Of a stretch of DNA of 35,434 bases, positions 1 through 35,434 are shown piece by piece; the stretch's first letter is position 1; each line of letters opens with the position of its first letter. The stretch spans positions 1 through 35,434 of the forward strand of contig NZ_CANBCQ010000030.1 of the NCBI RefSeq assembly GCF_947367125.1. Direction: 5' to 3'. This DNA comes from an uncultured Lactobacillus sp. (GTDB lineage Bacteria > Bacillota > Bacilli > Lactobacillales > Lactobacillaceae). Under the pieces are notes generated by a model. It made no database searches. It had not been told where the DNA came from and saw nothing but the letters and a program-made list of their open reading frames with translations. The translations under genes and the position numbers were made by a program.

Positions 1-38
1 AGGACGATCAAAACTCACTTAAGAATTTTGATCGTCCT
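1..38. terminator. Inverted repeat, probable terminator of the mgtC-like gene
   Basis: A perfect 13-bp stem (AGGACGATCAAAA, 1-13, with its complement at 26-38) encloses a 12-nt loop. It lies just past the stop of the minus-strand MgtC-like gene. In that direction the run that would be the T tract falls before position 1, so termination can only be inferred. On the plus strand no T run follows. Confidence 0.6.
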
Positions 39-87
39 ATTATTATGGTCTAGGAGCTAGTTTTTTCCCAGACACTTGAAAATGATT

Positions 88-792
88 TTACATACCACCA
101 CGGGTATAACTAATGCGAGTAATATCAGGATATTTACGTAAATTCATGACAATAGAATTCTCATCCATTTTATTATTAATGATTCCGTCAACGTAGAAAA
201 CAACGCGGTCATCACTCACGTCGAGAATTTTAACAGTAACATTTTCGACGTGATTATCTGCTAGTTCTTGCTTGATTTTAGATAAAATATGATGCTGATT
301 AATAGCCACAATCTGAATATTAAAGCGAATATGTGGCGTGATTTTACTGATTAATAGATCATCATGGAAAATCGTCTGAATAAAGAATAGCAAGACAGTA
401 GATAAGATGCCGATAAAGTACATGCCGCCACCAACTGCCATGCCGATCGCAGCAGTAGCCCAAATCCCGGCAGCTGTAGTTAGACCAGAAACCTGCTCTT
501 TTCTAATTAAGATTGTCCCGGCGCCAATAAATGAAATACCAGTAACAATTTGAGCCGCGATTCTGGATGGGTCTAGTGAAATGTTATGCATGCCCAATAC
601 GTCAATGAAGCCATATTTAGAAACGATCATGAACAAAGCAGCCGCGATGGCCACAACAATGTGAGTTCGCATGCCCGCACTCTTTCTTTGAATGGCACGT
701 TCATAACCGATTAACGCCCCACAAAAAGCTGCGACAATAATTCTAAGTAGCCAATCTAATTCAGTAGTAATTGGCGCTAAAGTATGTATCAT
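88..792 (-). CDS. MgtC/SapB family membrane protein
   Basis: A 234-residue protein with the MgtC/SapB N-terminal membrane domain: about five hydrophobic segments in the first 150 residues and the family-typical stretches LIGYERAIQRKSAGMRTH, ISFIGAGTIL and GLTTAAGIWATAAIGMA. A roughly 80-residue soluble C-terminal domain with ACT-like alternation follows. MgtC relatives affect Mg2+ homeostasis and F1Fo-ATPase in pathogens; in lactobacilli the role is not established. The start is supported by AAAGGATGAAGG upstream of the ATG. It appears monocistronic, ending at the inverted repeat at 1-38. Family assignment is strong; substrate is unknown. Confidence 0.88.
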   Translation of the reverse strand: MIHTLAPITTELDWLLRIIVAAFCGALIGYERAIQRKSAGMRTHIVVAIAAALFMIVSKYGFIDVLGMHNISLDPSRIAAQIVTGISFIGAGTILIRKEQVSGLTTAAGIWATAAIGMAVGGGMYFIGILSTVLLFFIQTIFHDDLLISKITPHIRFNIQIVAINQHHILSKIKQELADNHVENVTVKILDVSDDRVVFYVDGIINNKMDENSIVMNLRKYPDITRISYTRGGM

Positions 793-898
793 TAGCCTTC
801 ATCCTTTGTATAATCAACAATTAGTTCTATCTTCATTTTAACTTGAATTCAGAAAAATCATAGTCAGACAACTTTTTTGAAATTTTTTTAAAAAAGAC

Positions 899-927
899 TT
901 GCACAGTTTCCATCTATATGGTTTAAT
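899..927 (+). promoter_or_regulatory. Promoter of tRNA-Thr
   Basis: TTGCAC (899-904), a 17-bp spacer and TTTAAT (922-927) lie about 35 bp ahead of the mature tRNA end. Spacing fits a sigma-A promoter; the -10 matches only partly. Confidence 0.55.
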
Positions 928-960
928 AAATACTGTTGTCGGGTAAGACAACGAAGAGTT

Positions 961-1033
961 GCTGACTTAGCTCAGTTGGCAGAGCACCTCACTAGTAATG
1001 AGGAGGTCGGAGGTTCGAACCCTCTAGTCAGCA
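961..1033 (+). tRNA. tRNA-Thr (anticodon AGT)
   Basis: Full cloverleaf: acceptor GCTGACT pairs with AGTCAGC (1026-1032) plus discriminator A. The D arm is GCTC...GAGC, and the anticodon stem CCTCA/TGAGG encloses loop CTAGTAA with anticodon AGT at 994-996. The T arm is GGAGG-TTCGAAC-CCTCT. CCA is not encoded. AGT is a threonine anticodon; A34 would need deamination to inosine, or reads ACU mainly. A terminator follows 17 nt later, so it is a single-gene transcript. Confidence 0.95.
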
Positions 1034-1049
1034 TAAATAAACTCGTTAT

Positions 1050-1077
1050 GACATGGCTTTAAAGCCATGTCTTTTTT
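1050..1077 (+). terminator. Rho-independent terminator after tRNA-Thr
   Basis: The stem GACATGGCTTT/AAAGCCATGTC (1050-1071) is immediately followed by TTTTTT (1072-1077). Confidence 0.9.
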
Positions 1078-1110
1078 GTTATAATTGAGTATTACAAAAT
1101 TCTATGTAAA

Positions 1111-1656
1111 AATACGGATGGTGGCAAAATTTATTTAGGTGTAGATGATGAAACTAGAAAACCATGAGTGGGAGGAAACTTTAAATCATTGGTACACTAA
1201 TGCTTTTGCTCACCGCGATTATTTACTACATTCATTTATTAAAGTTCAATTCGTTGATGACCGTATGGAGATTCTATCACCAGGAGGGATTCCTGATGGA
1301 TTAACACTAGATGAAATTAAAGATGGAATGACAGCGGTTCGTAATCCGCAATTAGTTCATATTTTGGATAAGATGAATTACATTGAAAATTATGGAACTG
1401 GGATTGATCGAATGCTTAAAGCATATCAAGGGACGGGAACTCAACCCGAATTTAAGGTTACAGAGCATATGTTTAAGGTAACTTTCCCTAATTTGAATTA
1501 TCAAATTAAAGAAAAAGGTGTAATTAGTAAGCCTGAAATACAAGAAGCTCTTAATCTGAGTGATTACTCTAGTAGAAAACTATTGTTAAATTTAAGAAAA
1601 GAAATAAAGTTGAAAAATTAGGTGGATCATTTAATACAAAATATAAACTGAAATAG
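1111..1656 (+). pseudogene. Decayed AlbA_2/Schlafen-type ATP-binding regulator
   Basis: Three pieces in two frame relations show a broken gene. A fragment at 1111-1160 reads NTDGGKIYLGVDDE, the hallmark of the N-terminal AlbA_2 (Schlafen-like) domain. From 1145, in another frame, a 158-residue piece carries the C-terminal HATPase_c_4-type region: NAFAHRDY, DRMEILSPGGIPDGLT, VRNPQLV and YGTGIDRM. The central part of about 200 residues normally between these is missing. The long piece stops at 1621, but the adjacent frame continues with VEKLGGSFNTKYKLK to a stop at 1656, which looks like the true C-terminal winged helix after a small frameshift. These proteins are usually accessory regulators or defence-associated; this copy should be non-functional. 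No integrase accompanies it despite the tRNA next door. Confidence 0.75.
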
Positions 1657-1766
1657 ATTATCGTTGATTTTCGTTGAATTCAACAAGCAATTACCAATAA
1701 AAAGTACGTTTTGCTATACCTTTTCATAAACCTGACTACAATGAGAGTTGAAGAAGGCGTTTTTGT

Positions 1767-2006
1767 ATGACAAAAGAATATGAAAAAGAAGTCAAAGAAG
1801 CAGAAAGCGTATTGGAGGACCCAAAGTTAACTGACAGTGAGATTTCACAAGAATTGATTTCCAAAGATAATCCAACTGAAAATATAAAACCATCTGAGAT
1901 TGATTTCTTGCGTAAAAAGCCAAATTTGACAACGCAAATTGATTTCACTTTGTTAGCTGACCTTGCTGGATTATCCAAGGAAGCTAAGGCAGAAGCGGCT
2001 GTATAG
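1767..2006 (+). CDS. Small charged protein of unknown function
   Basis: A 79-residue, highly charged protein (Glu/Lys/Asp-rich) without membrane segment or signal peptide, probably largely helical. GAAGAAGG lies 9 nt before the ATG, and a strong terminator follows the stop by about 20 nt, so it appears to be a genuine single-gene unit. A TACAAT hexamer near 1736 could be its -10. I recognise no family. The opposite-strand reading frame over the same bases has no ribosome binding site. Confidence 0.6.
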   Translation: MTKEYEKEVKEAESVLEDPKLTDSEISQELISKDNPTENIKPSEIDFLRKKPNLTTQIDFTLLADLAGLSKEAKAEAAV

Positions 2007-2023
2007 ATAAAAATTTTACGTAG

Positions 2024-2057
2024 AAAAATGCATCCCCACAATCAGGGATGCATTTTT
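2024..2057. terminator. Bidirectional terminator between convergent genes
   Basis: AAAAATGCATCCC (2024-2036) pairs with GGGATGCATTTTT (2045-2057). A-rich and T-rich flanks let it end both the plus-strand small gene and the minus-strand gene stopping at 2062. Confidence 0.9.
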
Positions 2058-2061
2058 GTTA

Positions 2062-2667
2062 CTACTTAACTGATTTTCTTTTTACATAGGCTGCGACTTC
2101 TATTTTGCCAAAGATATTAACCAGCCACATTTCTAATAAAGTTGCCAGTATGACCATGATTGCCAAGAAAATCAATCCACCATTAATAAAGTGGAAATAG
2201 TGGAGTGCAAATACAAGGCAATTCTGAGCTACAAGTATGTAAATTAATTCAGCTAAAGCATATTTAGCGGACCTTGTCTGCTCAACATAGTAGTTATCAA
2301 TTTGCTTATTGAGCTTATCTAACAACTGTTTAGTATTGGCAGAATTTAATTCGTCTTTTGAAAAATGCCCAGTAAAGAAAAACTGCATACTTGTGTTTCC
2401 CAAAAAGTTAGTTGGGCTGAAATTCCGACAAAATGTTGAAATATGGATAGCTAGTGCCAAATTTACTAAAATTATAATTCCGTGCCAGGTATTGAAGTCG
2501 GCTTTTTGAACTGAAATAAATAGGTATTGCAGCAGTACAAATAAAGCAACAAGTGGTATGAATAAACTTAGTAGGCTTAAAAGGTGCGTATGTTTAAGAA
2601 AATGGTCTATTCGAGCTTGCTCAGAGTCCAGGTTTAGAGCATAATTTATATTATTCTCTGTTATCAT
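2062..2667 (-). CDS. Integral membrane protein of unknown function
   Basis: A 201-residue protein with four predicted membrane helices in two hairpins (about residues 28-52, 62-80, 140-160 and 165-188), separated by a polar segment of about 50 residues rich in Asn, Lys and Gln. Both ends are charged. No motif I can name. No clear Shine-Dalgarno sequence precedes the ATG at 2667, so the start is uncertain. It ends on the bidirectional terminator at 2024-2057. The 290 bases upstream hold only a doubtful short reading frame. Confidence 0.6.
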   Translation of the reverse strand: MITENNINYALNLDSEQARIDHFLKHTHLLSLLSLFIPLVALFVLLQYLFISVQKADFNTWHGIIILVNLALAIHISTFCRNFSPTNFLGNTSMQFFFTGHFSKDELNSANTKQLLDKLNKQIDNYYVEQTRSAKYALAELIYILVAQNCLVFALHYFHFINGGLIFLAIMVILATLLEMWLVNIFGKIEVAAYVKRKSVK

Positions 2668-2914
2668 GTTTGATCACTGAAGTTTCTAAAATTCTCTGAT
2701 TAGGGAATAAATTTTACCATAACAAATTTTGTCTTCCAACGCCTTTATAGCATCAGTGTGGGGAATATTCAAAGATGTCGGTTTGGATTGATGGTTAAAT
2801 TTAATGGGGTAAAGCAGCTGAAGAAATAAAATAGTGTTAGTTAATGTGTTAGACATGGTTAAAATGTTTAAAGCCTCTAGCATTAAGCAGAGTTAGTATT
2901 CAGGGCTGTATACA

Positions 2915-2939
2915 AAAAGACCGGTTTGAACCGGTCTTT
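2915..2939 (-). terminator. Terminator of the 2958-3167 gene
   Basis: AAAGACCGG/CCGGTCTTT around loop TTTGAA, followed on the minus strand by TTTTTG. Located 19 nt past the stop of the minus-strand small membrane protein. Confidence 0.8.
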
Positions 2940-2957
2940 ATCTTATAAAAATTTACT

Positions 2958-3167
2958 TTAGGAGCGTTTGTGAAACTTAGCTACTCCCCAACTGATTAGA
3001 TAGAAAGTCGAAATCAAAATGAATTGAATTTTTAATTCTAAAATGAATAGTGGAAAGTAAAACAAAACGGAAAACAATAGAATAATAGCGTAAATTCCTT
3101 CGAATGTTAGAAATAATCTGTTTCTTTTTCTATTTTTAAGTGTTGCTAGTATCATTTTTTCATTCAC
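2958..3167 (-). CDS. Small two-helix membrane protein beside Rgg and short peptide ORF
   Basis: A 69-residue protein with a basic N-terminus (KNRKRNR), two hydrophobic helices (about 20-40 and 46-63) and a basic tail. Start chosen as GTG at 3167 because a full AGGAGG lies 7 nt upstream; the nearest ATG (3163) is out of frame. It lies 32 nt downstream of the 12-codon peptide ORF at 3200-3238 and is followed by a terminator. Peptide ORF and membrane protein therefore probably form a short transcript downstream of the Rgg gene. Size and topology resemble bacteriocin immunity proteins or small membrane toxins, but no family is recognised. Confidence 0.65.
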   Translation of the reverse strand: MNEKMILATLKNRKRNRLFLTFEGIYAIILLFSVLFYFPLFILELKIQFILISTFYLISWGVAKFHKRS

Positions 3168-3199
3168 AAAGATCCCTCCTAATATTTTTTAAACTTCTA

Positions 3200-3238
3200 T
3201 TATTTTGCTGGGATAATGACCGGTAATTGCCACCACAT
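3200..3238 (-). CDS. Candidate short signalling peptide, 12 aa (MWWQLPVIIPAK)
   Basis: A 12-codon ORF found by eye. The SD-like sequence GGGAGGAGG (plus-strand 3247-3255) sits exactly 8 nt before the ATG, among the strongest ribosome binding sites in the window. The product is hydrophobic, begins with two tryptophans and ends with Lys, without a signal peptide. It lies 100 nt downstream of an intact Rgg-family regulator and 32 nt ahead of a small membrane protein. Streptococcal Rgg/ComR regulators respond to short hydrophobic peptides encoded next to them, and ComS-type XIPs carry a WW motif. That this ORF is a pheromone is inference. Confidence 0.5.
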   Translation of the reverse strand: MWWQLPVIIPAK

Positions 3239-3269
3239 TACTGTAGCCTCCTCCCTTTTTTAATCATTT

Positions 3270-3342
3270 AGTAGGTTTGGTTAAATACTACTCCTTAGTG
3301 ACTAGAACAGATTAATTTTGTATCACATAGTTTACAAACTAT
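3270..3342. promoter_or_regulatory. Inverted repeats ahead of the short peptide ORF, possible Rgg operator
   Basis: Two dyads lie between the Rgg stop and the peptide ORF. ATAGTTT-AC-AAACTAT (3327-3342) is a perfect 7-bp inverted repeat overlapping the Rgg stop codon. AGTAGGTTT...AAATACTACT (3270-3292) is an imperfect one. On the minus strand TTGTAA with TAATCT 17 bp on could be a weak promoter partly overlapping the first dyad. Regulators of this class often bind dyads next to the -35; assignment here is inference. Confidence 0.4.
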
Positions 3343-4175
3343 TTGGGCCAAGTTTTAATTAAATCTTGATAACCATATTTTTGTACTTCATTTCTAATTT
3401 TTTGCGCTTCCTCTTTATTGTTTAAAAATAAATTCTTTAAATATAAAGCGGCAATCTTATAAAGCAAAAAATGTATGGTTGGTTTTGATTCCATGATGTA
3501 GTCAATTATTTTTGGAACATGCATTAATTGAAGTGATTTTTTAGAAAGCTTTCTATTATAGCAAACTGCTAGATAATTCTCGAAGACACGCAAGTATCTT
3601 TCTTGTTCTAATTCGGAGATATTTTTATTGCTTTTCACCTCGTTAAGTAGTCTATTGATAAAAAATGCAAGGGTATCTTGTTCCCAGAGCGGCATTGTAT
3701 TAGTAAAAAGTCGCAGTAATTCAGGATTAGTCATCCAGTTTTGTCCTTCATTAAATTCAATGAATAGATCTTTTTTTATTTTGGGATCGATTTGGTTTAA
3801 TTTATTTTTTAAATATGCTACAGAAATCATAGCTCTTAATTTTAAAATCTTAGAGTGAGATTGTGACAGAATTTCTTGATAGCATGATTCAATTTCATCA
3901 ATTTTTCCTACATTGAAGGCTTGTTCCATTTTATTATTTAAATCTGATTCAATCTTTTTTTGCTTTGAAGTATAGGTTGATCGCAATAATTGGTAAAAGT
4001 AAGTAATATCAACATCATGTTCAAAAAGAATCGCGGCTAATTTATCTGCACTAATTCTGCTTTTTCCCGCTTCTACTTTCGCATAAAAAGGCCGAGTAAC
4101 AATGTTAGCAGCCATTTCTTTTTGAGTGAGGTCTAGATTTTGTCTAATTTTTCGTAGTGCTTGTCCAATAGTCAT
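3339..4175 (-). CDS. Rgg/GadR/MutR family transcriptional regulator
   Basis: A 278-residue protein: N-terminal XRE-type helix-turn-helix (about residues 5-60, ALRKIRQNLDLTQKEMA, then FYAKVEAGKSRIS) followed by an all-helical Rgg_C region of about 210 residues, the usual length and architecture of Rgg/MutR/ComR proteins. These bind a short imported peptide through the helical repeat domain and activate adjacent genes. Start ATG has AAAGGA 6 nt upstream. It is divergent from a second, frameshifted Rgg gene (gap 90 bp), and a 12-codon peptide ORF lies downstream on the same strand. Peptide import by an Opp system is expected for the family; the only OppA in this window is at 15237-17003 and no link is shown. 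Confidence 0.88.
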   Translation of the reverse strand: MTIGQALRKIRQNLDLTQKEMAANIVTRPFYAKVEAGKSRISADKLAAILFEHDVDITYFYQLLRSTYTSKQKKIESDLNNKMEQAFNVGKIDEIESCYQEILSQSHSKILKLRAMISVAYLKNKLNQIDPKIKKDLFIEFNEGQNWMTNPELLRLFTNTMPLWEQDTLAFFINRLLNEVKSNKNISELEQERYLRVFENYLAVCYNRKLSKKSLQLMHVPKIIDYIMESKPTIHFLLYKIAALYLKNLFLNNKEEAQKIRNEVQKYGYQDLIKTWPK

Positions 4176-4265
4176 AAAAAATCCTTTACTCTAAAATATT
4201 TTCTTCTCTACGATATATGATTATTATAAATGATGAAAATATAAGCGGATAAATTAAGGAGAACT

Positions 4266-5082
4266 ATGGATATCGGAACGGCATTAAGACATTTGAGAGA
4301 TGATCTAGGTTTGACACAAAAGCAAATGATTCAGGGGACGAAAATAACTGTTAGTCACTATTCTAAATTAGAGAAGGGACAAAACAGGATATTTATCGAA
4401 AACCTAGTCGAGATATTGAAGCAACGAAATATTTCTTTATCATATTTTGTTGATCACTATCTTAATGATGAAAATAGTGAAAAAGAAGTAAATTATTCAG
4501 AAATATTAAATATTGCTTTTTACGAAAAAGATAAGATCGCTGCTAAAGAAATAAAACGACAAATTTTTTCAGATAAGAGTTCTAGCAATGAATTGAGAGA
4601 TAGAGCAACATTAATTGTGGATATGATAGACAACCAGGGACAGAGTAATGCTGATGCTCGAATCATTAATTCTATTTTCAAACATGACAACTGGACTCAG
4701 TATGACGAGGCAATAATATTATTAGGTAATACTATTAGAACTAGTAATGTATTAAATATGAGTCCTTTGGTATTGACGCTAATTAGAAAATATAAAGATC
4801 TAGATAAAGAAAAAATCGAAAAACAAAAAAGATTAGCAACGGTTGGAATTAATTAATTATTTATTTAATTTTCGAAAGTTAAGTAAAGAGTTTAATAAAA
4901 CTGTGCTAAAAATTATAAGCTGGATTAAAACAACATCGATTGTTCCTGAGTTAGGCATTATTCGAGAATTAAATGCATATTTTTTAGCAGTTTATGAAAG
5001 AAACATTTCTGTCTCAACTAATATCAAAAATGTCCTTAAAATATCAGGTTATCAAAATCTTGCTAATGATTTACCTAATTAA
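4266..5082 (+). pseudogene. Second Rgg-family regulator, frameshifted at an AATT repeat
   Basis: The N-terminal 196 residues (4266-4856) hold an XRE-type HTH (ALRHLRDDLGLTQKQM, HYSKLEKGQNRIF) and most of an Rgg_C domain. The remaining C-terminus, ending ISGYQNLANDLPN, lies in the +1 frame to 5082. The break falls on three tandem AATT units at 4847-4858. Removing one unit joins the frames as TVGINYLFNFRKLSKEFN and gives a 270-residue protein similar in length to the neighbour Rgg, whose C-terminus (YGYQDLIKTWPK) aligns. SD AAGGAG precedes the ATG. Either a recent slippage mutation or a reversible on/off state; the ORF is otherwise undamaged. It faces a tiny ORF and a secreted peptide gene downstream. 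Confidence 0.82.
4847..4870 (+). repeat. AATT tetranucleotide tract at the Rgg frameshift
   Basis: AATT x3 (4847-4858), then ATTT x2 and AATT. The stop of the first Rgg segment (TAA, 4854-4856) is created inside the tract. One unit fewer restores the full gene. Three copies is short for classical phase variation. Confidence 0.7.
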
Positions 5083-5128
5083 TCCCCTGAGAGGGGATTG
5101 AGTTGCTGAGGAATGAGAAGTAGATAAA
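5081..5128 (+). promoter_or_regulatory. Hairpin and candidate promoter ahead of the peptide genes
   Basis: AATCCCC-TGAGA-GGGGATT (5081-5099) overlaps the Rgg stop and lacks a T run, so it is at best a weak terminator or an operator. TTGAGT (5098-5103) with GATAAA/TAGATA at 5121-5128 is a possible promoter for the downstream peptide transcript. Matches to consensus are modest. Confidence 0.35.
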
Positions 5129-5154
5129 ATCATAGGAAAGAGAGGCATAGTAAT

Positions 5155-5190
5155 TTGATTATTGTTAGTTATCCAGTTTTACCTGAATAA
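5155..5190 (+). CDS. Candidate short peptide, 11 aa (TTG start, MIIVSYPVLPE)
   Basis: An 11-codon ORF starting TTG, with AGAGG 9 nt upstream. The product is hydrophobic (IIVSYPVLP) and shares a Pro-Val-aliphatic-Pro core with the 12-residue ORF beside the other Rgg gene. It lies between the frameshifted Rgg and a secreted small protein. A dyad (5167-5192, AGTTATCCAG...CTGAATAACT) coincides with it, so the segment may instead be a regulatory hairpin. Weak start codon and tiny size keep confidence low. Confidence 0.3.
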   Translation: MIIVSYPVLPE

Positions 5191-5192
5191 CT
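5167..5192. repeat. Inverted repeat upstream of the secreted peptide gene
   Basis: AGTTATCCAG and CTGAATAACT form a 10-bp dyad with one mismatch and a TTTTAC loop, 33 bp before the ATG of the secreted peptide. Could be an operator, or an RNA hairpin near the RBS. Confidence 0.5.
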
Positions 5193-5224
5193 CTGAGTTC
5201 ATACAGTACGAGGAGATATAAATT

Positions 5225-5413
5225 ATGAAAAAGAAGATTTTGTTAATCCTAGGTGTAGTAGTATTAGGAAATACTTTGTTTTTTAATTCGAGTGTAGCTT
5301 CTGCAGCGACTAATAATAGATATTCCGTAAATAATACAATTCGTCAGGCACCTAATACTGGCGATGCTCCTGGTGGATGGGGCATTACTCCTGGTCATAC
5401 ACATTGGGGCTAA
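5225..5413 (+). CDS. Small secreted peptide precursor, Sec signal, Gly/Pro-rich C-terminus
   Basis: A 62-residue precursor: positively charged MKKKI start, hydrophobic core and Ala-rich cleavage site (VASA-A near residue 27-28), leaving a mature peptide of about 34-35 residues ending GDAPGGWGITPGHTHWG. No cysteines and no double-glycine leader, so neither a class IIa bacteriocin nor an ABC-processed pheromone. SD GAGGAG 8 nt before the ATG. A terminator-like hairpin follows the stop at once, then a polytopic membrane protein gene. The setting (Rgg regulator, tiny ORF, secreted peptide, attenuating terminator, membrane protein) suits a secreted bacteriocin or signal with an immunity/processing partner, but I recognise no named family. 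Confidence 0.75.
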   Translation: MKKKILLILGVVVLGNTLFFNSSVASAATNNRYSVNNTIRQAPNTGDAPGGWGITPGHTHWG

Positions 5414-5421
5414 GTGATAGA

Positions 5422-5449
5422 AGCAATGAATTTTCATTGCTCTTTTTAT
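5422..5449 (+). terminator. Partial terminator between peptide and membrane protein genes
   Basis: AGCAATGAA-TT-TTCATTGCT (5422-5441) followed by CTTTTTATTTT. Short stem, so readthrough into the membrane protein gene is likely; this would make the peptide message more abundant than the downstream one. Confidence 0.6.
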
Positions 5450-5466
5450 TTTGGGATGCGAATTTT

Positions 5467-6435
5467 ATGAAGAAAAGTAAAATCATATTTTTAATAGAGC
5501 TTGTATTAAATATTATTGCTGCTGTTTTTCTAGTAATAAATAATTCATTCAAAAATTTATTAGATGTAGGCGTTGTATTTTTACTACTTCTATTGCTTAT
5601 TTGGAATTTTTTAAGAAGAAAAATTGAGATTAGTTTAAAACTATCATGGCTCAATCTTATGATATTACCAGCAATTTTTACTTATTGCTTAAATACTGTA
5701 GCTAATGTTTTGTTGGTAAAATATCCTGTTAAAAGTGTTTTAATAGCTATAATTTATAGTTTGTTATTCTTAGTTTATTTGCTTCTGGTAGTAATTACTA
5801 ATGCGGGATTGGTTAAGAATAAGTATGCTAGAGTTTTTATTGCAATGTATTATATTGTGCTATTACTTTTTAGCGAAAACTTACATATGAATGACTACTT
5901 ATCATCCTTTGTAAATTGGTCTCACTCTGAAACTCTTAATGGATTAGCGTTAATTCCAATTATATTTTGCTTATTTAAAAGTTGGGATATTCGAGCAAAG
6001 CTTAATCTTAAATTTAGGCGATACTCAAATATACAGTTAATAGTCTTATTAGTAGCTGTATTCTTTGCTGCTTGGTATTCCTTCTTTCATAGCTATGTTT
6101 ATATTGCACCAACTTTTTCGCAATTATTTTGGAATTGGGACTTCTCGGAAATTATCCCAACTGAACGAGCTGTTTTATGGAGGTTAGGAGCGATTTTATT
6201 CGAAGAAGGATTCCGGTATCTATTAATAATTGTATTGCTTTCACATTTTTCATTAGATCTTATTGCATTCTCGCTTTCTGCAGGTGGTGGCGGAATACTA
6301 TCATGGTATGGCAATAATGATCTCTTGAGTAATGGTTTGAGCATGGTTTTTGCTTTAGTTATGACATTGATTATATTTTTAGGTAAACAAAGGAAAATTA
6401 TGCAAGAAAATGCTGCTAGATTAATTAATGCATGA
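5467..6435 (+). CDS. Polytopic membrane protein with CPBP-like EEGFR motif
   Basis: A 322-residue protein with about eight to nine membrane helices. Around residue 245 it reads ILFEEGFRYLLII, reminiscent of the EExxxR catalytic motif of CPBP (CAAX protease and bacteriocin-processing) membrane proteases, but with one residue fewer between EE and R. No clear second-motif histidine follows (the equivalent area reads FSLSAGGGG). So it is either a divergent CPBP relative or a false resemblance. Start taken at ATG 5467 (MKKSKII) because the longer frame upstream overlaps the peptide gene and its terminator; the RBS is weak. Location after a secreted peptide suggests immunity or processing (inference). 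Confidence 0.68.
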   Translation: MKKSKIIFLIELVLNIIAAVFLVINNSFKNLLDVGVVFLLLLLLIWNFLRRKIEISLKLSWLNLMILPAIFTYCLNTVANVLLVKYPVKSVLIAIIYSLLFLVYLLLVVITNAGLVKNKYARVFIAMYYIVLLLFSENLHMNDYLSSFVNWSHSETLNGLALIPIIFCLFKSWDIRAKLNLKFRRYSNIQLIVLLVAVFFAAWYSFFHSYVYIAPTFSQLFWNWDFSEIIPTERAVLWRLGAILFEEGFRYLLIIVLLSHFSLDLIAFSLSAGGGGILSWYGNNDLLSNGLSMVFALVMTLIIFLGKQRKIMQENAARLINA

Positions 6436-6442
6436 TGCATTT

Positions 6443-6468
6443 AAGATGGTCGAAAGATCATCTTTTTT
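6443..6468 (+). terminator. Terminator of the peptide/membrane protein unit
   Basis: AAGATGGTC-GAAA-GATCATCTT with one G.T pair, followed by TTTTT. Confidence 0.8.
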
Positions 6469-6478
6469 ATGCAATAAA

Positions 6479-6547
6479 GTGTCATATATAAATGACACCT
6501 ACTATAAAAGTTGCTATTATTTTAAAAACATCACATATAAATGACAC
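6479..6547 (+). promoter_or_regulatory. Repeated operator and promoter of the XRE/DUF3278 pair
   Basis: A dyad GTGTCAT-ATATAA-ATGACAC (6479-6498) is followed 49 bp on by a near copy, TCACATATAAATGACAC (6531-6547), which matches the first copy at 16 of 17 bases. TTGCTA (6511-6516) and CATATA (6534-6539), 17 bp apart, form a plausible promoter whose -10 lies in the second copy. The layout suggests autorepression by the HTH protein starting 28 bp downstream. Confidence 0.6.
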
Positions 6548-6574
6548 CTAACTAGATAAATAAAGAAGAATTCA

Positions 6575-6775
6575 ATGAATCGAGTAAGAGAATATCGTAA
6601 GCAACAACAAATATCACAAATGGAGCTTGCTAGACGGATAGGGGTGGCAAGGCAAACCATTAATTTGATTGAGAATGATAAGTATAATCCATCGCTAGAA
6701 TTGTGCCTGAACTTGGCGCATGCATTAGGGACGGATTTGAATACTTTGTTTTGGGATGGGGATGAAGCAAGATGA
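6575..6775 (+). CDS. Small XRE-family transcriptional regulator
   Basis: A 66-residue protein that is almost entirely a Cro/CI-type HTH (QMELARRIGVARQTINLIEND, then SLELCLNLAHALGTDLNTLF), like the compact YgzD-type repressors of Firmicutes. Its stop overlaps the next start (ATGA at 6772-6775), so it is translationally coupled to a DUF3278-type membrane protein, a pairing common in lactobacilli. The repeated dyads upstream (6479-6547) probably are its operators. Confidence 0.88.
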   Translation: MNRVREYRKQQQISQMELARRIGVARQTINLIENDKYNPSLELCLNLAHALGTDLNTLFWDGDEAR

Positions 6776-7296
6776 GACGAGAAAGTTTATGGCTTAGGTT
6801 TGTCAGATATTGGTATGGCATTGATAGCAAATTAGACGAGCGTCAATTAGCAGAGGTTGAACGAATTGGTAATAATGCCTATGTAATCTCTGGTGTAGTG
6901 GAACTGATCTTGCTGGTTATCACGCTAATCATGGCATTGACTGTCAAAAGTGAAATAGCTTTGTGGTTTTTACCATTAACAATTGCAGTTACGATGCTGT
7001 TGATGAGTATCTATACTTATTTGGCAATGCGAAAATTAAAAATATTCTCTATCGAAATTACAGCAGATGAACGCCCCAAAGCCATTCGTAGAATATGGAT
7101 AAAGGCTACAGTAGCGGGAATAATCGGTGCAGTTTTTGGTACATTAGGTAGCGCACTAGGTACTTCTTCTGTGCAAAATAGTCTAGTAAATGTGCTTGAT
7201 TTTTGGCCGCAAGGTCTATGGCTAGGCGTATGTTGCGGTGCTGGTAGTGCGATGGGAAGAGTGCAGCGATTGAAAGTAGTTAAAGAAGATAAATAA
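6772..7296 (+). CDS. DUF3278-type membrane protein
   Basis: A 174-residue protein with four hydrophobic helices in two pairs (about 40-60, 64-84, 115-135 and 148-163). The N-terminal cytosolic stretch contains YGIDSKLDERQLAEVERIGN, typical of DUF3278 proteins found behind small XRE regulators. Function is unknown; the regulator/membrane protein pair resembles sensor-like couples. Overlaps the regulator gene by 4 nt and is followed by a terminator. Confidence 0.75.
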   Translation: MRRESLWLRFVRYWYGIDSKLDERQLAEVERIGNNAYVISGVVELILLVITLIMALTVKSEIALWFLPLTIAVTMLLMSIYTYLAMRKLKIFSIEITADERPKAIRRIWIKATVAGIIGAVFGTLGSALGTSSVQNSLVNVLDFWPQGLWLGVCCGAGSAMGRVQRLKVVKEDK

Positions 7297-7304
7297 GTAA
7301 ATCG

Positions 7305-7326
7305 AAAGTGGTCGATCCGCTTTTTT
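7305..7326 (+). terminator. Terminator after the DUF3278 gene
   Basis: AAAGTGG-TCGAT-CCGCTTT with one G.T pair, running into TTTTTT. Confidence 0.7.
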
Positions 7327-7381
7327 CATTGAAAAACTATATAATTAAAGTAACAACAAAATTTACAGCGAGGCGAAAAGG

Positions 7382-8689
7382 ATGAAAAAACAAAATAAAA
7401 CTGGCTCAATTGGCGTAGTGGGCGCCACGGCTATCGGTGTCGGTGGCATGATGGGAGCTGGTCTGTATACATTGCTCGGCTTGGCCGCAAAATCTGCTGG
7501 CGTTTGGCTACCGGTATCATTTTTAATTGGAGGTATTGTGGCCGCATTTTCAGTTTATTCATACTCCAAGTTAGGAATGAAATATCCCGATCGGGGCGGA
7601 GCCGCTAAGTTTTTGCTAAAGGAATTCGGTGACGGTCTGCTAGCTGGCGGGATGAATGTCTTCCAGTATATCGGTTGGATTATCGCCATGGCGTTATATG
7701 CGACCGGATTTGCGGAATATGCCTGTCAGTTATTGGGCAAGTCCAGTTCAGGCTGGTTAGGTAAAGCAATCAGTATCGGAATTGTCATCGTGGTTGTGGC
7801 AATTAATATTATGGGTTCCAAACAGGTGGCTCGGGCGCAAACGACAATTATTGCGTTTGAATTGCTTATTTTACTGGCCTTTGTAGCGGTAGGTTTAACT
7901 AAATTGCATGTGCCGACAATTACTAGTTCAAATGGCGGTAATATTGTTGGCGTTCTATCCGCTGCAGGTTTACTTTACGTAACTTATGAAGGCTTTGGCG
8001 TGGTTACTAACGCCGCCGGGAGTATGGTAAATCCTAAAAAGCAGTTGCCGCAAGCACTGTTCTTTTCATTAGGAATCGTTATGGCAATCTATATTGTAGC
8101 TAGTGTAGTTGTAGTGATGACCTTAGGCGTTCAAGGCGCGGTAGCTAATCAAGGTCACGTTTTAGCAACGGCTGGCAAGCTAGTATTAGGCAACTGGGGC
8201 ATGATTTTAATCAGTATTGCAGCACTAGTAGCGACGGCTTCGGCAGTTAATTCGACCATGTTTGGGGATAATAATTTAGCTATTAGAATTGCTAGAATCG
8301 AAGAAATTCCACCTCAGTTTGGTGTAATGACTGAAATCGGTGGCACTTGGGGCTTATTTATCACTTCACTGATCGTTTGTGTTTTCGTAGTGATTTTCCC
8401 TTTGTCAGCTGTCGGTGAGATGGCTAGCCTGGCCTTTTTGCTAGTGTACGCGATGGTCAACTTGGGTCACTTGCGCATTGCCAAGCAGACAGGAGCTAAG
8501 CGCTGGATTTTAGTTTGTTCAGTCATTTTGAATTTAGCTTTATTTGCTTTATTATTTATTCAAACAATTCTCAATCATGAAACTTTAACTTGGATTTCGG
8601 TAATTGCCTTGTTAGTTATCAGTTTTTTAGTTGAATTAGCTTGGCGTAAGAAGAACAAGCGCAACTTACATTGGTTGGGAAAACAATAA
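7382..8689 (+). CDS. APC-superfamily amino-acid permease
   Basis: A 435-residue protein with about 12 membrane helices. The first helix has the amino-acid/polyamine/organocation signature (GATAIGVGGMMGAGLYTLLG), then PDRGGAAKFLLKEFG at the helix 2-3 region and YEGFGVVTNAAGSMVNPKKQLPQAL near helix 6. It would import an amino acid or related amine with protons; the substrate cannot be told from sequence. SD AGGCGAAAAGG precedes the ATG, and a TATAAT (7340-7345) stands upstream with no good -35. It is its own transcription unit, bounded by terminators at 7305 and 8701. Confidence 0.88.
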   Translation: MKKQNKTGSIGVVGATAIGVGGMMGAGLYTLLGLAAKSAGVWLPVSFLIGGIVAAFSVYSYSKLGMKYPDRGGAAKFLLKEFGDGLLAGGMNVFQYIGWIIAMALYATGFAEYACQLLGKSSSGWLGKAISIGIVIVVVAINIMGSKQVARAQTTIIAFELLILLAFVAVGLTKLHVPTITSSNGGNIVGVLSAAGLLYVTYEGFGVVTNAAGSMVNPKKQLPQALFFSLGIVMAIYIVASVVVVMTLGVQGAVANQGHVLATAGKLVLGNWGMILISIAALVATASAVNSTMFGDNNLAIRIARIEEIPPQFGVMTEIGGTWGLFITSLIVCVFVVIFPLSAVGEMASLAFLLVYAMVNLGHLRIAKQTGAKRWILVCSVILNLALFALLFIQTILNHETLTWISVIALLVISFLVELAWRKKNKRNLHWLGKQ

Positions 8690-8700
8690 TTCATGGAATA

Positions 8701-8745
8701 AAAAGTCGATTTTGTTTCGTTTAAGCGATACAAAAATCGACTTTT
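8701..8745 (+). terminator. Terminator after the APC permease
   Basis: AAAAGTCGATTTTG (8701-8714) pairs with CAAAAATCGACTTTT (8731-8745), followed by GTTCTTTTTC. Confidence 0.85.
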
Positions 8746-8829
8746 GTTCTTTTTCTAAGAAAAACAATATCTTTCAATTTGTGATCTAGCTATACTTTCC
8801 TTAACGAATTTCGAAGCGAGGGAAAATGG

Positions 8830-9906
8830 ATGAAAAAGTTGTTGATCACAAGTGCTACGGTTTTAGCTTTATTAATTGAAGGAAATAATACAGTACAGGC
8901 TGCAGTTGAACAAATCGATACATTGCCTAAGAATGCAGAGACTGCTAAAAAGATCAGTATCAAAGAAACGCAAAACAGTGTTTTAACAGGAGATTATGAC
9001 CCAGAAACAAATTTAATTTCCTGGGAAATAAAACTAAATCCTAAAATGGGGAAGTTTACTGGTGACTTAAAATTAGAAAATTTAATTCCAGTGGGTCTAG
9101 TGCTAGATCCGGATACGATTGAAGTAATTAAGAATGATGATTTTATTCAAAATTCTAGTGTCATTAAGTTGAAGCAGAATAAGTTAACGGCGGTCTTTCC
9201 AGCTGAAAAATATTCTGGCAGTACGATTCTGATTAAGTATCAAACGAAGGTGAAGGCTGAACCGACAGAGTCTAACTACCTGCGAGTCAGTCAGGCATTT
9301 AAGTTTGGCGATGATCAGACTAAGGAATATGAGCAAGACGTTAAGTATAATCGTGAAAATAAAGATTTTATCATTGAGCCGCCACGCAAAGAGGCAAGTC
9401 AAGATGATCAGCAAATTTCATTCAAGCCCAAGTCAAAGACTGATGAAACGCACAATGAAGATTGGTTTAAGCGTTTAGCAGAATTGATCGTAGGTAAAAA
9501 AGAAACTACTTCAGATAAAGGAGGTGAAAAGACACAAGAGCAAGTCAAAAATCAAAAGCAGCGGCCTTCCCTAGAAAATACGGACCTTTCACGCACTCCA
9601 ACTGCTAAAGGGCTGACTGGTTTTGATACAAAGACGACTGAGGTAAAAACTAAGGCCCAACCAGTTTCGGGGACAGTGAAATTTGATTCTGACGAAGATG
9701 AGAATGATGAAAAAGATAGTATCGTCTCGCCTAAATCAGAAACCCATCCAAATAAACACCATCTACTCTCTAATGAAAAAACTGATACCTCAAAAACTGG
9801 TGCCAAATTACCTCAAGCTGGTGAAAGTGCAGGCATTATTCTCAGTTTAGTTGGTATTCTTTCACTAGCCATTGGGAAGTTGATTCGAACAAAATTCTTA
9901 AATTAA
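8830..9906 (+). CDS. Cell-wall anchored surface protein with LPQAG sorting signal
   Basis: A 358-residue protein: signal peptide (residues 1-25, cleaved near VQA-A), then a beta-rich domain of about 150 residues (WEIKLNPKMGKFTGDLKLENLIPVG) resembling the Ig-like N-terminal fold of collagen-binding type adhesins. A long polar Lys/Glu/Ser-rich linker follows, then LPQAGE at 327-332, a hydrophobic stretch and basic tail RTKFLN. This is a complete sortase sorting signal with Ala in the Thr position, a variant seen in lactobacilli. Ligand unknown. It appears to be a single gene; SD GCGAGGGAAAA before the ATG. Confidence 0.82.
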   Translation: MKKLLITSATVLALLIEGNNTVQAAVEQIDTLPKNAETAKKISIKETQNSVLTGDYDPETNLISWEIKLNPKMGKFTGDLKLENLIPVGLVLDPDTIEVIKNDDFIQNSSVIKLKQNKLTAVFPAEKYSGSTILIKYQTKVKAEPTESNYLRVSQAFKFGDDQTKEYEQDVKYNRENKDFIIEPPRKEASQDDQQISFKPKSKTDETHNEDWFKRLAELIVGKKETTSDKGGEKTQEQVKNQKQRPSLENTDLSRTPTAKGLTGFDTKTTEVKTKAQPVSGTVKFDSDEDENDEKDSIVSPKSETHPNKHHLLSNEKTDTSKTGAKLPQAGESAGIILSLVGILSLAIGKLIRTKFLN

Positions 9907-10002
9907 GATATTTCCACTAAAATCAGGATTTTCAATAGCAAAAATAGTCTCTTTCACGTATTATTGAGATAGATAAACTTGTATTATGAAAGAGAAACAA
10001 AC

Positions 10003-10779
10003 ATGCCGTACACTATTTCAGAAATTATTGTTTTATTTTTTACTTATTCGGTTATCGGCTGGCTTTGGGAAACCTTTTATTGTTCGATCAAAGACCACCA
10101 TTATGATTACCGGGGATTCTTATTTGGTCCTTACTGCCCCGTATATGGTTTCGCAGTTACGACAATTTTAATTTGTACTCAAGATGTGCGAAACAATATC
10201 TTTCTTTTATTTATAGTAGGGACAATTGTGGCCACCATTTTTGAGTTTGTGGCTAGTTGGCTATTAGAGATAGTCTTTCATATGAAACTTTGGGATTATT
10301 CCAAATTATGGGGAAATATTCAAGGACGCGTTGCACCAATGATTTCATTATTTTGGGGCATTGGCGTGGTTTTATTAGTAAAGTTTGTCCAGCCATTTAT
10401 CCAAAAGATTATTAATGATGAAGAAAAGCTAACGCACGGCTGGTTAGCGGTAGGAATTACGATTGTCATGGGGATCGACTTAGTTTTGACAGTAATCAGT
10501 GTCGAACACTTCCATACGACAACGAAGATGTGGGACGCCCATATCAATCACTTTATCGAACGTGTAAGAGCTAGAGTAGAAAGCCATATGCCTGAAAAAG
10601 GCAAATTGCGGGTTGGCGATTGGCGCCACTCAGTAATTCAGCACTATGATGAGTTGCAACCGCATCAATTGAGCTGGAACCACAAACGTTACTTGAAGAG
10701 TTTCCCTAAGTTAAAAGTTACGGATGCACCTAAGTTCATGGAAATTAAAAAAGAAGTATTGAAGAAAGAAACTAAGTAA
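10003..10779 (+). CDS. CmpB/DUF1113-type membrane protein (putative ABC transporter permease family)
   Basis: A 258-residue protein with five to six hydrophobic helices and the conserved family stretches SVIGWLWETFYCS, RGFLFGPYCPVYGFA, LLEIVFHMKLWDYS and GRVAPMISLFWG. These place it in Pfam ABC_trans_CmpB (PF06541), often annotated as type IV ABC permease though transport is unproven. The C-terminal 90 residues are soluble and basic. Start ATG 10003 (MPYTIS) chosen over an upstream TTG because the AAAGAGAAA purine run sits 7 nt before it. No ATPase gene is adjacent. Confidence 0.82.
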   Translation: MPYTISEIIVLFFTYSVIGWLWETFYCSIKDHHYDYRGFLFGPYCPVYGFAVTTILICTQDVRNNIFLLFIVGTIVATIFEFVASWLLEIVFHMKLWDYSKLWGNIQGRVAPMISLFWGIGVVLLVKFVQPFIQKIINDEEKLTHGWLAVGITIVMGIDLVLTVISVEHFHTTTKMWDAHINHFIERVRARVESHMPEKGKLRVGDWRHSVIQHYDELQPHQLSWNHKRYLKSFPKLKVTDAPKFMEIKKEVLKKETK

Positions 10780-10798
10780 AATTCAATCTTCAACAGTA

Positions 10799-10834
10799 AA
10801 AAAGTGATGATCTAACATAGGATCATCACTTTTT
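10799..10834. terminator. Bidirectional terminator between CmpB-type gene and the B12 operon
   Basis: AAAAAGTGATGATC (10799-10812) pairs perfectly with GATCATCACTTTTT (10821-10834). It serves the plus-strand gene and, on the minus strand, the end of the cobalamin operon. Confidence 0.92.
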
Positions 10835-10835
10835 C

Positions 10836-11396
10836 TTATCCGTTAATTCTATTGGCTTCACGCGTTTTGCTCTTAATCTCGGTGTAGTTATCCAGTACGT
10901 TAGCATAACGACCGAGAGTAAAAAGATAATCGGAAAGGCGATTGATATATTTTAATACGCTATCTGATAATTTTTGTTCTTCTAAACTCAACTTAACTAG
11001 TGCCCGTTCGGCTCGGCGAGCGATGGTTCTGGCATACTGAAGATTGGCACCAGTGACTTTACCACCGGGCAAAATAAATTCAGGAATAGTCGGAATTTTA
11101 GGTGTTAGTTCATCAATTCGCTGTTCAAGTTGCTTAACCGTTTCAGGTGTAATTTCTTGATGGTGCTTTACTACAATATCAGCTTGCAATTGGTACAGCT
11201 TGCGTTGGACGTCTTGTAGTTCATTTCGAAGCTCTAGGCAATTTTTAGATAAATTAGCGATTACTACACCTAAGTAGGATTGCAATTCATCAACGTCGCC
11301 TAAAGCCGCAATTTGCAAGTTATATTTTGGCACCATCTTGCCGGTGACTTGCTTAGTTAAACCTTGATCACCAACTTTAGTATAAATTTTGATCAT
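10836..11396 (-). CDS. pduO: PduO-type ATP:cob(I)alamin adenosyltransferase
   Basis: A 186-residue protein of the PduO-type family: N-terminal ATP-binding motif YTKVGDQGLT, LGDVDELQSYLG, and helix TIARRAERALVKL with the paired arginines used for catalysis. Length equals characterised homologues. It converts cob(I)alamin and ATP to adenosylcobalamin, the cofactor of the ribonucleotide reductase encoded by the first gene of this operon. Start codon overlaps the stop of the ECF S component (ATGA, 11393-11396). Last gene of the operon; no diol dehydratase genes are present, so ribonucleotide reductase is the obvious client. Confidence 0.92.
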   Translation of the reverse strand: MIKIYTKVGDQGLTKQVTGKMVPKYNLQIAALGDVDELQSYLGVVIANLSKNCLELRNELQDVQRKLYQLQADIVVKHHQEITPETVKQLEQRIDELTPKIPTIPEFILPGGKVTGANLQYARTIARRAERALVKLSLEEQKLSDSVLKYINRLSDYLFTLGRYANVLDNYTEIKSKTREANRING

Positions 11397-11926
11397 ATCA
11401 TACCTGCTTTTCGTTTATAATTGGCTAGCGCTAAAGTTAGAGGCTTATATAAAACAAAATAAAAGCCAAAATTTCCCAAGCAGTGATAGGTGTCGAATAA
11501 AAAGCTGCCGGCTACGTAGCCTAAGAATGATGACCAGCCACCCCAGATTGACATGCCGAAGTTAATTAACAAACCGTACACATAACCTAGCAGGGTAGCT
11601 ACAATGACTTGCATCCAGAAATGTTGCCTTAGCGGAGTAGTTTTATCAAGTAAGATTACTACTAAAACGCAGCCGACATAAGCCATAATTTGGGGAATAG
11701 TCCAAATGCCGAAGCCTAGATAGATATTCGATAAGATCATGGTTAAGGCTGACAAGGCAAAACCAAAACCGGCGTCCATTGTTAGGGTAACAATCATAAT
11801 AATGTCAGTTACTGGCTGAACATTAGGAATATCAATAACTTTAAAAATTCTGAGCGTAACGCACATGGCCACTAAGATTGCTAGTAGCGCCAGCGAACGA
11901 ATTTGAATTCTTTCTTTAGTAAGCAT
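11393..11926 (-). CDS. cbrT: ECF transporter S component, probably for cobalamin (CbrT-like)
   Basis: A 177-residue, six-helix protein of the ECF S-component fold (LTKERIQIRSLALLAILVAMCVTLRIF, then DAGFGFALSALTMILSNIYLGFGIWTIPQI). S components bind vitamins and dock on shared EcfA/A'/T modules, which are encoded elsewhere. A cobalamin-specific S component, CbrT, is experimentally known from L. delbrueckii. The position here, between transcobalamin-like proteins and an adenosyltransferase behind a B12-dependent reductase, supports cobalamin as substrate. Its ATG begins 2 nt past the ancestral stop of the upstream DUF4430 gene and lacks a strong SD, so translation was probably coupled to that gene. 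Confidence 0.85.
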   Translation of the reverse strand: MLTKERIQIRSLALLAILVAMCVTLRIFKVIDIPNVQPVTDIIMIVTLTMDAGFGFALSALTMILSNIYLGFGIWTIPQIMAYVGCVLVVILLDKTTPLRQHFWMQVIVATLLGYVYGLLINFGMSIWGGWSSFLGYVAGSFLFDTYHCLGNFGFYFVLYKPLTLALANYKRKAGMI

Positions 11927-11928
11927 TT

Positions 11929-12312
11929 TTATTTAATCCCAGCTAATTTCCAAACTACGCGGTCGTTGCGGTGTAATGGTTGTTGGTAAGCACCTTTAGA
12001 AGCAAACTTGCCGTTGATCGTGTAGGTCCAATAGATGTTCTTGCGCTTGTTTTGGCTTCAGCCAGCGATACTGGTAACGAAACCATTGATGCTTTTGACG
12101 TGCCAGCCTTTTTTCAGACCGGTGATTACTTTGGCATTTTTCTTAACTTTAAAACTCTTGTGGGCAAAGCTCTTGTTGCCTTTCTTAAGCGTGTAATGCA
12201 CTTTGATGTATGAAGCTGCTTGCGCATTAGTAGTTGGTGCAACGCCAGTAAAAAGCAAGCTTACAAATACAGCACCAGTAGTAGTTAAACTGAATAATTT
12301 TGTTTTAGTCAT
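11929..12312 (-). pseudogene. DUF4430 (transcobalamin-like) secreted protein interrupted by an in-frame TGA
   Basis: The first 84 residues (12058-12312) hold a signal peptide (cleaved near NAQA-A) and half a DUF4430 domain: YIKVHYTLKKGNK, ITGLKKGWHVKSINGFVTSIAG. A TGA at 12058-12060 ends it. Exactly in frame beyond, 42 sense codons continue to TAA at 11929-11931 and encode the missing half: SQNKRKNIYWTYTINGKFA, then SKGAYQQ. This matches the paralogue upstream (IDGKAQNPKKKIYWTYTINNK). So a single-base nonsense change explains the break; the rest is intact, suggesting it is recent or read through. A truncated domain should not bind ligand. SD GAGGAG precedes the ATG. Confidence 0.82.
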
Positions 12313-12331
12313 TTTCTTACTCCTCTGATAA

Positions 12332-12724
12332 TTATTTTACTTTTGCTAGGGTGAATTTAATTTTGTCTCGATTATTAACAGTTTGCTCATTAGCGCCCTT
12401 AGAGGCAAACTTGTTGTTAATCGTATAGGTCCAGTAGATCTTTTTCTTAGGATTTTGGGCTTTGCCATCAATAGCAGTAATTAGCCCTTTAGTTTCTTTA
12501 ACATGCCAAGCTTTTTTTAAGCCGGTAATTACCTTGACTTTTTTAGGAACTTTTACGGTTTTAGTACCGATAGTCTTTTTATTTTCTTTTAAAGTGTAAT
12601 TAACTGAAATTTGGTTAGTTGCACTTTTTTTGGTGGCAGAATTATTGTTAGAACATGCAGTTAAAGCTAGGGTAAAGAAAGTAATAATTGCAAAAAATAA
12701 ATTAAGTTTGCGTTTGCTCTTCAT
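12332..12724 (-). CDS. DUF4430 lipoprotein, transcobalamin-like
   Basis: A 130-residue protein: lipoprotein signal with lipobox LTAC (Cys24), Asn/Ser/Lys linker, then one DUF4430 domain (about 40-130) with ITGLKKAWHVKETKGLITAIDG, KKKIYWTYTINN and SKGANEQ. DUF4430 is related to the C-terminal cobalamin-binding domain of transcobalamin and intrinsic factor. It would sit on the outer face of the membrane and could capture cobalamin for the ECF S component encoded two genes on (inference). ATG 12724 chosen because CGGAGG lies 6 nt upstream, within the 16-nt gap after rtpR. Confidence 0.85.
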   Translation of the reverse strand: MKSKRKLNLFFAIITFFTLALTACSNNNSATKKSATNQISVNYTLKENKKTIGTKTVKVPKKVKVITGLKKAWHVKETKGLITAIDGKAQNPKKKIYWTYTINNKFASKGANEQTVNNRDKIKFTLAKVK

Positions 12725-12740
12725 TTTTTCCTCCGAATAT

Positions 12741-14972
12741 TTACTTAATTGGGCAAGCACCGCCGGCACAATCTGATTGGTCGACTAGTTCTAAGCCTTT
12801 TTGATCATCATTTTGTTTAGTAAAGACTTCTTCAACATTGGCAGTAATTAAAGCGGTTCTTTCTTCGTAAGTCTTTTTATCGATTGGTTCTTTAGGAGCT
12901 TGCTTAAGTGAGCCACCATAATAAGGCAATAATGAAGTTGACTTAATAGTATGGCGGTATTGGTAAAGCAGTGAGGCTATCTGATTGCTTTCGTCACTTT
13001 GAAAAGTAACGGTACAGCTGACAGCATTGTCTGACCAATAAGTTTGCAAAAATGCTTGGGTTGCGAATTGCTCTGCAATAGAAACCGTTCCGGCTGAAGC
13101 GAAGTTTTTACTATCAGCGTGAGCGGCACGAAGCGGAAATTCAACACAGATTGTATTTGGTGTGTAAATATCTGGCTCAGTGTGATAACCGCATTCTTTT
13201 AATGCTGGTAAAAGGGGATCGCTAGCTTGGAAACGAATCCGTTGAATTAAATAGCCAGCATAGTGGAAATGCATCCCTTCGCTCACTCCAGCTAACTTAG
13301 CTACCGTACCTGAAGGCTTAACAGTAGTGTGCTTGATCGACTCGTTGCAACCTAATTCTTGGCTGTAAGCCTTATCTGCATTAACTACAGCTTGGTATAA
13401 ATCATTAGCTCGCTTAATTGCTTGTGGGTCATAGATTGGCTTTTTGATCTCTTGACCACTTTCTTCATCAACTGCATTTTCAAAGTCAGTGACGACGCGG
13501 TGACCGAGGTCATTTAAAATCCAGTCTTGAATTCCTGACATTGAAACCCCAATTCGGCGATTCTTATGAATAATTTTGCGTGAGATTTCCCAATCGTAAG
13601 AGCTGAAGGTAACTCGCTTAGTATACCGAGCAGCCAAGGCAAAGGCTTCCTTAAGATCCCAGCCTTCTTGTTCTGCGACATAAGGGAAAACTTCGAAGAG
13701 ATTACATGGCTCACCATTAGCTAAAGAAATTTCGCCACAAGGATTGGTTCCTTCAACACTCTCGTCAATTCCAGCTTGGTAGCCATCCGCAATTCGACCA
13801 TAATTGCGTGAAAGATCAAGGTTGACGATTCCAGGCTCACCGTTGTGTAAAATTCCGTCGGCGATCGGACCATAATTATTAAATTTAGAATTAATGGCCA
13901 CGCTATTGTTAGAAGCCCAGCGGTGGTGGTAAAGCTTTTCTTTATCTTGCTTCATCTTGATAAAGTCTTGGTTGTCACTAGAGCCTAAGGCTAATTCAGC
14001 TGAGCGGCGCACATTGCCAGCAACTACAGTTTTGCCAATTAAGTTACAAATATCGGTCCCATCAACAGCGGTTAATCTACTGCCGACGCGCGCATTAATG
14101 ACATTGTTGATATCGATGAGCATTTCGACTAAGGGCATAGGTCCTGAAGCAGTACCGCCAAAGCCGTGAATCTTAGCACCGTAAGGACGAATATCTGAAA
14201 TATCAAGTACCAATTTGGTCTTGTGATCTGGGTTAGTAGCGTTAAAGTGCATGTCGATTAAACGAGCATTAGCTAAGACCCAGCCTTCACGTGTATCAGG
14301 CAATTTGTAATAAATTGTGTCATCGTCATTGTTTTGCTTCTCCCATTCGTCTTTATCAATAGCACCGACTTTAAGAGAAGCAGCGTAAGAGGCGCTTCTT
14401 TTGTCGATAACTACGGCTAAATCTACTTTATGATCGATTGGAGGAATTTGAGCAATATTTTCGTTGACCACTGAGAAACCAACGCCGCCGCCTTTCATTA
14501 ATTGATCAAATAAGAAGGAGAAAGGCATTGAAACGGCTTTTTGCGCAGGATCAAGATAATCGGGAACAATATGACTATCGCCGTAATTTTGAGGACGGAT
14601 GGCGATGAACCAACAATTGTTTAAAGAATCACCGTTACGTTTTTGATAATCAGTACCTGAAATCCAAAGATTACGACCAGATGGAGTCGCAGCTAAGCCA
14701 TAGACTAAACGAAATAGCTTTTGTGCTTCAGTAGTCAATTCTGCGATTACATCGGCAGACGGATTATCTTGTAAACGAGGATCAAGATTAATATTGCCTT
14801 CAATAACTCGTTTGACAGTTTCATCCCAATTCTCGGCTCTATTTTGGTCAGGAAGCCAGCGGGCATAAGTTCTCTTGTAGGTAACCCAACCTAATTCTCC
14901 CCAATGAGGTTTAACTTTTTGTTTCACTGAATCGATGAAGTCAGGATCCAGTTTAATTCTTATGGTAGGCAT
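12741..14972 (-). CDS. rtpR: Adenosylcobalamin-dependent (class II) ribonucleoside-triphosphate reductase
   Basis: A 743-residue protein, near the 739 of the L. leichmannii enzyme. The five functional cysteines are present with a constant +4 offset: Cys120 (SLNNCW) and Cys423 (EPCNLFE) as the redox pair, Cys412 with Glu414 (NPCGEIS) as thiyl-radical site, Cys735 and Cys740 (DCAGGACPIK) as the C-terminal shuttle pair. It reduces NTPs to dNTPs using adenosylcobalamin and thioredoxin. Start at ATG 14972 (MPTIRIKL) with AGGAG upstream; the frame stays open further upstream through the NrdR-like boxes and is not coding there. First gene of the operon running to pduO. Confidence 0.97.
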   Translation of the reverse strand: MPTIRIKLDPDFIDSVKQKVKPHWGELGWVTYKRTYARWLPDQNRAENWDETVKRVIEGNINLDPRLQDNPSADVIAELTTEAQKLFRLVYGLAATPSGRNLWISGTDYQKRNGDSLNNCWFIAIRPQNYGDSHIVPDYLDPAQKAVSMPFSFLFDQLMKGGGVGFSVVNENIAQIPPIDHKVDLAVVIDKRSASYAASLKVGAIDKDEWEKQNNDDDTIYYKLPDTREGWVLANARLIDMHFNATNPDHKTKLVLDISDIRPYGAKIHGFGGTASGPMPLVEMLIDINNVINARVGSRLTAVDGTDICNLIGKTVVAGNVRRSAELALGSSDNQDFIKMKQDKEKLYHHRWASNNSVAINSKFNNYGPIADGILHNGEPGIVNLDLSRNYGRIADGYQAGIDESVEGTNPCGEISLANGEPCNLFEVFPYVAEQEGWDLKEAFALAARYTKRVTFSSYDWEISRKIIHKNRRIGVSMSGIQDWILNDLGHRVVTDFENAVDEESGQEIKKPIYDPQAIKRANDLYQAVVNADKAYSQELGCNESIKHTTVKPSGTVAKLAGVSEGMHFHYAGYLIQRIRFQASDPLLPALKECGYHTEPDIYTPNTICVEFPLRAAHADSKNFASAGTVSIAEQFATQAFLQTYWSDNAVSCTVTFQSDESNQIASLLYQYRHTIKSTSLLPYYGGSLKQAPKEPIDKKTYEERTALITANVEEVFTKQNDDQKGLELVDQSDCAGGACPIK

Positions 14973-15010
14973 AAAAAACTCACTCCTAAAAGTTATTATT
15001 GTTTCACAAA

Positions 15011-15058
15011 ACACATTATCTATGAATACATTTACGAGCATACCACAATATGTTGTGT
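15011..15058 (-). promoter_or_regulatory. Tandem NrdR-like boxes ahead of rtpR
   Basis: CCACAATATGTTGTGT (15043-15058) matches the NrdR box consensus ACACWATATATWGTGT at 14 of 16 positions. A degenerate second box, ACACATTATCTATGAA (15011-15026), matches at 10 of 16. Their starts are 32 bp apart, the about three helical turns typical of NrdR box pairs. NrdR represses ribonucleotide reductase operons of all classes when dATP is high. No cobalamin riboswitch core was seen in this leader. Confidence 0.7.
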
Positions 15059-15124
15059 TATACATTGAAAATTTTCACGTAAAAGAGATTTGCATTCTAC
15101 AATTTAGGTTAGTAATAGGGGTTA

Positions 15125-15168
15125 AGAAAAATAAAAAATATTCAGCAGCAAATTTGCTACTGAATATT
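15125..15168 (-). terminator. Terminator of the oppA-like gene
   Basis: AATATTCAG...CTGAATATT with inner AGCAAATTTGCT (15137-15168), followed on the minus strand by TTTTTTATTTTTC. It separates the oppA-like gene from the B12 operon. Confidence 0.88.
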
Positions 15169-15236
15169 CTGAGATTAATTGATGAGAATTTAAAAGTAGA
15201 TTTAGATTGTTATCGAAAAAAGGATTGTTTAAAAAA

Positions 15237-17003
15237 TTATTTTATAAAGCCAGCGTTATACCACTTAGTTACAACTGCACTTGGCTTAAGTGACCAACCA
15301 GAGATCTTCTTGTTAACAGCAGTTACAGAGTATTGGTTGGTAGTAGGTACAACATATGCTTCATCATACATCCACTTTTGCCACTTCTTGAAGGCATTAG
15401 CACGGTAAGTAGGATTAAAGGCTTTTTCTGAGTCGATATCAGCTAAAAGTTTGGTCTGTTTAGGTGAAACAAAACGCGCAAGGTTGTATGGTGCAGCAAC
15501 GTTGTAAAGATCGTTAGGAGAAGGTTCACTTGAAAGCTGCCAACCGCCTTCGAAGACATCAATTTTTGGATCGTCAGATTGAACTGCTTGAACCCAGTTG
15601 TTGAATTCCATTGGACGACCACCAACAAACTTAACGTCTAAGCCAACCTTCTTCCATTGTTGGATGTAGTTACGCCAAACAGGTTCAGCAGTAGTTGAAT
15701 TGTTTCTTACAGCTAAATTAATTACTAATTTCTTGCCGTTAGGTTGAGTGCGATATTCGCCCTTCTTCTTGTAGCCAGCCTTGTCTAACAATTCGTTGGC
15801 CTTCTTTAAATTGTAAGGGTAACCCTTGATTGACTTATCAGTATAGTTGCCGAATTGTTCAGGGATCAAAGTGTTAACGCGGAAGGCCAAGCCGTGGTAG
15901 TAACGTTTAGCAACTGCATCAACATTCATGGCATAAGCCATAGCTTTACGCAATGATAGATTATTCATCTTAGAGTTCTTGTTTTCAACGTTTTTGCCAG
16001 CCTTCTTATCCCATTTACCTACCTTAAAGCCTAAGTAGCTATAAGATAGAGGTACATTGCCGATAAAGTTAGTGTCAGTGGCATTCTTAACATCTTCCCA
16101 TTGGGTATTAACGACGCCAGCAACGTCAAACTTGTGACTCTTGATGGCTTGGGTAACAGAGTTAGTACCGATAACTGACATGGTAACCTTTTCTAATTTT
16201 GGCGTACCACGCCAGTAGTAAGGATTGCGTTCCCAAGTAACAGATTGACCGCGAACAAGTTTGTCTACACGGAATGGACCATAGAAGAGAGGATTCTTTC
16301 TGACTTTATCACTAGACATTAATTTAGAAAATGGTACATCTTTTAAGTAGTGATAAGGTTCAGCGTATTCCCAGAAGTAGCCGTTACCTGACTGAAGCAT
16401 ACCTGGTTTCACTTGCTTGAAGTGGATTACGACTTTACGACCGTTTTCACCATCAGGCATTTCAATACCAGAGATTTTTTTGCTTTTGCCATTGTGGCAT
16501 TCAGCTAAACCAACAATATTTGCTAGTGAATCAGTGTAACGTTGTGACTTAGAGTCTTTATTAGCAATAATCTCGTAAGCATATTCCACATCCTTGGCGG
16601 TAACTTGTTTACCATCAGACCATTTGACGCCTTTCTTCATTTCAATCGTTACAGTCTTAGCTTTACGATCTAACTTAAAGGTAGCTGATCCTTCGTTGTT
16701 GATCTTGTATTGGTCATCAGTTTGGAATAAAGGTTCCTGTCCAGGCTCTGCAACTTCAGTATCAGTGACGGTATCAGATAATTCTGGCAAGAAAATACCA
16801 GTGAAGGGACTATCAGATTCGATAGCATAATTTAAAGTGCCACCTTTTTTAACACTTTTCACAGGAACAGTTTGACTGAATTTGTGATGTGTTTCATCTG
16901 CATTATTATTCTTTGAATTTTTATTATTACCGCAGGCAACCAAACTTAAAGCTGCCCCAGAAACAAGTGCTAACGTACTAAAATATCTCGTTGCTTTTTT
17001 CAT
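15237..17003 (-). CDS. Oligopeptide ABC transporter substrate-binding lipoprotein (OppA family)
   Basis: A 588-residue lipoprotein: signal peptide with lipobox LVAC (Cys24), then an SBP_bac_5 domain. Family features include GGTLNYAIESDSPFTG at the mature start, VKWSDGKQVTAKDVEYAYE, NPYYWRGTPKLEKV, LRKAMAYAMNVDAVA and KANELLDKAGYKK. It would bind peptides on the cell surface for an Opp permease. No permease or ATPase genes are adjacent, so it is an orphan binding protein, common in lactobacilli. Start ATG 17003 chosen over GTG 17012 because GGAGGTG lies upstream at proper distance and overlaps the GTG. Such proteins can also import Rgg/ComR pheromones in streptococci; no such link is shown here. 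Confidence 0.92.
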   Translation of the reverse strand: MKKATRYFSTLALVSGAALSLVACGNNKNSKNNNADETHHKFSQTVPVKSVKKGGTLNYAIESDSPFTGIFLPELSDTVTDTEVAEPGQEPLFQTDDQYKINNEGSATFKLDRKAKTVTIEMKKGVKWSDGKQVTAKDVEYAYEIIANKDSKSQRYTDSLANIVGLAECHNGKSKKISGIEMPDGENGRKVVIHFKQVKPGMLQSGNGYFWEYAEPYHYLKDVPFSKLMSSDKVRKNPLFYGPFRVDKLVRGQSVTWERNPYYWRGTPKLEKVTMSVIGTNSVTQAIKSHKFDVAGVVNTQWEDVKNATDTNFIGNVPLSYSYLGFKVGKWDKKAGKNVENKNSKMNNLSLRKAMAYAMNVDAVAKRYYHGLAFRVNTLIPEQFGNYTDKSIKGYPYNLKKANELLDKAGYKKKGEYRTQPNGKKLVINLAVRNNSTTAEPVWRNYIQQWKKVGLDVKFVGGRPMEFNNWVQAVQSDDPKIDVFEGGWQLSSEPSPNDLYNVAAPYNLARFVSPKQTKLLADIDSEKAFNPTYRANAFKKWQKWMYDEAYVVPTTNQYSVTAVNKKISGWSLKPSAVVTKWYNAGFIK

Positions 17004-17200
17004 AAAAAGCACACCTCCAAATAAAGTAAAATTATGTGATTTTTATTTTATGATATTAAAATTAAAAAAACAATATAAAAACAAATAAGAATATGAAAAA
17101 TATCATTTTTGATTATTCTTATACTTAAGATTTGTTTTCATTATTTTAGGATTAGGCATAAAATAAAAGGGGCAACGGCTTTTTATAGTTGGGGGAAAAG

Positions 17201-18235
17201 ATGGATACAGCCTGGCAAAAATTTAAAAATAATATTCCATTACGTCGATTTGTGGTACTGCTATTAATTATTACCTGCCTTTATGAAATGCGGGCTATGA
17301 TGAACACGGTCTTATTAACTTTTATTTTTACATATGTGATTGTGCATTTAATTCATCTAGTGCAGCGGTATTTTCCTAAAATGCCGACAGGATTAATTGT
17401 TGCGGTAACATATTTAATTATTCTGGCGCTGCTTTATTTCGTGGTTACTATTTATTTGCCCATGTTAGTTGGTCAAATATCTAAAATGGTAAAATCAGTG
17501 ATGGCGTTTTATGAATCAAATGAATCATCGCGTTTAGCTAGTTATATAACGCGTTATATTAGTAAAGGTGAGATTGTGACGCAAGCTAAGCGAGTAGGGA
17601 CCTTTGCCCTGCATACGGTAACCAATTTCGGTAGTCTAACCATCGCTACTTTCATGTCCTTGATTTTAAGTTTCTTCTATACGATTGAATTAAATAAAAT
17701 GGTCGAATTCTCAAATCTATTTGTTAAAAGTGGATACTTTAAATGGCTTTTTGAGGATATTCGCTATTTTGGTAAAAAGTTTACCAATACCTTCGGTGTA
17801 GTCCTAGAAGCACAATTCTTTATTGCCATTTGTAATACTGCACTAACAATGATTGGCTTGGCATTTATGCATATGCCGCAAATCATCGCCCTGGGCTTAA
17901 TGGTCTTTATTTTGAGTTTAGTTCCGGTAGCCGGCGTGATCATTTCTTTGATTCCGCTAAGCATTATTGGCTATTCTGTTGGCGGTATCCGTTATGTGAT
18001 TTATATCTTTATTATGATCATAATTATTCATGCCATTGAAGCCTATGTGTTAAATCCTAAATTTATGGCCAGCAAGACCGAATTGCCGATCTTCTATACT
18101 TTTTTAGTTTTATTAGTGGCAGAACATTTCTGGGGCACTTGGGGCTTGATTGTTGGTGTGCCGATCTTTACCTTCTTGCTTGATATTTTAGGAATTAAGT
18201 CAGCGAAGAAAAGTAAAAAGAAAGCGAGTGAATAA
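17201..18235 (+). CDS. AI-2E/PerM-family membrane transporter
   Basis: A 344-residue protein with seven to eight hydrophobic helices and the AI-2E transporter (PF01594) pattern: paired helices at the N-terminus, a central amphipathic region, FIAICNTALTMIGLAFM, SLVPVAGVIISLIP, AYVLNPKFM and GTWGLIVGVPIF. Members export small molecules or exchange ions; the AI-2 function of TqsA is not general. Start ATG 17201 with GGGGGAAAAG just upstream. The stop overlaps the next start (TAATG), so it is coupled to the SGNH hydrolase gene. Basic Lys/Ser tail. Confidence 0.85.
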   Translation: MDTAWQKFKNNIPLRRFVVLLLIITCLYEMRAMMNTVLLTFIFTYVIVHLIHLVQRYFPKMPTGLIVAVTYLIILALLYFVVTIYLPMLVGQISKMVKSVMAFYESNESSRLASYITRYISKGEIVTQAKRVGTFALHTVTNFGSLTIATFMSLILSFFYTIELNKMVEFSNLFVKSGYFKWLFEDIRYFGKKFTNTFGVVLEAQFFIAICNTALTMIGLAFMHMPQIIALGLMVFILSLVPVAGVIISLIPLSIIGYSVGGIRYVIYIFIMIIIIHAIEAYVLNPKFMASKTELPIFYTFLVLLVAEHFWGTWGLIVGVPIFTFLLDILGIKSAKKSKKKASE

Positions 18236-18807
18236 TGAGAGTACTTTTGACAGGCGATAGTATTATTGCACGCCAAGAAGGAAAAAATGAACCGCATCTT
18301 AATTGGAATTTGCGTCAATTTTTGCCGGAGATTGAAATAGAAAATACGGCTGTTTCGGGAATTAATTCCGGGGCCTTTTTCGCCAGATTAAACGAATTAG
18401 TGTTGAGCGCAAAGCAATGTGATAATTTAGTAATCCTGCTTGGTACCAATGATTTAGCCATGCATAAGCAGGTACCGGCAAGGCAATTTAAGCAAAATAT
18501 GGAACTTATTTCTTCGGCAATAATTTGCCAGTATTATCCCAATCACGTTCTGTTAATTTCACCGCCAGCAGTAGATGAAGACAAGCAGCGTGTGCGCAAT
18601 AACACATTAGTTGTGGAATATACGCAAATTATGGCAGAAGTGGCGCATGAATATCGTTTTCGTTATGCGGATTTAGCTCAAGCTATGCAAGATGCTGGTG
18701 ATTTAAGCAAAATCTGTCGCGGCATAAAAAATGATGGTCTTCATTTTGGTGATCGCGGGTACGAAATTTTAGGAAAATTAATTGCTGAAAATTTGAAAAG
18801 TATGTAA
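18235..18807 (+). CDS. SGNH/GDSL-family hydrolase
   Basis: A 190-residue cytosolic protein with all SGNH blocks: GDS at 7-9 (nucleophile Ser9), Gly42 in block II, GTND at 70-73, and D167-G-L-H170 as the Asp/His of the triad. Lipase, esterase or acyl-protein thioesterase activity is typical; substrate not predictable. Start codon shares its A with the stop of the AI-2E family gene, showing translational coupling. Followed by a strong terminator. Confidence 0.9.
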   Translation: MRVLLTGDSIIARQEGKNEPHLNWNLRQFLPEIEIENTAVSGINSGAFFARLNELVLSAKQCDNLVILLGTNDLAMHKQVPARQFKQNMELISSAIICQYYPNHVLLISPPAVDEDKQRVRNNTLVVEYTQIMAEVAHEYRFRYADLAQAMQDAGDLSKICRGIKNDGLHFGDRGYEILGKLIAENLKSM

Positions 18808-18838
18808 AAAGGATCGCACATTTGCGATCCTTTCTTTG
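18808..18838. terminator. Bidirectional terminator
   Basis: AAAGGATCGCA/TGCGATCCTTT (18808-18833) followed by CTTTG on the plus strand and by TTTTTAC on the minus strand. It ends the SGNH gene and the convergent small membrane protein gene. Confidence 0.88.
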
Positions 18839-18839
18839 T

Positions 18840-19022
18840 TTATTTTAATGTGGCCCAGAGCAGGCTTCCGGCTAGCACAATGGCTAGGAAAGGAAGCAAC
18901 AAATAGGTAAAAAAGAAAAACATAATTCCGGCAACTAATAAAAAGCCGATTACTTTGATGAGGCCAATTCCTAATTTAAAGAAAAGCCAGAGCAAAAGTA
19001 ATGTTAATAATAACGAAAGCAT
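18840..19022 (-). CDS. Small hydrophobic two-helix membrane protein
   Basis: A 60-residue protein composed almost entirely of two hydrophobic segments (about 3-30 and 33-56), ending WATLK. Start ATG 19022 chosen because GGAGGT lies 7 nt upstream; the longer reading from 19037 starts within that ribosome binding site. Unknown function; low-complexity Leu/Phe composition prevents family assignment. It shares the terminator at 18808-18838 with the opposing gene. Confidence 0.6.
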   Translation of the reverse strand: MLSLLLTLLLLWLFFKLGIGLIKVIGFLLVAGIMFFFFTYLLLPFLAIVLAGSLLWATLK

Positions 19023-19109
19023 AATCAATACCTCCATAAACTATAGAAGCTATTTTACTACCAAATAATGACGATGAGTAAATAGAATACCTAAATTTTA
19101 GAAAAATTA

Positions 19110-19185
19110 GTTACCGGTAACAGGTAAAAATGTATTGAAAGCTCTTTCTGTAACCGCTATATTTTAACTATTGAAAGCGATTTAA
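19110..19185 (+). promoter_or_regulatory. Promoter and cre-like operators of the sugar transporter
   Basis: TTGAAA (19135-19140), 17-bp spacer and TATATT (19158-19163) make a strong sigma-A promoter. TGAAAGCGATTTAA (19172-19185) matches the CcpA cre consensus TGWAANCGNTNWCA at 13 of 14 and lies just after the start site. TGAAAGCTCTTTCT (19136-19149) and TGTAACCGCTATAT (19149-19162) match at 12 of 14. A palindrome GTTACCGGTAAC (19110-19121) lies upstream and may bind a LacI-type regulator. Catabolite repression is the expected outcome. Confidence 0.65.
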
Positions 19186-19203
19186 AAAGAGAGGGAAGTT
19201 AAA

Positions 19204-20538
19204 ATGGAGGATAAAAATACAGGATTACCCACATTAGCTAGTACGACAATTTGGATGATTAGCTTAGGGTATTTAGGCGTTCAGATTGCCTTTACCTTGG
19301 AAACGTCACAAATGAGTCGAATCTTCCAAACATTGGGTGCTGATCCAACTAAACTAGGCTGGTTCTTTATTTTGCCGCCACTTGCTGGCTTAGTAGTTCA
19401 GCCAGGGATTGGGTCATTATCCGATCGGACCTGGATTCCAAAAATCGGTCGAAGATTGCCATACTTATTGATCGGAATGATCTTTGCGGTAATTACCATG
19501 ATTATCTTGCCAAATGTTGGTAGTTTTGGTTTAGGTTATGGCTCTGTTGAAGCATTAATTTTTGGTGCTGTAGCCATTGCCGTTTTGGATGTGGCATCGA
19601 ACATGGCAATGCAGCCATTTAAGATGATGATCGGTGATATGGTTAATGATAAACAAAAGTCATACGCTTACGGGATTCAAAGCATGTTGTCCAACTTTGG
19701 TGCGGTAATTGCGGCCTTTTTCCCATTTTTATTAACTAGTTTGGGTGTAGCCAATACTGCTAAAAGGGGTGTGGTACCACAATCAGTAGTTATTTCATTC
19801 TACGTTGGTGCTGCTGTTTTAGTAATTACTTCACTCTTTACTATTTTTAGAGTACACGAATATGATCCAGAAACATATGCACGCTACCACGGGATTAAAG
19901 AATCCGACAATAAAGAAGGTGGCGGCTGGATTGAATTGTTAAAGAAGGCGCCAAAGGTCTTCTGGCAAGTATCCTTAGTACAATTCTTCTGCTGGATTTC
20001 ATTCCAGTATTTATCAACTTACGCCACTGGTGCGATTGCGCAAAATGTTTGGCATACCACCAACGCTTCTTCTGCTGGCTACCAGATTGCCGGTAACTGG
20101 TTTGGTGTTTTGACTGCAGTGCAATCAATTGCGGCGGTAATTTGGTCCTATGTTTTAGCTAAGGTGCCAAACAATCACCATAAATTAGGTTATGGCCTTA
20201 GTTTATTCTTAGGTGGGGTAGGTTACACTTCAATCTTCTTGATTCATTCACAAAGTCTTTTGATTTTATCATTTATCTTGATTGGTATCAGCTGGGCCGG
20301 AATGAATACCTATCCATTAACCATGGTATCTAACGCCTTATCAGGTAAGCACATGGGAACTTACTTAGGTTTATTCAATTGCTCAATCTGCTTACCTCAA
20401 ATTGTGGCATCACTGCTCAGTTTTTTAATTTTCCCAATGGTCGGCAATTCTATGCCAGCTATGATGTTAATCACTGGTATTTCAGGCTTCTTAGGCGCTT
20501 TATCAGTTTTAGCAATTAAGGAAACCTACGTAAAATAG
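19204..20538 (+). CDS. SLC45-type MFS sugar transporter
   Basis: A 444-residue, 12-helix major facilitator. N-terminal GVQIAFTLETSQMSRIFQTLG and LVVQPGIGSLSDRT, then GRRLPYLLIG, follow the pattern of SLC45/sucrose-maltose proton symporters rather than GPH permeases. Likely imports a disaccharide with protons, probably maltose or sucrose; substrate is inference. RBS GAGAGGGAAG before the ATG. The cre-rich promoter upstream fits a carbon-source transporter. No glycosidase or phosphorylase gene is adjacent. Terminated by the hairpin at 20555-20595. Confidence 0.83.
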   Translation: MEDKNTGLPTLASTTIWMISLGYLGVQIAFTLETSQMSRIFQTLGADPTKLGWFFILPPLAGLVVQPGIGSLSDRTWIPKIGRRLPYLLIGMIFAVITMIILPNVGSFGLGYGSVEALIFGAVAIAVLDVASNMAMQPFKMMIGDMVNDKQKSYAYGIQSMLSNFGAVIAAFFPFLLTSLGVANTAKRGVVPQSVVISFYVGAAVLVITSLFTIFRVHEYDPETYARYHGIKESDNKEGGGWIELLKKAPKVFWQVSLVQFFCWISFQYLSTYATGAIAQNVWHTTNASSAGYQIAGNWFGVLTAVQSIAAVIWSYVLAKVPNNHHKLGYGLSLFLGGVGYTSIFLIHSQSLLILSFILIGISWAGMNTYPLTMVSNALSGKHMGTYLGLFNCSICLPQIVASLLSFLIFPMVGNSMPAMMLITGISGFLGALSVLAIKETYVK

Positions 20539-20554
20539 AATATCTTCTCATTAA

Positions 20555-20595
20555 AAAACACACTACAATGTGCAATTATGCATGTAGTGTGTTTT
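20555..20595. terminator. Bidirectional terminator overlapping the 3' end of immA
   Basis: AAAACACACTACA (20555-20567) pairs with TGTAGTGTGTTTT (20583-20595); the loop arms TGTGCA/TGCAT may extend it. The last codons of the minus-strand protease gene (stop at 20576) lie inside the hairpin. Confidence 0.75.
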
Positions 20596-21052
20596 GTGAT
20601 TTATCTATGTAGAAAAATTCGCCTTCGTCTTTGAACATTTTGTAGGTTTCTTTGATCATTCTTTCAGGGATTGCATAAGATTGGACGAATGCAATTGGGT
20701 CATAGAAATTATCTTCTTGTCCGCAAGAGTATTGATAGATCAGATGCAATCCATAAATATCGGCATCTCTTTCTTCGTCATCAAGGCCGCCATAATCAAG
20801 ACAACAATTATATTGTTTTAAGTTGGGCCTGCCATCCATGATATGCCCAATTTCATGAGCAACTGTAAATGGTACTTCCGGTGAATGGTGGTGCCAATTC
20901 ATGTTGATACAGATTTCTCGCTCATTTTTAAATGAAAGAGAGGGATTATTGGGATCTGATTCAAAAAAGACGTAACCAATATCATGCTCATAAGCATAAT
21001 TAAATAAATACGTGATTAGTTGATTTTTTCTATAGTTATTGTCCACTGCCAT
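20576..21052 (-). CDS. ImmA/IrrE-family metallo-endopeptidase
   Basis: A 158-residue protein with zinc motif HEIGH at 66-70 (PFTVAHEIGHIMDG) and downstream acidic residues (DDEERDADIYG) expected to give the third ligand. ImmA-type proteases cleave the XRE repressor encoded beside them, switching on integrative elements and prophages after DNA damage or cell signals. Here it overlaps by 17 nt the XRE repressor-like gene upstream, the usual ImmR-ImmA order. No integrase or phage structural genes are near; the divergently transcribed genes are a holin and a bacteriocin, so these are the likely targets (inference). Confidence 0.88.
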   Translation of the reverse strand: MAVDNNYRKNQLITYLFNYAYEHDIGYVFFESDPNNPSLSFKNEREICINMNWHHHSPEVPFTVAHEIGHIMDGRPNLKQYNCCLDYGGLDDEERDADIYGLHLIYQYSCGQEDNFYDPIAFVQSYAIPERMIKETYKMFKDEGEFFYIDKSQNTLHA

Positions 21053-21389
21053 GTTTTCTAGCTTCTCTCTCTTTGATGTCTCTCTTCATGAGTTCTCGGA
21101 CCATGTCAAGATATTCTTTAGGAACAGGATGACCATAGTATGAATAGGGTACCTCATCTTCCAAATTCACAGTGTCCTGCAAACGTGGAGCAGGGTCATC
21201 GGTAATGCCACTTAAATAGTCTATTGATGTATGCAAAACCTTAGCAACTGCACCTAAGGCCATAATCCCCGGTTTTCTGGTTTTCCAATTGTAGATACTT
21301 CTTTTGCCTAAGCCTGCCTTGTCATTTACTTCTAGTAAAGACATTTTTCTTTTTTTCGCTAATTCTTTTGTACGCTCAAACTCAATCAT
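21036..21389 (-). CDS. XRE-family repressor (ImmR-like)
   Basis: A 117-residue protein with an N-terminal HTH (about 3-62: RTKELAKKRKMSLLEVNDKA, then GKRSIYNWKTRKPGIMALG and LHTSIDYLSGITDD) and a charged C-terminal tail that may be the protease target. Start ATG 21389 (MIEFER) is the first plausible one; its SD is weak (GAAGAAA), and the frame stays open upstream through a hairpin and the promoter. Overlaps the ImmA-like gene. Divergent from the holin/helveticin pair, with dyads in between, so probably represses both. Confidence 0.85.
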   Translation of the reverse strand: MIEFERTKELAKKRKMSLLEVNDKAGLGKRSIYNWKTRKPGIMALGAVAKVLHTSIDYLSGITDDPAPRLQDTVNLEDEVPYSYYGHPVPKEYLDMVRELMKRDIKEREARKHGSGQ

Positions 21390-21413
21390 GACGAGGTTTT
21401 CTTCACTTTCTAA

Positions 21414-21441
21414 ATAAAAAAAGTACGCTAAAAAGCGTATT
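21414..21441. terminator. Hairpin with T/A flanks in the leader of the XRE gene
   Basis: TACGCT-AAAA-AGCGTA (21424-21439) flanked by an A7 run on the left and TTTTT on the right. On the minus strand it reads as a short stem followed by TTTTTTTATTT, within the 5' leader of the XRE gene. It could attenuate that transcript or block antisense readthrough. The stem is only 6-7 bp. Confidence 0.45.
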
Positions 21442-21459
21442 TTTACTTGACATAGTATT

Positions 21460-21487
21460 CGTATAAGCATATTATATGAACTGTCAA
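21460..21487 (-). promoter_or_regulatory. Promoter of the XRE-ImmA pair
   Basis: On the minus strand, TTGACA (21482-21487), 16-bp spacer and TATACG (21460-21465). The -35 is a perfect match, the -10 four of six. Confidence 0.55.
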
Positions 21488-21577
21488 CAAGTTAAAAACA
21501 ATCTAATGACCAGAAAAATTCTGTGTGGTAGTGGAATCAATGGCACTAGTCTGTTTTTTATACCTTTATTGTAGTAT

Positions 21578-21606
21578 ATTGACGTATTTTGGTCAATGAT
21601 TAATAT
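21578..21606 (+). promoter_or_regulatory. Promoter of holin-helveticin with overlapping dyad
   Basis: TTGACG (21579-21584), 16-bp spacer and TAATAT (21601-21606). The dyad ATTGAC-GTATTTTG-GTCAAT (21578-21597) covers the -35 and most of the spacer, as expected of a repressor operator. The XRE protein encoded divergently is the obvious candidate. Confidence 0.55.
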
Positions 21607-21680
21607 GTCAATACTTAAATTAAGCCTGCTTGTTGAACATTATCAAACAGAGGTGAAGTCCAATGGACATTCGTTAACCC

Positions 21681-21707
21681 CCTCTGATCATTTGATCAAA
21701 AGAGAGG
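21681..21707 (+). promoter_or_regulatory. Hairpin covering the holin ribosome binding site
   Basis: CCTCT-GATCA (21681-21690) can pair with TGATC (21693-21697) and AGAGG (21703-21707), the only SD-like sequence before the holin ATG at 21722. SD to ATG spacing is long (14 nt). Translation of the holin may thus be held low, sensible for a lethal protein. Confidence 0.4.
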
Positions 21708-21721
21708 TGATTTATTTAATC

Positions 21722-22039
21722 ATGGATATTCATGATTACGTTGAGCTGATTACTCTAGCTTTATGGGTAATTAGCGTAGTAGGTATTGGCATCTTGAGCA
21801 GGGTTCATTTCAAGAACAAGCGCTTGGAGCAATTCCGTAACACTGCAGATAACTTGATGAAAAGCTATGTTAATTTGTACGACAAGGAAAATCTTTCTGA
21901 CGAACAGAAGATTAATCGCGTTGGCAATGCAGTAGTGAACAGTCTTGAGGCAAAAGGCTTCAAGCTGAATAGGCAGGAAGTGCAGGACATTTTTGCGGAA
22001 GTAGCTAAGCAGATGAATGAGCAAACTCAGGATAAGTAG
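21722..22039 (+). CDS. LL-H-family holin-like protein
   Basis: A 105-residue protein: short N-terminus, one membrane helix (about 8-27, VELITLALWVISVVGIGIL), then a polar helical region with NKRLEQFRNTADNL and, near the C-terminus, KINRVGNAVVNSLEAKGFKLN, then RQEVQDIFAEVAKQM. This arrangement matches the Holin_LLH (phage holin superfamily 6) pattern known from Lactobacillus phage LL-H. Start ATG 21722 (MDIHDY) is preferred, as upstream in-frame starts lack an SD. The next gene, a helveticin J-like bacteriocin without signal peptide, starts 32 nt on. The holin may therefore help release it. No endolysin is adjacent. Confidence 0.7.
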   Translation: MDIHDYVELITLALWVISVVGIGILSRVHFKNKRLEQFRNTADNLMKSYVNLYDKENLSDEQKINRVGNAVVNSLEAKGFKLNRQEVQDIFAEVAKQMNEQTQDK

Positions 22040-22071
22040 TAATAATTTTTAAATTTTTCGGAGGTTTTATT

Positions 22072-23037
22072 ATGGTTGATATGAGACAAGCAACAAATAT
22101 TTCAACAAGTCATACAGCTGACTTGAACACTGGCTACATGGCAGTAGCACAAAAGGGTAATGTAGGTTCAAAGTATATTTATGCAGAACAATTGCGCAAT
22201 AATCAAAAGGAAATTCACGTTTTGCGCGGTTATGCAGGCAATGTAACTACGCCTGTAGTTACTATGTATGGTAGTGCTGGCGGTCATACTCAAACCTGGG
22301 AATATTCAGGAAGATCTGGTAAATGGTTTGTAGGCACTAAGCCAGGTCCAAAGTGGGACAAGCAAATCGCTAGGGTTAATATTAGTCCTCTTGGCAGAGT
22401 ATTTTACTCAAATACTGATATGCCACGTTTAGCATATTTAAACCGTGCAGGTGGTTTGTTGAAGCCAGATGGTTCAACTTATGCAGGTGATGATATGAAG
22501 CGTGCGGAAGCTGCTGTATCACCAGATTATTCTAAGTTTCTGTTAGCAACAATGGATAATTGGGGTAATGGTTACTTTACAATCTATGATAATAACTTGA
22601 TCAACGATAAACTTGATAGCGCAGAATACAATAATGATTATGTAAGTCTTGATGGTCTTTCATGCTTAGAGAGTTTTGTTGTAGCAGGATTTTATAGTGC
22701 TGTTAATTCATCTGTTCAAGGTTATGATCTTGATAACGAAGGTAATATTTATGTATCAAGTCAAGAATCACCTGATACTGTCGGACATAAATATTACACT
22801 AAGAACATTTTTAAGATTCCAACTTTTGCCAGAACGGATACTTCAAGTTGGTTACAAATTGATTTAGATAATAATTCAGTAATCAACATTTACGGTCAAG
22901 GTATGCATACTGAACTTGAAGGTATTCAAATCCTTAATGAAAATCACTGCTACTTAACTGTGGCATATCACAAGACTGTTGGCGGTAAGAACAAGACCGT
23001 TTCTAACAAGATCTATGAGGTAAGCTGGAACGAATAA
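22072..23037 (+). CDS. Helveticin J-family class III bacteriocin
   Basis: A 321-residue protein that follows helveticin J along its length as I recall it: GYMAVAQKGNVGSKYIYAEQ, GGHTQTWEYSG, KQIARVNISPLG, YSNTDMPRLAYLNRAG, EAAVSPDYSKFLLATMDNWG, SVQGYDLDNEGNIYVSSQ, ENHCYLTVAYH and IYEVSW at the end. Helveticin J is about 37 kDa, heat-labile and made without a signal peptide. The repeats suggest a beta-propeller-like fold. SD CGGAGG lies 7 nt before the ATG. It is co-transcribed with the holin-like gene and ends at a strong terminator. Some family members act only in processing or adhesion, so killing activity is not assured. No immunity gene is recognisable. Confidence 0.92.
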   Translation: MVDMRQATNISTSHTADLNTGYMAVAQKGNVGSKYIYAEQLRNNQKEIHVLRGYAGNVTTPVVTMYGSAGGHTQTWEYSGRSGKWFVGTKPGPKWDKQIARVNISPLGRVFYSNTDMPRLAYLNRAGGLLKPDGSTYAGDDMKRAEAAVSPDYSKFLLATMDNWGNGYFTIYDNNLINDKLDSAEYNNDYVSLDGLSCLESFVVAGFYSAVNSSVQGYDLDNEGNIYVSSQESPDTVGHKYYTKNIFKIPTFARTDTSSWLQIDLDNNSVINIYGQGMHTELEGIQILNENHCYLTVAYHKTVGGKNKTVSNKIYEVSWNE

Positions 23038-23049
23038 AAATATAGTTTT

Positions 23050-23088
23050 AAGACATTAAACATTTTAGACATGTTTAATGTCTTTTTT
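23050..23088 (+). terminator. Terminator of the holin-helveticin operon
   Basis: AAGACATTAAACAT (23050-23063) pairs with ATGTTTAATGTCTT (23071-23084), followed by TTTTA. Confidence 0.92.
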
Positions 23089-23150
23089 ATTAATTTGAGT
23101 GATTGGGAGTATAATAACTATGAGATTAATAGTAAAAGGAAAGATTTATT

Positions 23151-24356
23151 ATGAAGATAAATAGAAAAATAACCGCGATTTCAATGGCTGCATTGATGTG
23201 TGCTAGTCCAATTATTGTAATTAATATGAATGAAAAAGTACAAGCAGCAGAAAATTCAGTTATTAAGACAGTCATGCACAATGCACTTGCGTATGATAAA
23301 GATGGAAATAGTACCGGTCATAAATATTACGTTTATGGTAGTGTTCATGTAGATCCAAAACCAGTAACTATAAATGGAGATCAATATTACAAAGTTACCG
23401 ATAAAGATGAATATATCAAAGTAACTAATATTGATGGGGTTAAGCGTAAAATCACTCACAATACCTACATTTATCGCACCTCAACAGGTAGAACTTCATA
23501 CAATGGCCGATGGAAGTTGTATAAGGGCGAAACTATTACGACTTATGGTGGCTCATATAAGTTCAAGAATGGTAAGCATTACTTCCGTGTAGGTGGACCG
23601 CGTAAGCAATATGTTAAGTCATACAACTTGGGACCAATCATTAGTAGTAATATACCAGCAAGCGGTGAAAATACTAATAATTCAACTTCAATCACTACGC
23701 AAAAAAATGCTGATGAAACTACAGTTACTGTAGATGATACTAAAACACCAATCATTACATTTGATCAGTCAGGTAATGTAGTGAGAGTTAAGGATGCTAA
23801 TGATGGTGAAAAGTTTGTCGTAGATCGTAAAGAAACAGGAGCTCGTGCTGATAAAGTAGCAAACTTCATTGGTCAATTTGGTGGAGCACAAGCTATTTAT
23901 CGCATTAAGGGTACAGATAATTGGATTTACTCAATGGGTGTTAAGGTTTCAAAAGATATTCCAGCGCACTACTATGATAATGAAAAATTCAGTCTAGTTA
24001 GATTCCAAAATGCCGCAGATTTATATAACGAAAACGGAGTTTCATTAAATGCTAAGATGAAGAAGAACTCTATAACTTGGAAAGTTGATAAGTTAGTTTA
24101 CATCTGGGTACCAAGTGAAAATAAAGCTGAAGAATTTTACCATCTCTCACCATTCATTATTGGTTATGAAATAAGTTATATTCAATATGCATCGCATGAA
24201 ATTGCTGCAAGTACAAATATTTATGATAAAGGTGCATATGTTAAGGCTAGTGATGTTTCTTTTGAAGACAAGAGCGTTAAGTTATCACCATCAAACACAC
24301 CAGAACAAGCCAAGGCTACATATGAAGCAAATAGCAAAAAGGCTATTATCAAATAG
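23151..24356 (+). CDS. SLAP-domain secreted surface protein
   Basis: A 401-residue protein: signal peptide (about 1-32, cut near VQA-A), then two SLAP (S-layer attachment) repeats, VMHNALAYDKDGNSTGHKYY...YIKVTNIDG and KRKITHNTYIYRTSTGRTSY...YFRVGGPRKQYVKSYNLG (about 35-165). After an Asn/Ser/Thr linker come two further modules rich in TVTVDD, KFVVDRKETGARAD, YRIKGTDNWIYSM and AYVKASDVSF. SLAP repeats bind wall polymers, so this should be a non-covalently attached surface protein. It is the most complete of three paralogues in tandem. Function beyond attachment unknown. Confidence 0.85.
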   Translation: MKINRKITAISMAALMCASPIIVINMNEKVQAAENSVIKTVMHNALAYDKDGNSTGHKYYVYGSVHVDPKPVTINGDQYYKVTDKDEYIKVTNIDGVKRKITHNTYIYRTSTGRTSYNGRWKLYKGETITTYGGSYKFKNGKHYFRVGGPRKQYVKSYNLGPIISSNIPASGENTNNSTSITTQKNADETTVTVDDTKTPIITFDQSGNVVRVKDANDGEKFVVDRKETGARADKVANFIGQFGGAQAIYRIKGTDNWIYSMGVKVSKDIPAHYYDNEKFSLVRFQNAADLYNENGVSLNAKMKKNSITWKVDKLVYIWVPSENKAEEFYHLSPFIIGYEISYIQYASHEIAASTNIYDKGAYVKASDVSFEDKSVKLSPSNTPEQAKATYEANSKKAIIK

Positions 24357-24445
24357 GCAAGCAATTAGCACAGCTAGCTATCTTTGCTTTCAAGTGTGGT
24401 GTTGATTGGAACTAATGAAACCTATAGAACGATTTAACTAGCACC

Positions 24446-25057
24446 ATGCGTATTAGATCATATAATTTAGGCCCAGTTATTAGTACTAATACTGAATCAA
24501 ATCCAACCAACTCTACTAATGCTAATGTCGAGGAGGCAACCGTTACCGTAAAAAATATTTATGGTGTAAATGTTTACGATAATCAAGGCAAGCGATTAAA
24601 AAGAATCTCAAAGCTGGTACAAAGTTTGTTGTAGATAGACTAGAAGTTACTCCGTTTGCTGATCATTTTCCATCAACTGCAGCTAATGCTGGCTTATACA
24701 GAATAAAAGGTACAGATACTTGGCTTTTAGCTATTGATGTAACTGCAGATAAGAAATTAGTAAAGCATGATTATAATCATGAACATTATGGTTATATCAA
24801 GTTCATCAAGGATACTGATGTGTATAATGCTGACGGTACCATGCAGAACCATAATGGCGCAAAAATTGTAAAACAAGGTGGAATTATTTTATCATCTAGT
24901 TGGTACTAAGTTCTATGCTACAGGTAACGTTGATCAAATTGATGTCGGTAATGATGCCTATGTTAAAGCTAGTGACGTTAAATTTGTTAATATAGTTTTG
25001 ACATTAACCCCTTCAAACACAGCAGCAGAAGCTGAGGCAACGGCATTGAAAAAATAA
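24446..25057 (+). pseudogene. Degraded SLAP-protein paralogue
   Basis: Begins abruptly inside the domain homologous to residue ~158 of the 23151 gene (RIRSYNLGPVISTN), with signal peptide and SLAP repeats missing. A frameshift near 24600 moves to NLKAGTKFVVDRLEV and KGTDTWLLAIDV. A second frameshift near 24895 moves to GTKFYATGNVDQIDV, AYVKASDVKF and the tail PSNTAAEAEATALKK. Together these cover the C-terminal two thirds of the paralogue. Position 24357-24445 holds nothing recognisable. Non-functional, but could supply sequence to its neighbours by recombination. Confidence 0.82.
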
Positions 25058-25078
25058 ATTAAAAGAAAATATCAAAAG

Positions 25079-25111
25079 TAGAAGTCCATTTCACTTAATG
25101 GGCTTCTTTTT
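25079..25111 (+). terminator. Terminator after the SLAP pseudogene
   Basis: GAAGTCCATT (25081-25090) pairs with AATGGGCTTC (25097-25106) with one G.T pair, followed by TTTTT. Confidence 0.8.
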
Positions 25112-25170
25112 AATGTTTTCATTGGCTTGGAAGCATATAATTGCGGTGTAGAGATTTGAAAAGGATGATT

Positions 25171-26013
25171 ATGATGAAGAAAAATAAAATTACATTAATC
25201 TCTGTAGCAGCGTTGATAGCCGTTACACCTTTAACGGTTGGTACTACTCAACCTAATGAAGTATGGGCCGCAGGCACTTCAATTAGAAAAACTATTATGC
25301 ATACTGCAATTGGTTATGATACAAATGGTAGGAACTCGGGCATAAAACTTTATCCATATAAAGTTATTAACGTTGACCAGATTCCTGTCCGTATTAATGA
25401 CCAACAATATTACAAAGTAACTGGTAAATACTTATATATAAAGCCTACAAATATCGATGGCGTAACACGAAAAATTACTCATAACACTTATATTTATAGT
25501 AGCTCTACTAAACGCACTTCTTTTAACGGAAGACGAAAATTAAATAAAGGTGAAACTATTACTACATATGGTAGTTCTTACAAATTTAAAGATGGAAAAA
25601 GTTACTTTAGAATAGGCGGCCCAAGCAAGCAATATGTTAAAGCAGCTAACTTAAGTTCAGTAATTAAAAGCAATACTGCTTCAGGATCAACTGATGTAAA
25701 TAGGCACTATGCCAAAGAAACTATAGTAACAGTTCATGTTAGAAGCACATATAAGAAGACAGCACCAATATTTACTTTTGATGAAAATACTACTGCTGAG
25801 AATAAGGCTGTAATTGTAAAAAGAGTTCCAAATGGTACTAAGTTTACAGTTGATCGGCTAGAATATGGCAAAAGAGCTGACATGGTAGCAGCCAAAATAG
25901 CATCATTCAATGGAAATCAGGCTATTTATCATATTAAAGGTACTAATAATTGGATTTATTCAATTGATGTTGATCCTGAGAAACAGTTGTTAGAGCAATA
26001 TTACAACAAATAA
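25171..26013 (+). CDS. SLAP-domain secreted protein, C-terminally short paralogue
   Basis: A 280-residue paralogue of the 23151 gene product: signal peptide (to about VWAA), two SLAP repeats (IMHTAIGYDTNGRNSG, YIKPTNIDG; RKITHNTYIYSSSTKRTSFN, YFRIGGPSKQYVK) and one middle module ending YHIKGTNNWIYSIDV. It stops at the boundary where the longer paralogue continues with its last module, so it is a natural domain truncation. Start ATG 25171 chosen for the AAAAGG at 6-7 nt; ATG 25174 is equally possible. Followed by a strong terminator. Confidence 0.83.
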   Translation: MMKKNKITLISVAALIAVTPLTVGTTQPNEVWAAGTSIRKTIMHTAIGYDTNGRNSGIKLYPYKVINVDQIPVRINDQQYYKVTGKYLYIKPTNIDGVTRKITHNTYIYSSSTKRTSFNGRRKLNKGETITTYGSSYKFKDGKSYFRIGGPSKQYVKAANLSSVIKSNTASGSTDVNRHYAKETIVTVHVRSTYKKTAPIFTFDENTTAENKAVIVKRVPNGTKFTVDRLEYGKRADMVAAKIASFNGNQAIYHIKGTNNWIYSIDVDPEKQLLEQYYNK

Positions 26014-26045
26014 ATTTTAATTTCAGTTAAAATGTCAAATTAAGC

Positions 26046-26085
26046 AAAAAGAGAATCCTGTTCCGTTGAGCAGGGTTCTCTTTTT
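26046..26085 (+). terminator. Terminator after the short SLAP paralogue
   Basis: AAAAAGAGAATCCTG (26046-26060) pairs with CAGGGTTCTCTTTTT (26071-26085) with one G.T pair. Confidence 0.9.
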
Positions 26086-26127
26086 GGATATTCATTAGTA
26101 AATTGTTTATTTTTTGATCTAGAAGAA

Positions 26128-26481
26128 TTAGTCTTTTACAACATCCTTAATGTTCAACCATTGGCTCTTGTTGATCTTAACGATCTTCTTGCCATCAGCC
26201 TTTTTGACATCTTTGGCAGTGTAGGTTGAACCCATAGAAACTTTTTGAGTAGTTTTGTGACCTTGAGCATTCAAAACGTTAACTTTTTGATTTTTGGTGT
26301 CTTTAACAGTAACAAAAATCTTGTCACCCTTCTTGATTGAAGGATCGGTTGGCATAACTTGTGCAGTTCCAAGCTTAGGAGCTTCAAAACTAGCAGCTTG
26401 ACTAACTGAAGCACCAACGCTCATTAAACCCATTGAAGCAACGACAACTGAAACAACCTTAATCATTTTCTTTGATAACAT
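26128..26481 (-). CDS. Small secreted SLAP-like protein
   Basis: A 117-residue protein: signal peptide (1-29, cut near SQA-A), a Pro/Lys-rich stretch, and one SLAP-like unit, KVNVLNAQGHKTTQKVSMGS, then YTAKDVKKADGKKIVKINKS and QWLNIKDVV. A wall-associated secreted protein with basic charge. SD AAGAGG lies 8 nt before the ATG; a TATAAT (plus-strand 26543-26548) is a possible -10. Oriented against the three larger SLAP paralogues, with which it shares only the domain type. Confidence 0.8.
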   Translation of the reverse strand: MLSKKMIKVVSVVVASMGLMSVGASVSQAASFEAPKLGTAQVMPTDPSIKKGDKIFVTVKDTKNQKVNVLNAQGHKTTQKVSMGSTYTAKDVKKADGKKIVKINKSQWLNIKDVVKD

Positions 26482-26642
26482 AATGAATACCTCTTATCAC
26501 TTATCTACTGGAACTTTTCGTTCCTCATTCCGTACAATTCTTATTATATAACGCAAGGGGAAAAGTACATTTTTTAGGAAAATATTTTTACTGGGTAAAT
26601 GTTACTAGAATAACGTTTTACGGAATTTCGTAAAAAGGGCAG

Positions 26643-26747
26643 AAAAAAACAGCTATTCATTTTGAATAACTGCGGAGATTTTTGGTATAAGTCCCTTAAC
26701 GATGACCTCGGCTCTTATTATAATAAGAAAATCCGCAAATTCACAGT
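26643..26747 (-). ncRNA. Candidate small structured RNA in the 318-base gap
   Basis: The region between the ABC operon and the SLAP gene has no plausible ORF but holds, on the minus strand, TATAAT (plus 26754-26759). A palindrome CTTATTATAATAAG (26714-26727) follows, with long-range pairing of TTGCGGA (26732-26738) with TCCGC (26672-26676). At the end is CAG-TATTCA hairpin (26650-26672) with seven T residues. Promoter-like hexamer to terminator gives about 105 nt. No -35 is convincing. It could instead be the 3' UTR and terminator of the TrpXYZ-type operon. No known RNA family recognised. Confidence 0.4.
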
Positions 26748-26799
26748 GTTCATATTATAGCTGTCGTTCACTCTTAACTTATAATCCTAAAATAACGTT

Positions 26800-27561
26800 C
26801 TAATCTGTGAAGTATTGCAGAATATCCTCCTCAGTTAGGCGTTTTTTGTCGTCGCCTTTGACATCAAAAACGATTCTACCATTGTTTAAAATGATAGTGC
26901 GGTTTCCGTATTTGATTGCGTCTTTTAATTGGTGAGTGATCATGACACAGGTTAAATGCTCTTCTTGCACAACTTTATCAGTTAGTTCAAGCAATTCGCG
27001 GCTAGTATTTGGATCTAACGCCGCAGTATGCTCATCTAGTAAGAGTAAATCAGGGCGCTTAATTGTCGCCATTAAAAAACTTAATGTTTGTCGCTGACCA
27101 CCAGAAAGATTACCCACAAAAGTATTTAAGCGTTCATTTAACCCATTAGGGAGTTGGGCCGCCTGGCGTTTAAATTCTTGCATATGTTTATCTAGGCCTC
27201 TTAAACGCAGACCGCGGTGTTCACCTCGTTTGGTTGCAAGTAATAGGTTTTCTGCAACAGTCATTCGCGGAGCTGTACCCATTTTAGGATCTTGGAATAC
27301 TTGGGCAATATATTTAGCGCGTTTTACTTCAGAAAGATTGGTTAAATCTTGGTCTTTGAGCAGAATTTTTCCGCTAGTAGGAAAAATAGAGCCATTGATA
27401 ATATTTAGTAGCGTTGATTTACCAGCACCGTTGGTTCCTAAAAGAGTAACAAAATCTCCATCTTCAAGTTTTAGATTAATATTTTTGAGGATTTGCTTTT
27501 CTTCATTGGTACCAGCATTAACGGTAGTGGTAATATTTTGTAAATCAAGAATAGTACTCAT
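26800..27561 (-). CDS. ABC transporter ATPase (TrpXYZ type)
   Basis: A 253-residue nucleotide-binding subunit: Walker A GTNGAGKST (42-50), Q-loop region FQDPKMG, signature NLSGGQRQ (151-158), Walker B DLLLLDE (171-177), D-loop ALDP and switch His in MITHQ. It drives uptake with the permease whose gene overlaps its start by 4 nt (27558-27561). Third gene of a three-gene operon led by a Trp-codon leader peptide, so tryptophan or a related aromatic compound is the likely substrate (inference). Confidence 0.9.
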   Translation of the reverse strand: MSTILDLQNITTTVNAGTNEEKQILKNINLKLEDGDFVTLLGTNGAGKSTLLNIINGSIFPTSGKILLKDQDLTNLSEVKRAKYIAQVFQDPKMGTAPRMTVAENLLLATKRGEHRGLRLRGLDKHMQEFKRQAAQLPNGLNERLNTFVGNLSGGQRQTLSFLMATIKRPDLLLLDEHTAALDPNTSRELLELTDKVVQEEHLTCVMITHQLKDAIKYGNRTIILNNGRIVFDVKGDDKKRLTEEDILQYFTD

Positions 27562-28454
27562 GGTTTTTCAACGCCTTTCTTTAATAACTTACGAGTGCGG
27601 AATTTTTGTTCAAATAATGGAAGCATCATGCAAATAGCAAGAATAATAGCGGAAATCAATTTAAAGTCGTTGGTACTAAAGCCAAGTTGGAGGACTAGGA
27701 GTAAGATAAGGCGATAAATAATACTGCCGATAACAACTGCTACCAAGCGGGCGGTTAAACTTAAATTACCATAAACGACTTCACCAATAATGATGGCAGC
27801 TAGTCCGATAACCATAGTACCAATACCCATATTAACGTCAGCGTAGCCACCGTTTTGGGCTAATAATCCACCAGCTAAGCCGATCAAGCCATTAGAAAGC
27901 ATTAGACCTAAGATTTTCATATTATCGGTATTGATCCCAAGTGATTGAGCCATTTTTTCGTTGTCACCAGTGGCAATAAAGGCTTGACCAAGGTCAGTAT
28001 CTAGAAAAACTGCTAGCAAAACAATGACGATAATGGCAATGATCAAACCAACAACAATAGTAGGAAAATTGATCGGTAATTTTTGTAAAAGCTGACCGTT
28101 TAGTAAAGTATTTTTGTTAAGTAAACCTACATTAGCCTTGCCTAGAATTCTAAGATTAACTGAGTAGACACCGGTCATCGTTAAAATACCAGCTAAAAGA
28201 ACAGGGATTTTTCCTTTAGTATACAGTAAGCCAGTGACTAAGCCAGTGACCATGCCAGCGAAGAAGGAAAGAATGGTAGCTGCTAAAGGATTGACGCCAT
28301 GAACTAACGCACTAACACAAATTGCGGCACCGAAGGGGAAGGTTCCCTCAACAGTCATGTCTGGGAAATTTAAAATTCTAAAAGTTAGGTAGAGGCCTAA
28401 GGCTAGAACGCCCCAGAGCAAACCTTGACCAATTGATGAAGTAATTAAGCTCAT
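27558..28454 (-). CDS. ABC transporter permease (BPD_transp_2 family)
   Basis: A 298-residue protein with about eight to nine helices, of the branched-chain-amino-acid/ribose type permease family: LYLTFRILNFPDMTVEGTFPFG at the start, ATGDNEKMAQSLGINTDNMK in the cytosolic coupling loop, and AIIIGEVVYGNLS later. This set is the usual partner of ABC_sub_bind proteins. Overlaps its neighbours by 4 nt on both sides, so the operon is translationally coupled. Confidence 0.9.
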   Translation of the reverse strand: MSLITSSIGQGLLWGVLALGLYLTFRILNFPDMTVEGTFPFGAAICVSALVHGVNPLAATILSFFAGMVTGLVTGLLYTKGKIPVLLAGILTMTGVYSVNLRILGKANVGLLNKNTLLNGQLLQKLPINFPTIVVGLIIAIIVIVLLAVFLDTDLGQAFIATGDNEKMAQSLGINTDNMKILGLMLSNGLIGLAGGLLAQNGGYADVNMGIGTMVIGLAAIIIGEVVYGNLSLTARLVAVVIGSIIYRLILLLVLQLGFSTNDFKLISAIILAICMMLPLFEQKFRTRKLLKKGVEKP

Positions 28455-29443
28455 TTGATAATCCGTCCTTTCTTTTGTGCCGCTTGAACTACACTATTCG
28501 GAATAGTGATGTTTAATTCACGAGCTATTTTTTCATTGATTACTGTTTCATAATGGGTTACGCGCTTGACGGGAAGAGTAGCAGGGTTTTTACCATGTAA
28601 AATTTGTCCTGCCATTTTTCCAGTTAAGATTCCCATGTCGAATTGACCGACACACCTGGTAGCGAGACCACCACTTTTAACCATAGTATCGGCAGCAGGA
28701 AAAACTGGGATCTTGGCACTGTTAGTTGCCTTAAGTAAGGTGGCAATTCCACTAGCTACAGTATTGTCGGTTGGGACATAAACTGCTTGAACCTTGCCTA
28801 ACATGGTTTGGGCAACTTGTTCGATATCATTGGTTGAAGTGATAGTGTAAGGGATAACTTTAAGTCCTTTTGCTTCAGCTAGTCGTCTGAATTCACGGTA
28901 CTCTGATGCTGATGAATCATCACTTGAGGTGTAAATGACACCGATGTTTTTGGCTTTAGGTAAGATTTCTTGCATTAAGGCCAGCTGGCTGGCGATTGGT
29001 TGGCGGTCTTGGACACCAGTAATTTTGCCGCCGGGATGAGCTAGACTTTTAACTAAATGAGCACCAAGTGGATCACTGACTGCGCCCATGATGACGGGAG
29101 TGTTGCCAGCAGTATTGGCTAAAGATTGCACAGCCGGCGTAGCAATCCCAATAGTTACCGCAGCATTTTCTTGACTAAAACGATCGCTCATTGACTTTAG
29201 ATTACTTTGGTCGCCTTGAGCATTTTGAAAATCAATTTTAAGATTTTTGCCTTTGACGTAGCCTTCATCCTTAAGCCCTTGAATAATTCCTCGATGGATC
29301 TGATCTAGAGCGGGGTGGCTCATTGTTTGCAAGATACCGACAGTTGGCGTTTTCTTTTCCGCATTTTTCTTATTTACTTCACTGACAAATGCAACTGCCA
29401 GAAAAGCAAAAAGAGCAATAATTGTTCCGATTAATCTTTTCAT
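28451..29443 (-). CDS. trpX: ABC transporter substrate-binding protein (TrpX-like)
   Basis: A 330-residue protein of the ABC_sub_bind family (PF04392): N-terminal membrane anchor or signal (residues 4-20, no lipobox cysteine), VGILQTMSHPALDQIHRGI, IGIATPAVQSLAN, PVIMGAVSDPLGA, GVIYTSSDDSSASE and YVPTDNTVASGI. These proteins form a two-lobed binding cleft. In streptococci the related TrpXYZ set is linked to tryptophan through its regulation. The leader upstream contains a short peptide with a single Trp codon and tandem terminators, supporting the same substrate. SD GAAGGAG before the ATG. Confidence 0.85.
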   Translation of the reverse strand: MKRLIGTIIALFAFLAVAFVSEVNKKNAEKKTPTVGILQTMSHPALDQIHRGIIQGLKDEGYVKGKNLKIDFQNAQGDQSNLKSMSDRFSQENAAVTIGIATPAVQSLANTAGNTPVIMGAVSDPLGAHLVKSLAHPGGKITGVQDRQPIASQLALMQEILPKAKNIGVIYTSSDDSSASEYREFRRLAEAKGLKVIPYTITSTNDIEQVAQTMLGKVQAVYVPTDNTVASGIATLLKATNSAKIPVFPAADTMVKSGGLATRCVGQFDMGILTGKMAGQILHGKNPATLPVKRVTHYETVINEKIARELNITIPNSVVQAAQKKGRIIK

Positions 29444-29459
29444 TTTTTACTCCTTCAAA

Positions 29460-29492
29460 CAAAAAAGGCACTTCCTTTTTTGGGAAATGCCT
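29460..29492 (-). terminator. Second terminator in the trpX leader
   Basis: On the minus strand AGGCATTTCC pairs with GGAAGTGCCT (29466-29492) and runs into TTTTTTG just before the trpX ribosome binding site. Confidence 0.85.
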
Positions 29493-29527
29493 AAAACAAA
29501 ACCCGCACACTCTTTTGCTGTGCGGGT
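29492..29527 (-). terminator. First terminator in the trpX leader
   Basis: On the minus strand ACCCGCACA...TGTGCGGGT (29501-29527), followed by TTTGTTTTAGG. A 9-bp GC-rich stem; together with the leader peptide it is the probable attenuation point. Confidence 0.88.
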
Positions 29528-29546
29528 AATATTTCTTGAAGATTTA

Positions 29547-29610
29547 CCAGCACAGATGCGATGAATGAGTCGCATCTGTACTTTACGAACAGAAACAACT
29601 CTAGTGCTGG
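29547..29610 (-). promoter_or_regulatory. Paired hairpins of the trpX attenuation leader
   Basis: CCAGCAC, the last codons of the leader peptide (29604-29610), pairs with GTGCTGG (29547-29553). Nested within is ACAGATGCGA...TCGCATCTGT (29552-29579). GGTAAATCTTC (29538-29548) can instead pair with the leader RBS region (29646-29657). Mutually exclusive pairings controlled by ribosome position are thus available. Confidence 0.6.
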
Positions 29611-29645
29611 AATTGCCAACGATTGATTACTGTAAATTTAGTCAT
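29601..29645 (-). CDS. Leader peptide with one Trp codon (14 aa)
   Basis: MTKFTVINRWQFQH, a 14-codon ORF ahead of trpX. AAAGGAAG lies 8 nt before the ATG; a strong promoter stands 32 nt upstream. Its single Trp codon is followed by four codons and the stop, and the final codons form one arm of a hairpin. The arrangement parallels trpL-type attenuators: stalling at UGG when Trp-tRNA is scarce would alter which downstream hairpins form. No T-box (AGGGTGG) element is visible. Confidence 0.72.
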   Translation of the reverse strand: MTKFTVINRWQFQH

Positions 29646-29684
29646 GGTAAAATCTTCCTTTCGTTCAAAATACTTGTTGGATAA

Positions 29685-29713
29685 ATTCTAAGTAATTCTG
29701 TTAGAGATGTCAA
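29685..29713 (-). promoter_or_regulatory. Promoter of the trpX operon
   Basis: On the minus strand TTGACA (29708-29713), 17-bp spacer and TAGAAT (29685-29690): a near-consensus sigma-A promoter. It gives a leader of about 235 nt before trpX. Confidence 0.85.
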
Positions 29714-29767
29714 ATTATTTTTGATAGAATTTCTGTGTGTGTAAACCAAGGAGCTGATCAAGGACCA

Positions 29768-29776
29768 TGCTATAAT
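29768..29776 (+). promoter_or_regulatory. Extended -10 promoter of the yjjG-like gene
   Basis: TGCTATAAT is a perfect extended -10, 36 bp before the start codon region of the HAD phosphatase gene. Confidence 0.65.
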
Positions 29777-29811
29777 TAACTTCTCAACTAAAATAAAAAG
29801 GGATGACTAGC

Positions 29812-30519
29812 TTGCGTTACAAACAAATTATTTTTGATGTGGATGATACAATCATTGATTTTGCGGCAACTGAAGATTTTGCCTTACATAGCCTTTTCAA
29901 AGTTAATCACTGGCAACTTACGCCCGAATTGCAGCGGCAATATCATGCTTATAATCAAGGGCTCTGGCGGCGTTTGGAGCAAGGTGAGCTTACTTATGAG
30001 CAATTAAGCGAGATGACTTTTCATGATTTTATCCTGGATCATTTTGGAATTGAAATTGATGGCCAAAAGACGATGGATGAATATCGCTCATACTTTGGTG
30101 AAGCTCATAAACTGTTGCCTGGTGTAGAAGATACTTTGAAATTTGCTAAAAAGCAGGGGTATAAATTAACGATTTTAAGCAATGGTGAAAAATTTATGCA
30201 AAATCACCGGCTAGAACTTGCTGGCGTAAAAGATTATTTCGATTTGATCGTTACTTCAGAAGAAGCCCATTATTCTAAGCCCAATGTTCATGCTTTTGAT
30301 TATTTCTTTAGCCGTACAGAAATTGGGCCAAATGATACTGTCTTTTTCGGCGATGGCTTGCAATCAGATATTTTAGGAGCCAAAAAATATGGTTTTGATA
30401 GTATCTGGTATAATCACCGTCATCGTAAGAACACTTTGAATTTGCATCCCCAGTTTGAAGTCGAAACATATCCTGAACTAGTTGAATTAATGCACAATGA
30501 TTTTGAGAAGAAGTACTAA
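29812..30519 (+). CDS. YjjG-type HAD hydrolase (noncanonical pyrimidine nucleotidase)
   Basis: A 235-residue HAD-IA phosphatase: motif I DVDDT (nucleophile Asp9), cap domain, motif II SNGEK, motif III SKPN and motif IV FFGDGLQSDILGA. The DVDDT variant and overall length fit YjjG-type nucleotidases that remove noncanonical pyrimidine nucleotides and balance pools. Start: ATG 29803 directly abuts the AAAAAGGG sequence, so TTG 29812 (RYKQIIFDVDD), at proper distance from AAAGGG, is preferred; the difference is three residues. Confidence 0.85.
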   Translation: MRYKQIIFDVDDTIIDFAATEDFALHSLFKVNHWQLTPELQRQYHAYNQGLWRRLEQGELTYEQLSEMTFHDFILDHFGIEIDGQKTMDEYRSYFGEAHKLLPGVEDTLKFAKKQGYKLTILSNGEKFMQNHRLELAGVKDYFDLIVTSEEAHYSKPNVHAFDYFFSRTEIGPNDTVFFGDGLQSDILGAKKYGFDSIWYNHRHRKNTLNLHPQFEVETYPELVELMHNDFEKKY

Positions 30520-30619
30520 TTTTTCAGGCATATTATTCTCTTGGTATCTGCGCAATAGTTTAAGATTAGCTTAGTGAGAATAAAATATGTCGTGTAGATT
30601 AATTAAGAAAGAAGAAAAG

Positions 30620-31477
30620 ATGGAATTATATTCACCAACAGATACATATACTTTGAACAATGGCGTAGAAATCCCTGTAATTGGCTTCGGTACATGGCAA
30701 ACTCCAAGCGGTGAAGTAGCTAAGGAATCAGTTTTAGCTGCGTTGAACGCTGGCTATCGTCATATTGATACTGCTGCAGCTTATGGCAATGAAGAAAGTG
30801 TTGGCGAAGCAATTAAGCGTAGTGGTGTTAACCGTCATGAATTGTTTGTTACCACCAAGTTGTGGAATGCTGATCACGGCTATGACAAGACTAAGAAGGC
30901 GATTGATACCAGTCTTGAAAAGCTGGGCTTAGATTATCTCGACTTGTACTTGATCCACTGGCCAAATCCTGCTAAGATGCGTGACCATTGGGCAGAATTA
31001 AATGCTGAAAGCTGGCAAGCAATGGAAGAAGCTGTTCAAGCTGGCAAGATTCGGGCAATCGGTGTTTCTAATTTTAGAAAGAAGCACTTGGATGAATTAA
31101 TGAAAACTGCGGAAGTCAAACCAGTTGTTAACCAAAATTATTTGAATCCAAGTGATTTGCAACCGGAAGTTACTGCAGCAAGTAAGGAATATGATTTGCT
31201 TAATGAGGCATACAGTCCTCTAGGTACAGGTGGTTTATTGGGTAATGAAGTAGTTAATGCAGTTGCTGAAAACTATGGTAAATCACCAGCCCAAGTTTTG
31301 ATTCGCTGGTCCTTGCAACATGGCTTTTTGCCACTTCCTAAGTCCGTACACCCTAAGTATATTGAGGCTAATAGCGATGTCTTTGACTTTGAGATTAGTC
31401 CAGAAGATATGAAGAAGCTTGATGGCTTGCGTGGAGCAAGCAATTTGGCTAATGATCCAGACAAGGTTAATTTCTAA
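30620..31477 (+). CDS. Aldo/keto reductase (2,5-diketogluconate reductase-like)
   Basis: A 285-residue protein with the AKR catalytic tetrad Asp50, Tyr55 (DTAAAYGNE), Lys80 (TTKLW) and His113 (LIHWP), and the NADPH-binding LPKSVHPKYIEAN near the C-terminus. It reduces aldehydes or ketones in the cytosol; substrate not predictable. Start ATG 30620 (MELYSP) with the purine-rich GAAGAAAAG just before; the frame runs further upstream but without RBS. Own transcript; no convincing terminator on the plus strand behind it. Confidence 0.92.
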   Translation: MELYSPTDTYTLNNGVEIPVIGFGTWQTPSGEVAKESVLAALNAGYRHIDTAAAYGNEESVGEAIKRSGVNRHELFVTTKLWNADHGYDKTKKAIDTSLEKLGLDYLDLYLIHWPNPAKMRDHWAELNAESWQAMEEAVQAGKIRAIGVSNFRKKHLDELMKTAEVKPVVNQNYLNPSDLQPEVTAASKEYDLLNEAYSPLGTGGLLGNEVVNAVAENYGKSPAQVLIRWSLQHGFLPLPKSVHPKYIEANSDVFDFEISPEDMKKLDGLRGASNLANDPDKVNF

Positions 31478-31484
31478 GATAAAA

Positions 31485-31512
31485 AGCCATCGACTATACA
31501 ACTGCCGATGAC
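31485..31512. other. Hairpin after the aldo/keto reductase
   Basis: AGCCATCG pairs with CGATGACT (one G.T). T run follows only on the minus strand (TTTTTATC), so as an intrinsic terminator it faces against the aldo/keto reductase transcript. It may end an antisense RNA from the leader at 31513-31700, or simply be a weak plus-strand terminator. Confidence 0.4.
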
Positions 31513-31615
31513 TCTGGTCACATCTATGGATGATAATTATTTATCAAGTAAGTTATTTAGTTCGTGAAGAACTAAATGAGGTTCATGCAATAGAACGCAG
31601 AAAAGGAAAATTGTC

Positions 31616-31705
31616 GTGTCCAATGATCATGGATGCATGCGTAGCAAGACGATAACTTGCAAACGCGCGGTGGCTCTGCTTATGCAGAGCTTTTTTATTA
31701 GGTGA
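31616..31705 (+). CDS. Tet(M)-type leader peptide (29 aa)
   Basis: A GTG-start ORF of 29 codons with AAAGGA 8 nt upstream. Its C-terminal part reads KRAVALLMQSFFIR, which resembles the tetracycline-resistance leader peptides (Pfam Tet_res_leader) found before tet(M)-class genes. The codons for ALLMQSFF form the intrinsic terminator at 31673-31696. The stop lies 4 nt before the ATG of the GTPase gene. A shorter form could start at ATG 31637. Ribosome stalling or slowing in this ORF would prevent the terminator forming, the known model for Tn916 tet(M). Confidence 0.7.
   Translation: MSNDHGCMRSKTITCKRAVALLMQSFFIR
31636..31664 (+). promoter_or_regulatory. Hairpin in the Tet-type leader
   Basis: GCGTAGCAAG and CTTGCAAACGC pair with a one-sided bulge around ACGATAA, directly before the terminator stem. 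A further dyad, TTTAGTTC-GTGAA-GAACTAAA (31556-31576), lies upstream. Alternative pairings with the terminator are possible but were not folded. Confidence 0.45.
31673..31696 (+). terminator. Leader terminator before the Tet(M)-like gene
   Basis: GCTCTGC-TTAT-GCAGAGC followed by TTTTTT, ending 13 nt before the GTPase ATG and lying wholly within the leader peptide ORF. Confidence 0.85.
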
Positions 31706-31709
31706 AAAA

Positions 31710-33635
31710 ATGAAGAAAATTACAACAGGAATTGTAGCTCATGTTGACGCGGGCAAAACTACTCTATCTGAAGCACTGCTATATACAGCAGGCAACTTGC
31801 GGACATTAGGTAGAGTGGATAATGGGGATGCATTTTTAGATACAGATCAACTAGAGAAAAAACGGGGAATTACTATTTTTTCTCATGAAGCAAAATTAAC
31901 GACTGATGATTTAGAAATTACGCTGCTTGATACACCGGGGCACGTCGACTTTAGTGCACAAACGGAAGAAACTTTGAGCGTGCTTGATTATGCTGTTTTG
32001 GTTATTTCAATTGCTGACGGCGTGACCAGTTATGCCAGGACTTTGTGGCATTTGCTTGAGCGATACCAAGTGCCGGTTTTTATTTTTGTTAACAAGATCG
32101 ATACTGTTGGCGCCGATCAAGCCAAGGCCTTGGCTGATCTTCAGAAAAATTTAACTCAGAATTGCATTGATTTTTCGACATTAGACAATGATTTTTATGA
32201 AAATATTGCTGCGACCGATGATACACTGCTTGAAAAATATTTAGATAGCGGGGCTATTTCGGATGATGACGTGCAAACGGCGGTTGCGCAAAGAAAGGTT
32301 TTTCCAGTTTATTTTGGTTCTGCTCTAAAGTTGACGGGCATTAAAGAATTTTTAGCTGGCTTTGCTAAGTGGACTAAGGAAAGAAAATTTACTAATGAGT
32401 TTGCGGCGCGCTGTTTTAAGATTTCGCATGATGCCAAGGGCGAGCGGTTAACTTGGTTGCGAATTTTAGGTGACAAGCTAAAGGCTAAGACTGAGTTAAA
32501 TGATGAAAAAATCAATCAGTTGCGCAGTTATAATGGTGAAAAATTTTCTACGATTACAGAAGTGGGTGCAGGTGAAATTGTTGCGGCTACTGGGCTGAGT
32601 TCAACTTATCCAGGGCAGGGATTTGGCATTGGGGATGCACAAAACGCCCTGCTTAAGCCAGTTTTAACTTATAAGGTTGATCCTCAAGCTAGTGATCTTC
32701 ATGCTTGTTTAAAGGCGTTGCAAACATTAGAAGATGAAAATCCGCAATTGCATGTTTCTTGGTCGGAGCATTTACAAGGAATTCATGTGCAAGTAATGGG
32801 TAAAATCCAATTAGAAATTTTGGAACAGTTAATGCAGGAGCGTTTTGCTTTAAATGTTGCTTTTGAACAAGGCAGCATTCTTTATCAGGAAACCATTACT
32901 GCTCCTATTGAAGCAGTTGGACACTTTGAACCGCTACGTCACTATTCTGAAGTACACTTATTACTGGAACCTTTAGCGCGCAATAGCGGGATTATTTTTG
33001 AAAATAAGTGCAGCTTAGAAGTTTTAACCAAGAATTGGCAACATCAGATTATGACTGCCCTCAAGTCTAAGGAACACCTTGGTGTTTTGACCGCTGCGCC
33101 AATTACTGACATGAAGATTACTTTAATTGGCGGTAAAGGATCGATTGTCCACTCAGTTGGTGGTGATTTTCGAGAAGCAACTTATCGTGCTGTGCGGCAG
33201 GGCTTGATGGAAGAAAAATTGCGCCAGCAAACTGTTTTGCTAGAACCATGGTATGACTTCTGCCTAGAAGTGGGTCAAGACCAAGTGGGTCGTGCATTAA
33301 ATGATATTCAGTACATGCATGGTAAATTTAGTACACCTGAAAATATTGGCGATCGTACAGTTATCACTGGTTCTGCACCTGTCGCTGAAATGCAAGATTA
33401 TGCAGCAGAAGTGCGCAATTATACTCATGGTGGAGGTAATCTTGAATACGTCGTTAGCGGTTATTTGCCTTGTCATAATGCCAGTGAAATTATTAAAGCC
33501 AAGAACTACGATCCAGTTTCTGATCTAGAAAATACGCCTAACTCTGTTTTTTGTTCGCACGGAGCAGGACATACTGTTACTTGGGATCAGGTGCCAGATG
33601 CGGCCCAATACCCTTATACTTATCCATTAGATTAG
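31710..33635 (+). CDS. Tet(M)/EF-G-like ribosome-protection GTPase
   Basis: A 641-residue translational GTPase of the length of Tet(M)/Tet(O) (about 639). G1 AHVDAGKTT (10-18), G2 RGITI (Thr55), G3 DTPGH (74-78) and G4 NKID (128-131) are intact. It has EF-G-like domains II-V and the family-typical end CSHGAGHTVTWDQVPDAAQY. Tet(M)-class proteins eject tetracycline from the 30S subunit; a chromosomal, divergent homologue may act on other drugs or on stalled ribosomes. The N-terminal sequence differs enough from Tet(M) that resistance cannot be assumed. The Tet-type leader suggests induction when translation is disturbed. A ribosome binding site may be GGTGAAAAA at the leader stop. Confidence 0.85.
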   Translation: MKKITTGIVAHVDAGKTTLSEALLYTAGNLRTLGRVDNGDAFLDTDQLEKKRGITIFSHEAKLTTDDLEITLLDTPGHVDFSAQTEETLSVLDYAVLVISIADGVTSYARTLWHLLERYQVPVFIFVNKIDTVGADQAKALADLQKNLTQNCIDFSTLDNDFYENIAATDDTLLEKYLDSGAISDDDVQTAVAQRKVFPVYFGSALKLTGIKEFLAGFAKWTKERKFTNEFAARCFKISHDAKGERLTWLRILGDKLKAKTELNDEKINQLRSYNGEKFSTITEVGAGEIVAATGLSSTYPGQGFGIGDAQNALLKPVLTYKVDPQASDLHACLKALQTLEDENPQLHVSWSEHLQGIHVQVMGKIQLEILEQLMQERFALNVAFEQGSILYQETITAPIEAVGHFEPLRHYSEVHLLLEPLARNSGIIFENKCSLEVLTKNWQHQIMTALKSKEHLGVLTAAPITDMKITLIGGKGSIVHSVGGDFREATYRAVRQGLMEEKLRQQTVLLEPWYDFCLEVGQDQVGRALNDIQYMHGKFSTPENIGDRTVITGSAPVAEMQDYAAEVRNYTHGGGNLEYVVSGYLPCHNASEIIKAKNYDPVSDLENTPNSVFCSHGAGHTVTWDQVPDAAQYPYTYPLD

Positions 33636-33645
33636 GGGTAAAATT

Positions 33646-34230
33646 ATGATAAATATTTATTTGATTCGGCATGGTGAAACATATTTCAATCTATTTCATA
33701 AAATTCAAGGTCGCGTTGATTCACCGCTCACACCATTAGGAATGAAGCAGGCTCAAGCAATCGGTGAATACTTGCGCCAACATAATATTAAGTTTGATTA
33801 CGCTTTTTCTTCTAGTTCTGATCAAGCAACTGATACTTTAGAATTAATTACTAATCATCAAATGCCATTTAAACGTGATAAAAATTTAAAAAGAGATGGC
33901 TTTTGGAAGTTTCGAAGCACATGATGAAATCTTGAACCCTAAGCCGCCGTATGGCGATTTCTTTAAACAATTTGGCGTTGAAACTGAAGCTGAAGTCCAA
34001 ACAAGAATGGATCAAGCAGTGCGGGGATTTTGCAAGATATTCCTGATGGTAAAAATGTCTTGATCGTTTCTCACGCAGGGACAATAATGAACTTTTTGGT
34101 TAAAGAATTATCTGCATCAGTTCTGTTACATGTGAAACATTTTGGCAATTGTGGCGTCCTAGTCCTGACTTATGATGGTCAAAAATTCACCTTAAAAGCC
34201 GTCATTAATCCCGCCGAAGGCTTGAAATAA
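33646..34230 (+). pseudogene. Histidine phosphatase (phosphoglycerate mutase-like), two frameshifts
   Basis: Frame 1 (33646 on) begins with the catalytic LIRHGETYFN and SPLTPLGMKQAQAIGEYL and stops at 33924. The middle lies in another frame from an A5 run near 33891: EMAFGSFEAHDEILNPKPPY, then GDFFKQFGVETEAEVQ. From about 34030 frame 1 resumes with LQDIPDGKNVLIVSHAGTIM, including the second catalytic His, to a stop at 34230. One base gained in the A run and one lost near 34025 explain it. Whole length about 194 residues, normal for the family. Either a young pseudogene or two sequencing errors. Starts 10 nt after the GTPase gene, so they were probably co-transcribed. Confidence 0.82.
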
Positions 34231-34336
34231 ATGAAATATCTGACTAGTTGTGAAAGAAATTTCATTTTGCTAGAGAAATACTGCTAGAAAATCGCCTACA
34301 TAGTAAGATAAAACTGTGATAGAAAGGTGATAAAAG

Positions 34337-35155
34337 ATGACACAAATACCTTTTAAGGCAGTAGCGGTTGATTTAGATGGTACTTTTTTAACATCAGAAA
34401 AAACTTTTGATCAAGCGCTATTTGCAAAAGTTTTACGGAAATTACAAGATAAGAAAATTCCTTTTATTTGTGCAACGGGAAATCAATTGTTGCGGTCTCA
34501 TGAATACTTTGGTGAATTCGCGGATGAAATTGATTATGTCTCTGAAAATGGCGCAATTCTAGAAGCCGATGGCAAAGTCTTCAAGCGAATTGCGATTGAT
34601 TACGACACGGCCCAAAAATTATTACATTTTATTCAAACGGAATATCCTAAAGCAATTATCATGGTTAGTGCGCAGAACCATTGTTACGTATTAAAGAGTA
34701 TGGCTCAGGTTGATAAAGATGACATTCGAATCTATTATCGTGATGTTCAAGAAATTGATCAGTTTACTGACATTGATCCAGCTGATGCTATCTTGAAGAT
34801 TTGCTTAACGGCTGACGATGAATTAGCCCAAGAGATTCAGGATCGTTTTAATAAAAAATATGGCGACTGTATTCGCGGTACTAGCAGTGGTAATATGACA
34901 ATTGACTTGGTGCATAAGGGGATTAATAAAGCTGCGGGGATCGCCGAGATGCTTAAGCATTATGGCATTGAACAAAAGGACTTAATTGCTTTTGGCGATG
35001 GCGAAAACGATATTGATATGCTTAAAGCTTGTGGTTATAGCTATGCAATGAAGAATGCGAATGAGAAGACTAAGGCGGTAGCAAAGTATGAGGCACCTTC
35101 GAATGATGACAATGGTGTGTTGCAGATTTTGGCTAAGTATTTAGATGTTGAATAA
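34337..35155 (+). CDS. Cof-type HAD-IIB phosphatase
   Basis: A 272-residue protein: motif I DLDGTFL (Asp12 nucleophile, Asp14), motif II ATGN, a large type IIB cap in the middle, Lys of motif III in LVHKGINKA, and motif IV FGDGENDIDML. Such phosphatases dephosphorylate sugar phosphates, FMN or pyridoxal phosphate; specificity not readable. SD GAAAGGTGA before the ATG, GATAAA near 34311 as possible -10. Followed by a terminator. Confidence 0.92.
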   Translation: MTQIPFKAVAVDLDGTFLTSEKTFDQALFAKVLRKLQDKKIPFICATGNQLLRSHEYFGEFADEIDYVSENGAILEADGKVFKRIAIDYDTAQKLLHFIQTEYPKAIIMVSAQNHCYVLKSMAQVDKDDIRIYYRDVQEIDQFTDIDPADAILKICLTADDELAQEIQDRFNKKYGDCIRGTSSGNMTIDLVHKGINKAAGIAEMLKHYGIEQKDLIAFGDGENDIDMLKACGYSYAMKNANEKTKAVAKYEAPSNDDNGVLQILAKYLDVE

Positions 35156-35166
35156 AAAATCAAATT

Positions 35167-35213
35167 AAATAGTGAATCGATTATCTGATGAGATATTGAT
35201 TCACTATTTTTTT
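35167..35213 (+). terminator. Terminator after the Cof-type phosphatase
   Basis: AAATAGTGAATC (35167-35178) pairs with GATTCACTATTT (35198-35209), followed by TTTT. Confidence 0.9.
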
Positions 35214-35283
35214 GTAATGAGAATGTGACTTTAAAAAATGATAATTCAAAGTGACAATTATGTTAAAAATATTAAAATTGTAA

Positions 35284-35312
35284 TTGACATTTAATATATT
35301 ATAAAATAAACT
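35284..35312 (+). promoter_or_regulatory. Candidate promoter in the AT-rich right end
   Basis: TTGACA (35284-35289) with TAAACT 17 bp on (35307-35312). GTGGAGGAAAG at 35347 resembles an SD, but no convincing start codon follows inside the window. The rest of 35214-35434 is AT-rich with nothing else I can support. Confidence 0.4.
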
Positions 35313-35434
35313 AACATTTAACAAAATTATTTTTTATTAGATGTTAGTGGAGGAAAGAGAAACTGTCAAATCTTTTGTGTAAATAGATCTTTCTCGTAAA
35401 TTGATTTTTTAATTATTTATTTAATCAAAGTAGG

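What the first reader, a model, noticed from the sequence alone, without database searches (positions are those of the whole stretch)
20576..23037. Prophage-type ImmA/XRE switch driving a holin plus helveticin J-like bacteriocin
An ImmA-like zinc protease overlaps an XRE repressor gene; divergent from them are an LL-H-type holin and, 32 nt later, a helveticin J-family protein lacking a signal peptide. Dyads cover the holin promoter. No integrase, endolysin or structural genes are present. Established: ImmA cleaves ImmR-type repressors to induce mobile elements, and holins permeabilise membranes. Inference: a domesticated phage switch releases a class III bacteriocin on stress, solving the export problem for a leaderless 36-kDa protein.
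Basis: partly seen in the sequence, partly recalled or inferred. Interest (0 to 1): 0.82.

Follow-up and report, generated by a model that had tools for sequence, protein, structure and literature searches.

The report
Phage-switch holin cassette for helveticin
A Lactobacillus bacteriocin gene with no export signal sits behind a phage-type repressor switch and a phage-type membrane-hole protein, and the same package recurs in other lactobacilli with different bacteriocins in it, which suggests a reusable release device whose payload can be changed.

Summary
Nine copies with all five genes occur in 7 of 75 Lactobacillus genomes (two copies have a broken gene), and the block is on three plasmids.

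Evidence favours a mobile, modular cassette. Remote holin relatives precede GH25 endolysins in 3 of 8 loci read. Operator type follows the XRE recognition helix in 13 of 14 copies (one tie). Identities correlate within XRE-ImmA and within helveticin-SLAP; holin and helveticin do not correlate, which argues against an immunity protein. A distantly related holin is linked to helveticins in bee-type lactobacilli.

Limits: 71 of 88 helveticins have no such holin upstream and almost all look equally signal-less, so the holin is not the family's general export route. Release, induction, repressor cleavage and killing were not tested. Holin-linked signal-less bacteriocins (Bcn5/UviB) and repressor-protease switches on bacteriocins (Listeria monocin) are known separately; I found no paper joining them for helveticin. 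Verdict: new variant of a known kind.

The parts
20576..21052 (-). ImmA-like (IrrE/M78-type) zinc metalloprotease, 158 aa, HEIGH motif; candidate anti-repressor
   Evidence: ORF; PHROG_87 4e-15; HEIGH and EE..AD invariant in 7 sequences
21036..21389 (-). XRE-family repressor, 117 aa, recognition helix KRSIYNW
   Evidence: PHROG_8 1.2e-14; start set by conservation
21424..21439 (.). operator-like dyad TACGCT-AAAA-AGCGTA next to the XRE start; in G010 both arms change to TATGCT/AGCATA
21447..21475 (+). holin-side promoter TTGACA-17-TATTAT (11 of 12), same place in 14 of 14 copies
21568..21596 (-). XRE promoter TTGACC-17-TACAAT facing the holin promoter; TTGA-type counterpart in 12 of 14 copies
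   Evidence: sequence; alignment
21663..21677 (+). mini-ORF M-D-I-R-stop with its own Shine-Dalgarno (21649-21656); 3-4 codons plus stop in 13 of 14 copies
21680..21708 (+). possible hairpin pairing the holin Shine-Dalgarno AGAGAGG (21701-21707); at least 5 of 7 bases paired in 10 of 12 copies, energies weak against shuffles
21722..22039 (+). holin, 105 aa: one hydrophobic segment then a long charged tail
   Evidence: PHROG_2609/6918; 39% to a protein directly before a GH25 endolysin; hydropathy
22072..23037 (+). helveticin J-family protein, 321 aa, no signal peptide by hydropathy
   Evidence: PF17312 1.1e-35
23050..23084 (+). terminator-like hairpin (14 pairs) after helveticin
23151..24356 (+). 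SLAP-domain (PF03217) protein with a signal-peptide-like N-terminus (by eye); a SLAP gene follows within 1.5 kb, on either strand, in 13 of 13 holin-linked loci

Best explanation
This is a mobile, modular bacteriocin cassette. In the resting state XRE binds operators over two facing promoters and keeps the holin-side promoter silent. When a signal activates the ImmA-like protease, XRE is removed and the holin, with helveticin 32 nt behind it, is transcribed through a leader of about 240 nt that contains a mini-ORF and possibly a hairpin over the holin start. The holin, which has one membrane helix and a charged tail, lets the folded signal-less helveticin leave, either by non-lytic passage or by lysis of a minority of cells. 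The SLAP protein encoded downstream goes out by the general secretory route, attaches to the wall, and is the matched partner of the helveticin (tether or self-protection). Helveticin plus SLAP are exchanged as a payload on a conserved switch and holin chassis. Shown here by sequence: gene content, recurrence, conserved regulatory DNA, operator-repressor covariation, constraint, module exchange. Inferred: cleavage of XRE, the inducing signal, the route of release, SLAP function, killing.
For: Recurrence: 9 copies with ImmA-XRE / holin-helveticin-SLAP in 7 of 75 genomes (8 in the table, plus G004, whose helveticin is frameshifted) and 3 plasmids, the latter by annotation and position. A SLAP gene downstream in 13 of 13 holin-linked helveticins against 10 of 75 others, 4 of those 10 being cut contigs. 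Holin kinship: PHROG holins for 11 of 11 sequences; 39% identity, E 7e-27, to a protein directly before a GH25 endolysin; that order in 3 of the 8 remote holin loci read. dN/dS: holin 0.023-0.047 in three pairs, XRE 0.038 in one, helveticin 0.12-0.23 in three. Operator type follows the recognition helix in 13 of 14 copies, one tie. Mantel tests on 9-10 copies: XRE-ImmA r 0.81, p 0.0002; helveticin-SLAP r 0.81, p 0.0004; holin-helveticin r -0.06 although the genes are only 32 nt apart in the window. Breakpoints at the holin-helveticin border and inside the holin. A second, only distantly related holin lies within 1.7 kb of a helveticin or helveticin piece in 6 of its 7 best matches. The architecture fits the published model for TpeE-type holins, and the same review gives about 50 kDa as the limit for diffusion through the wall (PMC9527704, abstract and passages).
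Against: 71 of 88 full-length helveticins have no holin of this type upstream (4 of them have the second holin type downstream), yet nearly all lack a signal peptide by hydropathy. G008:C8 has a stop inside the holin and a full-length helveticin; G004 has a frameshifted helveticin; G013 is interrupted between holin and helveticin; G035 lacks the ImmA neighbour and G043 has holin-helveticin-SLAP twice without XRE or ImmA. Five of the 8 remote holin loci read show no scanned endolysin beside the holin; in one of the five (L202) the neighbour resembles one but was not scanned. A terminator-like hairpin lies between helveticin and SLAP, so they may not be one transcript. No Pfam or NCBIfam model calls the window holin a holin. 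Promoter-like sites are no more frequent than in shuffles (11 against 11.4), so they rest on conservation. No expression, binding or release data.
Confidence: 0.6

Rival explanations
1. The small membrane protein is the immunity protein of the helveticin, not a release holin; helveticin leaves by cell death or an unknown route, as it must for the many helveticins without a holin.
For: Small membrane proteins beside bacteriocin genes are often immunity proteins (general knowledge). Most signal-less helveticins have no such gene upstream. Curated Pfam and NCBIfam holin models do not match the window protein. A review says that helveticin producers have a gene for an immunity protein, mechanism not described (PMC8538875, passage).
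Against: Immunity should vary with its toxin, but holin identity is uncorrelated with helveticin identity (r -0.06): a 98% identical holin serves helveticins that are 60% identical in one genome. Homologues lie directly before endolysins in 3 loci. SLAP, not the holin, tracks the helveticin.
Confidence: 0.15
2. Lytic release: the holin kills a minority of induced cells, and helveticin spills out as colicins and tailocins do.
For: Phage-type switch with facing promoters; phage-type holin. The Listeria monocin uses a repressor-metalloprotease pair and holin-endolysin lysis (PMC6872733, passages).
Against: No endolysin among the 28 window proteins scanned. Endolysins elsewhere in the genome could serve; I did not search for them.
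Confidence: 0.35
3. A decaying prophage remnant whose holin and switch happen to lie beside a helveticin.
For: Phage-type genes; an XRE/ImmA locus beside an integrase-like gene in the same genome; two copies with a broken gene and one interrupted.
Against: The same order recurs in 7 genomes and on three plasmids; purifying selection; conserved regulatory DNA; no match to helveticin or the holin in 50,697 phage records.
Confidence: 0.07
4. The holin itself is the main effector (self-killing or membrane-depolarising) and helveticin is an incidental passenger gene.
For: The holin is under strong constraint and helveticins are swapped behind it.
Against: Helveticin is full-length in the 13 holin-linked loci counted (the count required at least 255 aa; G004 is frameshifted and outside it), under purifying selection (dN/dS 0.12-0.23) and followed by a SLAP gene in 13 of 13.
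Confidence: 0.08

Closest known systems
Helveticin J locus of Lactobacillus helveticus 481 (Joerger and Klaenhammer 1990; not held; recalled)
   Same: Helveticin J-family gene. From memory the original locus has an open reading frame for an 11.8-kDa protein directly upstream, the size of this holin; depositors name the holin 'helveticin' on two plasmids.
   Different: As far as I recall, that upstream frame was not identified as a holin, nor tied to an XRE/ImmA switch or a SLAP partner.
Bcn5-UviB bacteriocin-holin systems of clostridia (PMC9527704, abstract and passages)
   Same: Signal-less bacteriocin linked to a holin and thought to be released by it.
   Different: BhlA-family holin, sigma factor UviA and an endolysin there; XRE/ImmA, no endolysin seen, SLAP here. 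The main text of the review has no occurrence of helveticin or Lactobacillus.
TcdE holin-like export of signal-less clostridial toxins (PMC3369941, start of abstract in a search listing)
   Same: A holin-like protein needed for secretion of proteins without an export signal.
   Different: Different cargo and regulation (recalled); no relation of sequence was tested.
Listeria monocin cI-MpaR switch (PMC6872733, passages)
   Same: Repressor-metalloprotease pair controlling a bacteriocin and a holin.
   Different: The payload is a phage tail and release uses holin plus endolysin.
ICEBs1 ImmR-ImmA (recalled; described in PMC6872733 passages)
   Same: Repressor followed by its protease.
   Different: Controls a mobile conjugative element; cleavage not shown here.
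Facing promoters of phages P2 and 186 (recalled)
   Same: Two promoters that point at each other, with repressor sites.
   Different: No homology tested.

Membership tests
Helveticin J family (PF17312) | match to the curated profile above its cut-off | tested here: met
   123.9 bits against a cut-off of 25.5
Helveticin J family (PF17312) | bactericidal activity | not testable with these tools
   needs an assay
LLH-type phage holin | match to PF09682 or an NCBIfam holin model | tested here: not met
   no such match for 11 sequences including the window; only a homologue beside an endolysin reaches PF09682, at 1.5e-4 and under cut-off. Not filed as LL-H
Phage holin (general) | homology to holins of phage lysis modules | tested here: met
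   PHROG_2609/6918 in 11 of 11; homologues directly before GH25 endolysins in 3 of 8 remote loci
Phage holin (general) | permeabilises the membrane | not testable with these tools
   needs an assay
ImmR/ImmA-type repressor-protease pair | HExxH zinc protease of the IrrE/M78 type next to an XRE repressor | tested here: met
   HEIGH and downstream acidic residues invariant in 7; PHROG_87 and PHROG_8; but PF06114 only just under cut-off in two relatives and not matched by the window protein at 1e-3
ImmR/ImmA-type repressor-protease pair | protease cleaves the repressor | not testable with these tools
   needs biochemistry
Prophage | integrase, packaging, capsid or tail genes nearby | tested here: not met
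   none among 28 window proteins scanned; not every ORF was scanned
Type 10 secretion / holin-endolysin export | dedicated endolysin with the holin | tested here: not met
   none among 28 window proteins scanned; neighbours of the other copies were looked at as ORF lists only
Bcn5-UviB type holin-linked bacteriocin | signal-less bacteriocin in tight linkage with a holin | tested here: met
Bcn5-UviB type holin-linked bacteriocin | BhlA-family holin and UviA sigma factor | tested here: not met
   no BhlA holin model matched; no sigma factor among window proteins scanned

The most novel reading that the evidence does not exclude
A 'one launcher, many warheads' system: a prophage-derived switch and holin kept as a constant chassis, onto which helveticin-SLAP pairs are swapped by recombination, the SLAP protein being the cognate surface partner or self-protection factor (a candidate for helveticin immunity), and a mini-ORF with a hairpin over the holin start acting as a translational gate that delays release. 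Bee-type lactobacilli may have assembled the same device separately with another, distantly related holin.
Probability: 0.33. Interest if true: 0.75.

Novelty: new variant of a known kind. Interest (0 to 1): 0.62.

Why it matters
Helveticins are widespread in lactobacilli (57 of 75 genomes here). In the papers I looked at I found no demonstrated route by which the signal-less protein leaves the cell; one paper only points to transporter genes downstream of an L. johnsonii helveticin (PMC10703779, passages). A 2021 review says that producers have an immunity gene but that the mechanism has not been described (PMC8538875, passage). The cassette gives concrete candidates for release (holin), control (XRE-ImmA) and partnership or immunity (SLAP) in harmless, tractable bacteria. 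It would extend holin-dependent release of signal-less proteins from clostridia to lactobacilli.

Tried and rejected
Immunity-protein reading of the holin: disfavoured by the lack of correlation with helveticin. Plain prophage remnant: disfavoured by recurrence, constraint and the absence of phage matches. 'LL-H type' label: not confirmed by curated models. Rfam over 20000-23600: four matches, all far below the families' gathering scores. A viral-contig scan for the holin found no relative. No PDB sequence match to helveticin. Structure prediction of helveticin could not be obtained, so its fold is not discussed. The hairpin over the holin start is only weakly supported (z from -2.8 to +1.0). 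Adjacency as the sole cause of the helveticin-SLAP correlation was considered: holin and helveticin are adjacent too and do not correlate. Four genomes (G060, G069, G070, G071) carry a 45-46% holin 8-11 kb from a helveticin; the genes between were looked at in G060 only; not counted as linked.

Limits of counts: one search counts ORFs of at least 255 aa; broken and partial helveticins (for example pieces in G004, G006, G033, G035:C9, G041, G054, G074) were left out. Four rows (L071, L081, L094, L121) have at most 61 nt of contig upstream; L091, put among the 71, has 97, and L084, L128, L140 and L148 have 324-602 nt, so a holin could be missed there. Signal peptides were judged by hydropathy only. 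The operator motifs were read by eye from some of the copies on which they were counted (win, G010, G004, C14, G005), so the other copies are the better check. In the Mantel tests the G008:C8 holin entered as its first 52 residues and the G004 helveticin as its first 212; G035 has no ImmA; SLAP lengths differ from 224 to 568 aa. The SLAP and holin profiles were built from these loci. In the tree the four cut rows count as without holin. G066 and G031 carry identical helveticins, and the helveticins beside the second holin in G033 and G074 are short or in pieces, so that count holds fewer than 6 independent intact cases.
Full report
What is there. The window is a whole 35,434-base contig of a 2.34-Mb Lactobacillus genome (the genus follows from the relatives named, the species was not determined). 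An ImmA-like protease (20576-21052, minus) overlaps an XRE repressor (21036-21389, minus). Divergent from them are a holin (21722-22039), after 32 nt a helveticin J-family gene (22072-23037), and a SLAP-domain gene (23151-24356). Conserved start codons and Shine-Dalgarno sequences put the true starts of XRE and the holin at 21389 and 21722. Of 28 window proteins scanned with Pfam, none is an integrase, endolysin or structural protein.

Is the holin a holin? It has one hydrophobic segment (residues 7-25, mean hydropathy 2.37) and a charged tail (14 K/R and 12 D/E from residue 27 on). Eleven of 11 sequences match two PHROG holin families. Pfam and NCBIfam holin models do not match them. I read eight loci of remote homologues (28-46% identity). 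In three (G061, G073, G029:C30; 39-41%) the homologue lies directly before a GH25 endolysin in what look like prophage lysis modules; in a fourth (G055) the neighbour looks alike but was not scanned; in four no such neighbour is seen. The G061 protein is 39% identical over 92 residues, E 7e-27, and reaches PF09682 at 1.5e-4, just under its cut-off. So it is kin to phage holins; the specific LL-H label is not established.

Recurrence. Among 75 Lactobacillus genomes, 57 have a helveticin and 24 a relative of the holin at E 0.01. I read stretches around the helveticin matches. Of 88 full-length helveticin ORFs, 13 have the holin directly upstream, 4 have too little contig to tell (at most 61 nt), and 71 have none of this type. 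All 13 have a SLAP gene starting within 1.5 kb downstream, on either strand, against 10 of the other 75, of which 4 are the cut contigs. Eight have XRE, ImmA, holin and SLAP together; G004 is a ninth with a frameshifted helveticin, and one of the eight (G008:C8) has a stop inside the holin. These nine lie in seven genomes; contig lengths identify three as L. colini, L. kitasatonis and L. agrestimuris. By annotation and position the same block is on plasmids of L. crispatus, L. helveticus and L. gallinarum. Flanking genes differ between copies, judged by eye. The own genome has 45 SLAP-domain matches in 2.34 Mb, too few, if other genomes are alike, to explain 13 of 13 by chance.

A second holin. 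In an L. helsingborgensis plasmid the order is SLAP, helveticin, a small coiled-looking protein, and a protein annotated 'phage holin, LLH family'; another plasmid has these genes in another order. That holin shows no match to a profile of the window type, in either direction, but both match PHROG_2609, so they are distant kin rather than unrelated. In the 75 genomes it gives 16 places; of the 7 best, 6 lie within 1.7 kb of a helveticin or helveticin piece and one truncated copy (G056) does not; the other 9 are weaker and none is near one.

Counter-evidence on export. By hydropathy nearly all helveticins here lack a signal peptide; the two clear exceptions are L148 and L149. Four of the 71 without the window-type holin have the second type downstream (L067, L101, L127, L128); the rest have neither in the stretches searched. 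So the holin cannot be the general answer; it may serve this set of cassettes only. For an L. johnsonii helveticin one paper points to downstream transporter genes instead (PMC10703779, passages).

Modules. Holin-linked helveticins fall in three distant parts of the helveticin tree, and the label needs 7 changes. Between window and G010, DNA identity is 85-93% through the regulators and holin, then about 60% in helveticin; between window and the second copy of the same genome the holin is 98% identical while XRE is 60% and helveticin 60%; between G005 and G029 the break lies inside the holin. Over 9-10 copies, identity correlates within XRE-ImmA (r 0.81, p 0.0002) and helveticin-SLAP (r 0.81, p 0.0004) and in none of the other eight pairs (highest r 0.18). 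dN/dS is 0.023-0.047 for the holin (three pairs; a fourth was saturated), 0.038 for XRE and 0.107 for ImmA (one pair each), and 0.12-0.23 for helveticin (three pairs); SLAP was not measured. A constant chassis with an exchangeable payload fits; a holin acting as immunity protein does not.

Control region. Between XRE and holin two promoters face each other: TTGACA-17-TATTAT at 21447-21475 and, on the other strand, TTGACC-17-TACAAT at 21596-21568. Such sites are not rarer in shuffles, but the first is at the same place in 14 of 14 copies and a TTGA-type counterpart of the second in 12 of 14. Nine copies with R or K in the second variable position of the XRE recognition helix carry RCRTATT sites (1-6; 0.2-0.4 expected in the copies shuffled), and five with N there carry TATTAGT sites (2-5; 0.1-0.3 expected); in 13 of 14 copies the expected type is the commoner and one (G020) ties at 1:1. 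The motifs were read by eye from some of these copies. The distance from the -35 box to the holin start is 232-276 nt in 10 copies, which implies a leader of about 200-240 nt. It holds a mini-ORF of 3-4 codons in 13 of 14 copies (10 codons in L. ultunensis), and a possible hairpin over the holin Shine-Dalgarno in 10 of 12. The mini-ORF is well conserved; the hairpin is weak.

Mechanism, with what is shown and inferred. Shown: gene content, recurrence, regulatory covariation, constraint, exchange. Inferred: the protease removes the repressor, as described for ICEBs1 and the Listeria monocin (PMC6872733, passages); the holin releases helveticin; SLAP is its partner. The review of non-lytic holin transport proposes that a small holin with one membrane helix and an amphipathic helix can move folded proteins, and gives about 50 kDa as the limit for diffusion through the wall (PMC9527704, abstract and passages), so a 36-kDa protein might need no endolysin. 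Whether the tail here is amphipathic was not tested. Lytic release by a minority of cells remains a serious rival.

Prior work. Searches for helveticin J with holin, helveticin with holin, with SLAP, with S-layer associated, and holin with bacteriocin release and Lactobacillus listed no paper whose title or abstract start proposes this link in the open-access library. Passages were read in three of the five papers; the L. johnsonii KD1 paper has a holin in a separate gassericin-like cluster. A bee-lactobacilli study found a helveticin homologue, expressed under stress, not in a predicted operon and flanked by an S-layer protein (PMC4015849, passages), which agrees with the SLAP link. A Lactobacillus bacteriocin survey describes helveticin homologues and activity; its main text has no occurrence of holin or prophage (PMC5471241, passages and one section). 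Most subscription papers are not held, the original helveticin J study among them.

Verdict. Confirmed observation, partly supported interpretation, and a better-defined object: a modular bacteriocin cassette with a phage-type switch and holin. Each half of the idea has precedents; the combination and the payload exchange look new.

Noticed in passing
L157:2460-5542 (G000:C1): In the same genome an XRE/ImmA/XRE group lies beside an integrase-like gene (named from its sequence, not by a family search); one of its XREs has the window's recognition residues (KRSIYNW), so cross-talk between that element and the cassette is possible.
   Followed up: partly
L071, L121, L154 (G013, L. gallinarum DSM 10532): Contigs break between holin and helveticin with the same short end sequences, as if an insertion element had entered there twice.
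   Followed up: partly
L159 (CP012892): The L. gallinarum plasmid record repeats an 8,401-base unit carrying the cassette, about 2.1 times; it may be a tandem-assembled smaller plasmid.
   Followed up: no
L163:4848-5421: Just before the second holin type lies a small protein with one hydrophobic segment and a charged tail; its relatives travel with that holin near helveticins and may be its partner.
   Followed up: partly
window 25141-26013: A second SLAP-domain gene lies further downstream of the cassette.
   Followed up: no
window 23050-23084: A strong terminator-like hairpin separates helveticin from SLAP, so SLAP may have its own promoter.
   Followed up: no
L155:1150-4333 (G008:C2): A holin relative without a helveticin nearby lies beside a large protein with peptidoglycan-binding and Rv2525c-type glycoside hydrolase-like domains; another cargo of this holin family is possible.
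   Followed up: no
L148:418-1455, L149:3881-4906: Two divergent helveticins look as if they have signal peptides, unlike the rest of the family.
   Followed up: no
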